Below are positions 1 to 64,000 of a DNA stretch of 64,000 nucleotides, in pieces (positions within the stretch are counted from its first letter, which is position 1; each line of letters starts with the position of its first letter). The notes under the pieces were generated by a model. That model saw only the letters and a list, made by a program, of their open reading frames with translations, was not told where the DNA came from and did no database searches. The translations under genes were made by a program, and so were the position numbers. The stretch comes from Archangium lansingense. GTDB lineage: Bacteria > Myxococcota > Myxococcia > Myxococcales > Myxococcaceae. The stretch spans positions 13,642,001 through 13,706,000 of the forward strand of contig NZ_JAPNKA010000001.1 of assembly GCF_026626635.1 (NCBI RefSeq), written 5' to 3'.

Positions 1-828
1 GGCGGCTCCATCCTCGGTTGGCACCACCGCTCCGTCATCCCCACCGTCGAGCTCCCCCACGGATTCGGAGACATTCTCACCTCCCTGCTCGGGACGGTCC
101 TGCCCGAGGTGACGAGCCAGACGTTCTTCCACCTCACGCAGAAGGTGCCGTACCGCTTCGGGTTGGTGACACAGCAGTTGCGCGAGGTGCCGATTCCCAT
201 TCCCACGGCCTCGTTCCGCTCCGTGTACAGCAGCCAGGTGGTGGTGGCCAACGAGCTCTTCGTGGACCAGCTGGCCCGGGAGCTGGGACGTGACGCGGTG
301 GAGCTGCGGCGCTCCTACCTCTCGTCGAGGCGGCTAGAGGCTGTCCTGGACAAGGTAGTGCTCGAGGGGCAGTGGGGCAGGGCGCTCCCTCCCGGGGTGG
401 CCCAAGGCGTCGCCGTCCACGAGGAGTGGGACAGTGCCATTGCTCACCTCGTCGAGGTGGATGTGAGCGGCGCGGAGCCCAAGGTCCTGCGGGTCGTCAT
501 CGCCGCGGATGTCGGCCTGCCCATCAACCCCCGGAGCATCGAGGCTCAGCTGCAGGGCGCGACCCTCGACGCCATGTCGACAACCTTGAGCGCCGGCATC
601 CACATCGACGCGGGAGCCGTGCGAGAGGGCAGCTTCGCCGACTACCGGTGGGCGCGGATGAAGCATGCGCCGGCGAGCATCGACGTCCACCTCGTCCGGT
701 CGGATGACCGTGTCGGAGGGGTGGGGGAGCTCGGCTATCCCACCGCGGCCGCTGCCCTGGGCAATGCCATCGCTCGGGCGACCGGCACCCTGCCCACCCG
801 CTTTCCGATCCTCGACGCAGGAGCCTGA
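1..828 (+). CDS. Xanthine dehydrogenase family, molybdopterin-binding subunit (3' part)
   Basis: The reading frame is open from base 1, so the gene begins outside the window and only its last 275 codons are present. It reads as the C-terminal part of a large molybdenum-binding subunit of the xanthine dehydrogenase / isoquinoline 1-oxidoreductase (IorB) type. The segment [19 protein letters not shown] and the later [20 protein letters not shown] match the family's conserved end, where GE(x)G(x)P lies near the active-site Glu. A 2Fe-2S subunit gene follows after two bases, giving the usual pair in the less common large-then-small order. Substrate is unknown; oxidation of an N-heterocycle or aldehyde is the family's general chemistry. 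Confidence 0.85.
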
Positions 829-830
829 AC

Positions 831-1310
831 ATGCCGGTCCACCACTTCAACCTCAACGACGACACGGTCTCGGTGGAGGCGCCCGAGGACACCCCCTTGC
901 TCTGGGTGCTGAGAGACTTGCTGGGAGTGACGGGCCCGAAGTACGGCTGCGGGGTGGGCGTATGCGGCGCCTGCACCAGCCATCTGGATGGAGGCGCCTT
1001 CCGTCCCTGCATCCAACCCGTCGGAGGTGTGGCGGGCCGCCGGGTGACTACCATTGAGGGCCTGGGCGGCGAGGGGCTTCACCCCGTGCAGCAGGCGTGG
1101 ATTGACGAGGACGTCGCGCAGTGCGGCTTCTGCCAGCCTGGGCAAATCATGGCCGCGGTGGCGCTGCTGCGGCGCAACCCAGATCCATCCGACGCAGACA
1201 TCGACGCGGCCATGAGTGACAACGTATGCCGTTGCGGCACCTACGTTCGTATCCGAGCGGCGATCAAGCGTGCCGCCTGGCAGCTCCGGCGCGAGGGAAT
1301 GGGGAAGTAG
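831..1310 (+). CDS. (2Fe-2S)-binding subunit of molybdenum hydroxylase (IorA-like)
   Basis: A 159-residue small subunit that passes electrons from the molybdenum site. Cys40, 45, 48 and 60 form the N-terminal plant-ferredoxin-type cluster motif (C-GVGVCGAC-x-C). Cys98, 101, 133 and 135 form the second cluster (CGFCQPG and NVCRCGTY), which is diagnostic for the xanthine dehydrogenase/IorA/CoxS family. Length is normal. It starts two bases after the stop of the molybdopterin subunit, so the two are co-translated. No accessory XdhC-like maturation gene follows in the window; one may lie upstream. Confidence 0.93.
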
Positions 1311-1368
1311 GTCCCCTCTCAACGGGCAAGGGAGAGGAGAGCGGGGCGAGGCGAAGGAAGCGTCCGCC

Positions 1369-2631
1369 GTGCTCTCGCGTTCGTCCTGTACGATGCAAGC
1401 CTCGATGATTGACTTCCGGCCCCTCCCGTCGCCCGCCCAACCCACTTCAGCGGAGCGCCTCGCGGAGGATGTCGCAGCCATTGGCCGCATCGAGGCTGTC
1501 AAAACGGTGCTACGGGTGCTCTTGCAGACCACGGGCCTGCGCATGGCAGTGGTGGCCCGCGTCACGTCCGAGTCCTGGATGTGCTGCGCCGTGCTGGATG
1601 AGCTCAACTTCGGACTGCGCCCGGGTGACTCGTTGGAGCTCGTCACGACCTTCTGCAACGTGGTTCGCAACCTGGCCTCGCCGCTGCTCATCACCCATGC
1701 GAGCAAAGATTCTCGGTTCACGCACCACCCGGCGCCGAAGCTCTACAACGTCGAGAGCTACATCGCCGTGCCCGTGCTGCGGCGGGATGGGAGCTTCTTC
1801 GGGGTGATGTGCGCGGTCGACTCGGAGCCGGCCGACATCTCCGAGGACAAGATCGAGATCTTCCGCCACCTCGCGGAGCTCATTGGCTACCAATTGGAGC
1901 TGGAGGACGAGCTGGACCGGCGAGAGGCCCTGCTGCTCAACGCCCGCGAGGCCGCCCAGTTGCGCGAGCAATTGATTGGCATCGTGAGCCATGATCTGCG
2001 CAATCCCCTCAATGCCATTGGCCTGTCGGCTGCGACACTGTTGCGCCGCGCGGACCTGGATGACCGGACGCGCCGAGGCATCTGCCGCATCCTGGACGCC
2101 GCGGACCGGGCCAACCGACTCATCCGGGATCTGCTCGACTTCACCCAGGCACGCATGGGTCAGGCGCTGCCGGTGAAGCGCCAGCTCGTGAACTTCCACA
2201 CCCTCACCCATCAGGTGGTGGACGAGGTGCGGCTGGCCATTGAAGGACGGGAACTGGAGGTGGAGTGCGATGGAGACGGGCAGGGGGCATGGGATCCGGA
2301 TCGAATCTCCCAAGTGCTCACCAACCTGCTCACCAATGCCTTGCAGTACAGCCCCGATGGTACACCCATCCGGGTGAGCACGCGGGGCGAGGGAAAGGCT
2401 GTCATTCTCACCGTGAGAAACCAGGGCTCGCCCATCCCGGCGGAGGTGCTGCCCACCCTCTTCGAGCCGATGAAGCGCGGCACCGAGGAGGGAGGCAGTG
2501 AGCGCCGCAGCATCGGCCTGGGCCTCTTCATCGTGGACCAGCTCGTCCGGGCCCACGGGGGCAGTATCGAGGTGTGCTCCACAGCGGAGGAGGGCACGGC
2601 CTTCAGTGTCCTGCTTCCCCGCAGCGTCTGA
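1369..2631 (+). CDS. GAF domain sensor histidine kinase
   Basis: Cytoplasmic two-component kinase of about 420 residues with no membrane segment. An N-terminal GAF-like sensor (about residues 30-180) is followed by a short coiled linker, an H-box SHDLRNPLNAIGL (phosphoacceptor His) and an HATPase_c domain with N-box LTNLLTNALQYSPDG and G-box SIGLGLFIVDQLVRAHGG. The open frame runs back into the upstream gene. I chose GTG at 1369 because AAGGAAG lies 8 bases before it; ATG at 1393 or 1405 are alternatives. No response regulator is adjacent, so it is an orphan kinase and its partner is unknown. Confidence 0.88.
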   Translation: MLSRSSCTMQASMIDFRPLPSPAQPTSAERLAEDVAAIGRIEAVKTVLRVLLQTTGLRMAVVARVTSESWMCCAVLDELNFGLRPGDSLELVTTFCNVVRNLASPLLITHASKDSRFTHHPAPKLYNVESYIAVPVLRRDGSFFGVMCAVDSEPADISEDKIEIFRHLAELIGYQLELEDELDRREALLLNAREAAQLREQLIGIVSHDLRNPLNAIGLSAATLLRRADLDDRTRRGICRILDAADRANRLIRDLLDFTQARMGQALPVKRQLVNFHTLTHQVVDEVRLAIEGRELEVECDGDGQGAWDPDRISQVLTNLLTNALQYSPDGTPIRVSTRGEGKAVILTVRNQGSPIPAEVLPTLFEPMKRGTEEGGSERRSIGLGLFIVDQLVRAHGGSIEVCSTAEEGTAFSVLLPRSV

Positions 2632-2645
2632 GCCTGCTGGCGCCG

Positions 2646-3251
2646 CTACTCGAACCAGACGAGAGCCAGCTCGAGCTCGATGGCCTCGAAAGGCTCGGCG
2701 CGCACCTGCTCCTCTCCGGCGAAGGAATGGACGAGGAGCCACTCGCCCTGCGTGAGCCGGAACACATCGAGCGTGCGGGCGAGCGGGTCCACATGCCACA
2801 CGTGCCGCACCCCCTCCCGGGCATAGATGCGCATCTTCTGGCCCTTGTCCCTGCGCCGCGTGCGCTCGGAGAGGACCTCGCACACCCAGTCCGGCGCGAG
2901 ATCGTAGTGCGCCGGGGTCTCGTCTCCACCCACGGCGTGCGGCAGTCGCTCGCGTCTCCATCCAGCGAGGTCTGGCACGAGCTTGTCCGGGCGGGGGCCG
3001 AGGTGGAGTTCTGGCTCGTAGATGATGACCCAACCGCCCGGTCCTCCCCTGCCAAACTTGAAGGGCGCGGTGAGGATGCCGCCAAGGTTCGACGCCACGT
3101 TGGCATGCGCGCGGGCCGGGCGCGGGCTGAGGTGTAGTGCACCGTCCAGGATCTGCGCCACCTTCTCTTCCGGCGCTGCCTGGAAGGCCGCCTCGACGGA
3201 CGGGGCGTTTCGTTCAGCGGACTCGGACTCGGGAGGACGGCGAATGGCCAT
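2646..3251 (-). CDS. Uma2 family (DUF820) putative restriction endonuclease-fold protein
   Basis: About 201 residues. The motifs LVPDLAGW, PDWVCEVLSERTRRRDKGQK and REGVRHVWHVDP are the hallmarks of the Uma2/DUF820 family, which has a PD-(D/E)xK nuclease fold and is often present in many copies in cyanobacteria and myxobacteria. Biological role is not established; nuclease activity is inferred from the fold. The start is uncertain: upstream in-frame starts at 3287, 3269 and 3266 exist, and I chose the Met that begins the region resembling family N-termini. Its 3' end lies 14 bases from the convergent histidine kinase gene. Confidence 0.8.
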   Translation of the reverse strand: MAIRRPPESESAERNAPSVEAAFQAAPEEKVAQILDGALHLSPRPARAHANVASNLGGILTAPFKFGRGGPGGWVIIYEPELHLGPRPDKLVPDLAGWRRERLPHAVGGDETPAHYDLAPDWVCEVLSERTRRRDKGQKMRIYAREGVRHVWHVDPLARTLDVFRLTQGEWLLVHSFAGEEQVRAEPFEAIELELALVWFE

Positions 3252-3320
3252 GAGAGAGGATTTCATCATGCCCCTCGCACGGTGCAATGCCGGGGCCGAG
3301 AGTCGTCTCGCTTCGAGACA

Positions 3321-4718
3321 CTAGGTACGGGCGTCTTTCCACTGCAGCTCCGTCAGCTCCCGGCCGAGCTGCTCTCGTCGGCTCTCGGCCTGGGTGACGG
3401 CCTGTCCCAGCCGCTCGGGGTCATGCGTCTGGGCCCGGGCAGGCGAGAAGATCTCCGCCACCTTCCGCAGCAGGCCGCACAGGCGATCGACATCGGCGTG
3501 CGAGGTCTCGGTGGCCTGCTTCAACCGCTTCAACGAGTCCTCCAGCAGCGGCGCCGCCACCACGCGCTTCAACTCCTCCGTGGTGTTCACCCGGGTGCCC
3601 TTGCCCAGCAGCCCCGCGAGCACACCCCCGAGGAGCGCCGCTCCCATCACAGCCCATCCTCCATGCTTGCGCGCCACGCCCATCAGCATCGCCGCGCCCA
3701 CTCCGGCCAGTCCTCCCGTGCGCGCGAAGCCCCAATCGAAGAAGAGCGAGCGCGGCTCGACGAGCCGGCCGAAGCGGTCCGCCAACACCAGGGAGGCCTT
3801 GCCCTCCACGTCCCGCGCCAGCTCGCGCGCCAGCACCGCGTCCAGTCTCTGGCGCAGCGCTCGCGACCGGGGCTCCACTCGGGCGTTCAGCTTCTCCCGG
3901 AAGGCCTGGGTCAGGGCGCGCTGGGTCTTGGGCAGTTGGGACTCCAGCTCGCGTACGCTGTCCTCCGCGAGCCGGGGCAGCTCCTCCTCCAGCCGTTGGC
4001 TCTCCTCCCGCAGCAACTCGTCCAGGCACAGCCGCAGGCGCTCGAGTGTCTCCGGCTGGAGCTTCGCCAGGTCGCGCATCTCCAGCAGCGCGTGCACGTC
4101 GGCGAGCAGGTTGCTCCAGTCCTTCAACGCCTCCTCGAGCAGCACCCGCTGCCGCCACGCCAGCTTCTCGGCCAGCGCTGCGCGCAGTGACTCCACTCCT
4201 TCACCCACCGAGCCGGAGACAGTGAAGACGGGCAGCGTCCGGTGGGGCACCACCTCTCGCAGCACCTGTTCGAGCTGCTCTCGCACACCGTCGGGAGACG
4301 TCCCCTCCGGGAGCGCATCACAGCGCGTGAGGACGATCTGGAGCGAGCCCTCGGGGAACTCCTCGGCGAGTTGCTGGAGCCAGGCCAGCACCTCCCGGGA
4401 CAGCGCCTCCCCCGCCGCGAGCACCAGCAAGCAGTGCTCGGCCAGCTCTCCCACGCTCAGGCCTCCCTCCCCGGAGCCTCCGGACTCCACCTCCAACCAC
4501 TTCCAGGGCACGTCCGTCCCCAGGGCCCGCAGCAGCGTGCTCTTGCCCACCGAGGCGGTACCCGCCACCGCCACCACGGGCCGGGCAATGCGCTCCAGGC
4601 CCGGCGCGCCGCGCTCCAGCTCTCGAGCGAACGGCACCTGCTCGAAGAGGTTGCTCCGCTCCGCGCCAAGCTGCCGAGCTAGACGCGCCTGCTCCCGGAT
4701 GTGCTCGTCGTGCCTCAT
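3321..4718 (-). CDS. Dynamin-like / GTP-binding protein with C-terminal membrane hairpin
   Basis: 465 residues. The P-loop GTASVGKST is at 53-61 and a G4-like TRCD at 132-135; a clear DxxG (G3) is missing, so hydrolysis may be weak or unusual. The middle is long, Glu/Arg/Leu-rich helix, probably coiled coil. A Gly/Ala-rich hydrophobic pair (about 330-370, FARTGGLAGVGAAMLMG and GWAVMGAALLGGVLAGLLG) looks like a membrane hairpin, as in bacterial dynamin-like and YcjX/DUF697-type GTPases. Membrane remodelling is inferred only. The gene is divergent from the large kinase gene, with about 230 bases between them. Confidence 0.75.
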   Translation of the reverse strand: MRHDEHIREQARLARQLGAERSNLFEQVPFARELERGAPGLERIARPVVAVAGTASVGKSTLLRALGTDVPWKWLEVESGGSGEGGLSVGELAEHCLLVLAAGEALSREVLAWLQQLAEEFPEGSLQIVLTRCDALPEGTSPDGVREQLEQVLREVVPHRTLPVFTVSGSVGEGVESLRAALAEKLAWRQRVLLEEALKDWSNLLADVHALLEMRDLAKLQPETLERLRLCLDELLREESQRLEEELPRLAEDSVRELESQLPKTQRALTQAFREKLNARVEPRSRALRQRLDAVLARELARDVEGKASLVLADRFGRLVEPRSLFFDWGFARTGGLAGVGAAMLMGVARKHGGWAVMGAALLGGVLAGLLGKGTRVNTTEELKRVVAAPLLEDSLKRLKQATETSHADVDRLCGLLRKVAEIFSPARAQTHDPERLGQAVTQAESRREQLGRELTELQWKDART

Positions 4719-4946
4719 GGTCCTCTCCCGCTCGCACTCTCAGCGTAGCGCACCAGGATTCGGGAATTGTTCATTGCAGAACACTCGCGAGTCATGTCAT
4801 CAGTGGTTGTTGTCACAAGCATTCGTGCCGCGACGGTTCTCACTCAGCGGGCGCTGCTCCCTCTCTGGGGCGCGGGGCTCGCCGCGGACAGGGGGGGACA
4901 TGAGCGCGGCCGAATACGTCGAAGCTGGTTCGAGGCCATAGCACTC

Positions 4947-7900
4947 ATGATGGACATTCCCGGTCACACCTTGCGCGGCGCGCTGCGAGCGACGGGCGCG
5001 AATCTTCTCTTCCACGCGGTCTGTGGCTCGGACAACCGGCCCGTCATCGTCAAGACGCCTGCGCAACCCTCGCCCGGTCCGCGCGAGTGGGAGCGCTACC
5101 GCCGCGAGCACGGCATCCTCCAGCGGCTGCGGGAAGTCGGAGGCGTGCCCCGGGTCCATTCCTGCGAGCTCGTCCAGGATCGCCCCCTGCTGCTGTTGGA
5201 AGAGGTGGACGGCGAGCCCCTGTCGCAACGGGTGGGCCAGCGGCTCGAGGTCACCGGTTTCCTGGGGCTCGCCATCTCCCTGGCCTCGACGCTCGGGGAG
5301 ATCCACCGGCGCGGCGTCATTCACAAGGATCTCAAGCCCTCCAACCTCATCCTCACGCCGGAAGGGGAGGGGCGCATCATCGACTTCGGCACCGCCACGC
5401 TGCAGCGGGTGGAGCACGTGGAGTCGGCGGTGCCCCACCTCATCGAGGGGACGCTGGCGTACATGTCTCCCGAGCAGACCGGGCGGATGAACCGGGCGGT
5501 GGACTACCGCACGGACTTCTACTCCCTGGGCATGACGTTCTACGAGCTGCTGACGGGCACGTTGCCCTTCCAGGCGAGGGACGCGCTCGGGTGGTTTCAC
5601 GCGCACCTGGCCAGCCATCCCCAGCCGCCGCACGAGCTCGTCGAGTCCGTGCCGCCGTCCCTGTCCGCCATCGTGATGAAGCTGTTGGCCAAGGTCGCCG
5701 ACGAGCGCTACCAGGGGGCCGATGGGTTGAAGGCGGACCTCGAGCGGTGCCGGGAGCGGTTGCTCCGGGGTGAGCGCGAGCCCTTCCCACTGGGCGAGCA
5801 CGACTTCCCCCACCACTTCCAGATGCCCCAGCGGCTCTACGGGCGAGAGGCGTGCGTCGCCACCCTGCTCGAGAGCTTCGAGCGGACGGCGCGAGGAGGG
5901 CGGCCGGAGCTGGTGCTCGTCAGCGGCTACTCCGGAATCGGCAAGTCGGCCGTCATCCACGAGCTGCACCGGCCGGTGGTGGAGCGGCACGGCTTCTTCC
6001 TGCAGGGCAAGTTCGATCAGTTCAAGCAAGACATCCCCTACGCCACGCTGGCGCAGGCCATCCTCGGGCTGGTGCAGCAGTTGCTCGCGGGCACCGACGA
6101 GGAGTTGGCGGCCTGGCGCGAGCGGCTGCGGGAGGCGTTGGGGGAACACGGCCAGCTGCTGGTGGACCTGGTGCCCCAGCTCGAGCTCGTCGTGGGCCGA
6201 CAGCCGGCCGTCCCCGAGCTGCCACCCGCCGAGGCCCAGCACCGCTTCAACCGGGTCATCGAGAAGTTCCTCGGCGTCTTCTCCCCCCACGAGCACCCGC
6301 TCGTCGTGTTCCTCGATGACCTGCAGTGGGCGGACCTGGCGAGCCTGAGACTCATCCAGCACCTGATCGGCGGCCCGGTGGTGCCGCCCGTGTTGTGGGT
6401 GGGGGCCTATCGCGACAACGAGGTCAGCCCGTCCCACCCGCTGATGCTGACGCTGGAGGAGCTGCGCAAGACGGACGCGTGCATCACCAGCCTCCAGCTC
6501 GAGCCGCTGAGCCTCGCGCAGCTCCAGCAGCTCATCGCCGATGCACTCCCGGGGGCCGGGGAGGACGTGGTCGCGCCACTCTCGGCGCTCGTGCTGGAGA
6601 AGACCGGAGGCAATCCGTTCTTCCTCATCCAGCTCATGGTGACGCTGCACCAGGACGGGTTGCTGGCGCGCCTGCCGGAGGGACGGTGGCGGTGGGATGC
6701 CGAAGGCGTCCGGGCCAAGGGGTACTCCGACAACGTCGTCGACTTCATGGTGGGCAGGTTGCGCCAGTTGCCTGACCCGACCTGGTCCCTGCTGCGCCTG
6801 GCCGCGTGCGTGGGCAATGACTTCGCGCTGCGCAAGCTGGTCATCGTCTCCGGCCTGGAGCCGCTCGAGGTGGAGCGGACCCTGGAGCCGGCGCTCGAGG
6901 AGGGCATGCTGGCGCGCAGCTCACCAGAGGGCTTCCGCTTCCTGCATGATCGCATCCAGCAGGCGGCGCAGGAGCTCATCCCCGAGCAGGAGCGCAAGGC
7001 CGTCCACCTGCGCATCGGCCGTCTGTTATTGGCGAGCCTGACGCCCGAGGAGCTGCGCGAGAAGCTCTTCGACGTGGTGGGGCAGTTCAATGTTGGGGCG
7101 GAGCTGCTCGACACGCCCGAGGAGCGCCTGCGCGTGGCGCGGCTGAATGCCGAGGCGGGTTGGAAGGCTCGCGGCTCGGCGGCGCACCGCTCGGCCATCG
7201 CGTACTTCAAGATGGCCTTCGAGCTGCTTCCCGGAGATCCCTGGACGGCGGACCCGGCGCTCGCCTTCAAGCTGTGTCTGGATTGGGCGGCCAGCGAGCT
7301 GATGAATGGCAACGCCGCCGGGGCGCGCCGGCTGGTGGACGCGCTGCTCACCCGGAGGAGGAGCCCCGCGGACACCTCGGCCGTCTACCGCCTGAAGGCC
7401 CAGCTGTGCATGGGGGCTGGGCAGATCGACGAGGCCGTCTCATGTCTGCTGGAGGGCCTGGAGTCGCTGGGCATGCACCTGCCGCCCCACCCCTCGTGGG
7501 AGGAGGTGGTGGCCGCCCAAGAGGAGGTCGAGGCCCTCATGGGGGAGCGCTCTATCGAGAGCCTCCTGGAGCTGCCCCTGGTGAGCGACCCGGACATGCA
7601 GGCGGTCATCGGGGTGCTGGCCGCCCTGTTCACCCCGGCGTGCTGCACCGACAACAACCTGCTCATCCTTCAACTGTGCCGGGTGGTGTCCCTGAGCCTG
7701 CGGCATGGCAACAGCGAAGCGGCGGTGGTGGGCTACTCCTGGTACGGCCTGGTGCTGGGGCATGTCTTCAAGAAGTACCGGGAGGGCCACGCCTTCGGTG
7801 AGCTCGCCTGCGCGATCGCGGAGCGTCACGGCTTCTCCTCGGCCCGGGGCATGGCGCTCTACAGCCTGCAGATCATCAACCCGTGGACTCGGCCGATGGC

Positions 7901-10232
7901 CCGCTCCCTGGAGCTCATCCGGAGCGCCTTCCATCACGCGCTGCAGGCTGGGGATTTCCAGGTCGCCTGCTATTGCTGCAACCACATCGTCACGGACAGC
8001 CTCATGCTGGGGCATCCCCTGAATGATGTCCATGCGGAGTCGGTCGCCCGCTTCGACTTCGTCCGCAGGGCCGGCTACCAGGACGTGCTGGATGTCATCC
8101 GCAGCTCGCAGCGCTACGTCCAGCAGCTGCGCGGGCTCACGCGCTCATTCGACACGCTGAGTGGTGAGGACTTCGAGGAGGAGGTGTTCGAAGCCGGGCT
8201 CACTTCCGAGCGCATGAGCACCATGCGGTGCTGGTATTGGATCCTCAAGATGCAGGGGCGCTTCATGTGCGGCGCCTACGAAGAGGCACGCATCGCGGGA
8301 GACAAGGCCGCCGAGCTTCTCTGGGCCTCCGTTGGTCACATCCAGCTCCTGGACTTCCACCTCTACCGAGGACTGACGCTGGCCGCGTGTCTGCCGGAGG
8401 CGGCGCCCGAGGTGCGGGAGCGCTGGCTCGAGGAGCTGCGCCAGCACCATCAGCAGCTCGCGGAGTGGGCGAGCCATTGCGCCGGGAACTTCCTCGCGCC
8501 CGAGCGGATACTCTTCGCGGAGCTGGCGCGGGTGACGGGCCGGAGGGAGGAGGCCATGGGCGCGTATGAAGAGGCCATCCACTCGGCCCGGGAGCATGGC
8601 TTCATCCAGAACGCCGCACTGGCATGTGAGCTGGCGTCGAACTACTGGCGCGAGCGGCGCTTCCAGACCATCGCGGAGACGTATGCGCGCTCGGCCCGGG
8701 AGGCCTACCGGCGCTGGGGGGCCCTGGGCAAGGTGAAGCACCTGGAGGCCCGGTGGCCGGAGTTGGTGCTCGTGTCCTCCGGTGGCCGCCACACCTTTGA
8801 CACGGACTCGACGCAGATTGACGCGCTCACCGTGGTGAAGGCGCAGCGGGCCATCTCCGGCGAGATCGTCCAGGAGCGGCTGGTGACCACGCTGATGCAG
8901 GTGGCCATCGAGAACGCGGGCGCCCAGCGCGGTGCCCTGCTGCTCGCGCGGGGTGACACGCTCCGGGTCATGGCCATCTCCGGCGCGTCACCGGAGGACC
9001 CCATCGTCCTGCCACCCGAGGACGCGCAGGCCGAGCTGCCGTGGACCCTCATCGCCTACGTCAAGCGCACGCGCGAGCATGTGCTCCTCGGGGATGCCAC
9101 GCGGGCCCATCCCTTCCCGGCCGACGCGTACCTCCGGCGAGGCCGGGCTCGCTCGGTGCTCTGCCTTCCGCTGCTGCGCCAGGAGGCCCTCTACGGCGTG
9201 CTGTACCTGGAGAACAACCTGGCGGCCGACGCCTTCCCTCCGGATCGCCGCGCGCTGCTGGAGCACATCGCCTCGCAGGCCGTCATCTCCATGGAGAACG
9301 CGCGGCTGTACGCCGATGTCCAGCACGCCGAGGCAGCCCTGCGCCGCGCCAATGACGAGCTCGAGGCGCGCGTGGAGGAGCGGACCCGGGAGCTGAGGGA
9401 GGCCCAGATGCGACTGGTGGACACCGCGCGCGCGGTGGGCATGTCCGAGGTTGCCTCCAATGTGTTGCATAACGTGGGCAACGTCCTCACCAGCGCCGTC
9501 GTCAACCTCGAGGTGATGCGGGAGACGGTGGCCGCGTCACGCCTCGGCCGGCTGAAGCAGGTGTCGGCGTTGTTCGAGGACAACCGCGGGCGCCTGGGGG
9601 AGTTCTTCACCGATGACCCTCGCGGGCTCCAGATGCCGGACTACTTCTCCGCACTCACCGAGCAACTCCTCCAGGAGCAAGCGAAGGTACGCGACGGTCT
9701 GCTGGAGATGGGCTGGCATGTCGAGCACATTCGCACCATCGTCCAGGTACAGCAGAACTACGCCAAGACGGCCCTGCTCATCGACGAGTGCGAGCTGTCG
9801 GAGCTCGTCGAGGACGCGCTGCGCATCCAGATGTCGGCGCTCAAGCGCCACGGCGTCACCGTTACCCGCGAGCTGAAGGTCTCTCGCAAGGTGCGGGTGG
9901 ACCGGCACAAGGTGCTTCAAATCCTCATCAACCTCATCAGCAATGCCAAATACTCCCTGGATGAGATGCCCCCGGGAGAGCGGCAGATGCTCGTGCGCCT
10001 CCAGCTCGAGGAGGGCAAGGCTCGCATCCAGGTGGTGGACAATGGTGTGGGAATCTCGAAAGAGATTCGCGAGCGGCTCTTCGCGCACGGCTTCACCACG
10101 CGCCGGGACGGACATGGTTTCGGCCTGCACTCGAGCGCGCTCGCCGCGAAGCTGCTGGGAGGCAACCTCCTGCTCGACAGCGAAGGCCCGGGAAAGGGCG
10201 CCACGGCCACGCTGGAGCTCCCGCTCCCGTAG
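4947..10232 (+). CDS. Trifunctional Ser/Thr kinase - AAA ATPase/TPR - GAF histidine kinase
   Basis: 1761 residues, with domains in this order. First, a eukaryote-like protein kinase (about 5-270) with catalytic HKDLKPSN at 126-133 and DFG in IIDFGTATL. Second, an AAA_16/STAND-like ATPase with Walker A SGYSGIGKS near 326-334 and Walker B-like VVFLDDLQWAD. Third, a long TPR-like helical region, then GAF (about 1300-1455) and a histidine kinase core with ASNVLHNVGN as the probable phosphoacceptor box. Last, an HATPase with LINLISNAKYSLDE and GHGFGLHSSALAAKLLGG. The frame is open from 4767, but family members start just before the kinase domain, so ATG 4947 (or 4950) is preferred. It probably integrates a signal and feeds both Ser/Thr and His-Asp phosphorylation. 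Confidence 0.92.
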   Translation: MMDIPGHTLRGALRATGANLLFHAVCGSDNRPVIVKTPAQPSPGPREWERYRREHGILQRLREVGGVPRVHSCELVQDRPLLLLEEVDGEPLSQRVGQRLEVTGFLGLAISLASTLGEIHRRGVIHKDLKPSNLILTPEGEGRIIDFGTATLQRVEHVESAVPHLIEGTLAYMSPEQTGRMNRAVDYRTDFYSLGMTFYELLTGTLPFQARDALGWFHAHLASHPQPPHELVESVPPSLSAIVMKLLAKVADERYQGADGLKADLERCRERLLRGEREPFPLGEHDFPHHFQMPQRLYGREACVATLLESFERTARGGRPELVLVSGYSGIGKSAVIHELHRPVVERHGFFLQGKFDQFKQDIPYATLAQAILGLVQQLLAGTDEELAAWRERLREALGEHGQLLVDLVPQLELVVGRQPAVPELPPAEAQHRFNRVIEKFLGVFSPHEHPLVVFLDDLQWADLASLRLIQHLIGGPVVPPVLWVGAYRDNEVSPSHPLMLTLEELRKTDACITSLQLEPLSLAQLQQLIADALPGAGEDVVAPLSALVLEKTGGNPFFLIQLMVTLHQDGLLARLPEGRWRWDAEGVRAKGYSDNVVDFMVGRLRQLPDPTWSLLRLAACVGNDFALRKLVIVSGLEPLEVERTLEPALEEGMLARSSPEGFRFLHDRIQQAAQELIPEQERKAVHLRIGRLLLASLTPEELREKLFDVVGQFNVGAELLDTPEERLRVARLNAEAGWKARGSAAHRSAIAYFKMAFELLPGDPWTADPALAFKLCLDWAASELMNGNAAGARRLVDALLTRRRSPADTSAVYRLKAQLCMGAGQIDEAVSCLLEGLESLGMHLPPHPSWEEVVAAQEEVEALMGERSIESLLELPLVSDPDMQAVIGVLAALFTPACCTDNNLLILQLCRVVSLSLRHGNSEAAVVGYSWYGLVLGHVFKKYREGHAFGELACAIAERHGFSSARGMALYSLQIINPWTRPMARSLELIRSAFHHALQAGDFQVACYCCNHIVTDSLMLGHPLNDVHAESVARFDFVRRAGYQDVLDVIRSSQRYVQQLRGLTRSFDTLSGEDFEEEVFEAGLTSERMSTMRCWYWILKMQGRFMCGAYEEARIAGDKAAELLWASVGHIQLLDFHLYRGLTLAACLPEAAPEVRERWLEELRQHHQQLAEWASHCAGNFLAPERILFAELARVTGRREEAMGAYEEAIHSAREHGFIQNAALACELASNYWRERRFQTIAETYARSAREAYRRWGALGKVKHLEARWPELVLVSSGGRHTFDTDSTQIDALTVVKAQRAISGEIVQERLVTTLMQVAIENAGAQRGALLLARGDTLRVMAISGASPEDPIVLPPEDAQAELPWTLIAYVKRTREHVLLGDATRAHPFPADAYLRRGRARSVLCLPLLRQEALYGVLYLENNLAADAFPPDRRALLEHIASQAVISMENARLYADVQHAEAALRRANDELEARVEERTRELREAQMRLVDTARAVGMSEVASNVLHNVGNVLTSAVVNLEVMRETVAASRLGRLKQVSALFEDNRGRLGEFFTDDPRGLQMPDYFSALTEQLLQEQAKVRDGLLEMGWHVEHIRTIVQVQQNYAKTALLIDECELSELVEDALRIQMSALKRHGVTVTRELKVSRKVRVDRHKVLQILINLISNAKYSLDEMPPGERQMLVRLQLEEGKARIQVVDNGVGISKEIRERLFAHGFTTRRDGHGFGLHSSALAAKLLGGNLLLDSEGPGKGATATLELPLP

Positions 10233-10246
10233 GAGGCGGCCGGAGG

Positions 10247-10270
10247 TCCCCTCTCCCTTTGGGCGAGGGC
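10247..10270. repeat. REP-like palindrome, degenerate copy
   Basis: Short inverted repeat CCCTCTCCC-TTT-GGGCGAGGG just after the stop of the large kinase gene. One arm differs from the window-wide consensus (GGGAGAGGG). It could act as a transcription terminator stem, but no T-run follows. Confidence 0.5.
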
Positions 10271-10318
10271 TACGAGCCCCCTATACGCGTTGCCCCGCCC
10301 TGCTAGTCTCCGGGCGGT

Positions 10319-13300
10319 ATGGCAACCCCATTACACAAGCAACTCCTGGCAGCCTCCGCGTTCGTGGTGCTTGCCCTGGGAGTCGCCGTGGTCTGGGGCG
10401 ACCTTCCTGGCTCGAAGCCCGCGGTGCCGCCCCAGCGTTCCAGGCCCGTTCGTGAGGCGCCCACGCCGCCGCCTCGCGGTGACGGGGCCATCCAGGGAAA
10501 GGTCGTCGCCTGGGACGGCACCCCTGTCGCGGGTGTCGAGGTCTCCGCGACGCTGAGCCAGCCCGGGAAGTCCCTGTCCTCCCTCGCCTGTGAGGGGGAG
10601 TCTCCGAACATCCTTCTGTCCTCTCCCAACTGCGAGGGTGCGCCGAGATGGCAGCTCATCAGGCTCATCGAGCAAGGGCTGGGCGCCGCGCCCGTGGTGG
10701 CGAGGACCACGTCCTCCGCGGATGGGGCCTTCTCTCTCACGGGACTGCCGGATGGAGCCGTCGCGGTCTGGGCCCTGGATGCGCGAGGCGCGAGGGTGGA
10801 GCCTCGCGTGGAAGTGGGCGCCACCGGTGTGAAACTCGTGCTCGGAAGAAGCGCCACCCTCTCCGGCCGTGTCGTGGACGAGGCCAGGCGCCCCCTGCAA
10901 GGCGCGAGCGTGACGCTCTTTCTCGCGGAGCACTCGCGCTACTTCGAGGCGACCACCGATGCACAGGGCCGCTTCTCGCTCGGCCCGCTGCTCGATGGCC
11001 GCCCCCATGGACTCGTCGTCCACCATCCCGACCTGCTGCCCGCGTACGAGTTGCTGTCCTCTCTCCAGGACCTGGGTGATGTGACGCTCCATGCGCCCCT
11101 GCGCCTCGTCGGGCGGGTGCTCGACGGGGAGCACCCCGTCGCCGGCGCGGAGGTCGTGGCCACCGAGCTCGGGCAGTCCGCTCGAACGAGCGGGGACGGG
11201 CGCTTCATCCTCGAGGACATGCCCCCGGGTGAGCACAAGGTGACGGCAAGCACCTCGCGGAAGCGCGGCCACGCCAGCGTGACGTTGGAAGAAGGCTACC
11301 CGGAGGCCACGGTACGCATCGAACTCGGGTCACTCGTCTCGTTCAGCGGCACGGTGAAGGACTCGGAGGAACACCCCATCCCCGACGCCGTGGTCGAGGT
11401 CGAGGGGAGCGACAAAGAGAAGACTCTCTCGGACACGCAGGGACGCTTCACTTTCGAGGCCTTGTCTCCAGGAAACTACAAGGTCACGGTGAGGGCCGAA
11501 GGCTACTCGGACAGACGCTTCCCCCACGTCGCGCCGGCCACGACTCCGACACTGGACGTGGTTCTCAAGCCGACCGCCCTCGTCCGTGGCGTGCTCGTCG
11601 ACACCGAGGGCCATCCCGTGCCGAAGGCCATCGTCCAGCTCGCGGAGAGTGCCGTGGATGAGGACTTCAACACCCAGCTTCCCCCGCCGGAGAAGGTAGC
11701 TGGGAACGATGAGCCTGGCCCCATGGGCGGTATCAACGATCCCCATGAGTCGCGAGTGCACCAGCTCCGCGCGGACGAGAACGGCCGCTTCGCGTTCGAG
11801 CGCGACTCGCCCGGCCGGTTCGCGCTCCGCGTCGATTCGGACCGATGCCTGCCCCTGCAGACCCTCGTGGCTGCGCCAGCCACCGACCTGCGCCTGGTCC
11901 TCCAACCGGGCGCACGGGTGGAGGGACGCGTCGTGGATGCCCAGGGCCTGCCCCTGGCGCAGGTCGAGCTCTCGCTCCATACAGGACTCGACGAGCCGGA
12001 GGTCATCGCGCCCATGGACTCGGACGAGCATGGCCGCTTCGTGCTCGGGGGGATCGCCCCGGGCCACTACATCCTCCTGGCCCGCTTCGACCAGGGAGCC
12101 CCCCACGGCACGACGCTCCCCATCGAGGTCATCGGCACGGAGACGCTCGAGGCCGTGGTACGGCTGGACACCGGACTGAGCGTCTCCGGCATCGTCGTGG
12201 ACGAGTCGAACCGCCCCATTCCCCACGTCCAAATCGAGGCAAAGTCGGCCACGGGGCTCTATGGGCCCCAGGGGGGAGACTCCCCTTCCTCCTCAAAGGC
12301 CATCACGGATGAACAAGGCCGCTTCACGGTGAGGCACCTGCTCCCAGGCCCGTGTGAGCTCGACATCGACATCCCAGGCCACGAGCTGAGCAGGGTGCGC
12401 GCCGCGGGCACCGATTCGAGGGGCAAGCAGCTCGTGGTCCCCGCCGGCTCCACGGACGTGACGCTGACCTTCCGCTACCTCGGGGGAGTCCGCGGGCGTC
12501 TGGTTCACGAGGACGGCACGCCCATCACCTCCTTCTCCATCAACAGCTACTCACATCGGGACCCCCAGGGGGCTTTCCAACAGAACCTCCGCTGGCCAGG
12601 CCCCATCGAGTTGGCCATCTCCGCCCCCGAGCGAACTCCCATCCTGCTGAGCGAGATCGAGGTCGAGCCAGGGCAGCTCAAGGAGTTGGGCGACATCGTC
12701 ATGAAGGCCAGACGGCTGCTGCGCGGCAGGGTGACCCACGCACTGACCGGGGAGCCCATCGAAGGGGCACGGGTCACACGCAAAAGCGCGGACTCGGAGG
12801 GAGAGTTGAGCGGCTTCGGGCGTGACCTCAAGTCCTCCACCGACACCCGTCACGACGGAAGCTTCGAGCTGGAGGGAGTGGAGGCCGATGGCCTCGTCCT
12901 GGAAGTCGAGCTCAACCATGATTCCCCAAAGCACCGCCAACCGATTGGCGCGGGAGACACCTGGGTGGACATCCGGATGACGCCTGGCGCGAGACTGCAG
13001 GGCACCGTGACGGATTCGGAGAGACACCCGGTCGAGACGTCTCTCCTGCTGCTCGCCGACTCATCCGAAGTGCGAGTGCATGACGACATCATCAGCCATG
13101 GGCGTTACGACCTCGATGGGCTCAGCCCGGGAACCTATCTGGTCGTTCCCACCCCGGTGGAAGCCCCAGGGAAGACGCCCATCCGGTTCAAGCCCCAGAC
13201 CGTGGTGTTGGCTTTCGGCTCACGACACGTCCTGAACTTCCAGGCGCAGCGCGGGGACTCCCGGTTGACCCTGCTCCTGTCCGATGAGGAAGGCCCCGCT

Positions 13301-13645
13301 CCCGACGATGAGCGGGTCATCATCGATGACAGGGTGCTCGTCGCGGGTGACCTTCCCCTGCCTGAATTCGAAAGCATGCTGGCGGGAGTGCGCGAGGCTT
13401 TGGAAGTCCCTCTCGATGACGCCTCCGCCTCGAGGCTGTCCGCCGGGCGCTACACCTACTTCCTGTTGGGGACCCGGGGTAAGGATGGCAAGGTCGTCCA
13501 TCGCGAGGTGGTGGACGTGGGCCCGGGAGAAGACATCGTCCGGCGAATCCGTCCCCGGTGGACGCCGATCCTGGCGCGTATACGCATCTACAGACACCCT
13601 TGTCTCCGCAACTGCTCCTACGACGGGTGGGAGTCGGACCCATGA
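10319..13645 (+). CDS. Large carboxypeptidase-regulatory-like (CarboxypepD_reg) repeat protein, exported
   Basis: 1108 residues. The N-terminus MATPLHKQLLAASAFVVLALGV is a signal anchor or uncleaved signal. After it come about ten beta-sandwich modules of the carboxypeptidase regulatory-like type, each with the pattern GxVxDxxxxPlxxAxVxl...tdxxGrFxlxxlxPGxYxlxv (for example SGRVVDEARRPLQGASVTL, EGRVVDAQGLPLAQVEL, SGIVVDESNRPIPHVQIE). No enzymatic domain or sorting motif is visible. Such proteins are numerous in myxobacteria and are presumed periplasmic or surface adhesive/structural proteins. No ribosome site stands out before the ATG. It stands alone between kinase and hypothetical genes. 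Confidence 0.85.
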   Translation: MATPLHKQLLAASAFVVLALGVAVVWGDLPGSKPAVPPQRSRPVREAPTPPPRGDGAIQGKVVAWDGTPVAGVEVSATLSQPGKSLSSLACEGESPNILLSSPNCEGAPRWQLIRLIEQGLGAAPVVARTTSSADGAFSLTGLPDGAVAVWALDARGARVEPRVEVGATGVKLVLGRSATLSGRVVDEARRPLQGASVTLFLAEHSRYFEATTDAQGRFSLGPLLDGRPHGLVVHHPDLLPAYELLSSLQDLGDVTLHAPLRLVGRVLDGEHPVAGAEVVATELGQSARTSGDGRFILEDMPPGEHKVTASTSRKRGHASVTLEEGYPEATVRIELGSLVSFSGTVKDSEEHPIPDAVVEVEGSDKEKTLSDTQGRFTFEALSPGNYKVTVRAEGYSDRRFPHVAPATTPTLDVVLKPTALVRGVLVDTEGHPVPKAIVQLAESAVDEDFNTQLPPPEKVAGNDEPGPMGGINDPHESRVHQLRADENGRFAFERDSPGRFALRVDSDRCLPLQTLVAAPATDLRLVLQPGARVEGRVVDAQGLPLAQVELSLHTGLDEPEVIAPMDSDEHGRFVLGGIAPGHYILLARFDQGAPHGTTLPIEVIGTETLEAVVRLDTGLSVSGIVVDESNRPIPHVQIEAKSATGLYGPQGGDSPSSSKAITDEQGRFTVRHLLPGPCELDIDIPGHELSRVRAAGTDSRGKQLVVPAGSTDVTLTFRYLGGVRGRLVHEDGTPITSFSINSYSHRDPQGAFQQNLRWPGPIELAISAPERTPILLSEIEVEPGQLKELGDIVMKARRLLRGRVTHALTGEPIEGARVTRKSADSEGELSGFGRDLKSSTDTRHDGSFELEGVEADGLVLEVELNHDSPKHRQPIGAGDTWVDIRMTPGARLQGTVTDSERHPVETSLLLLADSSEVRVHDDIISHGRYDLDGLSPGTYLVVPTPVEAPGKTPIRFKPQTVVLAFGSRHVLNFQAQRGDSRLTLLLSDEEGPAPDDERVIIDDRVLVAGDLPLPEFESMLAGVREALEVPLDDASASRLSAGRYTYFLLGTRGKDGKVVHREVVDVGPGEDIVRRIRPRWTPILARIRIYRHPCLRNCSYDGWESDP

Positions 13646-13715
13646 GCCCACGGGGACAGTGACGGGGCCGCGCGGAACCGCCAACCCGCGCTGCTCGAAC
13701 CCTTAGAGTGTCGAG

Positions 13716-13958
13716 ATGACCGTGTCACGACTGCCGCCAATTGAATCGCTCGTCACCGACTTTCTTCAGACGGGCTACGTCCCAGCGAAGGACGGGAAGG
13801 GTCGGGTCGAGCAGGCGCTGACGCTGCCCCTGAGAGAGCAGCTGGTGCTGCTCACAGTGCGCCAGTCTCAGCGCCGTGCACTCCCGCTGGTCCAGGACTT
13901 GGGGCACCTGTGCCGAAAAGTCGTGCTGGGGCGAAAGGGCTTTGACCCTTTCGCGTAA
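13716..13958 (+). CDS. Small hypothetical protein (doubtful)
   Basis: An 80-codon frame with roughly three quarters G/C at third positions, so it could be coding, but a comparable antisense frame (13725-13979) overlaps it and neither resembles a family I know. No ribosome-binding site is evident. The whole gap 13646-13983 holds nothing else recognisable. It may be a remnant of a longer gene. Confidence 0.3.
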   Translation: MTVSRLPPIESLVTDFLQTGYVPAKDGKGRVEQALTLPLREQLVLLTVRQSQRRALPLVQDLGHLCRKVVLGRKGFDPFA

Positions 13959-13983
13959 CCACCGAGAGTTGCCGCCCATCTGA

Positions 13984-14787
13984 TTAATGACGCCCCAGCT
14001 CCCTGTCCCAGGCGTACAACTGCCCGTTCACGGCGTATTTGTAGGCGCTGGAGATATCCTCGAACTTCTTCAGGGGAAGCGCGGAGAGGCGCTCGCGCAG
14101 GAAGTCCGGGTCGCTGAGCACCTCGCGGTGTTTGAGATCGGTGTTCGCCTCCACGACGACAGGAATCACCCGGAGCACGGCCTCCTCGCAATCCTCTCGA
14201 GTCGCGCGAGCCATGCGCTCCACCGTCAGGGCCATGTGCTCGCGGACCGAGGCAGGGCCTCCGGGGCACCAGGCCTCCAGGGTCTTGCGGTAGATGTCAT
14301 CCATGAGCTCTTCCAGCGTGTACTTCTGATCGAACGACCAGAACGCGTAGCGAAGGCCCTGGAGCACATCCCAGAAGCGGAGCACCGAGGCGAGCCGGTT
14401 CGCCATGCGCTCAGCGCTCTGCGGAGGGGGCGGAGACACGGCATGGTAGAGAGCCCCCCAGGGAGTATTCAGGCAAAAGGACTCGAAGGCGTCCCTCGTG
14501 TGCTGGCGCTCCTCCTTCTGGACGCCTTCATTCAAGCCCATGAAGACCTCGACGAACACGTGCATCCGCCAGCGGGGGTCGCCCGTGTCGAAGTCGGCCC
14601 CCGAGTGCATCACCAGCACTTCGCCGGGCGGCACGTGGCGCATCTGCCGGGGCTGGGGGAAGGCACCGGTCTTGAGGTACTGCCGGGCCCACCAGTGGCT
14701 CTCGGCACTCACGTTGCGGCGAGTGATGGCTTTAGTGCCGTAGAGCATCGCTGGAAACTCAAGCGCCGGGGAGTTTTCCATGGGCAT
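13984..14787 (-). CDS. Hypothetical cytoplasmic protein
   Basis: 267 residues, no signal peptide and no membrane segment. I do not recognise the family. Trp, His and Tyr are frequent (for example SHWWARQYLKTGAF and FWDVLQGLRYAFWSFDQKY) and the C-terminal half looks helical. Third positions are less GC-rich than in housekeeping neighbours. It lies at the left edge of an accessory stretch containing a DUF2381 pair and a putative defence gene, so an immunity or accessory role is possible but not shown. A second ATG at 14781 is an equally good start. Confidence 0.7.
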   Translation of the reverse strand: MPMENSPALEFPAMLYGTKAITRRNVSAESHWWARQYLKTGAFPQPRQMRHVPPGEVLVMHSGADFDTGDPRWRMHVFVEVFMGLNEGVQKEERQHTRDAFESFCLNTPWGALYHAVSPPPPQSAERMANRLASVLRFWDVLQGLRYAFWSFDQKYTLEELMDDIYRKTLEAWCPGGPASVREHMALTVERMARATREDCEEAVLRVIPVVVEANTDLKHREVLSDPDFLRERLSALPLKKFEDISSAYKYAVNGQLYAWDRELGRH

Positions 14788-14940
14788 GGCTTTCGGCCTA
14801 ACATGGTGGTCAGCAGTTCCTCAAGTGCCAGGCACCTCGTGCGCTGCGCATGCAGTCGTAACGGCCCTCTCCAGCCTTTGTCTTCGCAACGGACGAAGTT
14901 CTTTGTGCAGCTTACCCGTTCTGTTAGGTTGACCAGTGTT

Positions 14941-15894
14941 ATGCGAAACTTCTTACCTCCCCGGTCAACCCTGCTTCTCGCCCTCATGGCGTCCGTCGCC
15001 GTGGCGCGTGGACGCGATCCCAACGTTTGGAGCGCCTACGTTCAGGGTCCCCCGATTGAATCGGTTCGCCGACTGCACGTAACCCCCCATGTAGTGACTG
15101 TGCTCCGGTTCCAGCAGCCCTGTGATGCGGAGGGGACGAAAATGCTGGGGTGGGAAGGTCGCTTCGAGCCGGTGGCGTGTGCCGGAAAGAGGGTGCTGAT
15201 AGAGCCGCTCCAGGTCCTTGGCCCCGAGGACCGATTCCTGTTGGTCGTGAGGCTCGCGGATGGGACTGAAGTGTCCTTCACCTTGATGGGGGCCACCAGG
15301 AAGGAAGGAGAGTGGCCAGACCAACAGGTGAACGTCTTCATCGAACCGGAAACCCGAGAAGCACTCCAATCACAGCTCAAAGAAATCCGCCAGAGGGAGC
15401 GGTTGCTCGAGGAGGCAACCTACCGTCACTACAAAGAGGACACGGCGGACCACGCGCTCGCCAAACTTCTAACGACGGGTGCCATCAATCAAACCTCGTT
15501 CATCGAGCGACGAAAGCGGATCGTCAAGACCGATGACGGGGCCGAAATGGTCGTCCGAATCTTCGCGGGCAAGGAGAAGGCGGCGGTCTTGCTGACTGTG
15601 ACGAACCGCCACCCGTCGAAGCCTTGGAGTCTGGCAGAGGCTCGCCTCCGGACCACCCGCCCAGGAGAGGACCCACGCGCCCCCTTCCTGTTCGGTGAGG
15701 CGAGGCCGTTTGCATTGCGCACGGACCGGGACGAGATTGCTCCAGGCGAATCTGGGAATGTGGCCATCGTCGTGGACAGGAGTGCATTCAAGGCGGATGA
15801 CGGGTTCGTCAAAACCCTCGCGCTGGAGATCTACCGCCAGGACGGGTTCTTGGACACCTACGTCCTCCTGGATCGTCGGCTTGTTCGTGAGTAA
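14941..15894 (+). CDS. DUF2381 family exported protein
   Basis: 317 residues with a signal peptide (MRNFLPPRSTLLLALMASVAVARG). The body matches DUF2381, a myxobacterial paralogous family: an N-terminal beta domain (VTPHVVTVLRFQQPC, EDRFLLVVRLADG), a helical middle (about 130-180) and a C-terminal beta domain ending ALEIYRQDGFLDTYVLLDRRL. The longer frame upstream is discounted because the signal peptide begins here. It is followed after 11 bases by a small lipoprotein gene; elsewhere in this window (40940) a DUF2381 gene is coupled to a Ser/Thr kinase. Probably a periplasmic partner or regulator of that system; molecular function unknown. Confidence 0.85.
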   Translation: MRNFLPPRSTLLLALMASVAVARGRDPNVWSAYVQGPPIESVRRLHVTPHVVTVLRFQQPCDAEGTKMLGWEGRFEPVACAGKRVLIEPLQVLGPEDRFLLVVRLADGTEVSFTLMGATRKEGEWPDQQVNVFIEPETREALQSQLKEIRQRERLLEEATYRHYKEDTADHALAKLLTTGAINQTSFIERRKRIVKTDDGAEMVVRIFAGKEKAAVLLTVTNRHPSKPWSLAEARLRTTRPGEDPRAPFLFGEARPFALRTDRDEIAPGESGNVAIVVDRSAFKADDGFVKTLALEIYRQDGFLDTYVLLDRRLVRE

Positions 15895-15905
15895 GACCGT
15901 TGCTC

Positions 15906-16394
15906 ATGTCGTCGAATAGCGCGCCGCTACTTCCTTCCGTCGTTCTGCTCCTGGCAACAGCGGGGTGCCCACCGGGGGGCGTGCCTTTGCGCTCGGATGG
16001 CAGCCCCGGACCCGAGAAGTGCTCGGAAGAAGCCATCAAGACGATGCGGATTCTTCGGATGTACGTTGGAGACTCCGCGGACGTGGAACTTGATGCCAAC
16101 CAGATCGACGCGAGGCCCATCACGCTTTATGACGGACCCGTGGAGAGCTTCCTCGACGGTTCGCTTGGCACGCTCGACCCCGGAACCCGCTTGTACGGGC
16201 GGGTCTGGACGAGTGGGCCACAAGTCGTCGTCCGGTACTATGAAGCAAGACCACCGCGCGCGGATACGGTGCCGATTTGTGCGGTGGCCCGGCTTGGTGC
16301 GAATCAACTCAAGAAGCACCCAGAATCAAAGCCTGGGACCGCCATTCTCGATTACTCGGGTGCCTCGGTCTTCGTGGTCGATTCGTTCCGGTGA
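15906..16394 (+). CDS. Lipoprotein resembling the ectodomain of DUF2381-linked kinases
   Basis: 162 residues. The N-terminus is a lipoprotein signal ending LLLATAG-C (Cys at about 20), so it is anchored to a membrane. The C-terminal part (TVPICAVARLGANQLKK, then TAILDYSGASVFVVDSF) has the same layout as the extracytoplasmic end of the kinase at 41797-43635 (PSPLCAVAVDNRNWRK, then AAILDTLLVDTYVQLP). This suggests a stand-alone version of that sensor domain without the kinase. TTG at 15900 could be an alternative start. Co-transcribed with the DUF2381 gene. Confidence 0.75.
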   Translation: MSSNSAPLLPSVVLLLATAGCPPGGVPLRSDGSPGPEKCSEEAIKTMRILRMYVGDSADVELDANQIDARPITLYDGPVESFLDGSLGTLDPGTRLYGRVWTSGPQVVVRYYEARPPRADTVPICAVARLGANQLKKHPESKPGTAILDYSGASVFVVDSFR

Positions 16395-16807
16395 GCCCCA
16401 CCTGAGCGTTCCTGGTAGCCGTGTCATCTCGGATGGATGGAGTCCCTCAGTAGGTGTGGGTGACCATTTCTTGGCGCATCACGCCAGGGATTCCCTCCCA
16501 GTTGTTGTTGCCCGAGTGGCTGTAGGCTTCTTCATTCCGTTCGGCTCGGCGAGCTGCTCCGAGGCAGCCGGGTCTGCGGTCTGAGCATGGTGGGGAGAGG
16601 GGTCACCTGAGCTCGGCCTGGGTGTGCGGATCTGCGGCCAGCTGCGTGAGCCAGGAGGAAGCCGGGATGGAAGTTCGGGGCGCTGCTCGGACGCCGCAGG
16701 AGCGGCTCCGCCGTGTCCGATTCGCTCAGCAGCAGCTCGCCCTTCTCGAAGCGCGAGCGCACGGCGGCGAGCGGCAGCAGTTTCCTGGGCCTCAAGCCTT
16801 CCTTGAC
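16395..16807. other. Non-coding or decayed stretch
   Basis: No convincing gene. An 87-codon frame on the minus strand (16532-16795) starts at a TTG behind GGAAGG immediately after the truncated frame described next. It contains AAVRSRFEKGELLLSESD but loses protein-like character towards its end, which suggests fragments of former genes. This is the 3' flank of the large nuclease-STAND gene. Confidence 0.45.
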
Positions 16808-16981
16808 TCAGGGCCGGTAGTGCACTCCCTGCCGTGACAGCTCCACATCACCCCAGGGCACCCGGCCCCGTCGCTCCAACTCTTTCCGGAGGCGCTGGGC
16901 TATCAACGAGGGAATCCCATCCCGCACCTTCTCCACGTCCTTGTTGTCCTTACGGGTCTCGACGAGGAAGCGCACCGGCTT
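16808..16981 (-). pseudogene. Truncated 3' gene fragment abutting the STAND gene
   Basis: On the minus strand, directly after an in-frame stop, an open frame of 57 codons encodes a protein-like tail (VRFLVETRKDNKDVEKVRDG ... RRGRVPWGDVELSRQG). It has no upstream body and no ribosome site. It overlaps the last 30 bases of the STAND gene in another frame. The simplest reading is the remaining C-terminus of a gene cut when the STAND gene arrived. I do not recognise the parent family. Confidence 0.5.
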
Positions 16982-19900
16982 TCAGCGAATCAACCCCAGA
17001 GGCTGCTTGGAGCCAATGTGCCAGCCACCTACCGACTTCTTTCTGCCATGGGTGACCGTCGCGGAGCGCCTTCAACCAGGACAAGACATCGGGATTCTGC
17101 TCCCAGCGGGCAGTCCACGCCGAAGGGGGTGGGAAACCAGGCTCGGCAAGCCACTTAGCCACCTTCCAAATGGGGGCACCTTCAGGGATCAGTCCGGCGA
17201 TAGGCCCTTTCCGTACCGGGTGTCCAGCCACCGTCGAGGCGAGCACCAGCAGTGCTGCCTTCTCGCTGGCGTGTTCCTCTCCAGCAGCTAGCAGTTCACG
17301 GCATGCACTCCAAGCTCGGTCACCGATGAACCCCAGCCCGAGCCATGCTGTTGCAGCCATTCCCACGCGCGGATGGCTGGACATGGAAAGGAGCGGCGCC
17401 AGCTCTACTTTCCTTCTTGCCTCTGGGTTGTGTACGAGATGTTCCACGAGGCCACGCAAAGCGCGATACCGGAGCTCGAGTGTATTGGGGTCGACTCCCG
17501 GAGCTTGGCCTACATAACGCAGGTAGGCTCGGCCTTCTCCTGGGGATTGGGCCAGCTTTCCCAGGAGCTCCGTCAACACGCCTGCGAGCTTGGGGATAGG
17601 CATGGGAACCAACAACTGGATGAGGTGCCGGTGAACCCGGAGGTCCACGTTGGCCGTCAACCCCTTGCCCAAGAACTCCAGCAGCGAATCCAGAATCTTG
17701 GGGGGCAGTGGCTTGAAGGTCTCCAGGGCCTTGGCAGCGGCAAGGGCTACATGGTGATCAACATTCCTATCCGAATCGCCGTAATGGCGGTTTCGTGAGT
17801 CGGAGAGCAGGGTGCAAAGCGCGTCAAGCCCCTCTGTCCACCGGCCTTCGCGGATGGCATCAACGCAAGCCTCACGAACGGGCGCGCTGCCATCTCGAGC
17901 CAGTCCAAGAATGGCCTGTCGCTCGGTTTCGTTCGCCCTGGGGGCGAGCCCGCGGATCGCGAGGAGCCGGCACTCGTAGTGCGCGTCTTCGAGTGACTTC
18001 CTCAAGTACGCACGTGCATCCGGATCACGGCTCCACCCGAGTGCGCTGATCGCGCTCATCCTGAGCGCCGTGTCCGAAGAGTGGATCGCCACCCGAGCTT
18101 GCTCCGTGATGTCCTCGCCCAATGCTGCCAGCACAACGAGCGCCGTGCGCCCGAGCCGTCCATCCAGGTCGCGGGACCATTCTCGCAGGATGTGCCGGTC
18201 CTCGACTCCAAGCCTGGCCAGTGCATCGGAGGAGGGTGCACCCTTCTCCTCTACTTGGAGACATGCAGTGAGTGCAGGCCTGTTAGAGCACGACAGCGTC
18301 TCGGAGATTGCTTCGTAGACGGCCCATGCCGCTTCGGAGTGGAGCATCCCATCCCACTCCTGCCGTTCAAACAGGAAGAGGATTGCGTCGCGGCGGGTGC
18401 TTGAGGCCAGCGGCATGACGGCAGCCAGTTGCTGGCGGAAATTATCTGGCACCGCTTGTTTGCAGAGCGTCTTGAGGCACTTGGCCATGTGTTGCGGCGG
18501 ACCGGTCACCAGCGCATCAAGCAGATCCGGAACGAGCTTGGTGACATGGGACCGCTCAAGAAGATTCCAAAGAGCCCAGGTGTTGTCGGGCATGCAGCAT
18601 TGGTAGAAGGCACGGAGTTCCTCTTCTGTTACGAGCTGCACCAGCGCTTGTTCCGTCTGCTCCTGCTCTGCATCTTCTTCCTGGTCCTCATCTGACTCCG
18701 AGAAGTGGAGGGGTGGAAGTTGCTCGGCGAGCGCTTGCTCCCAGGCCCACAGCAAATCCTCCCGTCGGGGGTGTTCCAACAACCAGCGGTAGCCCTGCTG
18801 CTTCCTGCGCTCCCTCACCGCAGCAGTGAGCGCATCTAGCATGTGGTATGTCTCGCTGCTGATCTCTCTCCAGTGCTCGGCATCCAGCTCGTTCAGCATC
18901 TGCTGTTGTGCCTTGTGACGGATAGAGGAGTGAACGGCTTCGTCTTCCTGCTCCACGACATCCCAGACCCGCAGCAGCTCGTCCAACCATTTTTCGTGCG
19001 CGGGCTCCCTGGTCATCAAGACGCCATGGATGGCTTCTCCCAACCCTCCATTTCCTCCATGGAACTCAAGCCCGGTCCAGACTGCGAGTTGGAAATCCTC
19101 CGTCAGGTCCCAACCGATACTCCAGAGCCACGAGGCCAATTCACCAGCGCACTTGTGGTGCGAGGAGAATGGGAGCAACCATATGATGTACTGCGACGCC
19201 ACTTTCCGGGCTTCGACGGACGCCTGGACCTGGGCCTTCTGTGTTGGCGTCCAGACAGGTGGAATGAAGCTGCCCATCAGATACGAGCCATTCGCGCGGT
19301 CCATGGAACCGGCAATCCCAATCACGAGCAGGGACACTGCATCATCCGCCTCGGCGAGCTGCTGGCGAGCTTCCTCGAACAGGTACTCAAATTGCTCCGG
19401 GTTCCCCGTGACTAGTTGGGACAGGAGGCAGCCACGGAGCGCCGCGAGTACCTTGGGCGGAAGCTGAATGACTTCCGTTGGGAGTTGGCGAATCAACCTG
19501 AAGGCATCGTCCACGCGGTTCGCGGCGGCGAGGCTCGGCAGCAGCTCTTTCAATATGGCTTCGGCCTGATCGGACTCCGCACGGAGGATGCGCTGAAGCC
19601 CTTCCACCGTGGTGGAGTGGACACGGTAGTGACCCGCCTCGCGAATCAGCCATCGGCCTGCAAGCATCCACTCGAGGAGCTTGTTCCAGGGAACCGGGCG
19701 GTGCTCGTGCCGCTTCAGGAACTCTTTCCATTCGTTCGCCTCGTCTGTGTGGACGGTCGAACGCTGAGAGAGGGACAGCAGTCCCCACAGCCAGATGGCT
19801 GCTGGCACTGCTTTCCACTCCAGACTCAGTACCTCTTCGACGAAACGAGGGGCGAGCTGCCCGACGGAGCACGTTCTCAGCATTTCATCGAGATCGAAAG

Positions 19901-21242
19901 CCTTGTCCGTTTTGAGCCCCTTCATCCTGTCGGCGAAGTGATCGAGTGAAAGAGGGGCTTGGAGCTCCTTGAGGATCCGCTGCTCGAATGCGGCGACCAG
20001 CTCGACCTGCCAGGGGCGTGCCCCCACGAGCTTGTTCTCGAGGATGCGCCGCCGAGCCTCCTCGTCATAGTGCTCGTACGTCAGGGAGACTGCGAACCGT
20101 TGGAATGTTCCGGGTGGGTCCTCACCACTCTCGTGGAGGATGGCTTCTCGGGTCGTGACCACGATCTTCTTGTCGTCACTTGCGAGTTTCAAAAGCGAGG
20201 GGAGCTCGCTGTACCAGCGGGGTCCTCCTGGCTCCTGCCGGAACTTGCCCCAAGGATCTTCCAGCTCGATGAAGATGCGCCCCGGCTTGTGTACCGCCTC
20301 CCGAAGCTCTCTGGGCGTCTGCGGTGCACATACCGCGAACGGATCCTTCAGTATCCGGTACTCGTGCTTCAGCTTCTCCAGGACCTGGGTCTTACCGGCA
20401 CCGGGTGGGCCCTGCAGAAGCACCGCATGGTCCTTGCCGAGCCGGTTCTGGATGTCCGCATAATTCAGCGGTGGGACGAAGGCCCGGAGTTCGCTGCTTC
20501 CCAAGGGGTTCCCACCGAACGATTCGGCGGTCCGGAGAATCTCCGCTCGAGTCCACTCTCGCGGTGCTCGGTTCAGGAGTCTGTCACGCGCGTGCTCCAT
20601 GAGCTGCTTCACGCAAGCGTCTACTGCCGTGGACGGAACGAAAAGCCTCTGCGAGAGCAGCTTGTGGATCTGCGTGGATACCCACTCGTCCCTTTGTTGA
20701 TCGAGGATGCCGATCCGTCGGGCAAGGGCAGTTCGGTCCACTCCCTCGGGTAGGTGCACCTTCTTCGAGAGCGAGGGATTTGAAGACTGCTCCATCGGAC
20801 TTTCGATGCGGAATCCCTGAAGGCTTCGGGGAAGCTGTGCGTTGGTGATCAGGACGTAGTGGTGTTGTGGCTCGTCAATCAGGCGCTGCAGCGCGGATCG
20901 TCGGCTTCCCCCCGAGGAGGCGCTTCCTTTCAGCACCCGCTCGAATTCTGACACCGTCCATGGAGTGGAGTGGAGCTTGACCTGGAAGATCAGCCTTCGA
21001 GCGACCACGAGCGGCGATGAGGCCTCCTCCGATTTCACGAGGAGATCCGCCTCGATGTCTTCCTGTGAGGCGGGCTCGAGTTCGATGTGATTCGTTCCCT
21101 CTTGCTCGAACATGAGCACCAGGGCGACCCAGAGGCTGACGAGGATCTGGTACTCGTAGCCAGCATAGGCCCGTGTCGCTCCGGTTTCAGATGGAGCAGG
21201 GCTCTTCGAATCACGTTGTGTGCGTTTCCGTGAGGACGCCAT
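16950..21242 (-). CDS. Cap4/DUF4297-like nuclease - STAND NTPase - HEAT-repeat protein (putative antiphage effector)
   Basis: 1430 residues. The N-terminus (about 20-140) looks like a Cap4/Mrr-type dsDNA nuclease domain: AYAGYEYQ, acidic residues Glu61/Asp62/Asp66 and the Q-x-K motif FQVK at 86-89. An NTPase follows with Walker A GPPGAGKT at 278-285, a Walker B-like segment RIFIELEDPWG (322-332) and VVTTRE; this pattern resembles the nSTAND3 class. The remaining ~1000 residues are helical repeats, with recognisable HEAT units near residues 1100-1250 (ALRMSAISALGWSRDPDARAYL). Nuclease-STAND-repeat is the layout of Avs-type phage sensors. The start follows from the ATG before MASSRKRTQ. Base use is visibly less GC-rich than neighbours, suggesting transfer. 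The last residues may be junction-derived. Confidence 0.82.
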   Translation of the reverse strand: MASSRKRTQRDSKSPAPSETGATRAYAGYEYQILVSLWVALVLMFEQEGTNHIELEPASQEDIEADLLVKSEEASSPLVVARRLIFQVKLHSTPWTVSEFERVLKGSASSGGSRRSALQRLIDEPQHHYVLITNAQLPRSLQGFRIESPMEQSSNPSLSKKVHLPEGVDRTALARRIGILDQQRDEWVSTQIHKLLSQRLFVPSTAVDACVKQLMEHARDRLLNRAPREWTRAEILRTAESFGGNPLGSSELRAFVPPLNYADIQNRLGKDHAVLLQGPPGAGKTQVLEKLKHEYRILKDPFAVCAPQTPRELREAVHKPGRIFIELEDPWGKFRQEPGGPRWYSELPSLLKLASDDKKIVVTTREAILHESGEDPPGTFQRFAVSLTYEHYDEEARRRILENKLVGARPWQVELVAAFEQRILKELQAPLSLDHFADRMKGLKTDKAFDLDEMLRTCSVGQLAPRFVEEVLSLEWKAVPAAIWLWGLLSLSQRSTVHTDEANEWKEFLKRHEHRPVPWNKLLEWMLAGRWLIREAGHYRVHSTTVEGLQRILRAESDQAEAILKELLPSLAAANRVDDAFRLIRQLPTEVIQLPPKVLAALRGCLLSQLVTGNPEQFEYLFEEARQQLAEADDAVSLLVIGIAGSMDRANGSYLMGSFIPPVWTPTQKAQVQASVEARKVASQYIIWLLPFSSHHKCAGELASWLWSIGWDLTEDFQLAVWTGLEFHGGNGGLGEAIHGVLMTREPAHEKWLDELLRVWDVVEQEDEAVHSSIRHKAQQQMLNELDAEHWREISSETYHMLDALTAAVRERRKQQGYRWLLEHPRREDLLWAWEQALAEQLPPLHFSESDEDQEEDAEQEQTEQALVQLVTEEELRAFYQCCMPDNTWALWNLLERSHVTKLVPDLLDALVTGPPQHMAKCLKTLCKQAVPDNFRQQLAAVMPLASSTRRDAILFLFERQEWDGMLHSEAAWAVYEAISETLSCSNRPALTACLQVEEKGAPSSDALARLGVEDRHILREWSRDLDGRLGRTALVVLAALGEDITEQARVAIHSSDTALRMSAISALGWSRDPDARAYLRKSLEDAHYECRLLAIRGLAPRANETERQAILGLARDGSAPVREACVDAIREGRWTEGLDALCTLLSDSRNRHYGDSDRNVDHHVALAAAKALETFKPLPPKILDSLLEFLGKGLTANVDLRVHRHLIQLLVPMPIPKLAGVLTELLGKLAQSPGEGRAYLRYVGQAPGVDPNTLELRYRALRGLVEHLVHNPEARRKVELAPLLSMSSHPRVGMAATAWLGLGFIGDRAWSACRELLAAGEEHASEKAALLVLASTVAGHPVRKGPIAGLIPEGAPIWKVAKWLAEPGFPPPSAWTARWEQNPDVLSWLKALRDGHPWQKEVGRWLAHWLQAASGVDSLKAGALPRRDP

Positions 21243-21379
21243 TGTGTCTCCGCATTCTGGCCGTTCCCCCAAGGCGTGTGAACTGCAGGCAGTCAGGCGC
21301 AGGCCACATGAAGCTGGGTCTGATGCTTTGCTGCCGGGCGTACAACGCAGCCGCGGCAACGACGCAACCATGCCAGCTT

Positions 21380-21988
21380 CTACACCCCCGGAACTGTGCT
21401 CTGGGCGCGCTCCTGGCGACGACGGCGCACGGCGCGCCAGGTGAGCCACAGCCCGAACAGCAACACCAGCACCGCTGCCACGGTGAACATGATGCCCATG
21501 CGGCTGGCGCGCGGCCGATCGTCGTGCCACATGGTGAAGCCCGGCGTCCCGGGCCTCTTGAGGAATTGGTTGATGGAGATGACGGCGCGATTGGCCTCCC
21601 GCTCCTCCGCTACCCAGTGGTGCGACAGGGGAAACTCGCCTCGCGTGGTGACGAGCACCGGCCGGTAGATGTTCTGCTGCTCGCCCCGGGGACTGCGGTC
21701 CCGCTCGACGCGAGCGCTCTGCATCTCCTCCATCGTGAAGGTGATGGGCTCTTCCCGCGTGAGCAGGCCGATGCGGGTCAGGGAACAGGGCCCTCCCCGC
21801 TGGCACTGGAACTCGATGCGGGCCTTCACGTTCATGAACACCAGCCCGAAGATGAAGAAGGGCACGGACAGCGCCAGGACGCTGATGGCTCCGATGAACA
21901 GGGAGCGCGAGGGGGTGACGGAGGGCGCGGAATCGCTCACGGCCTCGTCATAGACCCGCTCCCGGGTGGGGAGCACGCGCAAACTCAC
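21380..21988 (-). CDS. Hypothetical membrane protein, two transmembrane segments
   Basis: 202 residues starting at GTG 21988, with GGAGG five bases upstream. Hydrophobic segments lie near 29-50 (LFIGAISVLALSVPFFIFGL) and 165-185 (MGIMFTVAAVLVLLFGLWL). Between them is an extracytoplasmic domain of about 110 residues with two Cys (CQRGGPC), and a basic tail (RRRRQER) follows. No family recognised. The very long open frame upstream on this strand is an antisense artefact of the dehydrogenase gene. Confidence 0.75.
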   Translation of the reverse strand: MSLRVLPTRERVYDEAVSDSAPSVTPSRSLFIGAISVLALSVPFFIFGLVFMNVKARIEFQCQRGGPCSLTRIGLLTREEPITFTMEEMQSARVERDRSPRGEQQNIYRPVLVTTRGEFPLSHHWVAEEREANRAVISINQFLKRPGTPGFTMWHDDRPRASRMGIMFTVAAVLVLLFGLWLTWRAVRRRRQERAQSTVPGV

Positions 21989-22114
21989 GCCTGCCTCCGT
22001 TGACCGGTGCGCACCCGGCCCTCTCCGAGTGTCCACCACCGGGGCTCCGGGCTCCTCGGCGGGTGCACGCGGGGTGAATCCAGGGCATCGACAGGTCTCA
22101 CAGGAGGTGGCGCG

Positions 22115-23209
22115 ATGAAGGCGGTGGCGGTGTTCCCCAAGAGCCACGAGGTGAAGGTCATCGACGTGCCCGAGCCAAAGCTGCGCTCGCCCACGCAGGT
22201 TCGGGTGCGCACGCTGGAGGTGGGGGTGTGTGGCACCGACAAGGAGGTGGTGGAGGGCAAGCACGGCCAGCCGCCCGAGGGGGAGGACTACCTCATCGTC
22301 GGCCACGAGTGTCTGGGTGAGGTGGTGGAGGTGGGTGAGCAGGTAAAGAACCTCGCGCCCGGGGACCTGGTGGTGCCGCGGGTGCGCCGGCCGTGCCCTC
22401 GGGCGGAGTGCGCGCCGTGCCGCGCGGGGTACCCGGACTTCTGCGTCACGGGCGAGTACACGGAGCGGGGGATTCAAGCGGCGCACGGCTTCTGCGCGGA
22501 GAGCTTCGTGGAGGACGCACAGTACCTGCACAAGGTGCCGCGCGAGCTGCGGGGCGTGGCGGTGCTGACGGAGCCGCTCACCATCGCCGAGAAGTCGCTG
22601 CGCGAGGTGGTGCATGTGCAGACGCGCATGCCGTGGGAGCAGAAGGGCGGGGGCCGGGCGGTGGTGCTGGGCGCGGGGCCGGTGGGCCAACTGGGCGCCA
22701 TGTTGCTGATGCGCGCGGGCTTCCAGACGACGATGTACTCGCGCTCGCCCAAACCCAACCCGAAGGCAGAGGTGTCCGAGTCGCTGGGCGTGCCCTACGT
22801 GTCCTCCAAGCAGCACCGGGTGGAGGAGCTGGTGAAGCAGCGGGGGCGGGCGGACGTGGTGTACGAGGCGGCGGGCGTGGCCAGCGCGGCCTTCGAGCTG
22901 ATGAAGGCGCTGGCTCCCAACGGGGTGTATGTCTTCACCGGAGTGCCCAGCAGCGAGGAGGGGGAGCTGGACGAGGGCGGGCTGATGAAGCAGTGGGTGA
23001 TGAACAACCAGGTGGTGCTCGGCACGGTGAACGCGGCGCCGGAGGACTTCGAGGCGGCGGTGGCGGACCTCGGGCGCTTCCGCACGAAGTGGCCAGGTGG
23101 GCTGGAGCGGCTCATCACCGCGAGGCACCCTCCGGAGGACTACGCCGAGGTGGTGGCGGGCCGGAAGGAGAGCCCCATCAAGGATGTCATCGTCTTTTCC
23201 CGAGGGTGA
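22115..23209 (+). CDS. Glucose 1-dehydrogenase-type zinc alcohol dehydrogenase
   Basis: 364 residues of the medium-chain dehydrogenase superfamily, closest in layout to archaeal glucose 1-dehydrogenase. Catalytic zinc ligands are C39 (GVCGTDKE), H64-E65 (VGHECLGE) and E153 (TEPLTIAEK). The structural zinc is held by C94, C99, C102 and C110. The Rossmann motif is VVLGAGPVGQLG. It should oxidise an aldose such as glucose to the lactone with NAD(P)+. The start is set by AGGAGG at 22102. It is followed by a cyclase-family gene and a GH15 glucan hydrolase, which suggests a pathway releasing and oxidising glucose. Confidence 0.88.
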   Translation: MKAVAVFPKSHEVKVIDVPEPKLRSPTQVRVRTLEVGVCGTDKEVVEGKHGQPPEGEDYLIVGHECLGEVVEVGEQVKNLAPGDLVVPRVRRPCPRAECAPCRAGYPDFCVTGEYTERGIQAAHGFCAESFVEDAQYLHKVPRELRGVAVLTEPLTIAEKSLREVVHVQTRMPWEQKGGGRAVVLGAGPVGQLGAMLLMRAGFQTTMYSRSPKPNPKAEVSESLGVPYVSSKQHRVEELVKQRGRADVVYEAAGVASAAFELMKALAPNGVYVFTGVPSSEEGELDEGGLMKQWVMNNQVVLGTVNAAPEDFEAAVADLGRFRTKWPGGLERLITARHPPEDYAEVVAGRKESPIKDVIVFSRG

Positions 23210-23320
23210 GAAACGGGTGACACTGCGTCTCTCCCCCTGAGAGGGTGACGACGAGTTCGAGCTCGTGTTCGACTCCACCTGAGCGGGCGCCCCGCCTGCC
23301 ATCCGGGCTTGCTGGCGCAA

Positions 23321-23362
23321 TTTCCCCTCGCCCCTGCGAGAGGGGTAGGGTGAGGGTCTCTC
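23321..23362. repeat. REP-like palindrome
   Basis: CCCCTCGCCCCTGCGAGAGGGG followed by TAGGGTGAGGGT, in the gap between the dehydrogenase and cyclase genes. It is a diverged member of the window's dispersed palindrome family, in the same orientation as the copies at 26021 and 32746. A looser related hairpin (TCTCCCCCTGAGAGGG) lies at about 23230. Confidence 0.65.
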
Positions 23363-23402
23363 AACCCCAGCGGACACCCGTGTCCCGAAGAGGAGGAAGC
23401 AC

Positions 23403-24041
23403 ATGGAGGGAGCCTGGCTGGACATCTCGGTGCCATTCGGTGAGGAGCCGTCGGAGGGACAGGACGCGGCACTGAGGGCAGAGCTCCCGGAGAGCTCGGC
23501 GCAGCAGGCCGAGTGGCTCAAGCGCGCGGCGTGGATGGGGACGTACGTGACGGCGCCGCCGAGCACGGAGCTGGACCTGGAGGACATGGAGCGACTGCCG
23601 CTGAGCGCCACGGTGGGCCGGGCGCGGGTGCTGCACCTGGACGACGTGGACTGCATCCGGGCCGACTCGCTGGCCGATTACGAGCCGAGGCCGGGCGAGC
23701 GGTTGCTGCTGCGCACGCGCAACTCGCAGCGCGAGTGGTGGAAGCTGCCTCACGGGGAGGACTTCGTGCGGCTGTCGGAGGCGGCCGCGCGGCTGCTGGT
23801 GGAGCGCCAGGTGGCGTGCGTGGGCGTGGACTATGTGTCTCGCTCGGGCTTCCACGCGGACGGCGTGAGCGTGCACCAACTGCTGCGCGAGGCAGGAGTG
23901 TGGATCATCGAAGGGCTGGACCTGAGCGACGTGAAGGTGGGGGTGCACGAGCTGGTGTGCCTGCCGCTGAACGTGAAGGCGGAGTGGGGCTCGCCGGCCC
24001 GGGCGCTGGTGCGGGCGATGCGTGACCCGGCCGGGGAGTAG
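23403..24041 (+). CDS. Cyclase family protein lacking the metal-binding motif
   Basis: 212 residues of the cyclase/kynurenine formamidase-like family (PF04199). The conserved C-terminal half is clear (GVDYVSRSGFHADGVSVHQL, GVWIIEGLDLSDVKVGVHEL, LPLNVK). The family's metal-binding signature HxGTHxDxPxH is replaced at 44-54 by WMGTYVTAPPS, so the usual His and Asp ligands are absent. It may bind no metal or use another mechanism. Between a glucose dehydrogenase and a GH15 hydrolase, one guess is a gluconolactone-related role; this is inference. GAGGAGG lies shortly before the ATG. Confidence 0.82.
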   Translation: MEGAWLDISVPFGEEPSEGQDAALRAELPESSAQQAEWLKRAAWMGTYVTAPPSTELDLEDMERLPLSATVGRARVLHLDDVDCIRADSLADYEPRPGERLLLRTRNSQREWWKLPHGEDFVRLSEAAARLLVERQVACVGVDYVSRSGFHADGVSVHQLLREAGVWIIEGLDLSDVKVGVHELVCLPLNVKAEWGSPARALVRAMRDPAGE

Positions 24042-24150
24042 CCGGGCGGGCACGAGCTGTTCCCCAGGTCCAATCCGTCTCTCCCGTTCATACATCTCCT
24101 GAATGCCACGGGCCGCCACGCCGGGGCCCGTGTGCGCGGGAGGAGCCTGT

Positions 24151-26013
24151 ATGAATGGGCAGAAGACGTCCCGAGCTCCGGCCATCGAGGACCATGGCGT
24201 CATCGGGGACCTGCGCACGGTCGCCCTGGTGGCGACGGACGGGACGATGGACTGGCTGTGCTTCCCCTTCTTCGACAGCCCAAGTGTCTTCGCGGCGCTG
24301 TTGGACCCGGAGAAGGGCGGGCACTTCAGCATTGCCCCGGAGGTGGACGTGGGGCGGGTGGTGCACAAGCAGTTCTACTGGCCGGACAGCAACGTGCTGG
24401 TGACGCGCTTCTACTCCTCGGACGGCGTGGGCGAGCTGGTGGACTTCATGCCAATGACTCGCGCGGGCCACGTGGGCCGGGTGCGCGAGGTGGTGCGGCG
24501 CATCCGCGTGGTGCGTGGGGAGATGTCCTTCCTCATGGAGTGCATGCCTGCCTTCAACTTCGGGCGGGACGCGCACCATGTGCGGATGATGCACGGCGGG
24601 GCGAGCTTCGTGTCGGAGACGCTGAAGCTGACGCTGGCCACCGCGGTGCCGCTGGAGACGGATGGGCGGCGCGTCAGCGGGCGCTTCACGCTGCGCGAGG
24701 GCCAATCGGCGGTGTTTGGCCTGCGCGAGGGCGCGCCGGACTCGTGCCATGACAAGGTGTTGGGGCACGAGGCCTCGGAGGTGTTGTTCCGGGGCACGGT
24801 GGACTACTGGCGGCATTGGGTCGCGGGGTGCTCCTACACGGGGCGGTGGCGCGAGGTGGTTCAGCGCTCGGCGCTGGCGCTCAAGCTGATGACGTTCGAG
24901 CCCTCGGGGGCCATCGTCGCCTCGCCCACGTGCAGCCTGCCGGAGTCACCAGGAGGCGTGCGCAACTGGGACTACCGCTATGTGTGGATTCGCGATGCGG
25001 CCTTCACGGTGTACGCGCTGCTGCGCATTGGCTTCAAGAAGGAGGCGGGTGCATTCATGCGCTGGCTGGAGGCGCGCATCGCGGAGCTGCCGGACGGTGC
25101 GCCGCTGCCTCTCATGTACGCGCTCGATGGTGGCGAGGTGCCGAAGGAGGAGGTGCTGCTGCACCTGTCGGGGTACGGGGGCGCGAGGCCCGTGCGTATT
25201 GGCAACGGGGCGGCGCACCAGCTCCAGCTGGACATCTATGGCGAGCTGATGGACTCGGTGTACCTGTACAACAAGCACGGAGCGCCCATCTCGTATGACT
25301 TCTGGAGGCACCTGCGGCGGCTGGTGGACTGGGTGTGCGACCACTGGCAGGACAAGGACGAGAGCATCTGGGAGGTGAGGGCAGGGTCGCAGAACTTCGT
25401 GTACTCGAAGATGATGTGCTGGGTGGCGTTGGACCGGGCCCTCCGGCTGGCGGACAAGCGCAGCTTCCCGGCGGACCGAGCGCGGTGGCTGCGGACGCGC
25501 GACGTCATGTTCGAGGAGATCATGCAGAAGGGCTGGAGCGCGAAGCGGGGCGCGTTCATCCAGTCCTATGAGACGAGCTCGCTGGACGCGGCGAACCTGC
25601 TGATGCCTCTGGTGTTCTTCCTGTCGCCGGTGGACCCGAGGATGCTGTCGACGCTGGACATGCTCCGCAAGCCGCCGGCGCAGGGAGGGCTGACCTCGGA
25701 TGGGTTGGTGTTCCGCTACGACGCGGAGGCGACGGAGGACGGGGTGTCGAGGCAGCGAGAGGGCACGTTCAACCTGTGCACCTTCTGGCTGGTGGAGGCG
25801 ATGACGCGGGCGAGCGTGACGAAGCCGGAGCTGCTGGACGAGGCGCGCCTGACGTTCGAGCGGATGCTGGGCTACGCGAACCACGTGGGGCTGTACGCGG
25901 AGCAGACGGGGCCCTCGGGAGAGGCGCTGGGCAACTTCCCGCAGGCGCTCACACACCTGTCGCTCATCAGCGCGGCGTACAACCTGGACAAGGCATTGGG
26001 CCACCGCGACTGA
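24151..26013 (+). CDS. Glycoside hydrolase family 15 protein (glucoamylase/trehalase type)
   Basis: 620 residues. It has an N-terminal beta domain ([35 protein letters not shown]) and an (alpha/alpha)6 barrel with the GH15 signature [12 protein letters not shown] from residue 271. A catalytic Glu candidate is in SIWEVRAG, and another lies in the later segment [13 protein letters not shown]. No signal peptide, so it probably acts in the cytoplasm on trehalose or alpha-glucans, releasing glucose for the dehydrogenase encoded upstream. ATG 24151 has GGAGGAG five bases before it; the 16-codon upstream extension is unlikely. Confidence 0.92.
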
Positions 26014-26020
26014 GACACAT

Positions 26021-26058
26021 CCCCTCTCCCCTCGGGAGAGGGACGGGGTGAGGGTATC
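26021..26058. repeat. REP-like palindrome, consensus copy
   Basis: CCCCTCTCCC-CTC-GGGAGAGGG followed by ACGGGGTGAGGGTATC, eight bases after the GH15 stop. It is identical over at least 37 bases to the copy at 32746. The stem could end transcription of the sugar operon. Confidence 0.8.
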
Positions 26059-26239
26059 CGAGCCCCAGGTTGGCTCCCTGCGCAGGTCCTCGGATACCGT
26101 GCGGTTCTGAGAGCCACGAGTCACCGGTCCGCCCCACTCCGGTCACAGAGATGTCACAGGGGGAGCTGTTACCTCTGGCTGTCATTGCTTCAGAGGAAAG
26201 CGAAACCCAAGAAGGGCGAAGGCCCGGAGGAGGGAAGTC

Positions 26240-27136
26240 GTGAATCCCTTGGACTGGAGTGGTGGGGAGTTCCTGGCAGCTTACATTCCCTACGTGGTGG
26301 TGCTGCTGATCGCCGCGAAGGTGTGGCAGTCCACGTTGAACCAGCCCTCGGAGGAGCCGCAGAGCGCCGAGCTGAAGCTGGACCCCTACCAGGTGGCGGC
26401 GCTGCAGCACCGGGAGAGCGCGGTGACGACGGCGGTGGCGTCGCTGGTGCATGACGGGGTGCTGCGCTGGGAGGACGGAGGCGTGCTGAGGGCGGTAGGC
26501 CAGCCGCCCGCGAGCGCGGGGCCCTTCGAGCGCGCCGTGCACGCGGCGCTCTCCTCGCCGGTGGGAGAGGTCGCGACGCTGCACGAGAAGGTGGACAGGG
26601 AGCTGGACGGACTGGAGGAGGGGCTGCGCCGCCGAGGTTTCCTGATGAACCCCGAGGTGGCGGCCCGGTGCAGGCAGTACCCGATGGCGCTCTACTTCGG
26701 AGCGGGGCTGGGCCTGGGTCTGATGAAGCTGATGGTGGGCATCTCACGAGACAGGCCGGTGGGGTTCCTGCTGATGCTGCTCGTCCTCGGCGCGGTGCTC
26801 GGCTTCTGGGTGCTGGGGCGCAAGCCCCGGCGCTCGAGGAGGGGTGACAAGGCGCTGGCGAAGCTCCGGCAGGACAACGAGCCGCTGCGCACGACGGCGA
26901 AGGCCGATGGCGCGTGGGGGACGATGAACAGCGCGAGCGTGGCGATGTCGGTGGCGCTCTTCGGCACGGGACTGCTGGCGGCCGCGGGGATGGCGGACCT
27001 GCGGGCCTACCTGGTGCCACCGGGCAGCGGGGGCGGGAGCGTGGACGGGGGCGGGGGCGGGGGTGACAGCGGAGGAGGCGACGGGGGTGGTGGCTGCGGC
27101 GGAGGCTGCGGCGGTTGTGGCGGGGGCGGCGATTGA
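26240..27136 (+). CDS. TIGR04222-type membrane protein with Gly/Cys-rich C-terminal tail
   Basis: 298 residues, GTG start. Transmembrane segments lie near 10-26 (FLAAYIPYVVVLLIAA), 150-170, 175-195 and 235-250. A soluble winged-helix-like domain (about 50-130, YQVAALQHRESAVTTAVASL) is typical of TIGR04222 proteins. The last ~35 residues are almost only Gly with Asp, Ser and three Cys (Cys286, 290 and 293; spacing C-GGG-C-GG-C) ending at Asp298. Its stop overlaps the TTG start of the DUF692 gene, so both are made together. The tail looks like a substrate for modification by that enzyme or a metal-binding region; this is inference. Confidence 0.85.
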   Translation: MNPLDWSGGEFLAAYIPYVVVLLIAAKVWQSTLNQPSEEPQSAELKLDPYQVAALQHRESAVTTAVASLVHDGVLRWEDGGVLRAVGQPPASAGPFERAVHAALSSPVGEVATLHEKVDRELDGLEEGLRRRGFLMNPEVAARCRQYPMALYFGAGLGLGLMKLMVGISRDRPVGFLLMLLVLGAVLGFWVLGRKPRRSRRGDKALAKLRQDNEPLRTTAKADGAWGTMNSASVAMSVALFGTGLLAAAGMADLRAYLVPPGSGGGSVDGGGGGGDSGGGDGGGGCGGGCGGCGGGGD

Positions 27137-27969
27137 AGCTGCCAGCGGGGGTGGGGCTGGGGTGGAGGCGGCAACTGGCGCACTACCTCGACGAGGCGCA
27201 GGGCGTGGGTTTCGTGGAGGTGTTGGCCGAGCACCTGGACCCCAAGGGCACGCTGCCGGAGCCCCTGAAGCGGTTGAAGGAGCGGGGAGTTCCGGTGGTG
27301 TTGCACGGGGTGTCACTGGGGTTGGGGAGCGCGGAGCCGCCGGAGCGGAAGCGGCTGGACACCCTGGCGCGGCTGGCCGAGCGGCTGGGCGCGGTCTGTG
27401 TGAGCGAGCACCTGGCATTCGTGCGAGCGGGAGGCGTGGAGAGCGGACACCTGCTGCCGCTGCCGCGCACGGAGGAGATGCTGGAGGTGCTGGCGGAGAA
27501 CGTGCGGTTGGCGGAGGCGGCGCTGCCGGTGCCGCTGGCACTGGAGAACGTGGCGAGCCTCTTCGAGTGGCCCGGCGCGGCCCTCTCCGAGGCACAGTGG
27601 TTGACGGGCGTACTGGAGCGCACGGGAGTGGGAGTACTGCTGGACGTGGCCAACCTGTATGCGAACGCGCTCAACCACGGGACGGACGCGGAGGCGGTGC
27701 TGGCGGCAGTGCCTCGCGAGCGGCTGGCGTACGTGCACGTGGCGGGAGGGGTGAAGCGAGGGGGCCTGTACCACGACACGCACGCGCACGCGGTGCCCGA
27801 GGGTCCGCTAGCGCTGCTGGAGACACTCGCGGCGAGGGTGGGGCCGGTGCCAGCGCTGCTCGAGTGGGATGACCACTTCCCACCGTCGGAGGTGTTGGGC
27901 GCGGAGCTGGAGGCGATGAGGGCGGCGTTGGCGCGAGGCGTGGCGCGCTGGGAGGGCGGGGCGCCATGA
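27133..27969 (+). CDS. DUF692 family multinuclear iron-containing enzyme
   Basis: 278 residues of a TIM-barrel family (UPF0276/DUF692) that includes MbnB, TglH, ChrH and BufB, iron enzymes that modify Cys residues of peptides. Candidate metal ligands are seen at H58 (VVLHGVSLG), H93 (VSEHLAF), E138-N139 (ALENV), D171/N174 (LLDVANLYANA), H202 (YVHVAGG), D215/H217 (HDTHAH) and E244. The TTG at 27133 overlaps the preceding stop; TTG 27115 is an alternative. A 4-base ATGA overlap links it to the next gene. Its target is probably the Gly/Cys tail of the upstream membrane protein. Confidence 0.88.
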   Translation: MKLPAGVGLGWRRQLAHYLDEAQGVGFVEVLAEHLDPKGTLPEPLKRLKERGVPVVLHGVSLGLGSAEPPERKRLDTLARLAERLGAVCVSEHLAFVRAGGVESGHLLPLPRTEEMLEVLAENVRLAEAALPVPLALENVASLFEWPGAALSEAQWLTGVLERTGVGVLLDVANLYANALNHGTDAEAVLAAVPRERLAYVHVAGGVKRGGLYHDTHAHAVPEGPLALLETLAARVGPVPALLEWDDHFPPSEVLGAELEAMRAALARGVARWEGGAP

Positions 27970-28457
27970 GCGCGCGAGAGAGATTGGCGAAGGCTCAGGC
28001 GGAATTGGCCCGTGCGCTGGGAATGGGAGAGCCGGTGCCAGCGGGCTTCGATGCGGAGCGGGTGGGGGCGGCGGCCGAGGCGCTGGGGATGAAGCGCCGG
28101 AGGCTGGTGCAGCGGACGTGGCCGGTGTTGGCGGCGGCGTTGGGTGAGGGCTTCGCGGCGCGCTTCGAGCGCTGGGCGCGGGAGAACCCGCTGTTGGGAG
28201 TGGAGCCGAATCCGCTGGCGGATGGACGGCGCTTCGCCGGGAGCCTGCGTGCCTCGGGCGCCTTCCCGGCGGAAGCAGAGGAGGAGTGGCTCGCCTTCGA
28301 GCTGCGCTGGAGGCTGACGGACGAGGGAGGAGTGTCGGCGCGGTGGGGCGTGGTGCTGAAGACAGCTCGGGTGGGCAGGGCGAGGCGGAGGGTGCTGGCA
28401 GTGCGCCTGCCCGGGGGCCGGGTCTTCCGGTGGCGTCTACCGGGCAGGGAGCGCTGA
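27966..28457 (+). CDS. Small DUF692-partner protein (DUF2063-like)
   Basis: 163 residues, soluble. The N-terminal half (RRRLVQRTWPVLAAALGEGF, WARENPLLG, NPLADGRRFAGSLRASGAFP) resembles the helical domain of DUF2063-type partners (MbnC/TglI/BufC roles) that present the peptide to a DUF692 enzyme. The C-terminal half is a basic beta region (ARRRVLAVRLPGGRVFRWRL). It overlaps the DUF692 stop by four bases and ends the cassette. The family match is by pattern, so partner function is inferred mainly from context. Confidence 0.72.
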   Translation: MSARERLAKAQAELARALGMGEPVPAGFDAERVGAAAEALGMKRRRLVQRTWPVLAAALGEGFAARFERWARENPLLGVEPNPLADGRRFAGSLRASGAFPAEAEEEWLAFELRWRLTDEGGVSARWGVVLKTARVGRARRRVLAVRLPGGRVFRWRLPGRER

Positions 28458-28464
28458 GGCCGCC

Positions 28465-28989
28465 TCAGCGAGCACGGACAGCGTAGAGGAAGCGTGCGTA
28501 GCCGAGCTCGGCGGCGTTCTTCGTGAGCTCGACATTGGCCCAGGCGACGACGTCGCCGAACGGACGATCCTGGAAGGGCCATCGTGTGCGCTGGGTCGAG
28601 CGCAGGTCTTCATCCGTGAGCTGCTCGAGCTTCGCTCGCCACTGTCCCTGAAGCCGGCCGAGCCACTCGCGGACGCCGTCGGCAGTGCCGGGCCACACCA
28701 CGTTCTCGCGGGACAGCGTCGCGTCACCGAAGGAGTGGTCGAGCACCATGGACCACCAGAAGCCGAAGTGCCATGACAGCCACGCGATGCTCGACGGGCC
28801 GATGTCATAGCCCTCGCTCTCGGGCCAATCGGCGCGCCACCGACCCTCAGGCTCTTTGTGCACGTGCAATCCCTTATGCGCAGGGCGCCACAAGCACTCC
28901 TCGGTGGTGAGTCCTTCGAGGTGGTACTGGGTGAGCGCCCACGCTGTTTCGAACTGCCGGAGCAAGTAGTCACGAGCATCGTTGGCCAT
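28465..28989 (-). CDS. DinB-family protein
   Basis: 174 residues. It is a four-helix-bundle DinB/YfiT-like protein: MANDARDYLLRQFETAWALT, the first metal His in QYHLEGLTTEEC, then WLSWHFGFWW with a further His. Family members bind a divalent metal and several are thiol-dependent S-transferases; substrate unknown. The start is set by the Met before ANDARDYL; the much longer upstream frame is antisense to the WD40 gene. It converges with the DUF692 cassette, seven bases apart. Confidence 0.82.
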   Translation of the reverse strand: MANDARDYLLRQFETAWALTQYHLEGLTTEECLWRPAHKGLHVHKEPEGRWRADWPESEGYDIGPSSIAWLSWHFGFWWSMVLDHSFGDATLSRENVVWPGTADGVREWLGRLQGQWRAKLEQLTDEDLRSTQRTRWPFQDRPFGDVVAWANVELTKNAAELGYARFLYAVRAR

Positions 28990-29085
28990 GCGCGGAGTGT
29001 ACCTGCGCATCACCGCGCCTGCCCGCCCGCCACCCGGACAGCCAGAGGTCCCCTGCCAGGGGCCTGCGGCTGCTAGACTGCGGCC

Positions 29086-32000
29086 GTGCGGAACGAGCCC
29101 CTCGCGGCCAACCCAACCCCCCTCGACGCCCGGCCCTACCGGGGCCTGCTCGCCTTCGAGCCGGAGCACCGCCGCTTCTTCTTCGGGCGCGGTGAGCTGG
29201 AGCGCGAGCTGGTGCTGCGCGTGCGCGCGGCGATGGGGGGCTGGGGCTCGCGCTTCCAGGTGGTGGTGGGCGCCTCGGGCAGCGGTAAGTCCTCGCTGGT
29301 GCTGGCCGGGCTGGTGCCTCGGCTGCACGAGGACGCGCGTGAGCCCTGGGACGTCGTCGTGCTGCGCCCCGGCGAGGCTGGCGCACCCCGGATGCTCGAG
29401 GTGGAGGAGGGACCGGGCCGGTTCAGCTCGCTCGGCAGGCTGCGCGCGCTGCTGTCGGGGCTGCATCGCCAGAGCGGGGCACTCACGGCCCAGGGGGCCA
29501 CGGTCGCCGAGGTCCTCTGGGAGGCGCGGCTGCTGCGCGAGGCCCGGCCGGACCGGTGGCTGCTGGTGGTGGTGGATCAGCTCGAGGAGCTCTTCACCCA
29601 GGTGCCCACCGTGGAGGAGCGCGAGGCCCTCATGCGGGCGCTGTGGAGGCTGACGCGGACCGAAGCGCTCCGGGTGCTCGTGGTGGCCACGCTGCGAGTG
29701 GATGCGCTCGGGCGCTGCGAGCACGTGCGGGTGGACCACCCGGGCCCGCAGCTGGAGTCGGTGGTGTACTCGGCGGCGCACCGGCTCTTCGTGGGCCCGC
29801 TGCGGGCCGAGCAGCTCGCGGACGTCATCGAGGGGCCCGCGCGTGTGGTGGGGCTGGAGCTGGAGCCGGGCCTGGTGGAGGCGCTGCGGCGGGACGTGGA
29901 GCAGGAGCCGGGGGCACTCCCGCTCTTGCAGCATGCGTTGGACCAGTTGTGGGAGCGGCGAGCGGGGAGCCGGCTGACGCGGGAAGCATACGAGGAGCTC
30001 GGTGGCGTGGTGGGGGCGATGGCGCGCACGGGGGACCGGCTCTACGAGTCGTTGTCCGAGGCCGAGCGGCACCAGGCTCGCCGGCTGCTGGTGCGGCTGG
30101 TGGACTTGCGCGAGGAGATGAGCCCGCACGCGCGGCGCGAGGGATTGAAGCTGCTGCGCCCAGAGCGGGAGGAGGACGCCGCGGCGTTCGACGCGGTGGT
30201 GGAGAAACTGGTGCGGCACCGGCTGGTGGTGCGGGGCGAGGAGGGGGGACAGCCGCCGGAGCCGTGGCTGCGGCTGGCGCACGAGACGTTGATCCGCCGG
30301 TGGGGCCGGTTGGTGGAGTGGGTGCGGGAGGATCGGAAGCGAGAGCCGCGAGCCAACGAGGGCGAGTCGCGGGAGCGCGAGCGGGCGCGGTATGCGCGGG
30401 ACGTGGCGCGGGTGCTCCAGGCACGGCGGCTGATGGAGTGGGACCTGGCGCTGGCGGTGCTGGTGCTGCGCGAGGTGGCGGAGCCGGAGACGGCGCCGGA
30501 GTGGCACCAGAGCGCCCTCGAGGCGCTGCACCGGGGGGCGATGCAGCCGCTGGTGCTCGCGGGGCACGAGGGACGGGTAGAGCTCGCGGTGTTCAGCGCG
30601 GACGGCGAGCGGGTGCTCACCGGTGCGGAGGATGGGACGGCGCGGGTGTGGAGGGCGGACGGCACGGGAGAGCCGGTGGTGCTCGCGGGCCATGAAGGAG
30701 GCGTGTGGTCCGCGGAGCTGAGCGCGGACGGGCAGCGGGTGCTCACCACGTCGCAGGAGGGGCGGGTGCGGGTGTGGAGGGCGGACGGGAGCGGAGAGCC
30801 GGTGGTGCTCGCGGCGCACGAGGATCGGCTGTGGCCGACGGAGTTCAGCCCGGACGGGCAGCGGGTGCTCATCGTGTCCGAGGACGGCACGGTGCGGGTG
30901 GCCATGGCGGATGGCTCGGGCGAGCCCGTCATGCTCCGGGGCCATGGGAAACGGGTGACGAGCGCGGAGTTCAGCGCGGACGGGCAGTGGGTGCTGACGG
31001 CGTCGGAGGACGGGACGGCGCGGGTGTGGAGGGCAGACGGCGCGGGGAGGCCCGTGGTGCTGCGGGGCCACGGGGACGGGGTGCGGTCGGCGGCCTTCAG
31101 CGCGGATGGGCAGAAGGTGGTGACGGCGTCGGAGGACGGGACGGCGCGAGTGTGGCGAGCGGACGGCACGGGAGCGCCGGTGGTGCTCGCAGGGCACGTG
31201 GGAGCGGTGGCGAGCGCGGAGTTCAACGCGGACGGCGAGTGGGTGCTCACGGCATCAGAGGACTGGACGGCGCGAGTGTGGAGGGCGGACGGCACAGGAG
31301 AGCCCGTGGTGCTCGAGGGCCATGCGGGAGCGGTGGCGAGCGCGGTGTTCAGCTCGGACGGGCAGAGGGTTCTGACGGCGTCGGAGAATGGGACGGCGCG
31401 CGTGTGGCAGGCGGATGGCACGGGAGCGCCCGTGGTGCTGCGAGGCCACGCGGCGGGGGTGCGCTCGGCGGAGTTCAGTCCAGACGGGCAGCGGGTACTC
31501 ACGGCGTCGGAGGACGGGACGGCGCGGGTGTGGAATGGCTTTGGAGAGCCCGTGGTGCTCGCGGGCCACGTAGGAAGGGTGACGCGCGCGGAGTTCAGCG
31601 CAGACGGGCAGCGGGTGCTGACGGCGTCGGAGGACGGGGCGGTACGGGTGTGGAGGGCGGATGGGGCGGGAGAGCCCGTGGTGCTCGCGGGCCCCGAGGG
31701 CGAGGTGGATGCTGGGGCCTTCAGTCCGGACGGCGAGCGGGTGGTCACCGCCTCACGGGCAGGGACGGTGCGGGTGTGGAGGGCGGATGGGATCGGAGAG
31801 CCCGTGGTGCTCCAGGGCTACCTGGCGGTGCTGTGGCCCGCGAAGCTCAGCGCGGACGGGCAGCGGGTGCTCACCCGGTCGCAGGAAGGGGCGGTGCGGG
31901 TGTGGCGAGTGGACGGCACCGGCGAGCCCGTGGTGCTGCGAGGCCATGAAGAAGAGGTGTGGTCCGCGGACTTCAGCGCGGACGGACAGTGGGTGCTCAC

Positions 32001-32682
32001 CCGGTCGCAGGATGGGACGGCGCGGGTGTGGAGGGTGGAGGGAGCGGAGGCGCCCGTGGTGCTCGCGGGCCATTCGGGCGGGGTGAGGTCCGCGGAACTT
32101 GGCACGGACGGACAGCGGGTGGTCACCGTGGCGGAGGACGGGACGGTGCGGGTGTGGAGGACGGATGGCACCGGAGAGCCGCTGGTGCTCGCGGGCCCGG
32201 AGGCGGAGGTGGAGCTCGCGGCGTTCAGCGCAGACGGGCAGCGGGTGCTCACGGCGTCGCGGGATGGGACGGTGCGGGTGTGGCGGGCGGATGGCACTGG
32301 AGAGCCGCTCGCGCTCCGAGGCCATGCAGGACGGGTGGAGCGCGCGGTGTTCAGCGCGGACGGGCAGCGAGTGCTCACGGCCTCGGAGGATGGGACGGCC
32401 CGCGTGTGGCGGGCGGATGGCACCGGGGAGCCCGTGGTGCTCGGTGGTGGGCAGGAAGGAAAGGTTCGGTACTCATTCAGCGCGGACGGCGAGCGGGTGC
32501 TCTGCGTGTCGGAGGACGGGACGCTCCGCCTCTGGACGGTGGGAACCGCCCGGCTGCAGGCCCTGCTGCGCGAGGCGGTCACGGGCTGTCTGACGCCGGA
32601 GCAGCGCCAGCGCTACCTGCTCGAGACTCCCGAGGAGGCCCGGGCGGGTTACGAGCAGGACGAACGGGCGCATCGGGGCTAA
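29086..32682 (+). CDS. STAND ATPase (nSTAND1-like) with 16 WD40 repeats
   Basis: 1198 residues from GTG 29086. The N-terminus has the nSTAND1 pattern [19 protein letters not shown] and Walker A [9 protein letters not shown] at 62-70, with Walker B [12 protein letters not shown] near 161-172. A helical winged-helix/arm region runs to about 485. From 487 on there are 16 WD40 repeats (two or more propellers) of 42 residues each, nearly identical to one another ([42 protein letters not shown] pattern, split here by variable positions). Repeats 10 and 14 lack the GH His, and repeat 8 is two residues short. Such proteins sense a ligand on the propeller and oligomerise via the ATPase; signalling or defence roles are known in the class. 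Confidence 0.88.
   Translation: [1198 protein letters not shown]
30547..32550 (+). repeat. 126-bp tandem repeat array (WD40-coding)
   Basis: Sixteen consecutive 126-base units inside the STAND-WD40 gene. Unit starts step by exactly 126 bases (30547, 30673, and so on) apart from unit 8, which is 6 bases shorter; unit 16 starts at 32431. DNA identity between units is high in the second half of each unit. This points to recent duplication or gene conversion rather than ancient divergence. Confidence 0.9.
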
Positions 32683-32745
32683 TCCCTTTCAGGTAGGTTC
32701 GCGAGAGTGCCCCTGGGGACACTGACACCTTTCCCGCGCCCATTT

Positions 32746-32782
32746 CCCCTCTCCCCTCGGGAGAGGGACGGGGTGAGGGTAT
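32746..32782. repeat. REP-like palindrome, left member of an inverted pair
   Basis: Consensus copy: CCCCTCTCCC-CTC-GGGAGAGGG plus ACGGGGTGAGGGTATC, matching the copy at 26021 base for base. It faces an inverted copy at 32848-32882. Confidence 0.82.
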
Positions 32783-32847
32783 CGGGTGAAACCGGGTTGA
32801 ACCCCGTGCACACACTGAGTGCCACGGGTTGAAGAACGGGTTCGGAC

Positions 32848-32882
32848 ACCCTCACCCTTCCCCTCTCCCGAAGGGAGAGGGA
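32848..32882. repeat. REP-like palindrome, right member of an inverted pair
   Basis: Inverted copy: ACCCTCACCCTT then CCCCTCTCCC-GAA-GGGAGAGGG. With the copy 65 bases upstream it forms a head-to-head pair similar to BIMEs of enterobacteria. The pair fills most of the 243-base gap between the WD40 and DUF2071 genes. Confidence 0.82.
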
Positions 32883-32925
32883 GCATTCGGTCACTTCGCT
32901 GAAGGGGATTAGCATCCGGCACGAG

Positions 32926-33723
32926 ATGACCGCACAGCCCGAGGCGCCCGGAACAGACATACCCACGCCGTCTCCCTTCGTGCCGCGCCCCGCGAGCGGC
33001 CCGTGGGACGTGACGACGCTCCTGCTCGACTTCGCCATCATCACGTACGCGGTGCCGCCCGAGGCGCTCGCGCGTCACCTGCCGCCGGACTTCGAGCCCG
33101 ACACGTTCGTGTTGAAGGACGGCCGCCGGGTGGCCTTCGTCTCGGCCGTGCCCTTCCGGGACGAGGAGTTCCGTTTCGGCTTCGCTCCCTTCTTCCGGGC
33201 GCGAATGGGGCAGACCAACTACCGGGCCTATGTGCGCTACCGGGGCGAGCGCGCGGTGTGGTTCTTCGGGACATCGCTCGACTCGTTCTGGGTGGGAGTG
33301 CCGCGCTCCCTCTGGAAGCTCCCGTGGCACCCGGCGCGCATGCGCTTCCAGACGCGCTGGTCCGGCGAGGGCGGGCCCTGCGAGCACTACCGTCTGGACA
33401 CCCAGGGCACGTGGGGCCGGGCGGAGCTGGAGCTCGTAGGAACCGAGACACCCATGGGGTGCCTGGATGGCTTCCGCGACGAGGAGGAGACCGCGGTGGT
33501 CCTCACCCACCCCTTGCGAGGCTTCTACACGCGGAGGGACGGCAGGCCCGGCACGTACTCCGTGTGGCACGAGCGCCTGCGGCTCCACCGTGCCCATGTC
33601 CACGTGGCCCGGTTCCAGGTGTTCGAGGAACTGGGGCTGACGACGCCAGAGAGTGTGCCGCACTCGGCGCTCGTTCAGCGCAGCACCGAGTTCATCATCT
33701 TCCTGCCGCCGCGGCCGCTGTGA
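32926..33723 (+). CDS. DUF2071 (YqjF-like) family protein
   Basis: 265 residues, cytoplasmic. The sequence matches DUF2071: DVTTLLLDFAIITYAVPPEAL, HLPPDFEPDTF, GQTNYRAYVRYRGERAVWFF and SLDSFWVGVPRSLWKLPWHP. The fold is acetoacetate decarboxylase-like, but no catalytic Lys assignment is possible here and the reaction is unknown. Normal length for the family. It stands alone, with palindromic repeats in front, and converges with the PLP enzyme gene. Confidence 0.85.
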   Translation: MTAQPEAPGTDIPTPSPFVPRPASGPWDVTTLLLDFAIITYAVPPEALARHLPPDFEPDTFVLKDGRRVAFVSAVPFRDEEFRFGFAPFFRARMGQTNYRAYVRYRGERAVWFFGTSLDSFWVGVPRSLWKLPWHPARMRFQTRWSGEGGPCEHYRLDTQGTWGRAELELVGTETPMGCLDGFRDEEETAVVLTHPLRGFYTRRDGRPGTYSVWHERLRLHRAHVHVARFQVFEELGLTTPESVPHSALVQRSTEFIIFLPPRPL

Positions 33724-33757
33724 GGCGCGCCCGCGTCACATCTGGAATAGCTGCGAC

Positions 33758-34903
33758 CTACTCGTCTCGCAGGGCCGCTGCGAGGTCTTCCCAGAGCTCT
33801 TCGACATTCTCGATTCCGACGCTCAACCTGAGGAGCGATGGGGGCAGATGCTCCTGGCCGGGGATGCCTGCACGGCGTTCAATCGTCGACTCCACAGCCC
33901 CCAAGCTCGTGGCGTGATGAATGAGACTGACCCGCGAACACACCTTGTCGGCCGCCGCGGCCTCGCCACGAACATCGAACGAGATGATGGTGCCGAAACC
34001 TTTCAACTGGTCGCGCGCAACCGAGTGCGTCGGGTGGCTGCTCAGTCCCGGGTACCGGACAAGCGCGACACGAGGGTGCGCATGCAGGCGCTCAGCGAGG
34101 ATCATCGCGTTGGCCTGGGCGCGTTCGAGCCTGAGCGCCATCGTGCGCGCACCACGCACCGCGAGGAATGACTCGAGTGCGCCGGGCGTGGCTCCGTTCA
34201 GCTCACGTGAGCGCCGCAAGGCCGCGCGGAGATCGTCACGTCTCACGGTGACCACCCCAGCGAGCAGGTCCGAGTGCCCACCGATGAACTTGGTTGCCGA
34301 CTGGAAGGAGACGTCAGCGCCCAGGTCGAGCGGTCGCTGATTCAGGGAGGTCGCGAACGTATTGTCGATCGCCAAGAGGGCAGATGGCTTTCGGGTGGCC
34401 GAACAGATGGTGCGCACGTCGGCCACCGTCAGCAATGGGTTCGACGGAGATTCCAGCCAGATGAGATCTGCGTCCGTGCAAGCCCGCACCCACCCGGCTG
34501 TATCGTCAACGGCCAACCTGCGGAGACTCCAGAGGCCCTTCTGGTTCCCAAGTTCGGCGAGCCCGACCACGCCCTGGTAACAATCGTCTGGGAGCACGAC
34601 CTGCGCCCCGACGCGCAGTTGATCGAAGACCGCGGCGACACCGGCCATGCCTGAGGAGAATGCGACGGTGTGGCCTCCCTCCAGGAGTCCGACGATCTCC
34701 TCCAGCGCTTCCCACGTTGGCGTGCCGTCGTCTCGCGAGTAGGCGCGCTCGGTGCCGAGGATGAAGTTCGAGGCGGGAACGGGCGGCCGGTTCAGCGGCG
34801 CCCCCGGGCGTCGGTCGCGTCCTGCCGCGACGAGCAATGACTCGGCGGACGAGATCTTCGCGAGAGGTAGGTCCGTGCTTGTGCTCGCATCTTTGTTCTT
34901 CAT
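33758..34903 (-). CDS. Cys/Met metabolism PLP-dependent enzyme (cystathionine gamma-synthase/lyase type)
   Basis: 381 residues. The PLP-binding Lys lies in SATKFIGGHSDL, with LLAIDNTFATSLNQRPLDLGAD before it and FSSGMAGVAAVF near residue 80, all typical of the MetB/MetC/MGL family. It may form or cleave C-S bonds of homoserine-derived substrates; the exact reaction cannot be told. AAGGAAAGAAGG stands before the ATG. Third positions are less GC-biased than in neighbours. It follows a broken SugE-like gene on the same strand and could once have shared its transcript. Confidence 0.87.
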   Translation of the reverse strand: MKNKDASTSTDLPLAKISSAESLLVAAGRDRRPGAPLNRPPVPASNFILGTERAYSRDDGTPTWEALEEIVGLLEGGHTVAFSSGMAGVAAVFDQLRVGAQVVLPDDCYQGVVGLAELGNQKGLWSLRRLAVDDTAGWVRACTDADLIWLESPSNPLLTVADVRTICSATRKPSALLAIDNTFATSLNQRPLDLGADVSFQSATKFIGGHSDLLAGVVTVRRDDLRAALRRSRELNGATPGALESFLAVRGARTMALRLERAQANAMILAERLHAHPRVALVRYPGLSSHPTHSVARDQLKGFGTIISFDVRGEAAAADKVCSRVSLIHHATSLGAVESTIERRAGIPGQEHLPPSLLRLSVGIENVEELWEDLAAALRDE

Positions 34904-35002
34904 GCTGCCTTCTTTCCTTAGGGCCCGTGCCAGTCACCAGAGACAATGACGACGACCTTCTCGGGCGTGAGGAGGTAGGTCTTCGAGAAATTCACGCAGC
35001 CG

Positions 35003-35202
35003 CTACGTGGTCGATGTCAGTTTCAAGCCAACGATCGACGCCACGGCGTGCGTGCGGCTCGTGCGAGCAAGACCATGCTCGCGACGATGGCCGTCCCGGA
35101 GATGACGCTCGGAACCGGACGTGTGAAGCCCTGCGTGTACTTGAGCCCGAGCGACCAGACGACTTCGAGAACACCCGCGAGCATCAGGACGAACCAAGCC
35201 AT
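35003..35202 (-). pseudogene. SMR-family guanidinium exporter (SugE/Gdx), internally deleted
   Basis: From ATG 35202 (GGAGGTG just upstream) the frame starts [20 protein letters not shown] and continues [13 protein letters not shown] up to [12 protein letters not shown] (residue 52). This is the N-terminal half of a SugE/Gdx transporter, including the conserved membrane Glu of helix 1 (LEVVW). It then meets a stop at 35023. In the next frame the typical SugE C-terminus [10 protein letters not shown] appears, ending at 35003. About 40 residues (helix 3 and most of helix 4) are missing at a frameshifting deletion, so no functional exporter can be made. Intact members are about 105 residues. Confidence 0.8.
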
Positions 35203-35217
35203 GGAACACCTCCACGG

Positions 35218-35256
35218 CCCGTCGTTCCTTCCTGGTACGGGTCGCCCTCGTCAGGG
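35218..35256 (-). promoter_or_regulatory. Guanidine-III (ykkC-III) riboswitch candidate
   Basis: On the minus strand, 16 bases before the SugE start: CCCTGACGAGGGCGACCCGT then ACCAGGAAGGAACGACGGG. It matches the ykkC-III core as I remember it (GACGAGG, GUACC, GG-A-GGA). Both helices can form: CCUG with CAGG (pseudoknot P1) and CCCGU with ACGGG (P2), differing from the known Thermobifida/Thermoanaerobacter-type sequences in ways that keep pairing. P2 ends a few bases before the ribosome site GGAGGTG, so control is probably translational. The class normally controls guanidine exporters, which fits the downstream remnant. Confidence 0.75.
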
Positions 35257-35274
35257 CTCGAATGAGCAACGACG

Positions 35275-35303
35275 ACCGTACCCGTCGAAGTCCGCCGGGT
35301 CAA
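35275..35303 (-). promoter_or_regulatory. Possible sigma-70 promoter for riboswitch transcript
   Basis: Minus-strand TTGACC, 17 bases, TACGGT. The -35 box is one base off consensus; the -10 is weak. It lies about 20 bases upstream of the riboswitch core, as expected for its transcript start. Confidence 0.4.
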
Positions 35304-35394
35304 ATCAGGTTGCGACCTCGTTTGTGAAGAGCACGGCCGCGTCTTCCGCGCCGAGATGCGTGAGGCGAGCCCCAGGGGCCACCGTCACATCCAC

Positions 35395-36057
35395 TCAGCC
35401 CCGCTTCGACTCACCCTTGCCCCGCGAGGCACGTGTCTTCTCGGCGGAGGCCGCGCCTTCCTGGGCCCCTGGCGCCACCCCGCGCCAGAAGATGTCCACC
35501 ATGCGCTCCAACCAGGGGACCTCTGCCTCCGTCGGGACGCTCTCGTTCGTCACGTGCGCCAGGAAGTAGCGGTACTGCAGGCCCGCCACGAAGAGGCTGG
35601 CCATCACGCCGGGGTCTCCCTCGCGCAGCCGGCCCTGCTCCTGGGCCCGGCGGAACCAACCCGCGAGCGCCAGGTAGGTGCGCGCCGGGGCGGGCGCTTC
35701 CTTGTCATCACCCCGCAGCTCCTCGGGGGTGATGCCCGCCTCGCGCATCACCGCGAAGGCCGGCACCATCGCCCGGAAGAAGGTGTCGATGGCCCCGGCC
35801 ACCTCGCGCAGCTGCACCGTCAGCTCGCGTGCATCCGGACCCACCTCCACCATGGGCAGCCACGGCGGCGCCTTCCCGATGGAGAACGCCGCCTTGAGCA
35901 GCTCCCGCTTGCTGCCGAACCGCTTGAGCAACGCCGGCCCAGACACCCCCAGACGCGCGGCGATCGTCTCCGTGCTCACCGAGACTCCGTGCTCGATGAA
36001 ACACGCGCGTGCCGCTTCCAGAATCTCCTCGTCCAGGACCTGTCGGGGACGTGCCAT
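35395..36057 (-). CDS. TetR/AcrR family transcriptional regulator
   Basis: 220 residues. An N-terminal helix-turn-helix (about 8-54: DEEILEAARACFIEHGVSVS, TIAARLGVSGPALLKRFGSK) and a helical ligand domain with a C-terminal TetR_C-like part (VMASLFVAGLQYRYFLAHV). The tail is basic and low-complexity. A perfect inverted repeat lies 19 bases before the start, so it probably represses itself. It is encoded directly downstream of the quinolone-dioxygenase-like gene on the same strand and may control it. Confidence 0.9.
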   Translation of the reverse strand: MARPRQVLDEEILEAARACFIEHGVSVSTETIAARLGVSGPALLKRFGSKRELLKAAFSIGKAPPWLPMVEVGPDARELTVQLREVAGAIDTFFRAMVPAFAVMREAGITPEELRGDDKEAPAPARTYLALAGWFRRAQEQGRLREGDPGVMASLFVAGLQYRYFLAHVTNESVPTEAEVPWLERMVDIFWRGVAPGAQEGAASAEKTRASRGKGESKRG

Positions 36058-36075
36058 GACTCCACTCGTTGATTG

Positions 36076-36091
36076 GTTAGCTAGTGCTAAC
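36076..36091. promoter_or_regulatory. TetR operator candidate
   Basis: Perfect inverted repeat GTTAGC-TAGT-GCTAAC, flanked by further CTAACTAAC units, in the AT-rich gap between the hydrolase-fold gene and tetR. Size and place fit a TetR-family operator. Confidence 0.65.
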
Positions 36092-36117
36092 TAACTAACT
36101 CTCCGAGGGGGGCAGAA

Positions 36118-36948
36118 TCAAGTGGGAGTAGGAGCCAACCCCTCAGGGCGGGTGCCCAGCGCGGAATCGAGGAACCGGCCGATGCGGGCGGCCATTTCCT
36201 CTGGGAGCTCCAGCATGGGGAAGTGGCTGCGCCCGGGAAGCTTCTGCACCTGGTACCAGGGGTGCGAGGAGGCGAACGAGCGCTGGGCCTCCAGCCAGGC
36301 GCTGTCCTCCGGCTGGGAGTAGAGGTGCAGGGTGGGGACGGGGGGCGAGAGGGTGGCGAGCGCCTGCAGCGGGCTGCCGTACTGGGCGTACACCTTCTCA
36401 ATCTCCCGCCCGGCGCGCTTCCACATGTCCTCGCCGAAGGAGCCCATGTCGTCGCGGACGAAGCGGATGACCTCCGGCGAGCTGACGCCCTGCAGCCACA
36501 AGGAGAAGAGGCCGTCGCGGGCCTGCTTCCACTGGGACGACTGGAGCGTTTTGACGGCCTGGAGGAAGGGCGGGGGCGGCTCCAGCACGAGCCAGTCCAG
36601 CAGCACGAGGGCGGGGATGCGCTGTCCGAGCTGACGCCGCAGCTCGATGGCCCACCAGCCGCCGTGGGAGAGGGCCACGGGTATCACCTGGCGCGCGCCA
36701 CTGGCGTCGATGACGGCGCGCAGGGTGTCCACCACGGTGGTGTTGCCGAAGTCGGGGCCAGGCTTCTGGGACTCGCCGTGGCCGGGAAGGTCCACGACGA
36801 GCGCGCGGTGGAGGACGGAGCACCAGGGGGCGAGTTTGCGGAACACCTCGCGGCTGGTGCACCAACCTGGGATGAAGAGCAGGGCGGGCTCTCCCTGCCC
36901 CACGTCGTCGTAACGGATGCGAGCCCCACCCACGCGCGTCTCGGCCAT
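36118..36948 (-). CDS. Alpha/beta-hydrolase-fold protein related to cofactor-free 2,4-dioxygenases (HOD/QDO/AqdC)
   Basis: 276 residues. The sequence follows 1H-3-hydroxy-4-oxoquinaldine 2,4-dioxygenase (Hod) closely: PGWC near 27-30, SHGGWWAIELRRQLG from Ser94, LLDWLVLEPPPPF (Asp118), GLFSLWLQG (Trp151), YGSPLQALATL, YSQPE and HPWYQVQKLPGRSHFP (His242). Ser94, Asp118, Trp151 and His242 line up with Hod S101, D126, W160 and H251 (numbers from memory). The Hod His38 position is not conserved, so the chemistry may differ. Homologues such as AqdC cleave the Pseudomonas quinolone signal. ATG 36948 is chosen because a GGGGGAAG site precedes it. Confidence 0.78.
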   Translation of the reverse strand: MAETRVGGARIRYDDVGQGEPALLFIPGWCTSREVFRKLAPWCSVLHRALVVDLPGHGESQKPGPDFGNTTVVDTLRAVIDASGARQVIPVALSHGGWWAIELRRQLGQRIPALVLLDWLVLEPPPPFLQAVKTLQSSQWKQARDGLFSLWLQGVSSPEVIRFVRDDMGSFGEDMWKRAGREIEKVYAQYGSPLQALATLSPPVPTLHLYSQPEDSAWLEAQRSFASSHPWYQVQKLPGRSHFPMLELPEEMAARIGRFLDSALGTRPEGLAPTPT

Positions 36949-37068
36949 GTGCGTCTTCCCCCCGGCGGCCAGGTCCAAGCCACGCCGCCATGGGCGCAGT
37001 CATGCTCCGGGTGGGCCGTGGGGGGACAGGGGACGGAGGTGCGGTACGGGTGTCCGCTGCTCGTCAGT

Positions 37069-38358
37069 TCACGCGGCCTGCCATGAGTCCTGCTCGGGGA
37101 CGCCGAAGAGCTCGAGCTGCTGGAGCCGGCCCTTCACCCCATGGGCGCCGAGCGGCTCGAAGTCCTCGCCCTCGCCGAGGGCCTCGCGGCACTCGCGGGA
37201 GAGCAGCAGGGAGCGGCCGAGCACCTTGGTGAGATCCTGCACCCGCGAGGCGGTATTCACCGTGTCGCCGATGACGGTGTACTCCTGGCGCTGGGCGCCG
37301 CCCACGTTGCCCACCACGGCCTCGCCGCGGTGCAGGCCCACGCCGATGCGCAGGTCGGGGAACTCGCCCTGCTCGCGCATGCGAGAGGCCTCGGCGAGCA
37401 TCTCGCGTGCGGCGGCCAGGGCCCGGCGCGCGTCGTCCGGCTGGTGCGTGGGCGCGCCGAAGACGATGAGCATCCCGTCCCCGAGGAACTTGTTCACCAG
37501 CCCGCCGTGGGAGGCGACGATTTCGCACATGCGCCCGAAGTAGAGGTTGAGCAGGCGCAGCGTCTCTTCTGGGGGCTGGGACTCGGAGAGGCGGGTGAAG
37601 CCGCGGATGTCCGTGAAGCAGACGGTGACGGCACGGCGCTCGCCGCCCTCGGGCATGCGGCCGGAGAGCAGGTGCTCCATGACCTGCTCGCTCACGTGCA
37701 TGCCGAGCAGACCGCGCACGCGCTCGCGCTCGACGGCGCTCTCGGTGAGGCGCAGGAGCAGCGAGCGCATGGAGCCGCTGGCCACCATGCCGAGCGCGCC
37801 CATGGTGACGAGGAAGATGGCCTTGGCGAGGGTGACGTAGAAGTCGTAGGCGCCGGTGGCGAGCGCCTCGGGAGAGGCGGCGGGCCGGAGGATGAACTGG
37901 ACGACGATGATGAGCTGGGAGGCGGCGGCGAGGCCGGAGAAGAGACACAGCCGGGGCTGGAGCCGCGGGGTGGCCATGGCGACGCCGATGGCGTAGAGGG
38001 CGGGCCCGCCGGCGGACAGGGCGAAGACGGGGCCGTTGACGTGCAAGTCCAACAGGGCGACGACGGTGCCCATGGACACGTCCACGAGCGAGGACGCATA
38101 GCGCATCCACGGGCGGAAGCGGCCGGTGCGCATGAGCAGCACGACGCACGTGTACCAGGCGAGGAACCCGAGAGTGGCGGCGAGGATGATGCGGGGGATG
38201 GAGGAGCCGGAGGCGATGGAGGCGAGCACCAGCGCGGTGGCGATGACGCCGGCGGTGGTGGCGACGTGGGCCACCCGGGACTCCATGTGCAGGACGGTCT
38301 CCCCGTAGAGGACGTCGAACCCGTTGGGGACGGGAGTGGAGCGGGGAGGGGCGCGCAT
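37069..38358 (-). CDS. Membrane-bound class III adenylate cyclase
   Basis: 429 residues. Six hydrophobic segments (about 35-195) are followed by a short linker and a class III cyclase domain (240-410). Metal-binding Asp250 (CFTDIRGFTR) and Asp294 (FLGDGMLIVFG) are present. Lys290 in NKFLGDG and the IGDTVNTASR segment fit ATP rather than GTP as substrate. It should make cAMP at the inner membrane; the input sensed by the six-helix domain is unknown. It is preceded by a convergent-free 40-base gap to the next gene on the same strand. Confidence 0.92.
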   Translation of the reverse strand: MRAPPRSTPVPNGFDVLYGETVLHMESRVAHVATTAGVIATALVLASIASGSSIPRIILAATLGFLAWYTCVVLLMRTGRFRPWMRYASSLVDVSMGTVVALLDLHVNGPVFALSAGGPALYAIGVAMATPRLQPRLCLFSGLAAASQLIIVVQFILRPAASPEALATGAYDFYVTLAKAIFLVTMGALGMVASGSMRSLLLRLTESAVERERVRGLLGMHVSEQVMEHLLSGRMPEGGERRAVTVCFTDIRGFTRLSESQPPEETLRLLNLYFGRMCEIVASHGGLVNKFLGDGMLIVFGAPTHQPDDARRALAAAREMLAEASRMREQGEFPDLRIGVGLHRGEAVVGNVGGAQRQEYTVIGDTVNTASRVQDLTKVLGRSLLLSRECREALGEGEDFEPLGAHGVKGRLQQLELFGVPEQDSWQAA

Positions 38359-38401
38359 GCGGATGGCGGGAGTGTGCCACGAGCAGGGCTCCAGCGGGAT
38401 T

Positions 38402-40171
38402 TCAGCGTGGGAGGGCGGGAGCGCGCGAGCCTACAGCTGCATCTAGCTCGGCCTGGAAGGCACGGTGGCGGCGGAAGCTCTCCCGGAAGCCGGCGAGCAG
38501 CAGGTTGCCGCGCGCCTGCTCGCCGTGCAGCCAGAGGACCTCGGCCCCAGCAGCGAGCAGTTGAGCGGCCTTGGCGTAGCTGCGTCGGTGCTGGCGGCTG
38601 ACGATGGTGCTCACGCGCTTGCGGGCGAGCTCCAGACACCATTCGCGCAGCCGCTCCCGCTCGGAGGGCTCCAGTGAGATGGCGGGGAGGGCCTCGGCGT
38701 AGGTGCGCGCCAGGCGGTCGCGGAGGGCCTCATTGTGACGTCTGTCGTCCGAGTACCAGGCTCCGGCCTGGGTGCCCGACTCCAGCGCCTGGTGCCAGAG
38801 CGCGTCCACGTTGCGCGGCAGCTTGTGCAGGGGCTGGCCCGAGAGGAGCACGAGGAAGGCCGGCACCACGAGACCCTGGGGGTTGTCGCCATACGTCCAG
38901 CCGAGCGCGCTCTCCTTCGCGGCGAGCGCATGGGCGGCTTCCCAGTCATGAGCGAGCAACCAGGCTTGAGCCAGCAGCCGGCGGTCGGCGTGAGCGAGGA
39001 CCTCGAAGCTGTCTTCATCGCCGGGCGGCGCGGCCATGGAGCCTGAGAGCTGGCGTGGCTGCTGGAGGACGGCCTCGAGGTGGCGGGCGGCCTGGGCCAT
39101 GAGGGGAGCGCGCTCGGGCTCGGAGGGGCGGGTGTCTCGAAGGTCGAGGAGACGCGGGAGGGTGGGTTGAGAGACGAAGGCCTCCCAGCGAGCGGAGCGC
39201 ACGGTGTCGGGTTGGCCGAGCCGCTCGGCGGCGGAGGCGAGGACGCTGGCGACGGTGGCACGCAGGGGGAGGGCGGCGGGCAATGCCTCGAGGGCCTCAC
39301 GGGCGGTGGTGAGCACGGCTTGCGTCTGGCCCTCGCGCTCCAGCGCGGCGAGGAGATCCACGAAGGCGCGAGGATGGCGAGAGGGCTCCGAGAAGGCGAG
39401 CTCGCGCAGCCCGCGTGTGCCCTGTGAGAGGCGGATGGCCTCGCGCAACCAGGCCTCGGCATCGGGGTCCTCCTGCTGTCGGAGGAGGGCGCTCCAGTCG
39501 CGCAGGAAGGCGTCGAAGTCAGGCAGAGGCTCGGAGGAGATGTCGAGCCACTCCTGCATGAGGGGCCGAGGCCCTCGGGGAAGCAGCTCGCGCATCCAGC
39601 GCATCTCCTTCAGGAGTTGGGAGGCCCGCTGCTCGTGAGGAGTGACGGCATAGACGGCGCGGAGGTAGCGGGCACGGGCCTCGGGGATGTCCACCTGAGA
39701 GAGGTGCTCGGCGCGGAGACCTCGGCCCTGGTCGTCCTCGAATTCGAGGAGGGAAAAGAGTGCCTGATAGGCATTGCGGGCGAGCGGGTACTGGCCGCGC
39801 TCGGAGGACTCCTGGGCGCGCTGGAAGAGGGCGGTGAGGGGCTCGAGGAACTCGGCGTAGGGGCCGAGGACATCGTCCTCGGTCCAGAAGTCCTCCCATT
39901 CCTTTGCTTTCTCTGGGAGCGCGTGGGCCAACTCGGTGATGTCATCGAGCAGCGCGTGTGGGAACGCGGCCTGGGCGTTGGGGTCCGAGGGAGCGCGGAG
40001 GGTTTGCAGGAAGGCGAGCCGCTCGGAGGGCCGGACGCGGCTGGCGAGGACGCGGAGGAGAACGCGCAGCTCCTCGGGGGAACAGTCTTCGAGCCGGGCC
40101 TCGACGGCCTCACGGAAGACGTGGAGGGGCAGCTTCTCCGCTGGGGGATGGGATGGGTGGACTTCAGCCAT
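38402..40171 (-). CDS. Hypothetical TPR-like helical protein
   Basis: 589 residues from MAEVHPSHP. It is soluble and nearly all helical, with irregular TPR-like stretches (FVDLLAALEREGQTQAVLTT, AREALEALPAALPLR) and many Trp/Arg. The end resembles the tail of proteins that accompany SWIM zinc-finger proteins (RGNLLLAGFRESFRRHRAFQ), but I cannot assign a family. The frame is open for another 60 codons upstream, which read like intergenic DNA, so ATG 40171 is preferred. It lies between cyclase and SMI1/KNR4 genes on the same strand. Confidence 0.75.
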   Translation of the reverse strand: MAEVHPSHPPAEKLPLHVFREAVEARLEDCSPEELRVLLRVLASRVRPSERLAFLQTLRAPSDPNAQAAFPHALLDDITELAHALPEKAKEWEDFWTEDDVLGPYAEFLEPLTALFQRAQESSERGQYPLARNAYQALFSLLEFEDDQGRGLRAEHLSQVDIPEARARYLRAVYAVTPHEQRASQLLKEMRWMRELLPRGPRPLMQEWLDISSEPLPDFDAFLRDWSALLRQQEDPDAEAWLREAIRLSQGTRGLRELAFSEPSRHPRAFVDLLAALEREGQTQAVLTTAREALEALPAALPLRATVASVLASAAERLGQPDTVRSARWEAFVSQPTLPRLLDLRDTRPSEPERAPLMAQAARHLEAVLQQPRQLSGSMAAPPGDEDSFEVLAHADRRLLAQAWLLAHDWEAAHALAAKESALGWTYGDNPQGLVVPAFLVLLSGQPLHKLPRNVDALWHQALESGTQAGAWYSDDRRHNEALRDRLARTYAEALPAISLEPSERERLREWCLELARKRVSTIVSRQHRRSYAKAAQLLAAGAEVLWLHGEQARGNLLLAGFRESFRRHRAFQAELDAAVGSRAPALPR

Positions 40172-40284
40172 AGGTAGCCAGAATATGACCTCGGCGGTCA
40201 CGTGCGGCCACCCGGGGCTGCTCGGCTGGCTCCTACCCGTCCCCTCGACGGGGTACAGGCCGATACCAGGAACGTTTACCGCTT

Positions 40285-40812
40285 TCACCTCCTCCGGGAG
40301 GGCGTGGGCGGGCGCGGCGGGGTCATGAGTGTCCAGCCCCTGGCCAGCCAATAGACGCGGCCGTCGCTGTCCAGGGCTCGCTCGAGGAAGTCGGAGAAGG
40401 ACCAGGCGATCTGCGTGCAGCCGGAAGAGCCGGGCCGCGAATCCCGGGAGCAGTCAAAGAGGGAGTGGAGGTCGTGTTCGGCGCGGCGCACGTCGATGGC
40501 GGCGTAGTCCCCGTCCTGCACGGAGCAGAGGACGAACCAGGATGCCGCACCGTACGCGTCGCCATCCCCGGTGCCGCCGAAGAGGGCCACCCGCGCCCGG
40601 ACGATCTCCGATAGAGAGAGAATGCGGTAGGGCGGGTCCGGCCGGCGGAACAGCGCGGCGCCATTGGAGCGCAGGTAGAAGGCGCGCAGCTCCTCATCCA
40701 GACGCCAGCCCATGCGCTTCTCGAAGTGCTGGAGCTGCTCTGGCGAGGCCGGGGGATTGGGGAAGTGGCTGCGACGAATCGCTTCGATGAACCGGTCGAT
40801 GGTCATGGACAT
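40285..40812 (-). CDS. SMI1/KNR4 family protein
   Basis: 175 residues. Typical SUKH/SMI1-KNR4 pattern: PASPEQLQHFEKRMGWRLDE, ELRAFYLRSNGAALFR, YRILSLSEI and SFSDFLERALD. In bacteria such proteins are often immunity proteins to secreted toxins, but no toxin gene adjoins this one; myxobacteria carry many orphan copies. The start is ATG 40812 or 40806. The frame's apparent 114-codon upstream extension is antisense to the DUF2381 gene. Confidence 0.85.
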   Translation of the reverse strand: MSMTIDRFIEAIRRSHFPNPPASPEQLQHFEKRMGWRLDEELRAFYLRSNGAALFRRPDPPYRILSLSEIVRARVALFGGTGDGDAYGAASWFVLCSVQDGDYAAIDVRRAEHDLHSLFDCSRDSRPGSSGCTQIAWSFSDFLERALDSDGRVYWLARGWTLMTPPRPPTPSRRR

Positions 40813-40939
40813 GGAACACAGTCTATGGGCCCGGAGGTGATTTCGCGAGTCACATGTGACGGAGTGACCGCCGAGGTCGAGCAGTCCTTGCCCGGGCAGG
40901 CGGGCTCCTCTACCCTGCGGCCCTCCCCATGGAGTCCGC

Positions 40940-41800
40940 GTGAGCCCACGTCCTTGGTCCGCCCTGCTCTGGGTCCTCCTCTTCTCCACTGCGGCCACCG
41001 GGCGGGAGACGAGGCAGGGGACCGTGCTCGTCGCGGGCACCCCGGAGGGAGAGCCGCCCGTGCTGTACGTGGCCGCGCGCCTGTCCACGTTGGTGGACTT
41101 CGAGGGGCTGCTCGAACCGCGAGCGACGCTGACGCCCGAGCTGAGCGGGCGCATCGGGGTGTTTCAGGTGGGAGCGCGCTCCCTGGTGGTGGTGCCCGTG
41201 CGCGACCTGGCGCGGGGCGAGCGCGTGCTGCTGCCGGTGACGGGGCGGACGGAGGCGGGCGAGCCCCGCACCGTGACACTGACGCTCGTCACCCGGGAGG
41301 ACGAGGTGGACTTGCAGGCCCTGGTGTCCTTCCTGCCGCACGAGGCCCGAAGGCCCGAGGCCCCCGAGGAGGACGCGGTGGGCACGGTGGCGGAGATGTT
41401 GCTCGCCAGCCATGAGCGGGGCACGGGCCCGGGGCTGGCGCTCGTCATGCCTGACGAGAGTGAGACGCGCATGCACTCAGGCCCGGTCCGGGGGTGGATC
41501 GAATCCATTCTCCGGATGGATCGGGGACGCCTCTTCGTCACCGTGGCCATCGAGACCACAGGTCTAGCCACTCCTCCATGGCGACTCACCCGGGTTCGGT
41601 TGGAAGCAGGATGCTGGGCCGGTCGCACGGGGGAGGAAGTGCCTCTGCCCATCTTCAGCACCTCCTCCGTGCCTGGTTCAAAGGAGCAACGCCATACCTT
41701 CTCCACCCGACTCCCAGAAGGGGCGGGGTGTCTGTCCTTGATGTTGGAGGAGGACGGCCCGCGGACTTTGCAACTCCAGGACTGGAGACTTCCTCCATGA
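40940..41800 (+). CDS. DUF2381 family exported protein
   Basis: 286 residues from GTG 40940. It has a signal peptide (SALLWVLLFSTAATG), then the DUF2381 body: LEPRATLTPELSGRIGVFQV, DLARGERVLLPVTGR and ending RTLQLQDWRLPP. Compared with the copy at 14941 the helical middle is similar but the sequence is widely diverged. Its stop overlaps the kinase start (ATGA), so the two proteins are made together and probably act as one periplasmic-sensor/kinase unit. Ligand unknown. Confidence 0.87.
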   Translation: MSPRPWSALLWVLLFSTAATGRETRQGTVLVAGTPEGEPPVLYVAARLSTLVDFEGLLEPRATLTPELSGRIGVFQVGARSLVVVPVRDLARGERVLLPVTGRTEAGEPRTVTLTLVTREDEVDLQALVSFLPHEARRPEAPEEDAVGTVAEMLLASHERGTGPGLALVMPDESETRMHSGPVRGWIESILRMDRGRLFVTVAIETTGLATPPWRLTRVRLEAGCWAGRTGEEVPLPIFSTSSVPGSKEQRHTFSTRLPEGAGCLSLMLEEDGPRTLQLQDWRLPP

Positions 41801-43635
41801 CGAAGCCCTTCCACCCGGACCTGCTCCAATCCGGGGACATGGTGCGGCACTACAAGGTGGTGCGCCGTCTGGGCAGCGGTGGCTTCGCGAACGTCTTCCT
41901 GGTGGAGAGTGGAGGGCGGTCCTACACGATGAAGATCGCGGCGCGCCCGCCGGGTGATGAAGACGAGGCCCGGGAGGACGAGCGGGCCTTTCGCGAGGCG
42001 ATCTCCCTGGGGCATTTCCGCCACCCCAACCTGCTGACCGTCCGCGAGCTGGGCCGCTGGCCGGAGCTGGAGGGAGGCCACTTCTTCTTCGTCACCGACT
42101 ACGTTCCCGGCTCGACCTTCAACGTGTGGCGCTGGACGATGCGGGCCCCGCTGTGCCGGTTCATCCGCGTGGCGGGCGAGCTGGCCCTGGTGATGGCGGA
42201 GCTGCACGAGCGCGGCGTGTGCCACCGTGACATCAAGCCTGACAATGTCCTGGTGAGGGACGGGGACGACAAGCCGTTCCTCATCGACTTCGGCGCGGTG
42301 TTCCTGCCTGGGGCGTACACGCTGACGCGGGAGCTGCCCCCGGTGACGTTCCACAACATGCCGCCCGAGGTCGCCGCCTTCCTGCGAGGGGGCGAGTGGG
42401 AGCAGGGCGCGCACTTCCCCGCGAGCCCCGCGGCGGACCTGTACGCGTTCGGTGCCCTGCTCTATGAGGCCCTCACCGACTGCCACCCCTTCAACCCGCG
42501 CCTCCCGTTGGACAAGCTCTTGCTCGCCATCGAGCTCGTCCCGCCGGTGGACCCTGGCCGGTTGGAGCCGCGTGTACCGCCGGGACTGGGCGGGCTGGTG
42601 ATGCGGCTGCTGGCCAAGGACCCCGCTCAACGGCCCCCGAGCGCCAGGGCCGCCCACGAGGAGCTGATGCGGCTGTTGGAAAGCGAGGCGGACACGGAGC
42701 CCTGGAAGGTGCCGTATGCCTTCGCCACGCACGAGGACGGTGTGCCAGCCGTGGAGGCCGGGCAGGAGGAAGCGGGTGGCGCCCGGGAGGCAGCGGAGCC
42801 GCCCTCATCACCCGAGAAGGGCACTCGGGTGTCCGGGTCTGGCGATGCGGAGAGGGAGGCCGGGCGGTCACGCGGGAAGTGGAAGTGGGTGCTCGGAGGG
42901 CTCGCCCTCTTCCTGCTGCTGCTCGGGATAGGGTGGGGACACGTCCGCACGGTGTCCGCGTCCGCCCTGGAGGCGGTGTGTTCCGGCGCGGCGCCCACCG
43001 CGCTGGTTCCGCCAGCGCCCTTCGAGAAAGGATGCGAAGCCTTGCACTTCTCCACGCCGAAGTCTTTTGGAGAAACCCTGACGCTGGTCTGTGCCGCCTC
43101 GGTGCATTTCCTGGCCTGCACGGGAGCGCCCGTGCGCCCCGACCCCGAGGGGTTTCTGGAACGGTGTCCTCCCGAGGCCCGCATGACGGCCGTGCAGCTG
43201 GGCTTCGAGAAGAAGCCCTTCACGGATGTCGAATTGGCGACTGGCATCCAGGTCGGTGCCGGGTCGATTGAAAACGTGATCAACTTCAGAAGCGGTCCCG
43301 TGGAGGGATGGATAGTGATTCCCGGCGGGAGGATCCACTGGGTGACCGGTGAGGCGAGGGTGTATCAGGGGCGCATCTACATGGAGTTCGACCGCATCTA
43401 CCTCGATGCGCTCCACCCGACACCCGGTCGCGTTCCATCACCCCTCTGTGCCGTGGCCGTGGACAACAGGAACTGGAGGAAGCTCGGGGTGAAGAACTTC
43501 GAGCTCGGCATGCCCACGAACATCCAGTTCGCCGATCCGGCCAAGGTGGTGTACCGCGGCCCCGATGCCGCCATTCTCGATACACTCCTGGTGGACACGT
43601 ACGTCCAGCTCCCCGGCCGCCGCTTCCCGGAGTAG
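41797..43635 (+). CDS. Transmembrane Ser/Thr protein kinase
   Basis: 612 residues. The kinase domain (18-290) has Gly loop LGSGGFANV, Lys46 (MKIA), HRDIKPDN at 143-150 and DFG at 164. A Pro/Glu-rich linker follows, then one transmembrane helix (about 366-385, WVLGGLALFLLLLGIGW) and an extracytoplasmic domain of about 220 residues with several Cys. The outer domain's end (PLCAVAVDNRNWRK, ILDTLLVDTYVQL) resembles the lipoprotein at 15906. It overlaps the DUF2381 gene by four bases. It probably senses envelope signals with that protein. Confidence 0.92.
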   Translation: MTKPFHPDLLQSGDMVRHYKVVRRLGSGGFANVFLVESGGRSYTMKIAARPPGDEDEAREDERAFREAISLGHFRHPNLLTVRELGRWPELEGGHFFFVTDYVPGSTFNVWRWTMRAPLCRFIRVAGELALVMAELHERGVCHRDIKPDNVLVRDGDDKPFLIDFGAVFLPGAYTLTRELPPVTFHNMPPEVAAFLRGGEWEQGAHFPASPAADLYAFGALLYEALTDCHPFNPRLPLDKLLLAIELVPPVDPGRLEPRVPPGLGGLVMRLLAKDPAQRPPSARAAHEELMRLLESEADTEPWKVPYAFATHEDGVPAVEAGQEEAGGAREAAEPPSSPEKGTRVSGSGDAEREAGRSRGKWKWVLGGLALFLLLLGIGWGHVRTVSASALEAVCSGAAPTALVPPAPFEKGCEALHFSTPKSFGETLTLVCAASVHFLACTGAPVRPDPEGFLERCPPEARMTAVQLGFEKKPFTDVELATGIQVGAGSIENVINFRSGPVEGWIVIPGGRIHWVTGEARVYQGRIYMEFDRIYLDALHPTPGRVPSPLCAVAVDNRNWRKLGVKNFELGMPTNIQFADPAKVVYRGPDAAILDTLLVDTYVQLPGRRFPE

Positions 43636-43677
43636 AGAGTGGGCTCGAAGCAGGTGTCCTCTGGCCGCGAGGTGCAC

Positions 43678-43704
43678 CAACTGGTCCGATGGTCGGACCA
43701 GTTG
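43678..43704. repeat. Perfect 12-bp inverted repeat
   Basis: CAACTGGTCCGA-TGG-TCGGACCAGTTG, 42 bases after the kinase stop. The stem could be a terminator (no T-run follows) or an operator for the HNH gene 150 bases on. No second copy was seen in the window. Confidence 0.75.
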
Positions 43705-43853
43705 CGGAAGACCGCAGCCGGAGGGCACTCCCTCGCCACGCGACGAAGGCCCGGGGTGGAAGAGCGGACCCACGGGCGAGTCTCCTGTCCCGCTGGGGAC
43801 CCGGGGGGTAGGTTGTGGAACGGGGACTGGCCCGTTAGCCTGGCCGGGCCTCG

Positions 43854-44795
43854 ATGGTCCTCCCCACGGTCGATCCAGATTGGGAAATCCGCGCCGCCGC
43901 CTTCCAGGCCCTGGAGTGGCTGGTGGCGCGCCACGGGCCGACGTTGAGGTGGGACACCATCCAGGAGGGCTTCGAGTTCAAGGGCCAGCACCTCTACTTC
44001 GCCACCAAGGCGAAAGGCATCTTCCGGCCGAAGGAGATGCGAGGCGCCGCGCTCTCCATCAAGACCATCATCCCGCGGGGCAACCGCCCCGTGCCCTACG
44101 AGGACTCCGCGGGCGAGGACGGTGTCTTCACGTACAAGTTGCGAGGGGACGACCCGGACAATCACGACAACCGGCTGCTTCAGCAGGCGTGGAAGGCGTC
44201 CACGCCGCTGATCTACTTCCTCGCCGTCGAGCCGGGCATCTACCAACCCCTCTGGCCCATCTTCATCCGGGGCATCGATCGAGAGCGTTTGGAGTGCACG
44301 CTCTCCGTGGATGATGCCGCGCTGGCGGAGCGGGAGCAGCGTGTACCGATGGTGGCGGACGCGAGGGCCATTGAGATCCGCCGCGAGTACGTCACGGTGC
44401 AGACGAAGCGGAGGCTGCATCAGGCGCGCTTCCGGCTGGAGGTGCTGAGGGCGTACGAGAAGCGGTGCGCGGTGTGCAGATTGCCTCGGGAGGAGTTGCT
44501 GGATGCGGCGCACATCGTGGCGGACCGTGAGGAGACGGGGGCACCCGTGGTGCCCAATGGGCTGGCGCTCTGCCGGTTGCATCACGGAGTCTTCGACACG
44601 GACCTGATGGGCATCCGGCCCGATGGGGTCATCGAGCTGTCCAAGTCACTGCTCGACACGCGGGATGGCCCGACACTGGAGCACGCGGTGAAAGCCTTCC
44701 AAGGCCAGCACCTCCACCTGCCCCGGCGCATCGAGGACCAACCGGGACAGCGTTTCCTGGAAGAACGGTACGCGCGGTTCCGCCGGGCGGGGTGA
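43854..44795 (+). CDS. HNH endonuclease with N-terminal recognition-type domain
   Basis: 313 residues. The C-terminal HNH nuclease has CAVCRLPREELLDAAHIVAD and NGLALCRLHHGVFD, giving two CxxC-like zinc ligand pairs and the catalytic His of AAHI. The N-terminal ~190 residues (FQALEWLVARHGPTLRWDTI, IFRPKEMRGAALSI, NRLLQQAWKASTPLIYFLAV) belong to a recurrent domain found on such HNH proteins, probably for DNA or modified-base recognition. A modification-dependent restriction role is plausible; no methyltransferase is adjacent. Confidence 0.85.
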   Translation: MVLPTVDPDWEIRAAAFQALEWLVARHGPTLRWDTIQEGFEFKGQHLYFATKAKGIFRPKEMRGAALSIKTIIPRGNRPVPYEDSAGEDGVFTYKLRGDDPDNHDNRLLQQAWKASTPLIYFLAVEPGIYQPLWPIFIRGIDRERLECTLSVDDAALAEREQRVPMVADARAIEIRREYVTVQTKRRLHQARFRLEVLRAYEKRCAVCRLPREELLDAAHIVADREETGAPVVPNGLALCRLHHGVFDTDLMGIRPDGVIELSKSLLDTRDGPTLEHAVKAFQGQHLHLPRRIEDQPGQRFLEERYARFRRAG

Positions 44796-44873
44796 GCTGA
44801 GGGGACGCAACCCTCTTGTCCCCGCTTCGGTCTGCCCCACAGAATAGACCTGTTCCAGCCTGGGAGAGAGCGA

Positions 44874-45398
44874 ATGGTGGGCTTGCTGGCCGCACGGGTT
44901 CCTCGTCTGGTGGTACTCGTGGGCGTGATGCTGGGGGCTGGGGGGCTGACCGGCTGTGCCACTGGCCGCAACACCGTCACCGGCCGAATCACCCCGGCGC
45001 ACTTCGAGTTCACCAGGGTGGTAGAGAAGTCGGGGCCGGAGGATGAACCGGGTGGGTGGTGGGCGGTCTGCATCCACGCTCGAATCACGGCGGGGGACTC
45101 GGGAGCCACTAGCGTCTGCCAGTTCGAGGTTGGCGTGCCGGTGCATAACAGATTTCAGGGAGAAATCTCTCTGGAGGTTGCCCAGGAGGCGGCAGCAGCC
45201 ATGGCTAACCGGGCCATGTACAAGGTTCTGTCGCAAGCCCATCCGGGGGAAGTGCTTGGTATCCACTGCCGCAGATTCAAGGACCTCTACGTGCTGATGC
45301 TCGACGAGAAGCTCAAAGGTGCGCGGGTGAGGCAGTGCATGATGAAGGGCGTGAAGACCGTGCACTTCAACGAGCCCTATCATTGTGACTATGAGTGA
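44874..45398 (+). CDS. Putative lipoprotein paired with gp25-like gene
   Basis: 174 residues. It has a lipoprotein signal ending AGGLTG-C (Cys28). The mature part has five more Cys (CIHARI, SVCQFEVG, IHCRRF, RQCMMKG, YHCDYE) and is otherwise unfamiliar. It starts 78 bases after the HNH stop and ends 31 bases before the gp25-like gene on the same strand, so these two may act together at the envelope. The family is not recognised. Confidence 0.75.
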   Translation: MVGLLAARVPRLVVLVGVMLGAGGLTGCATGRNTVTGRITPAHFEFTRVVEKSGPEDEPGGWWAVCIHARITAGDSGATSVCQFEVGVPVHNRFQGEISLEVAQEAAAAMANRAMYKVLSQAHPGEVLGIHCRRFKDLYVLMLDEKLKGARVRQCMMKGVKTVHFNEPYHCDYE

Positions 45399-45429
45399 CG
45401 CGCCGACCGCCATCACGGACCGTGACTGA

Positions 45430-46521
45430 ATGAAGAAGCCGAGTACGTACAAGGCCCTCACGCAACCTCTTCCCATCGACGCCGTCGGTCCCGATGGCAA
45501 GAAGCGGCCCATTCAGCTCTTTCCCAAGGTGGGTGCCCTCAAAGACCCTGGGCTGGGTGCGTTCAAGGTGCACCTTCCGTATTTTCTCGGGAATCGACGT
45601 GGTGACAGGCTCGAGGACCCTGATTTCGGCAGCTCGCTTCATGTGCTCCTCGATATGGAGGACGAACAGCAGCGTGCCGAGTTTGTCCGCCGAGTGGTGC
45701 ATGAGGAAATCCCCGGGAGGTTTGGCAAGTACCTCGAGGCCATCCGGTCCTTTGATGTCACCGTGCACCCCGAGGCGCGCACGATGCAGGTGTTCCTGGA
45801 GCTGAAACCTCACGGGGCAGAGTGGGTCTCGTTGAGCTTCGAGCTGCATTTTCCTCTAGAAGAGCAGGGCGGGAGCCGGGAGCCGGCCAGGCCTCGTCCA
45901 CGTCCCGAGGCCATGAGCGATCCCCGGACCGCGGAGTTCATCCGCGTTGCACGGCACTACTACCCGGCGGGCTATCCCCCCTGGGAGGACGACGAGGAGG
46001 AAGAACCCGCCTTCCGACGGACGCCCGAGTACCAGCGGTGGCGCGAACTCCGGGATAAGGCCTGGGATGATTGGAAGGAGTGGGTTGATTTCCTGCGGGC
46101 TGTGCGGTCCACGTTCCCCGGGCACCCTGTTTCTGATGTGACGTATCCCTCGGCGGATGCCTGCTCCCGCTGCTGCGTGTATCTGGAGCAGCCGTTGCCG
46201 GATGGAGGACGGGTGGTGACCCGGGTGGTGGGGGCTGTCTCCATCCTCGCGCCGCTGTACCTCGTCTACGTGACCACGGAAACGGTGCGGCCCGATGTCA
46301 CCTCCCCCCGGCCGCCACCCGACTTCTCCCCCACCGGTGAGGCGAAGGCCGCAGCGGGCACGCTGGCCCGGCTCATCGAGCAGGTGTTCGGCTATCGGCC
46401 CTTCCCGCTGGAACTGGCCGACGTCCCCCTGCCGGAACTCCGGGTCGAGTCTCTGTACGAGCCTCCCACGCTCCTCGGGGCCTTCTTCGCGGACCGGGGC
46501 ACGCTGGCGAACCTGCCCTGA
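45430..46521 (+). CDS. gp25-like (phage/T6SS baseplate) domain fused to unknown C-terminal domain
   Basis: 363 residues. Residues 45-140 show the gpW/gp25 baseplate pattern: GNRRGDRLEDPDFGSSLHVL, FVRRVVHEEIPGRFGKYLEA, SFDVTVHPEARTMQVFLEL. These proteins are the TssE/gp25 wedge components of contractile systems. The usual ~130-residue protein is extended by ~200 residues with an acidic stretch (EDDEEEEP) and a Cys-rich part (DACSRCCVYLEQPLPDGG). No sheath, tube or spike genes are nearby. It may be a modulator or immunity-type derivative of a contractile system; this is inference. Confidence 0.68.
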   Translation: MKKPSTYKALTQPLPIDAVGPDGKKRPIQLFPKVGALKDPGLGAFKVHLPYFLGNRRGDRLEDPDFGSSLHVLLDMEDEQQRAEFVRRVVHEEIPGRFGKYLEAIRSFDVTVHPEARTMQVFLELKPHGAEWVSLSFELHFPLEEQGGSREPARPRPRPEAMSDPRTAEFIRVARHYYPAGYPPWEDDEEEEPAFRRTPEYQRWRELRDKAWDDWKEWVDFLRAVRSTFPGHPVSDVTYPSADACSRCCVYLEQPLPDGGRVVTRVVGAVSILAPLYLVYVTTETVRPDVTSPRPPPDFSPTGEAKAAAGTLARLIEQVFGYRPFPLELADVPLPELRVESLYEPPTLLGAFFADRGTLANLP

Positions 46522-46558
46522 CCGGACACGCGGCGGCCGATGGCGTAGCCTGCGCGCG

Positions 46559-47188
46559 ATGCCTCCGCTTGCTCTCAGGAAGGGGCCAGGTCCCTTCCGT
46601 AAATGGCTCTTCGTGGGCCTGGGTGTCTCCACCTTCGGCCTCTACGGCATGGCCTTCGTGGTGGACCGCTTTGGCCAGCACGAGCGCGCCGTCCCCTCCG
46701 ATGTCCTGGTGGTGCTCGGGGCGCGTGTGCTTCCCGGCGGCGAGCCCTCTCCCTCTCTGCGCGCTCGCATCGAGAAGGCAGTCGAGCTCTACCACCAAGG
46801 ACTCGCTCCCCGGCTCCTCTTCTCCGGCGGCGTGGGCGTCAACCCGCCCTCCGAGGCCCGTGTCATGCGCGACCTCGCGGTGCGGCTCGGCGTCCCCGCG
46901 GAGGCGTGTCTCCTGGAGGAGCAGAGCCACTCCACCGAGCAGAATGCGCGCTTCTCCACCGGCATGCTGCGCTCGCTCGGCGCCCGGCGCGTGGTGGTTG
47001 TCTCCGACCCGTACCACCTGCTGCGTGCTCGCCAGTACTTCCGGCTCCATGGCTTCGAGGTGGTCACCAGCCCCGCCTACCTCACCGAGCGCAACATGAA
47101 TCTCGTCGACCGCATCTACTGGACGGTGCGCGAGGCCGCCGCGTTGCTCCTCCATCCCACCGTGCTGTTCGCGCGCCAACCCTCCTGA
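46559..47188 (+). CDS. YdcF/ElyC family (DUF218) membrane-anchored protein
   Basis: 209 residues. One N-terminal transmembrane segment (KWLFVGLGVSTFGLYGMAFV), then a DUF218 domain: DVLVVLGARVLPGGEPSPSL, LLFSGGVG, TEQNARFSTGML and VVVVSDPYHLLRARQYF. SanA/ElyC members act in envelope integrity and undecaprenyl-phosphate carrier metabolism; the exact role here is unknown. ATG 46559 begins the family-like N-terminus, and the longer frame overlaps the gp25 gene. Confidence 0.87.
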   Translation: MPPLALRKGPGPFRKWLFVGLGVSTFGLYGMAFVVDRFGQHERAVPSDVLVVLGARVLPGGEPSPSLRARIEKAVELYHQGLAPRLLFSGGVGVNPPSEARVMRDLAVRLGVPAEACLLEEQSHSTEQNARFSTGMLRSLGARRVVVVSDPYHLLRARQYFRLHGFEVVTSPAYLTERNMNLVDRIYWTVREAAALLLHPTVLFARQPS

Positions 47189-47260
47189 GCCTTCGCTCGA
47201 GGTACCCCCCCACCAATCCGGGCGAGCCGTGCTCCACGCCGCTGGTAGACTCCGGCGGCT

Positions 47261-48421
47261 ATGTCCCGGAAGCCACCCAACGCCCTCGTCCGGCTCGCCT
47301 TCCACGTCGAGCACCATGTCGAATCCTGGGGCTGGCGCGTTCGGCGCAAGCTGGGGCTGGCTCGTCCGCCGCGCATCCTTCCCTATCGCGGCTATGGGAC
47401 AGCTCGGCAGGCCGTCATCAAGGCGCGTGTGCTCGAGGACCGGCATGTGCGTCCGCCCTGGAAGCGCCACACGCTGCTGGGCAGCGCCATCGCCTCGTGG
47501 AAGCGCTACAACACCGTGGAGATTCCCCGGGCGCAGGTGGTGGTGCGCTGGGCGGACCACCGCTGGGAGGGCACCACTGACGAGGAGGGATTCCTCGAGC
47601 TGTGGGTGGAGCCTCCCGCCGGGACGACGGCGGGCTGGAACGACGTGGAGCTGGAGCTGCTGTCACCCGCTCCCCAGGGCGTGGCGCGGGTGCGTGCCCC
47701 CGTGCTCGTGGCCGGCTCCGAGGCCCAGTTCGGCGTCATCAGCGACATCGACGACACCGTCATCGTCACCAACGTCACCAACTTCCTCAAGCGCGCCTGG
47801 ACGCTCTTCCTCACCGAGCACCGCACGCGTCTGCCCTTCGAGGGCGTGGACGCCTTCTACGAGGCCCTCCACCAGGGCAGCACCGGCTCGGCGGGCAATC
47901 CCATCTTCTATGTCTCCTCCAGCCCGTGGAACCTCTATGAGCACCTGGACGAGTTCCTCCAGCTGCACCGCATTCCCGCCGGGCCGCTGCTGTTGCGCGA
48001 CTGGGGCCTGAGCCGCACCGGCTTCGCGCCAGGTGGCGGGCACGGGCACAAGCTGGAGAAGATTCGCGGGCTGCTGGGCACGCTGGAGTCGCTGCCCTTC
48101 ATCCTCATTGGTGACAGCGGGCAGGAGGACGCCGAGCACTACCGCACCATCGTGCGCGAGTTCCCCGGTCGCATCCGCTGCGTCTACATCCGCAACGTGT
48201 GGCACCGCGCGGGGCGCGAGAAGGAGCTCGCCTTCATCGCCGCGGACATCCGCGCCGCCGGCAGCGAGATGCTCACCGTGGACGACACCGTGACGGCCGC
48301 GCGCCACGCCGCCAGTCAGGGGTGGATCCGCTGGCAAGAGGTGGCCGAGGTCCAGGCCCACCAGGCCGAGGACGTCCAGGCTCGCTCCCTGCTCGACAAG
48401 CTCGATCGCGAGCACGGATGA
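47261..48421 (+). CDS. App1-family phosphatidate phosphatase-like protein (DUF2183)
   Basis: 386 residues. The catalytic HAD-type motif SDIDDTV is near residue 162 and is followed by SSSPWNLYEHLDEFLQLH, LRDWGL and LIGDSGQEDAEHY, all characteristic of the App1 catalytic domain. The N-terminal part is a beta-rich domain (about 60-155). The yeast member dephosphorylates phosphatidic acid; bacterial substrates are not established. No signal peptide. Runs in the same direction as YdcF, with a 72-base gap. Confidence 0.88.
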   Translation: MSRKPPNALVRLAFHVEHHVESWGWRVRRKLGLARPPRILPYRGYGTARQAVIKARVLEDRHVRPPWKRHTLLGSAIASWKRYNTVEIPRAQVVVRWADHRWEGTTDEEGFLELWVEPPAGTTAGWNDVELELLSPAPQGVARVRAPVLVAGSEAQFGVISDIDDTVIVTNVTNFLKRAWTLFLTEHRTRLPFEGVDAFYEALHQGSTGSAGNPIFYVSSSPWNLYEHLDEFLQLHRIPAGPLLLRDWGLSRTGFAPGGGHGHKLEKIRGLLGTLESLPFILIGDSGQEDAEHYRTIVREFPGRIRCVYIRNVWHRAGREKELAFIAADIRAAGSEMLTVDDTVTAARHAASQGWIRWQEVAEVQAHQAEDVQARSLLDKLDREHG

Positions 48422-48523
48422 GCATAGGTTGATAGTTCTAGTATCATGGGTTTTGTCCAATGTTGCTTGAATTGCAGGATTGACCGTGCCACACCCGGGG
48501 CCCCCCCAACCCCGAGGTGGAAG

Positions 48524-49513
48524 ATGATGGGTCGCAAGCTGATGGAGGCGTTGTTCGTGCTGCCGGTGGCCGTGCTGGCTGCCTGTGGTGGTGACGTGGC
48601 CGGGACGGAGCAGGCGATGGAGCTGGGCGAGAACACCCAGGGCGTGCTGTACGCGCCGCCCGCGCCGGCCAGCGGCAACATCTTGGACTCCACCACGCAC
48701 CTGGGCTCGGTGAACCTGGGCAGCGCGGTGCAGACGTCCTTCACCACCAATCCCCAGTACTACTCGTTCAAGGTGCAGGTGCCGGCCAGCTCGTTGGTGA
48801 GCCTGGAGGTGACGCACCTGGGCAGCTCCATGTACCTGGACACGGGCCTCTTCGTGTACGGGCCGAAGAACGCGTCCGGCAGCTACGGCACCACGGTGCT
48901 GGCTCAGGACGACGACGCCGGTTACGGGCAGCTCAGCAAGCTGGCCTCGGTCCCGCTGACGCAGCCGGGCGAGTACCTGGTGGTGGTGAGCGCGGGCAGC
49001 GGCTCTGGCAAGCAGTTCCGGCTGCAGACGGGCTGCGTGGGCGGTGGGTGCTCGACGCTGGCTCCGGCTCCGGCGGGCTACCAGCTCACGCTGACGGAGC
49101 AGGCCATCACCTCGCAGCTCCAGTCCACGCTCGCCACCGGCGAGGCCGCGTACCATTACACGTCGGGCTCGCTGCGCCGGTTCGACTTCGCCTGGCCGTA
49201 CTCGGGTGAGCCCACCCTGGCCCAGGCGGACGCGGCGGTGTTTGGCTTCCAGGAGTACCAGGAGTACGGCTACGACGCGGGCACCGCGCTCACCTATGCC
49301 CAGCTCTACGGCTACCTGTATTCGGAGTTCCAGCCGCTGCACGCGCAGATCCTCTCCACCTACGGCAATGGCGTGGAGAACGTGCAGGTGATGACGCACT
49401 ACTACACTCGCCTGGTGGCTCCGGGTGCCTCCGGCTGGTTCCGGCTCAACGTCATCCTCTTCCCGCAGTCTCGGAAGGTCATCGTCTTCGAGCAGACGGC
49501 CTACGAGACCTGA
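48524..49513 (+). CDS. Secreted lipoprotein with pre-peptidase C-terminal (PPC)-like domain
   Basis: About 329 residues. Signal MEALFVLPVAVLAA-C marks a lipoprotein. Residues 45-175 form a beta-sandwich of PPC type (YYSFKVQVPASSLVSLEVTH, YLDTGLFVYGP, QPGEYLVVVSAGSG), which in proteases helps secretion but here is not attached to a peptidase. The C-terminal 150 residues are Tyr-rich (ADAAVFGFQEYQEYGYDAG) and not recognised. GGTGGAAG precedes the ATG. The 100 bases upstream are AT-rich and may hold its promoter. Confidence 0.78.
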   Translation: MMGRKLMEALFVLPVAVLAACGGDVAGTEQAMELGENTQGVLYAPPAPASGNILDSTTHLGSVNLGSAVQTSFTTNPQYYSFKVQVPASSLVSLEVTHLGSSMYLDTGLFVYGPKNASGSYGTTVLAQDDDAGYGQLSKLASVPLTQPGEYLVVVSAGSGSGKQFRLQTGCVGGGCSTLAPAPAGYQLTLTEQAITSQLQSTLATGEAAYHYTSGSLRRFDFAWPYSGEPTLAQADAAVFGFQEYQEYGYDAGTALTYAQLYGYLYSEFQPLHAQILSTYGNGVENVQVMTHYYTRLVAPGASGWFRLNVILFPQSRKVIVFEQTAYET

Positions 49514-49522
49514 GCGCGCATG

Positions 49523-49546
49523 CCCCTCTCCCGCTGGGAGAGGGGA
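49523..49546. repeat. REP-like palindrome
   Basis: CCCCTCTCCC-GCT-GGGAGAGGGGA, ten bases after the lipoprotein stop. It keeps the stem of the family but lacks the ACGGGGTGAGGGT arm. Confidence 0.7.
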
Positions 49547-49737
49547 CGGCCTTCCCCGCCAGGCCCTGGGGGCACAACCTGGGGCGGCTCCCCTCGGAGC
49601 GGAAGGGTCCTCCGGGCCTGTATCTCCAGGTGGTGAACGGTGGGGCCTGCCCCCGAGCGCAGGCGCGTTGCCTGGTTTCCAACGTCCCATTGCCCGGCGG
49701 CCCTGATTCCTGCACGTGCGCCAGGGCGCCACTTTGT

Positions 49738-52056
49738 ATGGGTGGATCTGGCTCGTGTGCGTGGGGGAGGGGAAGCTTGAGGCGTCCCTGGTCTTTCGCG
49801 AGGCGCATCGCGGTGGGACTGGCCGCCTCGTTGGTGGTCGCCTTGGCCATCGGGGCGATCACCGCGCTCGCCTTGCGCTCGGTGCTCACCGGCAGCGAGC
49901 AGCTCTCCGAGAGCTGTGTGCGGCACCGGGTGGCGGTGGAGCAATTGCACCGGGCCTTCAGTGACAAGCTGGCCAGCCAGCAGAGCTACGAGTTGACGGG
50001 GGCGGAGTCCTACCGGGAGGAGGAGCGGCAGGCCCGACTCCTGTTTCAGACGCTGCTGCAGGCTCTGCGCTCGCGCGAGGAGGGTCAGAAGGAGCATGGG
50101 CTGTTGGACGGGCTGGCCCAGGCCGAGCAGGAGCACGAGGACGCCACCTGGGCGCTGAGGGAGGCCCGGCAGCGGGGCGTCTCCGGGGAGGAGCTGGCGG
50201 CGCGCCGCGAGAGGATGGACGCGGCCCGCCACCAGACGTACGAGGTGTTGGACTGGCTGGTCTGGTACACGGAGGACGCGTTCTCCCAGCGGGCCCTGCA
50301 GGCCAACCGGGCCGAGCAGCGGGCCTTCTGGCTCATCATCCTCGTGGCCACGCTGGGGCTGCTGGTGGCGATGGGGTTGGCCTGGGTGCTCACCCGCGCG
50401 CTGAGGCCCCTGCACCACGAGGCCCAGGCCAGCCAGGCGCGCTTCCGGCTGTTGGTGGAGGGGGTGAAGGACTACGCCCTCTACATGTTGGACCCGGAGG
50501 GCCGGGTGGTGAGCTGGAATCCCGGCGCCGAGCGCATCCAGGGTTGGCGGGCCGAGGAGATCATCGGCCGCAGCGCGTCGGTCTTCTATACGCCGGAGGC
50601 GCGGGCGGAGGGCCAGCCACGCAAGGACTTGGAGTGGGCGGCGCGGGAGGGGCGGCTGGAGTGGGAGGGCCAGGGGCTGCGCAAGGACGGCTCGCGCTTC
50701 TGGGCCGAGTCACTCGTCACCGCGTTGCGTGGTGCGGACGGACGGCTCGAGGGCTTCGCGGCGCTCACGCGCGACAGCTCCGAGCGCAAGCGCCTGGAGC
50801 GGGCCCAGCACCTCTTCATCGAGGCAGATCGCCTCTTCCTCACGGAGAAGGATCCGGACCAGGCGGTGGTGTCGCTGGCGCAGCTGCTGGTGCCGGAGCT
50901 GGCGGATGGGTGCCTGCTCTTCTTGCTCTCACCCGCGGGCGAGCTGGAGCCTCATGCGATCATCCACGTCTCCGAGGAGAAGGAGCGCATCTTCTGGGAG
51001 CTCATTCGCCACTGTGGCGGGCCGAAGCCGGGTCGGCCGTATGGGGCGTGGAATACGCTGCACCTGGGGAAGACGGAGCGCATCTTCGAGGTGACGCCGG
51101 AGATCTGGAAGAAGGCGTCCAGCGATGCCGACGAGCTGGAGGCTTTCGAGAAGCTGGGGACCGTCTCGTACCTGTCGGTGCCATTGCGCGCGGGAGGGCG
51201 CGCGGTGGGCGTGATGATGCTGTTGTCCCATAGCGAGGATCGGCGCTTCACGGAGACGGACCAGGTGTTCGTCGAGGAGCTGGCGGGCCGGGCGGCGCTC
51301 TCGCTGGAGAACGCGCGGCTGCTGCGGGAGGCCCAGGCCGCGTTGGATCTCATCGGCGTGGCGGCGCACGACCTGGGCAATCCCTTGCAAGCGCTGCAGC
51401 TCATGCTGGGCAAGCTGAAGCGCTCGCCCCCGTCGGACCCGGAGAAGCGGCGCGAGGTGCTCACCTCGGCGGTGCGCCACACGCAGCGGTTGGGGCGGTT
51501 GCTGCACAACCTGTTGGACCTCTCGCGGCTGTCCTCGGGGAAGCTGGACCTGGAGGTGGGGGAGGTGGACCTGGCGGAGCTGGCGCACGAGGCGGTGGGG
51601 CGGCACGCCGAGCAGGCGGCGGAGATGGGGTGCCGGCTGGTGCTGAGCGTGGAGCTGGGGGTGGTGGGGCGGTGGGACCGGCTGCGGCTGGAGCGGGTGC
51701 TGACGAACCTGCTGTCCAATGCCTTCAAGTACGGCAGGGGCCGGCCCATCGAGCTGCGCGTGGAGCGCACGGATGACCACGGGAGGCTGATCGTGCGTGA
51801 CCAGGGGCCGGGCATTCCCCCGGAGCAGCAGCGCACCATCTTCGAGCGCTTCAAGAAGGCTCCGGCCAAGGGCGAGAAGAAGGAGGGCTTCGGGCTGGGC
51901 CTCTACATTGTCCGGCAGTTGGTGGAGGCGCATGGGGGCAGCGTCCACGTGGAGAGCCGGGAGGGGGAGGGCGCGACGTTCACCGTCGAACTGCCCCTCG
52001 CCTCGGCGAGCAGGGAAGTGGATGCCAGCGTACAGCCCTCGGGGATGGTGCATTGA
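49738..52056 (+). CDS. Membrane PAS-GAF sensor histidine kinase
   Basis: About 772 residues. Transmembrane helices lie near 22-45 (IAVGLAASLVVALAIGAITA) and 195-220, enclosing a helical CHASE3-like periplasmic sensor with SQQSYELTG. After it come PAS (about 240-350, YALYMLDPEGRVVSWNPGA), GAF (about 360-535) and the kinase core with H-box VAAHDLGNPLQALQL, N-box LTNLLSNAFKYGRG and FGLGLYIVRQLVEAHGG. TTG 49777 behind GGAGGGGAAG may be the true start; ATG 49738 is given. No response regulator adjoins it. Confidence 0.9.
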   Translation: MGGSGSCAWGRGSLRRPWSFARRIAVGLAASLVVALAIGAITALALRSVLTGSEQLSESCVRHRVAVEQLHRAFSDKLASQQSYELTGAESYREEERQARLLFQTLLQALRSREEGQKEHGLLDGLAQAEQEHEDATWALREARQRGVSGEELAARRERMDAARHQTYEVLDWLVWYTEDAFSQRALQANRAEQRAFWLIILVATLGLLVAMGLAWVLTRALRPLHHEAQASQARFRLLVEGVKDYALYMLDPEGRVVSWNPGAERIQGWRAEEIIGRSASVFYTPEARAEGQPRKDLEWAAREGRLEWEGQGLRKDGSRFWAESLVTALRGADGRLEGFAALTRDSSERKRLERAQHLFIEADRLFLTEKDPDQAVVSLAQLLVPELADGCLLFLLSPAGELEPHAIIHVSEEKERIFWELIRHCGGPKPGRPYGAWNTLHLGKTERIFEVTPEIWKKASSDADELEAFEKLGTVSYLSVPLRAGGRAVGVMMLLSHSEDRRFTETDQVFVEELAGRAALSLENARLLREAQAALDLIGVAAHDLGNPLQALQLMLGKLKRSPPSDPEKRREVLTSAVRHTQRLGRLLHNLLDLSRLSSGKLDLEVGEVDLAELAHEAVGRHAEQAAEMGCRLVLSVELGVVGRWDRLRLERVLTNLLSNAFKYGRGRPIELRVERTDDHGRLIVRDQGPGIPPEQQRTIFERFKKAPAKGEKKEGFGLGLYIVRQLVEAHGGSVHVESREGEGATFTVELPLASASREVDASVQPSGMVH

Positions 52057-52112
52057 GCCGCCGGAACGAGGCGCTCACCGCCCTGGTGAAGCACGAGAAC
52101 ATCAAGCTGTAG
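52053..52112 (+). CDS. Possible 19-residue peptide coupled to the kinase
   Basis: A TTG overlaps the histidine kinase stop (TTGA) and opens a 19-codon frame, TTG-SRRNEALTALVKHENIKL, ending in TAG. It could be the decayed start of a former downstream gene or chance. No independent ribosome site. Confidence 0.2.
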   Translation: MSRRNEALTALVKHENIKL

Positions 52113-52121
52113 CCCGAGGGC

Positions 52122-53054
52122 TCACACCGTCGGGATGTGCGGCACGGGCGGCTCGGGGAGCTCGGGCGTCCGTTCCACCGGGGCCGGGCCACTCGGGGCC
52201 AGGGTCTCCCGGATGCGCGACTCCTCCTCCAGGCGCTCGAACTCCACCGCGTCGTGCGCGCAGAAGACGCGCACGTCTGGGTCATGCAGGCGCACCAAAT
52301 CCCTCAGCCGCTCCTGGTTGATTCTTCGCAGCCGGCCGTCCTTCTGCATGAACGCCTGGTAGGCCCTCAGGCCTGGAGTGCACCGCGGCTGGTGCGGGTC
52401 CAGCTCCTCGTGGAAGAAGTACGCGTCGCCCGCGTGCAGCAGCCACTTGTCGGCGAGCTGGACCGCCACGCCTGCGTGCCCCAGCGTGTGTCCTACCAGC
52501 GGCACGAGGAGGATTTCGGGCGGCAGGCCCGCCAGCTCGCGCACGCATTCGAAGCCGTACCAGCGCTCGCCCCCGCGCGGCATGGGGTACGTCATCCAGT
52601 GCGGCTGCGTGCTCCACTGCCTCGGCCGGAAGCGCCGCCGGTCCAGCCACGTTGCCTGCGCCACCGCGGCTTCCGCCTCGGCCGCCATCACGTGCACCCG
52701 CGCCGCCGGGAAGTCGTCCAGCCCTCCGGCATGATCGAAGTCCAGGTGCGTCAGCACGATGTGCCGCACGTCCCCGGCCTTGAAGCCCAGGCGCTCGAGT
52801 TGGCGCACCGCCGTCATCTCCTCGTTGAAGCGCGGGCGGTTCAGCTTCAGGAAGAAGGGGCTCAGCCGCGGCCTCGGGTTGCGCACGTCCTCCAGCCCGA
52901 AGCCCGTGTCCACCAGCACCAGCCCCTGCTCCGTCTCCACCAGCAGGGTGTGGCACACCAGCGCTGCGGGCACGCCCTTCGGCCGGCGACGCCCATCCAT
53001 CAACCGCCCTCCCAGCGGGCACATGGTGACGCAATTCAAGTGGTGGACGCGCAT
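52122..53054 (-). CDS. MBL-fold metallo-hydrolase
   Basis: 310 residues of the metallo-beta-lactamase superfamily. Metal ligands are in THLDFDHAGG, with later His in PLVGHTLGHAGV, Asp in LLHAGDAYF and His in VFCAHDAVEF. The variant HLDFDH and the overall length resemble quorum-lactone-hydrolase-like members, but the substrate cannot be inferred. No signal peptide; the C-terminus is Pro-rich. It converges with the histidine kinase gene. Confidence 0.88.
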   Translation of the reverse strand: MRVHHLNCVTMCPLGGRLMDGRRRPKGVPAALVCHTLLVETEQGLVLVDTGFGLEDVRNPRPRLSPFFLKLNRPRFNEEMTAVRQLERLGFKAGDVRHIVLTHLDFDHAGGLDDFPAARVHVMAAEAEAAVAQATWLDRRRFRPRQWSTQPHWMTYPMPRGGERWYGFECVRELAGLPPEILLVPLVGHTLGHAGVAVQLADKWLLHAGDAYFFHEELDPHQPRCTPGLRAYQAFMQKDGRLRRINQERLRDLVRLHDPDVRVFCAHDAVEFERLEEESRIRETLAPSGPAPVERTPELPEPPVPHIPTV

Positions 53055-53253
53055 CCCGCGGCTCCCTTCCGCCCTCGGCCAGCCCTGCCTGGCCCTGGCT
53101 CCGTTCGCCGCAAAGGTGGGGTGCGGCCCGGGGACAGGCCAGGGACTGTGGAACGGGGAGCAGGGGAGTGGTGGGCCGACTGGCTGCCTGCTGGGGAGTC
53201 GTGTCTACTTCTCCTGGCGCCCTGTCCGTCCTTCTTTTATTGGGTGGTACCAC

Positions 53254-53910
53254 ATGGATTCGAACCCCTTGCTCCAACGGGCGTTGATGCTCATTCCGCT
53301 CGTCCTGTCGCTCTCCGTGCACGAGTTCGCTCACGCCTGGAGTGCGTGGCGCCTCGGAGACGATACCGCCGAGCGTCAGGGGCGCCTCACCCTCAATCCG
53401 ATGGCGCACATCGATCCGATCGGCACGCTGCTGCTGCCGCTGCTGGGCATCCCGTTTGGCTGGGCCCGTCCCGTGCCCGTGGACCCCACGCGCTTCCGCC
53501 GCGATGTCACCATGCGCACCGGCATGATGATCACCGCCGCGGCCGGGCCGATCTCCAACCTCATCCTGGCGGCGCTGAGTGCTCTGATCTACGGCATCAC
53601 CTTCCGCATCAACCCGAGCTTCCTCCCCACCAACCCCGGGCTCGAGTTCTTCCTGCAGATCATGCTGGTGGCCAACGTGGGTCTGGCCATCTTCAACCTG
53701 CTGCCCGTGCCGCCGCTCGATGGCAGCCGCATCGTCGAGGGGCTCCTGCCCTACCGGCTGCAGGGCCACTGGCAGAAGGTGCTCGCGCTCGGGCCCCTGC
53801 TGCTGCTCGCCGTCGTCTTCTTCGGCCGCGGGCTCATCTCCGGGCCCACGCGGTACGTGGTCGGGCTGCTGCACCAGTTCATCGCCACCGTGGCCCTCAT
53901 CGGGACGTAG
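53254..53910 (+). CDS. Site-2 protease family (M50) intramembrane metalloprotease
   Basis: 218 residues. Zinc motif HEFAH near residue 23 in the first membrane helix (LMLIPLVLSLSVHEFAHAW) and second motif NLLPVPPLDGSRI near 150 are the M50B signature. Four to five membrane helices and no PDZ domain, so it is the small rhomboid-free FtsH-independent type often called M50 site-2 protease. Substrate unknown. ATG 53254 is chosen because the extended frame upstream is antisense to the MBL gene. Confidence 0.9.
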   Translation: MDSNPLLQRALMLIPLVLSLSVHEFAHAWSAWRLGDDTAERQGRLTLNPMAHIDPIGTLLLPLLGIPFGWARPVPVDPTRFRRDVTMRTGMMITAAAGPISNLILAALSALIYGITFRINPSFLPTNPGLEFFLQIMLVANVGLAIFNLLPVPPLDGSRIVEGLLPYRLQGHWQKVLALGPLLLLAVVFFGRGLISGPTRYVVGLLHQFIATVALIGT

Positions 53911-53953
53911 GCATCCTCGCTCGCCCGTGGGCGGCGGAGTACAGTCCGCGCCC

Positions 53954-54487
53954 ATGCGTCCCTGGTTGCTCCTCGCCGCCGCGCTCCTCCCCGGTGCCGC
54001 AGCCGCCGGACACGATGTGTCCCTCGGCGTCACCGCCGTCACCCTCACCAACGGCGGCGTCTACAACGTCACCGCTCCCCGGTTGGGTCTCGAGGCCGCC
54101 TACGCGTACGAGCTTGGCTCCTGGCGGCTCGGTGGCGGCCTGCGCTGGGCACCTTCCGGCCGAGGCAACCTCCCGGTCGAGGTCTATGCTCGCGCTCTGC
54201 TCTCCACGAAGCTGGGGCGGTGGCAGCCCGCCGTGGGCCCCGAGTTGGGGGTGAGCGGCCTGCCCGTCATCATCTCGCCCGTGGGCGGCTTCCCGGATGA
54301 CCTCTCGCGCCAGCAGGCCATGCAGCTCGGGCCCGCCTACGTGGCCGTGCACGCCGCCCCCCTGCGCTTCGCGTTTCAGCGCTTCACCGTGAGCGCCCTG
54401 GAGGTGCAGTGGGGCACCGCGCTCAACCAGCCCGGCTCTACCCTGCGCCTGCAGTTCGGCCTCGTCCACCTGGGGGTGACGCTGTGA
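53954..54487 (+). CDS. Exported beta-rich hypothetical protein (first of a related pair)
   Basis: 177 residues. A signal peptide (MRPWLLLAAALLPGAAAAG) precedes alternating beta segments (RLGLEAAYAYELGSWRLGGG, EVYARALLSTKLGRWQPAVG), consistent with a small beta-barrel outer-membrane protein. The end SALEVQWGTALNQPG then LRLQFGLVHLGVTL parallels the end of the protein at 55494. It overlaps the peptidase start by four bases (GTGA). Confidence 0.78.
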   Translation: MRPWLLLAAALLPGAAAAGHDVSLGVTAVTLTNGGVYNVTAPRLGLEAAYAYELGSWRLGGGLRWAPSGRGNLPVEVYARALLSTKLGRWQPAVGPELGVSGLPVIISPVGGFPDDLSRQQAMQLGPAYVAVHAAPLRFAFQRFTVSALEVQWGTALNQPGSTLRLQFGLVHLGVTL

Positions 54488-55497
54488 GGACCCTGTCCGC
54501 CGCGCTCCTGCTGCTCACCGTGAGCTCCTGTGCCTCGCGGCCCTCCGTCGAAGACGCTGCCGTCTCTCGCGCTGGGGACTTCTCCGCGGGTGTGGAGAAG
54601 GTCAGGCTGGGGACGGACGTGGAGGCGCTCGTCGAGGCCCATGACAGCGACACCCCGCTGGACTGCGCTCTCTTCGATACCTCGGTGATCGACACCACGC
54701 GCCGACCCGTGTGCCACGTCACCCGGGAGAAGGCCCGGCAGCTCGTCCGCGAGCGCTTCGAGGCGCTCGGCTACACCGTCAGCACGCACGAGACGGAGGA
54801 TGAGCGCTTCCCCACCATCAACGTCATCGCCGAGTTGCCTGGTGCCGAGCACCCCGACGAGGTGGTGGTGGTGGGCGCCCACTACGACGCGTACTACTCG
54901 GGCGCGGACGACAACAGCTCGGGAGTGGCCGCGATGCTGGAGATGGCGCGGCTGGCCGCGGGCAAGCGCTTCGCGCGCACCGTGCGCTTCGTGGGCTTCG
55001 ACCTGGAGGAGCTCGGGCTGGTGGGCAGCACGCGCTACGTGCAGGCCCGTCCGGGAGAGGAGATCGTCGCGTCGATCATCTTCGACTGCGTCGGCTACAG
55101 GGATGCACGCCCGGGAGCGCAGCAGGGCCTGCCGGGCCTGCCCATGCCCAACACGGGAGACTTCCTCGCCGCGGTGGCCAACGCCCAGTCCCGTCCTCGG
55201 CTGGAGGAGCTGTACGCCATCTCCTCGCGGCTGGGGTACGACGGCTTCCTGTTGGGCCTGGTGGCGCCGAAGGACGGCTCCGGCCCTGCCTCGGGCAACC
55301 TCATGCGCAGCGACCATGCACCTTTCTGGATGGCCGGCCACAGCGCGCTCTTCCTCACCGACACCGCCAACTTCCGCAACCCGAACTACCACCGAGACAC
55401 CGACGTGCCTTCCACGCTCGACCTGGATTTCCTCACTGATGTCACCCGGCTGTCCGCCGCCGGGCTCTCCTTCTGGGCGGAGGGGCCGCTGCCATGA
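54484..55497 (+). CDS. M28 family metallopeptidase, lipoprotein
   Basis: 337 residues from GTG 54484. Lipoprotein signal LLLLTVSS-C (Cys14). The M28 aminopeptidase domain shows zinc ligands in VVGAHYDAYY, ADDNSSGVAA and the Glu pair FDLEELGLVGS, followed by SDHAPFW. It probably cleaves peptides in the periplasm or at the outer membrane. It sits between two related beta-rich exported proteins with 4-base overlaps on both sides, so all three are one translational unit. Confidence 0.9.
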   Translation: MRTLSAALLLLTVSSCASRPSVEDAAVSRAGDFSAGVEKVRLGTDVEALVEAHDSDTPLDCALFDTSVIDTTRRPVCHVTREKARQLVRERFEALGYTVSTHETEDERFPTINVIAELPGAEHPDEVVVVGAHYDAYYSGADDNSSGVAAMLEMARLAAGKRFARTVRFVGFDLEELGLVGSTRYVQARPGEEIVASIIFDCVGYRDARPGAQQGLPGLPMPNTGDFLAAVANAQSRPRLEELYAISSRLGYDGFLLGLVAPKDGSGPASGNLMRSDHAPFWMAGHSALFLTDTANFRNPNYHRDTDVPSTLDLDFLTDVTRLSAAGLSFWAEGPLP

Positions 55498-56021
55498 GCG
55501 TCTCCGCGCTGCTTGTGCTCTCGGCCCTGGCCACCTCGCCGGTTCCGCATGAGGAGGCCGAGCCCTCACGCCACCAGTTCTCGCTGTACGCGCGCTCGGG
55601 GGCGGCGCTGTACCTGTCGCCGGCGCGCACCCACGGTGGGGTGGGCGGCGGCTTCGGTCTGCGCGACACGGTGGATGGACGGTGGTTGTTGCAGGTGGAC
55701 GCGAGTGCGCTCACGGGCCTGGGCACGGCGTACTCGGTGCGAGTGGGCGCGGGAGTGCAGCGCCAGGGGTGGTGGGCGCCCGCGGCGCTGGTGAGCCTCA
55801 CGGGCCTGTTTGGAGACAGGATGGACTTCCTGACACCCGAGCACGCCGTGCCGGTGCCGGGACCCTCGGTGGGGCTCGGACTGACGCTGGCGCCCGCGCG
55901 CTTCACGTTGGGGCGAGCGCAGGTGTCCGCATTGGAGCTGGGCGTGGGCTTTGGCACCGATCGGCCCGGGCTCGGACTGCTCTACGGACTCACCCTGCTC
56001 GAGGTGGGCGTGGCGTTGTGA
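55494..56021 (+). CDS. Exported beta-rich hypothetical protein (second of a related pair)
   Basis: 175 residues with a short signal sequence (SALLVLSALATSPVP). The body is made of alternating beta strands (HQFSLYARSGAALYLSPA, GGGFGLRDTVDGRWLLQVD). Its end SALELGVGFGTDRPGLGLL then TLLEVGVAL matches in layout the end of the protein at 53954, so the two are probably paralogues. Overlaps the peptidase by four bases (ATGA). Outer-membrane location is inferred. Confidence 0.78.
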   Translation: MSVSALLVLSALATSPVPHEEAEPSRHQFSLYARSGAALYLSPARTHGGVGGGFGLRDTVDGRWLLQVDASALTGLGTAYSVRVGAGVQRQGWWAPAALVSLTGLFGDRMDFLTPEHAVPVPGPSVGLGLTLAPARFTLGRAQVSALELGVGFGTDRPGLGLLYGLTLLEVGVAL

Positions 56022-56025
56022 CGTC

Positions 56026-56048
56026 TCCCTCTCCCTTCGGGAGAGGAA
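56026..56048. repeat. REP-like palindrome
   Basis: CCCTCTCCC-TTC-GGGAGAGG, five bases after the stop of the peptidase operon and before the convergent WYL regulator gene. It could terminate both transcripts. Confidence 0.7.
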
Positions 56049-56095
56049 TCCTCGTCGGGAGCCGGCGTCTATAGCACTCGAGCTGGTATGCAGCC

Positions 56096-57046
56096 TCAGC
56101 CCCTGGCCTGCTGGAGCAATCGTCGGGCGCAGGATGCGAGCTCCTCGCGCAAGGCGTCCGGCTGTTTGATCTCGAAGGCAAAGGGCAGCCGCGCCAGCTC
56201 CCGCGCGAACCAGCCGAGGTCATCACTCTGGCCGCGCAGCAGCACTCCCTCAGCCACCTGTTCGAGCACGCCGAACGAGGGAAACACTCCGCGCCGTGCG
56301 GTCTCGAGGTCTGTCTCGAGCAGCACCTCGATGGCGAACGCGCGTGGCAGCGTCGCAACCGACAGCGTCAGGTGTTCCAGTGCGTCGAAGCCCTCCGGGC
56401 GGGTGAAGCTCACGTCCAGCGGCTGCACGGACCGCACTCGGTCCAGCCGGAACGAGCGCAGCCCGTTGCGCAGGTGGCAGATTCCCACGGCGTACCAGCG
56501 CCCGCCTCGCCAGGCGAGGCCGTACGGGTCGAAGTCGCGCTCGGTCTCCTCATGTTCCGCCGCGCGATAGTGCAGGCGCACGCGTCGCTGGGCCTGGGAT
56601 GCAGCGCTCAGCGCAACCAGTGCGGCGTTGTCTCCAGGTGCGGTGGAGCGAGAGAGGTCGAGCGTCACTGTCTCGTCCACCGCGCGCACGCGCCGCTTCA
56701 CGCTGGCCGGCATCACCCGCTCGAGCTTGGCCTGTGCACTGGCCACGGCGGGCGCTGCTTCCGCGAGCCCCAGCCCTCGCGCCGCGAGTAGTCCGACCGA
56801 TAGGGCCAGGGCCTCGTCCTCGGTGAACATCATCGGCGGCAGCTTGAAGCCCGCCACCAGCATGTATGCGCCATCGCGTCCGCGCTCGGCGGTGATGGGA
56901 ATGCCGAGCTCCTCCAGCATCGCGATGTAGCGGCGCACCGTCCGGCGATCGACCTCCAGCCGCCGCGCCAGCTCCGCGCCGCTCATCCGGCCGTGGGTCT
57001 GCAGCAGCTCGAGCACGGTGAGCACGCGCGTCGTGGGGCGGGACAT
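56096..57046 (-). CDS. WYL-domain transcriptional regulator
   Basis: 316 residues of the YafY/DeoR-like type: an N-terminal HTH_11 helix-turn-helix (RVLTVLELLQTHGRMSGAEL, RRLEVDRRTVRRYIAMLEEL) and a WYL ligand domain (LAWRGGRWYAVGICHLRNGL) followed by a C-terminal WCX extension. It is divergent from a LysE exporter gene; the 123-base gap contains a short inverted repeat, so it may control that gene and itself. Known WYL proteins bind nucleotides or nucleic acids. Confidence 0.92.
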   Translation of the reverse strand: MSRPTTRVLTVLELLQTHGRMSGAELARRLEVDRRTVRRYIAMLEELGIPITAERGRDGAYMLVAGFKLPPMMFTEDEALALSVGLLAARGLGLAEAAPAVASAQAKLERVMPASVKRRVRAVDETVTLDLSRSTAPGDNAALVALSAASQAQRRVRLHYRAAEHEETERDFDPYGLAWRGGRWYAVGICHLRNGLRSFRLDRVRSVQPLDVSFTRPEGFDALEHLTLSVATLPRAFAIEVLLETDLETARRGVFPSFGVLEQVAEGVLLRGQSDDLGWFARELARLPFAFEIKQPDALREELASCARRLLQQARG

Positions 57047-57068
57047 GAGGACAGGCTCGGTTCGAATG

Positions 57069-57085
57069 AGGGCTGATTCCGCCCT
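57069..57085. promoter_or_regulatory. Inverted repeat between divergent WYL and LysE genes
   Basis: AGGGC-TGATTCC-GCCCT, about 23 bases before the WYL start. Position suggests an operator for the WYL regulator; the arms are only five bases. Confidence 0.35.
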
Positions 57086-57169
57086 ATTTACCCCCTAGCG
57101 TGCTTTCCGTCACCCCGCCTCGCGCGCCAGCGTGGCCACGGGTCATCTCTTTCTTCGGGAGTCCTCTTC

Positions 57170-57805
57170 ATGGAGCAGACCGCTCATCTGTGGCTCTTCT
57201 TCGTCCTGGTGTTCGGGGTCATCATCCTTCCGGGCCTCGACATGGCGTTTGTCCTCGCCAGCTCTCTGACGGGTGGTCGCAGAGCGGGCTTCTCCGCCGT
57301 GGCGGGGATCATCGCCGGTGGCGTCTGTCACGTGGCTGCTGGGGCGACGGGCGTCGCCGTGCTGCTGAAGGTCGTGCCGTCCGCGTTCAACGTGTTGCTG
57401 TGGATCGGCGCCCTGTACGTGGCGTGGATTGGCGTTTCCCTGTTCAGGAGCGGCGCCGCCTTCTCGGCCACTCCCCTCGGGGAGAAGCACTCACCCGCGG
57501 CCACGTTCCGCCGCGGAGTGCTGACCTGCCTCCTCAATCCGAAGGCCTACCTCTTCATGCTCGCTGTGTTCCCGCAGTTCGTGCGGCCGGAGTACGGACC
57601 CATCTGGCTTCAGGCCATTGTGCTCGGCACCATTATCGCGGTGACGCAGTGTGTTGTTTATGGCGCCATCGCTCTGGTCGCTGACCGCGCTCGCGGCTGG
57701 CTCGAGTCCAATCCCGCCGCCAACGTCGCGGCTGCTCGGCTCGTCGGCGGGCTCATGATGTTCGCCGCCGTTCTCACGGTCTTCGAGGGCTGGCGCAGCG
57801 CTTGA
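57170..57805 (+). CDS. LysE family amino-acid/metabolite exporter
   Basis: 211 residues and six hydrophobic segments. RhtB/LysE features are LFFVLVFGVIILPGLDMAFV (the PGxD site in helix 1), GGRRAGFSAVAGIIAGG, GALYVAWIGVSLFR and FRRGVLTCLLNPKAYLFML. It exports amino acids or related small molecules through the inner membrane. Divergent from the WYL regulator. A REP-like palindrome follows its stop. Confidence 0.92.
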   Translation: MEQTAHLWLFFVLVFGVIILPGLDMAFVLASSLTGGRRAGFSAVAGIIAGGVCHVAAGATGVAVLLKVVPSAFNVLLWIGALYVAWIGVSLFRSGAAFSATPLGEKHSPAATFRRGVLTCLLNPKAYLFMLAVFPQFVRPEYGPIWLQAIVLGTIIAVTQCVVYGAIALVADRARGWLESNPAANVAAARLVGGLMMFAAVLTVFEGWRSA

Positions 57806-57841
57806 GCCGCCGGCTCACGGGTTCAACTCTGGGCGCGTGGC

Positions 57842-57877
57842 ACCCTCACCCCGTCCCTCTCCCGGAGGGCGAGGGGA
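57842..57877. repeat. REP-like palindrome
   Basis: ACCCTCACCCCGT then CCCTCTCCC-GGA-GGGCGAGGGGA, 36 bases after the LysE stop; inverted orientation relative to the copy at 26021, with one arm mismatch. Confidence 0.7.
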
Positions 57878-57926
57878 AATTGGGCGGAGTCGGGGACTGG
57901 GGAACACCGAGGGGTTTGGTGGTGCC

Positions 57927-58826
57927 TCAGTCCGGGAAGAACATCGGCTCGCGTGAGACCACGAAGTCCGAGATGACCGAGGTCACTTCCGGCGGCAGGT
58001 AGGTGAACTTCACGCCCAGCCCTGGCATCAGCTCGGGCGTCTTGTCGTTTACCTCGCGCGTCCAGCGCACCACCCCCGTTACCTGCATCGCCCGCGTTCC
58101 CGGCAGCAGGACGTCCACGTCCACCGTTGTTCCTCGCGGCACCGACTGCACTGTTGCCACGAAGATGCCGCCCTCGTTGATGTTCGTGGTGAAGCCCGTG
58201 AAGAAGTTCGAGTCGCTGCCCTGGTCGATCGCCGCCACCATCCGCACCCGTGTCCGCGCGCCCTGCGGGTTTGGATCCACCTGCGTCGTGTTCCCCTTCG
58301 CCTGCGCCCTCTCCACCGGGCGCGCCGCCTTCGCCTGGGTGGCCTCGCGCTCGCGCTGACGCGCCGCAGCCTCCCTCTCCCGCTGGGCCCGCGCCGCTGC
58401 CTCCGTCGAGCGCTTCAACCCCGCTTCGGCCTCGGCCAGGTCCTGCTGCGCCCGGGTGTTGAGGTGTTGCAGCGACTGCAGCGCCCGCTGGGCTTCCTCC
58501 AGCCCCCGGCGCCGGGCCTCCAGCGCCTCGTGCCGGGCCGACAGCGCCCGCTCCCGCGCGTCCTCCGTGGAGCCCGTGTGCACCGAGGCCGATTCGAGCC
58601 GCGCGCCTGCTCCTCGCACATGCTCGTCTGCTGGGCGCTCGGCCAATCCCCGCTCCACCTGCTGCCGCAGCTCCATCAGCCGGTGAGAGTGGGTCTCGGC
58701 TTCCGCAGCCGCTCGGCTGAGCTGCTCACCGAGTCGTGCTTCCTGGCTGGCCAGCTCGGACTCGGCACGCGCGAGCTCGGTCTCGCGGGAGGGTGTGGGG
58801 GCGGCGGCGGTGGACGGCGCGTTCAT
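57927..58826 (-). CDS. Coiled-coil PilZ-domain protein (TIGR02266-like)
   Basis: 299 residues. The first ~175 residues are an Ala/Glu/Arg coiled coil (ELARAESELASQEARLGEQL). The C-terminal ~110 residues are a PilZ-type domain of the myxobacterial TIGR02266 class (TTNINEGGIFVATVQ, VPRGTTVDVDVLLPG, GVVRWTRE, PGLGVKF). The usual RxxxR/DxSxxG c-di-GMP motif is only partly kept (N-x-x-x-GG), so ligand binding is uncertain. Start at MNAPSTAAA; the upstream extension reads as non-coding. Confidence 0.85.
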   Translation of the reverse strand: MNAPSTAAAPTPSRETELARAESELASQEARLGEQLSRAAAEAETHSHRLMELRQQVERGLAERPADEHVRGAGARLESASVHTGSTEDARERALSARHEALEARRRGLEEAQRALQSLQHLNTRAQQDLAEAEAGLKRSTEAAARAQREREAAARQREREATQAKAARPVERAQAKGNTTQVDPNPQGARTRVRMVAAIDQGSDSNFFTGFTTNINEGGIFVATVQSVPRGTTVDVDVLLPGTRAMQVTGVVRWTREVNDKTPELMPGLGVKFTYLPPEVTSVISDFVVSREPMFFPD

Positions 58827-59295
58827 CTCGGCTGTCCACTCTAGCGCGTCCTCCCGGGTGCCGACGAGCCCACCGGGCCTCCCTGCCTGCCCCGAGAGTG
58901 GGGGCGCTCCCGTACCCGGGGCGTAGAGGGCTCCGCCGCAGCGGCTCTCAAGGCACGGCCGAGGTGATACCTCGCGCGGCATGCTCCCTTTTCGCGCCGG
59001 CTCTTCGGCGCTCGGGTTTTGAGAGTGAAATAATTGGAAGACATGGAAAAAAGGTGAGCCTTATTTCCGGCTCTCGCTACTGTATCTGTTTGATACGAGC
59101 AAACCATACGTCTCTTCTGGCCAGAAACCCCACAAATCGACGGTCAGGGATATGGCTTTTCATAAGAAGCCTTTATCCTGTGTTCGTTGGGTGAGACGGA
59201 CGGCTCCGGCCTGTCGCGCTGTCACCCCGCACGGGGGGGGAGGGGGTCTCATGGACGCGCAAGACGTGGGCAGTTCACTCCGCCAGGGAGGACAG
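58827..59295. other. Intergenic region, partly AT-rich
   Basis: A divergent gap between the PilZ gene and the small Cys-rich gene. From about 59030 to 59200 base composition falls well below the surroundings, with runs such as GAAATAATTGG and GGAAAAAAGG, suggesting promoters or a foreign remnant. A small hairpin GAGCC-8-GGCTC lies at about 59057-59074. The open frame from 59152 may be coding only from 59296. Confidence 0.4.
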
Positions 59296-59646
59296 ATGGA
59301 CGCTCGACAGTTCGCGGCAGGGATGCAGACCAATGAGGATCAGGCCGTGAGGGCGGGCCGGTTGCGCGGCGAGCGGCGTCGCAAGGCTCGCAGGCGTTTG
59401 GATTTCGCCGCCTATGAGACCGTCGCCGAGCGCAATGCGGAGTTCGCCGCCGCATGTGGCGCGTGCACCTGCTTCGGTGAGCCCCACTGTCTCGACTGTG
59501 GCGGAGAGGGCCGTCCCGGCTGGCAGGTGCCCGACGAGAACCTGTTCCGCCTATATGTGGCCCCTGTCCTCGAGCGCCTTGGCCTCCAGCTTCACGACGA
59601 AGAGGCCCACCACGCCCTGTCCTGGGCCGCGCACAGCGCGAGCTAA
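59296..59646 (+). CDS. Small Cys-rich (zinc-ribbon-like) hypothetical protein
   Basis: 116 residues. A basic N-terminal half (RLRGERRRKARRRLDFAAYE) is followed by ACGACTCFGEPHCLDCGGEG, five Cys arranged like a zinc ribbon, then a hydrophobic helix (FRLYVAPVLERLGLQ). ATG 59296 has GGGAGG five bases upstream; ATG 59251 is possible. Not recognised. It could be a nucleic-acid-binding small regulator. A REP-like palindrome follows. Confidence 0.65.
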   Translation: MDARQFAAGMQTNEDQAVRAGRLRGERRRKARRRLDFAAYETVAERNAEFAAACGACTCFGEPHCLDCGGEGRPGWQVPDENLFRLYVAPVLERLGLQLHDEEAHHALSWAAHSAS

Positions 59647-59683
59647 AGGGCTCACGGACACAGAAACAACCCAGGGTTCGGGT

Positions 59684-59719
59684 ACCCTCACCCCGTCCCT
59701 CTCCCGAAGGGAGAGGGGT
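59684..59719. repeat. REP-like palindrome
   Basis: ACCCTCACCCCGT then CCCTCTCCC-GAA-GGGAGAGGGG, inverted relative to the copy at 26021. Lies between the small Cys-rich gene and the convergent rtcB-like gene. Confidence 0.8.
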
Positions 59720-59757
59720 TGGGGCTCTGAAGGGGTATGGGGACAGCGGTTTGGGTT

Positions 59758-61110
59758 TCAGTCCGCGCCCTTGATGCAGGCGATGGGCTTGAGGCGCTTG
59801 TCTACCTTCGCCAGTCCCGCCATCTCCACCGTGTCCAGCACGTCGTCCAGGTTCTTGTAGCAGGGCCCGGACTCGTCCAGCGGCGTCGTCCGCGTGTTCA
59901 GCAGGATGCCCGCCTCCGCCATGCGCTGGTCTGTCTCGGACTGGTTCAGCACCCGCCTCGCCTCGCCTCGCGACATCCTCCGTCCCGAGCCGTGGTTCAC
60001 CGAGTAGATGGACCGTTCCGCCCCCTCCTCCGCGAAGAGGATGGCGCTGCCCGTCTCCATCGAGCCCGGAATCAGAATCGGGTGTCCCGTCTTCTCCCAC
60101 TGCGTCTTGCGCAGCGCCGGGTGCCCTCCCGGGAACGCTCGCGTGGCTCCCTTGCGCGCCACGAACTTCCCCGCCTCCTTCTGGATGAGGTTGTGGGAAA
60201 TCTCGTAGTAGATGTCCGCCGTCCCGCCGAACACCTCTTCGAGCGCCGCGCACACCGCCTCGCCGATGATGAGCCGGTTGGCCACCGCGAAGTTGGCCGC
60301 CATGTTGTGCAGGTTCCAGTACTCGCGCCCCAGCCGGCTGTCCGCGTCCAGCCAGATGAAGTCCTCGCTGCGCTTGCTCAGCCCCAGCGCCGCCGCTCCC
60401 TCCACGAAGTAGTGCTTCGCGATGTTCCACCCGAAGCCTCGGCTCCCCGTGTGCAACATCACCCACACGCGGCCGTCCTCGTCCACCTGCATCTCCGTGA
60501 AGTGGTTGCCCCCGCCCAGGCTCCCCAGCTGGTCCCGCTTGTCGTAGGCCTTCTCCGGGATGTCCACCCGGTCATCCTCCACCGGGATGAAGTCGCGCTC
60601 CGTCGTGGACGCACTGCGGCCCAGTGCTTTCGCCCCGTGGCGCACCACCTCGGCGAACGTGCGCGCGCTGACGCTCCGCTGCTTCTGTACCCGTGACGCC
60701 CCCACGCCCACCGCAATCCGCTTCGTCACCTCGTCAATCCACTGGCGGCGCTTCGCCTTGTCCGCCACGTCCTCGGCCGTCAGCGTCGTCTTGAGCTGCA
60801 CCATGCCACAGCCAATGTCGTACCCGGCCGCCGTGGGCAGCAGGATGCCGTCCGTCTCCACCACCGTGCCAATGGGCACCCCGTAGCCCAGGTGACAGTC
60901 CGGCGTCACCGCCACCCGCGTCACCCCTGGGAAGGACGCCGCGTTGACCACCTGGTCGAAGACGCCCTCTTCCAAGCCGGGCAGCTCGGGACCCTCGCCC
61001 CACAGCAGCTTGTCCGAGAGGAACAGGTGCGCATCCACCCGCATCGTCTTGGTCTTGGGCAGGACGAAGTGACCCTCCGCGACCTTCTCCAACCTTTGCG
61101 TCCAGCTCAT
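59758..61110 (-). CDS. rtcB: RNA-splicing ligase RtcB family protein
   Basis: 450 residues. RtcB joins 2',3'-cyclic phosphate and 5'-OH RNA ends using GTP and Mn. Signatures are DCHLGYGVPIG, GYDIGCGMVQL (metal Cys), SLGGGNHFTEMQ, LHTGSRGFG and the guanylylated His in VNHGSGRRMSRGEA. Length is close to normal. ATG 61110 has GGGAGA about eight bases upstream; ATG 61131 is possible. No RtcA/archease or RtcR gene adjoins it, so its control is not visible here. Confidence 0.93.
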   Translation of the reverse strand: MSWTQRLEKVAEGHFVLPKTKTMRVDAHLFLSDKLLWGEGPELPGLEEGVFDQVVNAASFPGVTRVAVTPDCHLGYGVPIGTVVETDGILLPTAAGYDIGCGMVQLKTTLTAEDVADKAKRRQWIDEVTKRIAVGVGASRVQKQRSVSARTFAEVVRHGAKALGRSASTTERDFIPVEDDRVDIPEKAYDKRDQLGSLGGGNHFTEMQVDEDGRVWVMLHTGSRGFGWNIAKHYFVEGAAALGLSKRSEDFIWLDADSRLGREYWNLHNMAANFAVANRLIIGEAVCAALEEVFGGTADIYYEISHNLIQKEAGKFVARKGATRAFPGGHPALRKTQWEKTGHPILIPGSMETGSAILFAEEGAERSIYSVNHGSGRRMSRGEARRVLNQSETDQRMAEAGILLNTRTTPLDESGPCYKNLDDVLDTVEMAGLAKVDKRLKPIACIKGAD

Positions 61111-61306
61111 GGCGATTTCTCCCGGAGTCATTCAACCGTTGGCAGCGACGGAACCGTCCATTGGAAGCTGACGGACAGAGCAAGCGGGCAGCCTTGCGAG
61201 CGATCCACGGCTGGCGTGTCGCAGGTGTCGTTCATAGTGCGCCCGCAGTTGCCCCTTCACTGAAGAATTCCCATTCCTATTCCGGAGCTTCAAGGGGGGT
61301 AGGGAG

Positions 61307-61603
61307 ATGGGGATTCTCGGAGCGCTGTTGGTGGCTGTCACCGTGAACGCGGGACCCGTCGACGTGAAGACGGCCCCGGTGTTCAACCCCGCAGTGTGTA
61401 GCAAGAAGCGGGTGGATGCGTGCGGTTGCCACCACGTCTACGGTGTGCGCCACTGTCATCCCAAGCGCAAGAGCGACCACTGTGAGGCCATGGTGCAGGC
61501 CTTCGAGCCCACCGAGCAGAACGTCTCCACCGAGCAGGAGCTCTTCTCCCACGAGCCGGAGCCCACCACCGAGCAGGAGCCGGTGGACTTCGCCACCCTC
61601 TAG
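61307..61603 (+). CDS. Small secreted Cys/His-rich protein
   Basis: 98 residues. The N-terminus MGILGALLVAVTVNAG is a short signal peptide. The mature part begins with a Cys/His cluster (CSKKRVDACGCHHVYGVRHC, then H and DHC) and ends in an acidic Thr/Glu-rich tail (STEQELFSHEPEPTTEQEP). No match known to me. The first part could bind a metal or form disulfides. It stands between rtcB (divergent) and a glycosyltransferase gene on the same strand. Confidence 0.65.
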   Translation: MGILGALLVAVTVNAGPVDVKTAPVFNPAVCSKKRVDACGCHHVYGVRHCHPKRKSDHCEAMVQAFEPTEQNVSTEQELFSHEPEPTTEQEPVDFATL

Positions 61604-61651
61604 CCTGCCTGGTTCACGGCCAATTGGGTGGGGCGGATAGACTTCCGCCCC

Positions 61652-62953
61652 ATGCGCATCCTCGTCGTGGCGTGTGGCACTCGTGGTGACTTCCAACCCA
61701 TGCTGGCGCTCGCCCTGGCGCTGCGCCGGGCCGGGCACGAGGCGCTGCTGGCGGCCACGCCCACCTTTGCTTCCGAGGCCAGCGCCCTTGGGGTGCCCTT
61801 CGCGCCCGTGGGCATGGATTTCCAGCAGCTGATTACACGCCATCGCTCGGAGCTGCAGCCCCACCGGCCGTTGAGCGCCATCCGTTTGATGAACCGCCTC
61901 ATCCCGGAGGGGGTCCGCGCCGAGTGGGAGTCGCTCCGTCCCCTGGCTCGCGGGTCCGACCTGGTCGTTGGCGCGGGGGCGACGCTCACCTCGCGCAGTG
62001 TCGCCGAGGCCGCCCACGTCCCTTACCGCTACGTCGCGTATACGCCGCAGATCCTGCCCTCGGTCTGGCACCCGCCGGTGATGCTTCCCCTCACCGGGAC
62101 GCCGCGCTGGCTCAACCGGCTCTGCTGGGCGGGCATCCGTTCCATCTACAACCGCGTCCTGCTCCCCTCGCTCAACACGTGGCGCCAGAGCGAGGGGCTC
62201 CCTCCCGTCCCCTGTGCCATCCGCCACGTCTTCTCCCCTGACACCTCGCTGCTGGCCGCCGACCCGGAGGTGGCTCCGGCACCGCCGGATCTCCCCGTGC
62301 CTCAAGTCGGCGCCTTCCACCTCGAGGATCCCCGGCCCCTGCCCGCCGAGGTCGAGCGGTTCCTCGCCGACGGGGAGCGCCCCATCTACATCGGCTTTGG
62401 CAGCATGCCGGACTCGGACGCCGCGCGGACCAGTCTGACCCTCGCCGAGGCCGCTCGGCGCGCCGGGTGCCGCGCCCTGCTGTCCTCGGGCTGGGCTGGC
62501 CTGGGCGGTGAGAGTCTGGGCTCACACGTCCTGGTGGTGGGGCCGCTCTCCCACGGGCAGCTCTTCCCCCGGCTGGCCGGCATCGTCCACCACGGCGGCG
62601 CGGGCACCACCTCCGCCTCCACTCGGGCGGGTGTTCCCCAGGTCGTCGTTCCCCACATGGTGGATCAGTTCATGAATGCGCACTACGTGTGCACCGCCGG
62701 GATTGGGACCTCGCTCACCCGCGGGCAGCTCGGAGTGGAGCGACTGGTGCGCGCGCTCATCCACATCCGCGAGGACTCCGCCATGCGCGAGCGCGCCGCC
62801 CGGGTCGGCGAGCGGGTCCGTGAGAGGGATTCCCTGGCGGCGGCCGTGGAACTGCTCGAGCGGGCCGCCGGAGGGGCTCACTCCTCGGGTGTGACGGTCA
62901 CCTCCAGCGTGAACTCCCGCGACATCACCCTTTCGAGGTCGTCCACCTCGTAG
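61652..62953 (+). CDS. GT1-family glycosyltransferase (sterol/macrolide glucosyltransferase type)
   Basis: 433 residues. N-terminal Rossmann part begins MRILVVACGTRGDFQPMLAL, and the donor-binding part has PIYIGFGSMPD and the signature HHGGAGTTSASTRAGVPQVV then PHMVDQFMNA. This GT-B family moves UDP- or TDP-sugars to lipids, sterols or secondary metabolites; acceptor unknown. The last ~25 residues lie in the 76-base overlap with the convergent TPR gene and look like antisense-derived extension. Confidence 0.9.
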   Translation: MRILVVACGTRGDFQPMLALALALRRAGHEALLAATPTFASEASALGVPFAPVGMDFQQLITRHRSELQPHRPLSAIRLMNRLIPEGVRAEWESLRPLARGSDLVVGAGATLTSRSVAEAAHVPYRYVAYTPQILPSVWHPPVMLPLTGTPRWLNRLCWAGIRSIYNRVLLPSLNTWRQSEGLPPVPCAIRHVFSPDTSLLAADPEVAPAPPDLPVPQVGAFHLEDPRPLPAEVERFLADGERPIYIGFGSMPDSDAARTSLTLAEAARRAGCRALLSSGWAGLGGESLGSHVLVVGPLSHGQLFPRLAGIVHHGGAGTTSASTRAGVPQVVVPHMVDQFMNAHYVCTAGIGTSLTRGQLGVERLVRALIHIREDSAMRERAARVGERVRERDSLAAAVELLERAAGGAHSSGVTVTSSVNSRDITLSRSSTS

Positions 62954-63525
62954 GCTGTCAGCGGCGTGCGCGAGGAGATCACCACCCAGCGCGTCCCCGG
63001 CGCCGCCCTCAGCGCGAGCGTGTTCCCCGACAGCCTCCGCACCTCGGCCGGAGACGGCAGGGGCTCCGAGGTCGAGGCTGGAGACGGTGGCAGGGCCAGC
63101 CGCCCCGGGACGTTCGCTTGCCGCGTGTGCAGCTCCACCATGTCTCGCTTGTGCTCGGGGATGCGCGAGGGCGGCGGCATCGGTGGGGGCACGTGCACTG
63201 CCTGGCGCTGCGCGTGTGCGGGAGATAGCTGCTCCAGGGCCCGCGCCACCTCGTTGTCCCTCGGGTCCAGCTCCAGCGCCACCTTCAACGCCGCTCGCGC
63301 TCGCGCCTCACACCCAAGCTGCAGCAACAGCTCCGCCGCCGTCCGGTAAGAGTTGAGTGCCTTCTGTTTGTCTCCCGCTCGCCTCCACGCCTCGGCGTGG
63401 CGCACGTAGAGGTGCGGGTCCCTCGGCTCCAGCTCCAACAGCTTCCCGTAGGTGCGCGCGCACTCGGCGAACTTCCGCCTCGAGTACAGGTCCAGCGCTC
63501 GCTCCTTCAACTCCCGCACACCCAT
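62878..63525 (-). CDS. TPR-repeat protein
   Basis: 215 residues from MGVRELKERA. Three TPR units occupy about 4-105 (ALDLYSRRKFAECARTYGKL, HLYVRHAEAWRRAGDKQKAL, ARAALKVALELDPRDNEVAR). A Pro-rich linker (HVPPPMPPPSRIPEH) and a beta-type C-terminal segment (TRWVVISSRTPLTAYEVDDL) follow. It probably binds another protein; partner unknown. Its 3' end overlaps the glycosyltransferase gene tail to tail. Confidence 0.8.
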   Translation of the reverse strand: MGVRELKERALDLYSRRKFAECARTYGKLLELEPRDPHLYVRHAEAWRRAGDKQKALNSYRTAAELLLQLGCEARARAALKVALELDPRDNEVARALEQLSPAHAQRQAVHVPPPMPPPSRIPEHKRDMVELHTRQANVPGRLALPPSPASTSEPLPSPAEVRRLSGNTLALRAAPGTRWVVISSRTPLTAYEVDDLERVMSREFTLEVTVTPEE

Positions 63526-63813
63526 CACCACCCCCGGCCCTGCCCCCGAGAACCACTTTCGCCAGCCCTGTCCGCCGGAGGTACAAGCATGGGCTGTGCC
63601 GGGGCCTGTCCGGGCAAGGGTGTTCCCCGGGACGAGAGCTCCGTCCTCACTCCAGCATTCCCGCTGTTCTCCTCCCGGCAGCCCGAAGGTCGGTCCGCGC
63701 CCTACCCGGAGGATTCCGGTGGCTCCCGGTTCAAACCGCCTTCCCGGACCCTGTAAGAAGGGAGGGCGGCCCCGCTCCAGCCTGTAATTCGCGGCCGGCT
63801 TCGCACTCCCCCC

Positions 63814-64000
63814 ATGTCCCACTCGTCCTCGCTCGCCCGGTTGCTCATCCCCCACCTTCGGTCCGAGGCCCGCACCGCATACGCGGAGCTGCCCTCGCTG
63901 GAGTCGGTGCTCTCCGAGCTGCTCGCCTCGGCCCGCGCGGCGTGGCCCCGGGCGCGACTCGAGGACGCTGTCTTCCTCCGCTACCTCGCCGAGCGTCTCG
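63814..64000 (+). CDS. Probable sigma-70 family sigma factor, 5' part
   Basis: 62 codons before the window ends. MSHSSSLARLLIPHLRSEAR, then ESVLSELLASARAAWPRARL and VFLRYLAERL resemble the start of a myxobacterial sigma-70 family group, where such an N-terminal stretch precedes region 2. The core regions are outside the window, so this is a tentative call. Confidence 0.45.
   Translation, partial: MSHSSSLARLLIPHLRSEARTAYAELPSLESVLSELLASARAAWPRARLEDAVFLRYLAERL

Follow-up and report, generated by a model that had tools for sequence, protein, structure and literature searches.

A three-gene operon in the window, the 64,000-nucleotide stretch of Archangium lansingense DNA analysed here, encodes a membrane protein of the TIGR04222 (near_uncomplex) family with a Gly-rich, Cys-containing C-terminal tail, an MNIO enzyme, and a partner protein for that enzyme. 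That the three form one functional unit is supported by sequence comparison, because the membrane protein is present in all 30 of the 30 Myxococcota genomes that have this enzyme, because enzyme and partner are joined in single ORFs in Streptomyces, and because the tail terminus CGGC is nearly invariant. What does the unit do? We consider it probable that the MNIO and its partner oxidise one or more of Cys286, Cys290 and Cys293 of the tethered tail, probably to a thiooxazole-type, metal-binding product, and that the tail lies on the cytosolic side of the membrane. The substrate, the chemistry, the metal and the membrane side are all things that we infer, chiefly from sequence.

All features of the operon lie on the forward strand. 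A ribosome-binding site, GGAGGAGGG, read directly at 26226..26234, precedes the GTG start of ORF1 (26240..27136), which encodes the 298-aa TIGR04222 protein, the proposed substrate. ORF2 (27133..27969) encodes the 278-aa MNIO (DUF692, PF05114) enzyme and begins with a TTG that overlaps the stop of ORF1 in a TTGA junction at 27133-27136; ORF3 (27966..28457), encoding the 163-aa partner, begins with an ATG that overlaps the stop of ORF2 in an ATGA junction at 27966-27969. The GC3 values of 0.90, 0.89 and 0.85 for ORF1, ORF2 and ORF3 are as expected of real genes, and so support all three frames. The original prediction of three overlapping genes with these two junctions can be read directly in the sequence, as can its remark that no separate precursor gene lies in the gap: since the genes overlap, there is no gap, and no separate small precursor gene is found in or beside the cassette. 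A search for a terminator or a sigma-70 promoter near the operon found none. The operon is flanked by a gene for a GH15-type enzyme upstream, and downstream by two genes, one DinB-like and on the opposite strand, the other of the nSTAND1-WD40 kind; none of the three shows any sign of belonging to the cassette. The nSTAND1 NTPase (window positions 29086-32682) is large, has a long series of WD40 repeats, and adjoins the cassette with no sign of linkage.

The TIGR04222 protein ends ...GGGGCGGGCGGCGGGGD, with Cys at 286, 290 and 293, exactly the positions first proposed, and Asp298 as its last residue. The Gly-rich tail (residues ~260-298; 27017..27133) is predicted to be disordered, with pLDDT below 50 at residues 265-286, and its composition is kept in relatives. 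Its conserved terminus, CGGGCGGCGGGGD, occupies 27095..27133, with C286 at 27095-27097, C290 at 27107-27109, C293 at 27116-27118 and D298 at 27131-27133. Could such a tail be a low-complexity run without meaning, its place next to the enzyme gene a coincidence? In favour, both the genome and the codons for Gly are GC-rich. Against this, 40 of the 42 TIGR04222 proteins from Myxococcota contain CGGC within their final 14 residues, where shuffled tails give a mean of 1.9 and a maximum of 8. The number and position of these Cys are kept while the remaining tail is free to vary in length and in its Gly, Ser and Asp content, with extra upstream Cys that differ in number, and the similarly composed DUF2207 tails lack Cys. 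The low-complexity reading is scarcely credible, and the conserved CGGC terminus of the Myxococcota tails is, to judge from these sequences, under selection beyond chance. The tail Cys are, moreover, the only strongly conserved Cys in the operon. Actinomycetota tails exceed these in length and often, by far, in Cys content, with CSSSSSC-type repeats, and most of them end in Gly or Ser. The Archangium genome itself has a second TIGR04222 gene (L042:7214-8146, near 6154378 of C1), whose tail ends in (CGG)n without Asp and which has no adjoining MNIO gene; beside it lie a gene for a Ser/Thr kinase, which matches a Cache domain weakly, and a sigma-70-region-2-like gene.

The enzyme is recognized readily. 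ORF2 matches PF05114 with an E-value of 3e-80 over profile positions 1-261 of 263, that is, over the whole TIM barrel, and has all ten candidate iron ligands (H58, E92, H93, E138, D171, N174, H202, D215, H217 and E244), so that the DUF692 enzyme with a full candidate ligand set, as originally read, stands. The ten positions are nearly invariant across 136 sequences, and N174, D215 and H217 align with the site-3 residues N175, D242 and H244 of HvfB, which are essential there (PMC13419390). Homologues of known structure are 3bww, TglH and MbnB. The best of the curated models is BufB (NF050167) at 207 bits, below its equivalog cut-off of 310; HvfB (NF003818) follows with 169 bits against a cut-off of 360, ApyH (NF050151) with 118 against 400, and ChrH and MbnB give 44 and 35 bits, also below their equivalog cut-offs. 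BufB/HvfB is therefore the nearest characterised MNIO family, and ORF2 is, by these profile scores, a bufferin-maturase-like MNIO of its own subtype. Elsewhere in the same genome (L005; C1:6000355), a 549-aa frame encodes a divergent PF05114 protein in which the ten sites read HNDEDHHDHF; with several ligands changed, it is perhaps a non-canonical MNIO.

ORF3 had been called DUF2063-like. By sequence it is not, as it has no match in Pfam or NCBIfam and hence no DUF2063 signature, and no convincing sequence relative was found among solved structures. By fold the description holds. The AlphaFold model (mean pLDDT 94.6) consists of a five-helix domain and a small beta domain. Of 350,542 PDB chains compared with it, rank 1 goes to 3dee, which is NGO1945, the reference MNIO partner, with an E-value of 0.12, and rank 2 to 7dz9_C, which is MbnC in the MbnABC complex, with 0.33; both values are weak, yet it is notable that MNIO partners take the first two places. 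MNIO and partner share one ORF at 37 loci, which are from Streptomyces wherever the origin is named. The NGO1945/MbnC-like fold, the lack of DUF2063, the position of the gene after that of the MNIO and the single ORFs together indicate that ORF3 is, on the strength of its model, a partner of the PME-type 2 kind.

How does this operon compare with characterised MNIO systems? The bufferin/oxazolin systems (BufB/HvfB with BufC/HvfC) likewise combine an MNIO having the same iron ligands with a fold-related partner and a Cys substrate. Their precursors, however, are equipped with Sec signal peptides, and DUF2063 is present in their partner but not in ORF3; here ORF2 falls below the BufB and HvfB cut-offs, and the protein encoded beside them is an integral membrane protein; at 298 aa and with three predicted membrane helices, it does not resemble a bufferin precursor, which is short and has a Sec signal peptide. 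MbnBC, TglHI and ChrHI share the enzyme superfamily, and the ORF3 fold resembles MbnC, but their substrates are small peptides and the similarity in enzyme sequence is low.

The cassette gene set recurs in Myxococcota, Planctomycetota, Dormibacterota and Actinomycetota. A profile of the MNIO subtype identifies 30 of 195 Myxococcota genomes at 444-518 bits, the next best scoring at most 224, and TIGR04222, found in every one of these 30, is present in just 32 of the 195 overall. Fisher's test gives p 3e-33 for the co-occurrence, a value that ignores shared ancestry, since related genomes are not independent. Co-inheritance is better argued from how patchily the pair is distributed within genera: of the 27 genomes of one genus, 15 carry both genes and 12 neither, and none carries one alone. 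The MNIO gene adjoins TIGR04222 in 31 of 40 Cys-tailed Myxococcota copies. The expectation that Cys tails would accompany DUF692-TIGR04222 pairs across genomes is thus borne out in the Myxococcota, by the 30 genomes and the 40 CGGC tails, though some genomes have the tail without the enzyme.

On which side of the membrane does the tail lie? That ORF1 encodes a TIGR04222-type multi-pass membrane protein, as first proposed, is clear from the NCBIfam match (E 4e-49; 167 bits against a cut-off of 43) and from three predicted membrane helices. The AlphaFold model (mean pLDDT 87) places these at residues 8-33, 138-169 (or about 146-169) and 175-192, with a soluble domain between helices 1 and 2, short broken helices at 231-258, and then the disordered tail; no fold relative of the model was found in the PDB. 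Counts of K+R versus D+E over 36 relatives are 0.44 versus 1.36 before helix 1, 3.6 versus 1.7 before helix 2, and 4.9 versus 1.75 after helix 3, which places the N-terminus out and the soluble domain in. The side of the tail then hinges on whether residues 231-250 form a fourth membrane helix. The estimated insertion energy of this segment has a family median of +2.5 with no value below 0, against -0.1, 0.9 and -0.5 for the three helices, on a crude scale with approximate values. In the window protein by itself the margin is narrow, the segment giving 0.9 while helices 1 and 2 give 1.0 and 2.4. Given the positive-inside counts and no convincing fourth helix, we favour, from the model, three helices and a cytosolic tail, clearly though by no means overwhelmingly over the alternative. 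A periplasmic tail was predicted for TIGR04222 proteins by Antoine et al. (2025, PMC12452194); the fold and charges here favour the cytosol instead.

If the tail is cytosolic, it could be modified without translocation. A mechanism can be proposed. The operon would make a membrane-anchored protein with a disordered Gly-rich tail, together with a dedicated oxidative modification pair. By analogy with known MNIOs, in which the substrate thiolate is bound at a diiron site and a partner is needed (PMC13419390), the enzyme-partner complex would be cytosolic; the PME-type 2 partner would dock on the MNIO and present the tail, and the iron cluster would bind a tail thiolate and oxidise at least one of Cys286, Cys290 and Cys293. 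The most likely product would be a thiooxazole-type, metal-binding group as in bufferins, a first guess that follows from the BufB and HvfB models scoring highest among the characterised families. Thiooxazole-modified bufferins chelate copper (Antoine et al. 2025, PMC12452194). The modified protein would stay tethered to the inner membrane and probably bind copper or a similar soft metal, with a putative role as metal store, buffer or sensor. A more specific version of this idea, which we regard as rather unlikely in its full form, is that the cytosol-facing tail is remodelled in place into a permanent metal-binding or sensing element, and that some Streptomyces enzymes have been re-targeted to another substrate, one without Cys. 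RiPP chemistry would then equip an integral membrane protein with a cofactor instead of yielding a released peptide.

The last residue of the tail suggests a different reaction. In the aminopyruvatide pathway, ApyHI acts on a C-terminal Asp of a precursor whose Cys is needed but stays unmodified (PMC10635010). By analogy, might Asp298 be converted to aminopyruvate or hydroxy-Asp, with the Cys serving as iron ligand or recognition element only? ApyHI is also an MNIO with a partner, and its precursor too has a conserved Cys and a C-terminal Asp. In the Myxococcota, 27 of the 31 Cys-tailed copies with an adjoining MNIO end in Asp, as do none of the tails in the two genomes without this enzyme. 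But Ser is the last residue in four Myxococcota copies that adjoin an MNIO, most Actinomycetota tails end in Gly or Ser, and the ApyH score is far below its cut-off and below that of BufB. The ApyHI precursor is, in addition, short, and its pathway has extra tailoring enzymes. A C-terminal Asp as the general target is ruled out, since Asp is not universal in TIGR04222 tails; for the Myxococcota an ApyH-like reaction is a real alternative, if a distinctly improbable one.

Oxidation of the tail Cys, the reading we prefer, is not a new idea. Antoine et al. (2025, PMC12452194) survey more than 3,500 TIGR04222 proteins, report that TIGR04222 accounts for 40% of the Cys proteins without signal peptide that precede MNIO genes, and propose subsets of the family as MNIO substrates, with PME-type 2 partners. 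The tail-as-substrate proposal in the original prediction therefore has no claim to novelty, the same substrate class and partner type having been put forward there. The operon is a clear member of this TIGR04222-MNIO-PME-type 2 class, itself a predicted one: it shares the gene families, the typical order, the multi-pass protein with its Gly/Ser/Cys-rich C-proximal tail and the non-DUF2063 partner of the published clusters, and it has what defines them, C-proximal Cys in a Gly/Ser-rich tail encoded beside an MNIO gene. The available part of the paper makes no mention of the Myxococcota CGGC-(G)n-D/S terminus, the single ORFs, or the Streptomyces cassettes without a Cys tail. Our additions, some of them perhaps already in print, concern how nearly perfectly the genes are inherited together, the CGGC terminus, the occurrence of enzyme and partner in single ORFs, the kinship with DUF2207, the topology of the membrane protein and two classes of exception. 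If tail modification is correct, MNIO chemistry, demonstrated until now on peptides, would extend to integral membrane proteins, and bacteria would gain a genetically encoded, membrane-anchored metal ligand. With just three genes and a short tail that has only three Cys, the present cassette is a compact test case, and the natural exceptions make the substrate question directly testable.

The first class of exceptions is in Streptomyces. At least 10 loci have an enzyme-partner ORF with intact ligands where the only nearby TIGR04222 protein is tail-less and Cys-less, and these are spread over two or more separate sublineages in the enzyme tree. In three genomes with such cassettes, no clear Cys-tailed TIGR04222 protein was found elsewhere, and no Cys-rich replacement substrate was seen in the loci read. 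Cassettes with Cys-less tails, which had been named as a refutation of the tail-as-substrate proposal, thus do exist here. Because the Cys-tailed form is found throughout the rest of the enzyme tree, we read the tail-less cassettes, from their sequences, as loss or re-targeting in derived lineages; they nonetheless imply that the tail is not the sole possible reason for keeping the enzyme, and it may not be the only substrate. At two loci (L073, L080) the tail-less cassette is preceded by a small zinc-ribbon-like gene, and at L068:3263-7049 and similar Streptomyces loci DUF4142 proteins, which have no Cys, flank the MNIO-partner ORF beside a tail-less TIGR04222 gene.

Do the tail-less paralogues mean that an unlinked small precursor is the true substrate, with the TIGR04222 protein serving it as membrane scaffold, exporter or maturation factor? 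In favour, too, is that its domain is homologous to the C-terminal domain of DUF2207 (hhalign profile comparison, 97.9%, E 4e-13). The absence of a precursor gene in and beside the Myxococcota cassette, and the confinement of strongly conserved Cys to the tail, make a scaffold role very improbable. The DUF2207 proteins themselves (PF09972/PF20990), recovered as weak matches, keep a Gly/Ser-rich C-terminal tail; theirs, however, ends in SW or similar without Cys, and they have an extra N-terminal domain and no MNIO nearby.

The second class consists of Cys tails outside MNIO control. No PF05114 gene was found in G056, an assembly 98% complete, or in G412, though both encode Cys tails; G163, also with a Cys tail, has only a bufferin-like PF05114 enzyme. 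Within the Myxococcota, the genomes with CGGC tails but without this MNIO subtype number two. Cys-tailed copies without an adjoining MNIO are also found at L011 and L018; at L018 the partner gene is present after TIGR04222 and the MNIO is missing. At L018:692-2832 and L034:707-2289 (the G056 copy), an overlapping nucleotidyltransferase-like gene (NTP_transf_2) precedes TIGR04222. Second TIGR04222 copies without an adjoining enzyme also occur in genomes that have one, and most of these could be modified in trans. As a few genomes have the tail without this enzyme, a Cys tail may be useful on its own. Might the Cys-Gly tail work unmodified, binding metal directly or forming disulfides, with the MNIO and partner directed at another substrate, encoded elsewhere, and only co-inherited with TIGR04222? 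The Streptomyces loci that have enzyme and partner without a Cys-tailed TIGR04222 protein, the tails without enzyme, and the copies with a nucleotidyltransferase-like gene before them instead of an MNIO after would all fit. The 30 of 30 co-occurrence with overlapping frames in the Myxococcota does not, nor does the lack of any other recurrent Cys-rich gene in the cassettes read, nor do the Cys-free tails of DUF2207 relatives without an adjoining MNIO, and we think an unmodified tail unlikely. The proposal that the tail is the substrate is thus strengthened by co-occurrence, single ORFs and CGGC and weakened by both classes of exception. One further arrangement may be noted: at L043:7151-11305, four tandem TIGR04222 genes, one of them without the tail, are followed by a single MNIO gene and its partner.

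Follow-up and report, generated by a model that had tools for sequence, protein, structure and literature searches.

The protein encoded at positions 36118-36948 of the window (the whole 64,000-nucleotide stretch of Archangium lansingense DNA analysed here) is, judged by its sequence and predicted structure, a member of the Hod/AqdC/QDO (HQD) family. As a cofactor-free dioxygenase, it probably cleaves the ring of a 3-hydroxy-4-quinolone-like compound: the family fold, the helical cap, the His-Asp dyad and the aromatic pocket are all present in the alignment and the model. Its open reading frame and that of an adjacent TetR gene lie where the preliminary description had placed them. The features considered here are as follows.

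36118-36948, minus strand: HQD-family (Hod/QDO/AqdC-like) alpha/beta-hydrolase-fold protein, 276 aa (the dioxygenase gene)
35395-36057, minus strand: TetR-family regulator, 220 aa (Pfam TetR_N, 4e-14)
36076-36095, no strand: operator-like dyad of 20 bp, immediately ahead of the tetR start codon within the 60-bp gap; found once in the genome
36975-37056 (limits approximate), minus strand: blocks of conserved sequence ahead of the dioxygenase gene, ACCGCAC...GTCCCCTGTCC and GGAGCATGAC
37069-38358, minus strand: adenylate/guanylate-cyclase-domain gene, upstream of the dioxygenase gene and 120 bp from it

The GC3 values of the dioxygenase and tetR pair (0.91 and 0.89) and a within-genus dN/dS of ~0.22-0.24 for the dioxygenase gene indicate real genes under selection. 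The nearest named relative of the dioxygenase is a protein of Archangium violaceum Cb vi76 (89% identity). Downstream of tetR lie a Cys/Met-metabolism PLP enzyme (33758-34903, minus strand) and a DUF2071 protein (32926-33723, plus strand), neither with an evident functional tie to the dioxygenase.

Several lines of evidence place the protein in the HQD family. First, a phmmer search against solved structures returned Hod (184 bits), AqdC (176 bits) and QDO (165 bits), with the next protein at 47 bits or less. Second, the AlphaFold model (pLDDT 94.8) superposes on AqdC, Hod and QDO with TM ~0.9, Z 37.2-38.6 and rmsd 1.5-1.9 Å, whereas for the best non-HQD matches (dehalogenases and esterases) Z does not exceed 27, at ~3 Å. 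Third, all HQD-like rows of our tree split from 13 myxobacterial hydrolase paralogs with support of 100/100. Together with the alignment to Hod, these results bear out the earlier proposal, made from the sequence, that this is a Hod/AqdC-like protein and not an ordinary hydrolase.

Wullich et al. 2020 reportedly define the family by an HxxW motif at the nucleophilic elbow, an HFPx4P motif and an acid after strand 6; a helical cap is also counted among its defining features. We compared the window protein with 45 pooled sequences of its branch, a set that excludes the aqd-type, enterobacterial, Mycobacteroides and Hod/QDO rows and is a grade rather than a proven clade, as a few rows (e.g., some Nocardioides) branch deeper. 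HxxW appears as His95-Gly-Gly-Trp98 and occurs in all 45 branch members versus 3 of 28 myxobacterial hydrolase paralogs (counted anywhere in the paralog sequence). HFPx4P appears around the catalytic His as H242-F-P-MLEL-P249 and is found in 36/45 branch members and 0/28 paralogs. Asp118 directly follows the sixth strand of the model (114-117), and helices 126-190 form a cap between strands 6 and 7 in which the hydrophobic cavity residues are kept.

The predicted active-site residues comprise the dyad His242/Asp118 and the elbow Ser94-His95-x-x-Trp98, with Phe128, Trp151 and Trp176 in the cap. As the preliminary description had noted, the Hod positions are preserved: Ser94-His95-Gly96-Gly97-Trp98 aligns with Hod Ser101-His102-Gly-Gly-Trp105, and Asp118, Trp151 and His242 correspond to Hod Asp126, Trp160 and His251. 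The same residue is also kept at the positions of Hod Phe136, Trp160, Met177, Trp185 and Ile192. Across an alignment of about 70 relatives (Hod numbering), the dyad His251/Asp126, His102, Phe136, Trp160 and Trp185 are near-invariant. Among the 45 branch members, the positions of His251, His102, Trp105 and Trp160 are invariant and Asp126 is kept in 43.

The absence of Hod His38 had been raised as a caution. His38 is indeed missing, being Thr in the window protein, and the His100 position is Leu. However, in the ~70-relative alignment His38 and His100 are confined to one actinobacterial clade with Hod and AqdC, and QDO has Gln at Hod 38 and Thr at Hod 100. QDO activity is established (PMC3961685, PMC10548524), so the missing His38 is no argument against oxygenase activity and the worry falls away.

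QDO, the 1H-3-hydroxy-4-oxoquinoline 2,4-dioxygenase of Pseudomonas putida 33/1 (PDB 3ibt), resembles the window protein in fold (Z 37.2, 35% identity), in its Ser-His elbow with HxxW, in the His/Asp dyad, in the Trp after the acid, in the Met at Hod 177 and in lacking both His38 and His100. Unlike the window protein, it groups with the Hod/AqdC clade, on a long branch. Hod (HodC/MeqE), encoded on plasmid pAL1 of Arthrobacter sp. Rue61a, is also 35% identical and has the dyad, the Ser elbow and the hydrophobic pocket in common, but it carries His38, His100 and Ser188, which the window protein does not, and its gene adjoins FAD-dependent monooxygenase and molybdenum-hydroxylase genes that the window lacks. 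By alignment, a Trp after the acid and a Met at Hod 177 give the window protein a pocket like that of Hod and QDO and unlike that of the aqd-linked PQS dioxygenases; this hints that the natural substrate is probably not PQS.

By analogy with Hod, His242, tuned by Asp118, would take the proton from the 3-hydroxyl group of the substrate, a 3-hydroxy-4(1H)-quinolone or closely related N-heteroaromatic. O2 would then add across C2 and C4 in an oxyanion pocket beside Trp29 and His95, and the ring would open to an N-acyl-anthranilate-type product and CO. In this scheme, Ser94 would only help to hold the substrate.

The preliminary description held that a phylogeny placing the protein with hydrolases outside the Hod/AqdC clade would refute its reading; in our tree the protein stands apart from hydrolases, but it falls outside the clade of validated enzymes. 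The validated HQDs in our set (QDO, Hod, AqdC, AqdC2 and the N. farcinica HQD) group together with support of 99/91. The window protein is placed outside this smallest clade, in a separate HQD branch with support of only 87/95. This exclusion and the absence of the pathway genes aqdA and aqdB nearby both count against our preferred reading. Members of the branch, which lacks His38 and His100, are myxobacterial, acidobacterial, cyanobacterial, proteobacterial, actinobacterial and hot-spring archaeal proteins, and the acidobacterial, cyanobacterial and archaeal ones are ~50-60% identical to the window protein. At nearly fixed positions the 45 are distinct from ten aqd-type sequences; the residue directly after the acid, for example, is Trp in the 45 and Leu (once Met) in the ten. 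These differences weakly suggest a different substrate. We entertain, as a tentative reading, that the protein belongs to a large second branch of dioxygenases that need no cofactor, found in myxobacteria, acidobacteria, cyanobacteria and hot-spring archaea, and that this branch cleaves a different and probably widespread 3-hydroxy-N-heteroaromatic.

The survey also returned relatives at the edges of this picture. Contigs of thermophilic archaea (L060, L063, L074, L076 and L110; Calditenuaceae, Nitrosocaldus) encode proteins 49-59% identical with Ala at the elbow, which suggests that the gene was transferred or that its role is conserved well away from Pseudomonas. Enterobacterial relatives (L088-L091, L040, L041 and L109; Erwinia, Rahnella, Pantoea plasmids, Photorhabdus) make up an HQD branch of their own, in which Hod 38 is Gln or Glu and the HF at the catalytic His is replaced by HL. 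A Mycobacteroides subgroup (L092, L094 and L107) keeps His38/His100 and has Phe in the pocket, without aqdA/aqdB neighbours. One contig titled Comamonas sp. KCTC 72670 (L062) holds a Myxococcus-like locus with the same neighbours, and this genome, like some others whose records fall in the branch, is possibly mislabelled.

Within the myxobacteria, the dioxygenase gene is present by genus. It occurs in 6/6 genomes of the window genus and in 27/27 genomes of the genus holding Myxococcus (g23, taken to be the Myxococcus group because G027 closely matches M. xanthus AM003), as well as in 2/2, 2/7 and 1/1 genomes of three other genera. It was found in 0/16 genomes of g26, in 0/4 of g11 (a genus of large genomes in the same family) and in none of the remaining sampled myxobacteria of the phylum. 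That two genera keep the gene in each species sampled is more in line with a stable cell function than with a sporadic catabolic cluster. In Myxococcus and its allies, the gene is followed by a BetI-like TetR gene, unrelated to the window TetR, and an MFS transporter gene (e.g., L057:4977-7760). This transporter scores below the cut-off for siderophore (RhtX/FptX) and muropeptide (AmpG) transporters and is possibly an uptake or efflux partner. No shared neighbour was found outside the myxobacteria, and among 103 neighbouring proteins, which come almost entirely from non-myxobacterial relatives, no Pfam family is shared by more than 2.

This distribution bears on what the enzyme is for. It might act on a different, endogenous substrate common to soil and thermophilic microbes, as a housekeeping or secondary-metabolite step rather than in defence or the breakdown of foreign quinolones. 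This possibility is contained in our preferred reading, with which its probability overlaps, and we regard it as possible but doubtful. Its conservation in both genera and the identity to proteins of acidobacteria, cyanobacteria and archaea, without shared degradative neighbours, speak for such a role. On the other hand, a search that was not in depth identified no endogenous 3-hydroxyquinolone pathway, and the distribution outside myxobacteria looks patchy.

We then considered the regulatory context, which the preliminary description had likened to aqd-type clusters. The tetR gene lies downstream of the dioxygenase gene on the same strand, with 60 bp between them, and adjoins it in 6/6 sampled species of the genus, although it is absent beside a second copy in one genome (G002). 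The operator-like repeat reported beside it (36076-36091, 6+4+6) exists and is better described as the 20-bp dyad at 36076-36095. On the minus strand the dyad reads GTTAGTTAGCACTAGCTAAC, with 8 of 10 pairs matching, and it is kept in six congeneric species, one of which has a two-sided compensatory change. The exact pattern occurs once in the 13.8-Mb genome, and the chance expectation in the window is 0.04 matches with 3 mismatches allowed. There is no second site in the window at up to 3 mismatches, nor in the genome for the exact pattern. Most likely, the TetR protein represses its own promoter through this predicted operator. We rejected the dyad as a TetR operator controlling the dioxygenase promoter, since the sole site precedes tetR; a looser site elsewhere is possible. 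The blocks at 36975-37056, kept in 7/7 congeneric copies including one without tetR, are probably the dioxygenase gene's own promoter region. A sigma-70 promoter scan, which is uninformative for myxobacteria, gave no match.

The likeness to aqd-type clusters did not hold up. No aqdA esterase or aqdB monooxygenase gene adjoins the dioxygenase gene in the window (cut-off 1e-15). Elsewhere in the genome, the only AqdA homologs are general carboxylesterases (38%), and the best matches to AqdB are generic FAD monooxygenases at 29% or less, with no evident ortholog; both are unlinked. Both aqdA and aqdB were present in eight actinobacterial loci, and a ninth, on a short contig, has aqdA alone. Homologs of aqdR-A-B occur only beside actinobacterial enzymes of the H38/H100 type and beside none of the window branch. 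AqdR and the window TetR both belong to the TetR family and each has an inverted repeat in its promoter region, but the window TetR is 22% identical to AqdR and gave no match to it at 1e-15. Moreover, AqdR is divergent from its cluster, whereas the window TetR gene is downstream of the dioxygenase gene, and the AqdR operator of M. abscessus, TTGTCGCATCGACAA (PMC5332414), differs from the window dyad, which fronts tetR only. We therefore rejected the aqd-cluster reading. AqdC and AqdC2, which cleave PQS in Mycobacteroides abscessus and Rhodococcus erythropolis, have His38, His100 and a Leu after the acid, and their genes belong to an aqdRABC cluster in which AqdR is divergent; they share the dyad and HxxW with the window protein, and AqdC is the best structural match (Z 38.6, rmsd 1.5 Å).

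That match, with HQD family membership, favours the proposal that the enzyme quenches or detoxifies PQS (including PQS derived from HHQ) of Pseudomonas prey, with the TetR protein sensing quinolones. Predator ecology makes the proposal plausible: another myxobacterium, Cystobacter ferrugineus, oxidises HHQ to PQS and HQNO, its PqsH-like monooxygenase is induced 31-fold with HHQ, and it preys better than M. xanthus on P. aeruginosa (PMC9257966). The available part of that report describes no ring cleavage for C. ferrugineus and gives M. xanthus HHQ only (PMC9257966); HHQ lacks the 3-hydroxyl that the HQD family needs, so these data leave PQS cleavage by Archangium or Myxococcus possible. The dioxygenase gene has one TetR neighbour in Archangium and a different one, together with an MFS transporter, in Myxococcus, a pattern that would suit a ligand-responsive trait. 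Nevertheless, the aqdA/aqdB cluster and an AqdR-like TetR are absent, the TetR protein's only operator precedes its own gene, Trp follows the acid where aqd-linked enzymes have Leu or Met, and a presence that goes by genus (27/27 of g23, 0/16 of g26) and reaches hot-spring archaea does not look Pseudomonas-specific. On balance, we consider PQS quenching unlikely.

An ordinary serine hydrolase would be expected to conserve its nucleophile. Ser94 is present in the window protein, yet 13/45 branch members have Ala at the elbow position of Hod Ser101. Close relatives of 59-60% identity carry this Ala, and so do AqdC and AqdC2. An elbow Ala in place of Ser has been noted for the HQD family (PMC10548524), and Hod itself depends on the dyad but not on the nucleophile (PMC3961685, PMC10548524). 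Ala in 13 of 45 fits a general-base oxygenase rather than a serine hydrolase. Hence, despite the alpha/beta-hydrolase fold and a Hod serine reported to retain nucleophilic properties (PMC10548524), esterase or C-C hydrolase chemistry through Ser94-His242-Asp118 is highly improbable, and we rejected it on the Ala-bearing relatives, the acid after strand 6 and the phmmer scores, tree and superposition that set the protein apart from hydrolases. Some residual hydrolase activity may persist, Ser94 being kept.

For the reading that we favour, a cofactor-free dioxygenase of the HQD family, the consequences depend on the substrate. If PQS is cleaved, the enzyme would be a predator's direct chemical countermeasure to a major Pseudomonas signal and would extend the HHQ-to-PQS oxidation known from Cystobacter. 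The most interesting remainder of this analysis is the broad HQD branch that holds the window protein. If PQS is not cleaved, this branch, which spans all sampled genomes of the Myxococcus-holding genus as well as thermophilic archaea, would point to another O2-dependent, cofactor-free ring cleavage.

Follow-up and report, generated by a model that had tools for sequence, protein, structure and literature searches.

SitA proteins of the SitA/SitI kin-discrimination modules are described as carrying an escort domain of about 375 aa ahead of the toxin, and SitA3 of M. xanthus as carrying a toxin of the CdiA_C family (PMC8546572). The gp25-type fold is described as an antiparallel three-stranded sheet with two long helices and one small helix (PMC3352280). 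The same source reports that an EPRL motif is conserved in gp25-like proteins and that the substitution E105A within EPRL abolishes T6SS secretion in P. aeruginosa (PMC3352280). The locus analyzed here holds a member of an apparently undescribed, expanded cassette of social myxobacteria, composed of a lipoprotein (Lip) and a cytosolic partner (C). As with kin-discrimination genes, its alleles replace one another and accumulate in tandem, and in one lineage the Lip-C cassette has gained a fused phage-tail baseplate fold.

The window, by which we mean the whole stretch of 64,000 nucleotides of Archangium lansingense DNA that was analyzed, comes from a genome of 13.8 Mb and carries an ATG-initiated gene for a 363-aa fusion protein, gp25-C, on the forward strand (45430..46521, +). 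A gp25-fold domain (residues about 40-142; 45547..45855, +) preceded by a conserved N-terminal arm is joined to a C domain (residues 162-363; 45913..46518, +), which starts at a retained Met and corresponds to an ancestral stand-alone, immunity-like protein. Full-length relatives of the fusion occur in genomes G001, G003 and G008 and a broken copy in G004, and the named records that encode it are Archangium violaceum Cb vi76 and the metagenome-assembled Archangium sp. SZUA-606. The lipoprotein that the initial annotation had placed ahead of this reading frame proved real and is a conserved partner: the Lip gene (44874..45398, +) comes first, ends 31 nt before the gp25-C gene, and encodes 174 aa with the lipobox LTGC and Cys28, and 23 members of its family were aligned. 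The pair lies in a variable locus bordered by genes for an HNH restriction-type nuclease (43854..44795, +) and a DUF218 protein (46559..47188, +). The HNH nuclease is related, below the NCBIfam cut-off, to phosphorothioated-DNA restriction enzymes; in G003 (locus L051) it is found at 12691-13632 with a second, partial copy at 14935-15303. Also near the variable locus are a SUKH (SMI1/KNR4) immunity-type gene (40285-40812) and a DUF2381 and protein kinase pair (40940-41800 and 41797-43635).

The N-terminal domain of gp25-C has a gp25 fold, a conclusion on which hhalign, the match between a structure model and the PDB, and profile searching agree, and the gp25 relationship first proposed from the reading frame is borne out for residues ~40-142. 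Five N-domains aligned by hhalign with 36 gp25 proteins, drawn from the window's own genome and related ones, gave a score of 37.8 over 94 columns (Prob 84.8, with an E-value that is that of a single comparison and a shallow query profile of Neff 1.5), far above the maximum of 21.1 over 300 column shuffles; the reversed alignment scored 12.2 and the C half 13.2. A template-free AlphaFold2 model has helices at residues 40-57, 70-74 and 79-101 and strands at 102-113, 118-127 and 133-140, which is the element order of gp25, and it contains the three-stranded antiparallel sheet, two long helices and small helix of the gp25/TssE fold, at low confidence (4-row alignment; overall pLDDT 45; domain core about 54-67 with one block at 44). 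When this model was searched against the PDB with Foldseek, the top three matches were all T4 gp25 (5iw9/5iv5), with prob 0.99-1.00 and E about 0.03, which is above 0.001. The N-domain profile, searched against 195 Myxococcota genomes, found as its best non-fusion match a 126-aa gp25 (E 0.0012) and a second gp25 at E 0.044; twelve entries were neither fusions nor fusion fragments, and the open frames read for six of these comprised two gp25 proteins, the best match included, and four that look unrelated. Single-sequence scans of gp25-C returned no Pfam and no NCBIfam family at E<=5, a PHROG scan gave baseplate wedge at E=0.13 only, and a PF04965 search of the window's own genome matched seven other genes, gp25-C not being among them. 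No meaningful match came from searching PDB sequences with profiles of N, C and Lip. The two gp25 proteins nearest to the window's domain are encoded, together with Baseplate_J and an injector OB domain, in the cluster of a tail-like particle (L165 in G048 and L166 in G144), which points to the source lineage of the domain.

The sequence of the gp25 domain and its genomic position both set it apart from gp25 proteins of contractile machines. Twenty-nine of the 36 comparison gp25 proteins contain EPR (the seven without it include L113, a misframed 46-residue stretch), and the residues aligned with it by hhalign in gp25-C are L102-E103-A104 (45733..45741, +), of which L102 and A104 are identical in all four complete fusions. 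The gp25 loop motif RRGDRLEDPDFGSSL (residues 56-70; 45595..45639, +) is retained. The domain has kept its fold and lost its EPR motif, and since this motif is missing, it is probably impossible for the gp25 part to start a sheath. The genome contains four strong TssC matches (2.93, 7.45, 9.32 and 10.84 Mb) and three phage-sheath matches (7.47, 11.44 and 12.99 Mb), and each of its seven gp25 genes lies within 13 kb of a TssC or phage-sheath gene, so that every machine recognized by a strong sheath match has a gp25 of its own. The gp25-C gene lies 680 kb from the nearest gp25 gene, and the window has no match to PF05943 or PF04984, so the description of the gene as an orphan with no baseplate or sheath gene nearby stands. 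A weak fifth TssC-like ORF at 1.376 Mb in the same genome was rejected as a partner for gp25-C that lacks its own gp25, since it is isolated and its surroundings contain no gp25-like ORF. A conserved lone TssC (VipB)-like ORF of about 540-590 aa lies outside any contractile cluster at locus L181 of the window's genome (15800-17428) and in G001, G003, G004 and G008; the neighborhoods read, those in the window's genome and G001, hold no gp25-like ORF.

The C-terminal part of the fusion is the older protein. By tblastn, residues about 155-363 correspond to a stand-alone family of about 200 aa, with matches in 27 of 116 genomes, the window's own included, where there are 11 other C loci (12 further matches, two of which are one broken copy). 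Among 195 Myxococcota genomes searched with a C profile, 42 had the protein, representing 7 of 90 genera, all of one bacterial family, with up to 14 matches per genome; on these counts the C family appears to be restricted to Myxococcaceae, lineage-specific and multi-copy. Decayed copies with stops or frame changes were also seen. The initial annotation had described a 200-residue extension of gp25: it is indeed fused to gp25 and foreign to Pfam, but it is not an appendage of gp25, as C is ancestral and gp25 the late addition. Of the features noted within it, the acidic stretch and the cysteine cluster are both present, but the former (residues 185-193) is a loop of variable length and the latter is not invariant in the family, C245 and C248 being constant across four fusions and absent from the nearly invariant columns of 50 C family members. 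A Pfam scan of 50 C members at E<=1 found no immunity family, and Imm52, considered as the identity of C, was found in none of the 50 and set aside. The structure model of C is confident (pLDDT 93.8) and describes an alpha+beta protein; a PDB fold search with this model gave no clear match, the best Z of 6.7 perhaps reflecting only a common arrangement. C proteins start without a hydrophobic leader. A role for C as immunity to AHH SitA toxins was also rejected, as none of the 28 AHH matches in the window's own genome has a C gene near it (nearest about 15 kb).

Pairing with Lip was assessed for 72 C genes that were near-complete, had at least 750 nt of upstream sequence and were distinct in sequence, all others being dropped; the loci were taken from the best matches and are therefore not a random sample. 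A Lip ORF lies on the same strand within 800 nt upstream of 59 of these genes, and 13 of the 72 are without one. The commonest Lip-C spacing is a 4-nt overlap (18 genes), and the three widest (506, 514 and 521) belong to gp25 fusions. C is normally a stand-alone protein whose gene is translationally coupled to the Lip gene ahead of it. Lip proteins are about 150-180 aa long in the family, and a Pfam scan of 23 members found no relevant domain and no toxin domain. An association of the lipoprotein pair with T6SS loci, which had been anticipated, was not seen in the neighborhoods read: by eye, most Lip-C pairs sit singly among ordinary genes, and no PAAR or nuclease genes were recognized beside most of them, some neighbors also having been scanned with Pfam.

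Several loci show alleles of the cassette exchanged within conserved surroundings. In a locus that we take to be Myxococcus-like, the Lip-C alleles of G041 and G063 differ, with identities of about 60% for C and about 69% for Lip, while their flanks match at 94-98% identity save for one gene at 89%. Comparison of L065 (G066) with L064 (G063) and L067 (G041) found both alleles in tandem in G066 (5458-8006), separated by a copied 89-aa 3' end of the upstream DnaK-like gene, while the two sisters hold one allele each. At the window locus, Lip and gp25-C are present together in the window's own genome, G001 and G003, and neither is present in G005; G004 has a broken fusion with no Lip detected beside it, and G003 has two more C genes and a transposase. 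The fusion is missing from this locus in two of six same-genus genomes. In G002, a sister species (L174, 8177-10023), the locus is occupied by a 455-aa lipoprotein whose CdiA_C toxin domain (PF18451, E=1e-18) begins at residue 373, followed by a 138-aa gene, a SitA-type lipoprotein toxin and its neighbor gene thus standing in place of Lip and gp25-C. G004 has a TIR-DUF3427 protein here (L052, 8765-10327) and G001 a PLD/helicase/DUF3427 protein of type IV restriction-like character (L050, 6865-9627), and these variable neighbors suggest that the window locus is a defense hot spot. With its alleles swapped and stacked in conserved flanks, its turnover and the SitA-type pair at the window locus, Lip-C resembles in its gene organization the modules by which these social bacteria tell self from non-self.

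Elsewhere in the window's own genome, at L146 (5763-8505), a SitA-like HNH lipoprotein gene and a second gene, presumably of DUF2019 type (labeled by eye from its likeness to a Pfam-named protein at L066), have a C fragment on one side and a complete C gene on the other, an arrangement resembling the insertion of a toxin cassette into an array of C genes. Since the genome has 41 SitA-like matches, a single SitA neighbor of C is not significant alone; from these 41 and about 12 C loci, the chance of one such neighbor was estimated at about 0.15. Locus L066 of G015 (7969-13479) contains a gene for a 472-aa protein with no Pfam hit, a pentapeptide-like gene, a transposase, Lip, two C genes and a DUF2019 gene, and looks like a decayed toxin/immunity island.

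The gp25 domain was inserted once, in an Archangium-type lineage and in frame to C. In a tree of 50 C proteins, the C domains of all five fusions cluster together (support 98/86, 96% of bootstrap trees), and this single clade together with the spacing pattern shows a single entry of gp25, at a point between Lip and C. The estimated dN/dS is 0.16-0.29 for the gp25 core and 0.21-0.37 for C (six pairs from four genomes, the G003 row carrying its stop codon), so that the gp25 domain has been kept by selection and C is under purifying rather than diversifying selection. Within the gp25 part, the fusions keep the RRG..P.xG loop as well as an N-terminal arm of 30 residues. Loss of EPR with selection retained fits the earlier suggestion of a repurposed baseplate part. 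The G004 fusion is broken by a frame change between its gp25 and C parts.

Our preferred reading, held tentatively and at rather less than an even chance, is that gp25-C is the cytosolic, immunity-like half of a polymorphic Lip-C cassette and that its gp25 domain serves as a docking or decoy module. The first gene of this Myxococcaceae two-gene polymorphic cassette would make a small lipoprotein and the second a cytosolic alpha+beta protein, and the cassette would most likely operate on the principle of SitA/SitI kin discrimination, with a cytosolic immunity-like partner matching a variable lipoprotein, while not being a member of that system. The gp25 domain inserted and fused in frame to C is closest to the gp25 of a myxobacterial contractile-tail particle with Baseplate_J; probably unable to start a sheath, it may bind baseplate partners and so place C at, or mask, a contractile baseplate. 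The Lip-C part of this reading rests on organization, allele behavior and one positional swap, and the gp25 part on the fold and on selection with a lost motif; the role of C in immunity, the identification of Lip as the source of whatever C responds to, and continued binding of baseplate partners by gp25 are inferences. Several observations point the other way: Lip has no toxin domain (Pfam, 23 members) and is far too short for an escort domain, C matches no immunity family and no clear PDB fold, no C gene of the window's own genome lies near an AHH toxin, its single SitA neighbor is not significant alone, 13 of 72 C genes are without Lip, and C is under purifying selection. The initial annotation had offered a protection factor as one possible role for gp25-C; given the immunity-type behavior of the cassette this is plausible, with contractile weapons as a putative target. 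The fuller proposal, that a gp25 fold was lifted from contractile machines, relieved of its sheath motif and reused as a targeting or decoy module by which a new two-gene cassette sends its immunity-type protein to baseplates, whether of phages or of contractile weapons, we regard as unlikely.

Other readings account for parts of the same evidence. The gp25 domain might be only a stabilizing or spacer module, the fusion acting like stand-alone C and perhaps also being made from the old C start; this is somewhat unlikely, and it would explain why Met162 is retained in 5/5 fusions inside an otherwise variable linker, preceded by GAGG or something like it in the window's own genome, G001 and G004, as well as the loss of EPR and the absence of the fusion from two of six same-genus genomes, but it sits poorly with a gp25 part selected about as strongly as C, loop and 30-residue arm included. 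A lost EPR with a kept fold is the expected look of a dominant negative, and gp25-C could accordingly act as a decoy, becoming incorporated into the baseplate of an incoming contractile phage, tailocin or eCIS and disabling it, with C as effector or regulator of this defense. The surrounding hot spot, with its TIR-DUF3427 protein (G004), type IV restriction-like helicase (G001) and HNH nuclease (window), suits this proposal, which we nevertheless judge quite unlikely, as PADLOC found nothing in gp25-C or Lip and the commoner C proteins, which have a lipoprotein and no gp25, would be left unexplained. Lip-C might instead be unrelated to conflict, consisting of a lipoprotein of the envelope and a regulator or chaperone in the cytosol, and have expanded in social myxobacteria: Lip without a toxin domain, C without an immunity family hit, and the many pairs lying singly among housekeeping genes with no toxin gene are all compatible with such a role, which is made distinctly doubtful by alleles swapped and stacked in conserved flanks, by the SitA-type pair that replaces the fusion at the window locus and by decayed copies with stops or frame changes. 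Finally, the four strong TssC and three phage-sheath loci offer potential hosts in which gp25-C might function as the wedge subunit of the cell's own T6SS or eCIS, with C as an added domain, but every strong-sheath machine already has a gp25 within 13 kb of its sheath gene, the fusion gene lies 680 kb from the nearest of them, and EPR is missing where the reported E105A change in EPRL breaks P. aeruginosa T6SS secretion (PMC3352280), so that this role is highly improbable.

If gp25-C binds baseplates, as the docking or decoy reading supposes, gp25 would here be serving away from any contractile machine and would connect two weapon systems of these bacteria. The C family also provides, in about 50 proteins, a natural allele test set for self/non-self recognition.

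Compared with gp25/TssE (HsiF) proteins of PF04965, the N-terminal domain shares fold, element order, an RxG..PxFG loop and profile similarity; it differs in that EPR has become L-E/D-A, in lying outside a contractile cluster, in being fused to C, and in falling below any Pfam threshold. As SitA/SitI, toxin-immunity modules of outer membrane exchange marked by transfer and killing that depend on TraA/TraB, are described (PMC5562445, PMC8546572), Lip-C resembles them in the order of a lipoprotein gene and then a cytosolic partner and in its many alleles per genome, whereas Lip (174 aa) has neither the escort domain of about 375 aa nor a known nuclease domain (PMC8546572). The Toxin1-4/Imm1-4 genes of M. 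xanthus, in the account of PMC12077131, are likewise multi-copy homologous immunity-type genes within one genome, and their toxin genes are each reported to pair with a T6SS PAAR gene (PMC12077131), unlike most Lip-C pairs, beside which none was recognized. Literature searches covering titles and abstract openings of open-licence PMC papers turned up neither the fusion nor the Lip-C cassette. gp25 folds and polymorphic lipoprotein/immunity pairs are both known, while the Lip and C cassette families and their fusion to gp25 appear to be new.
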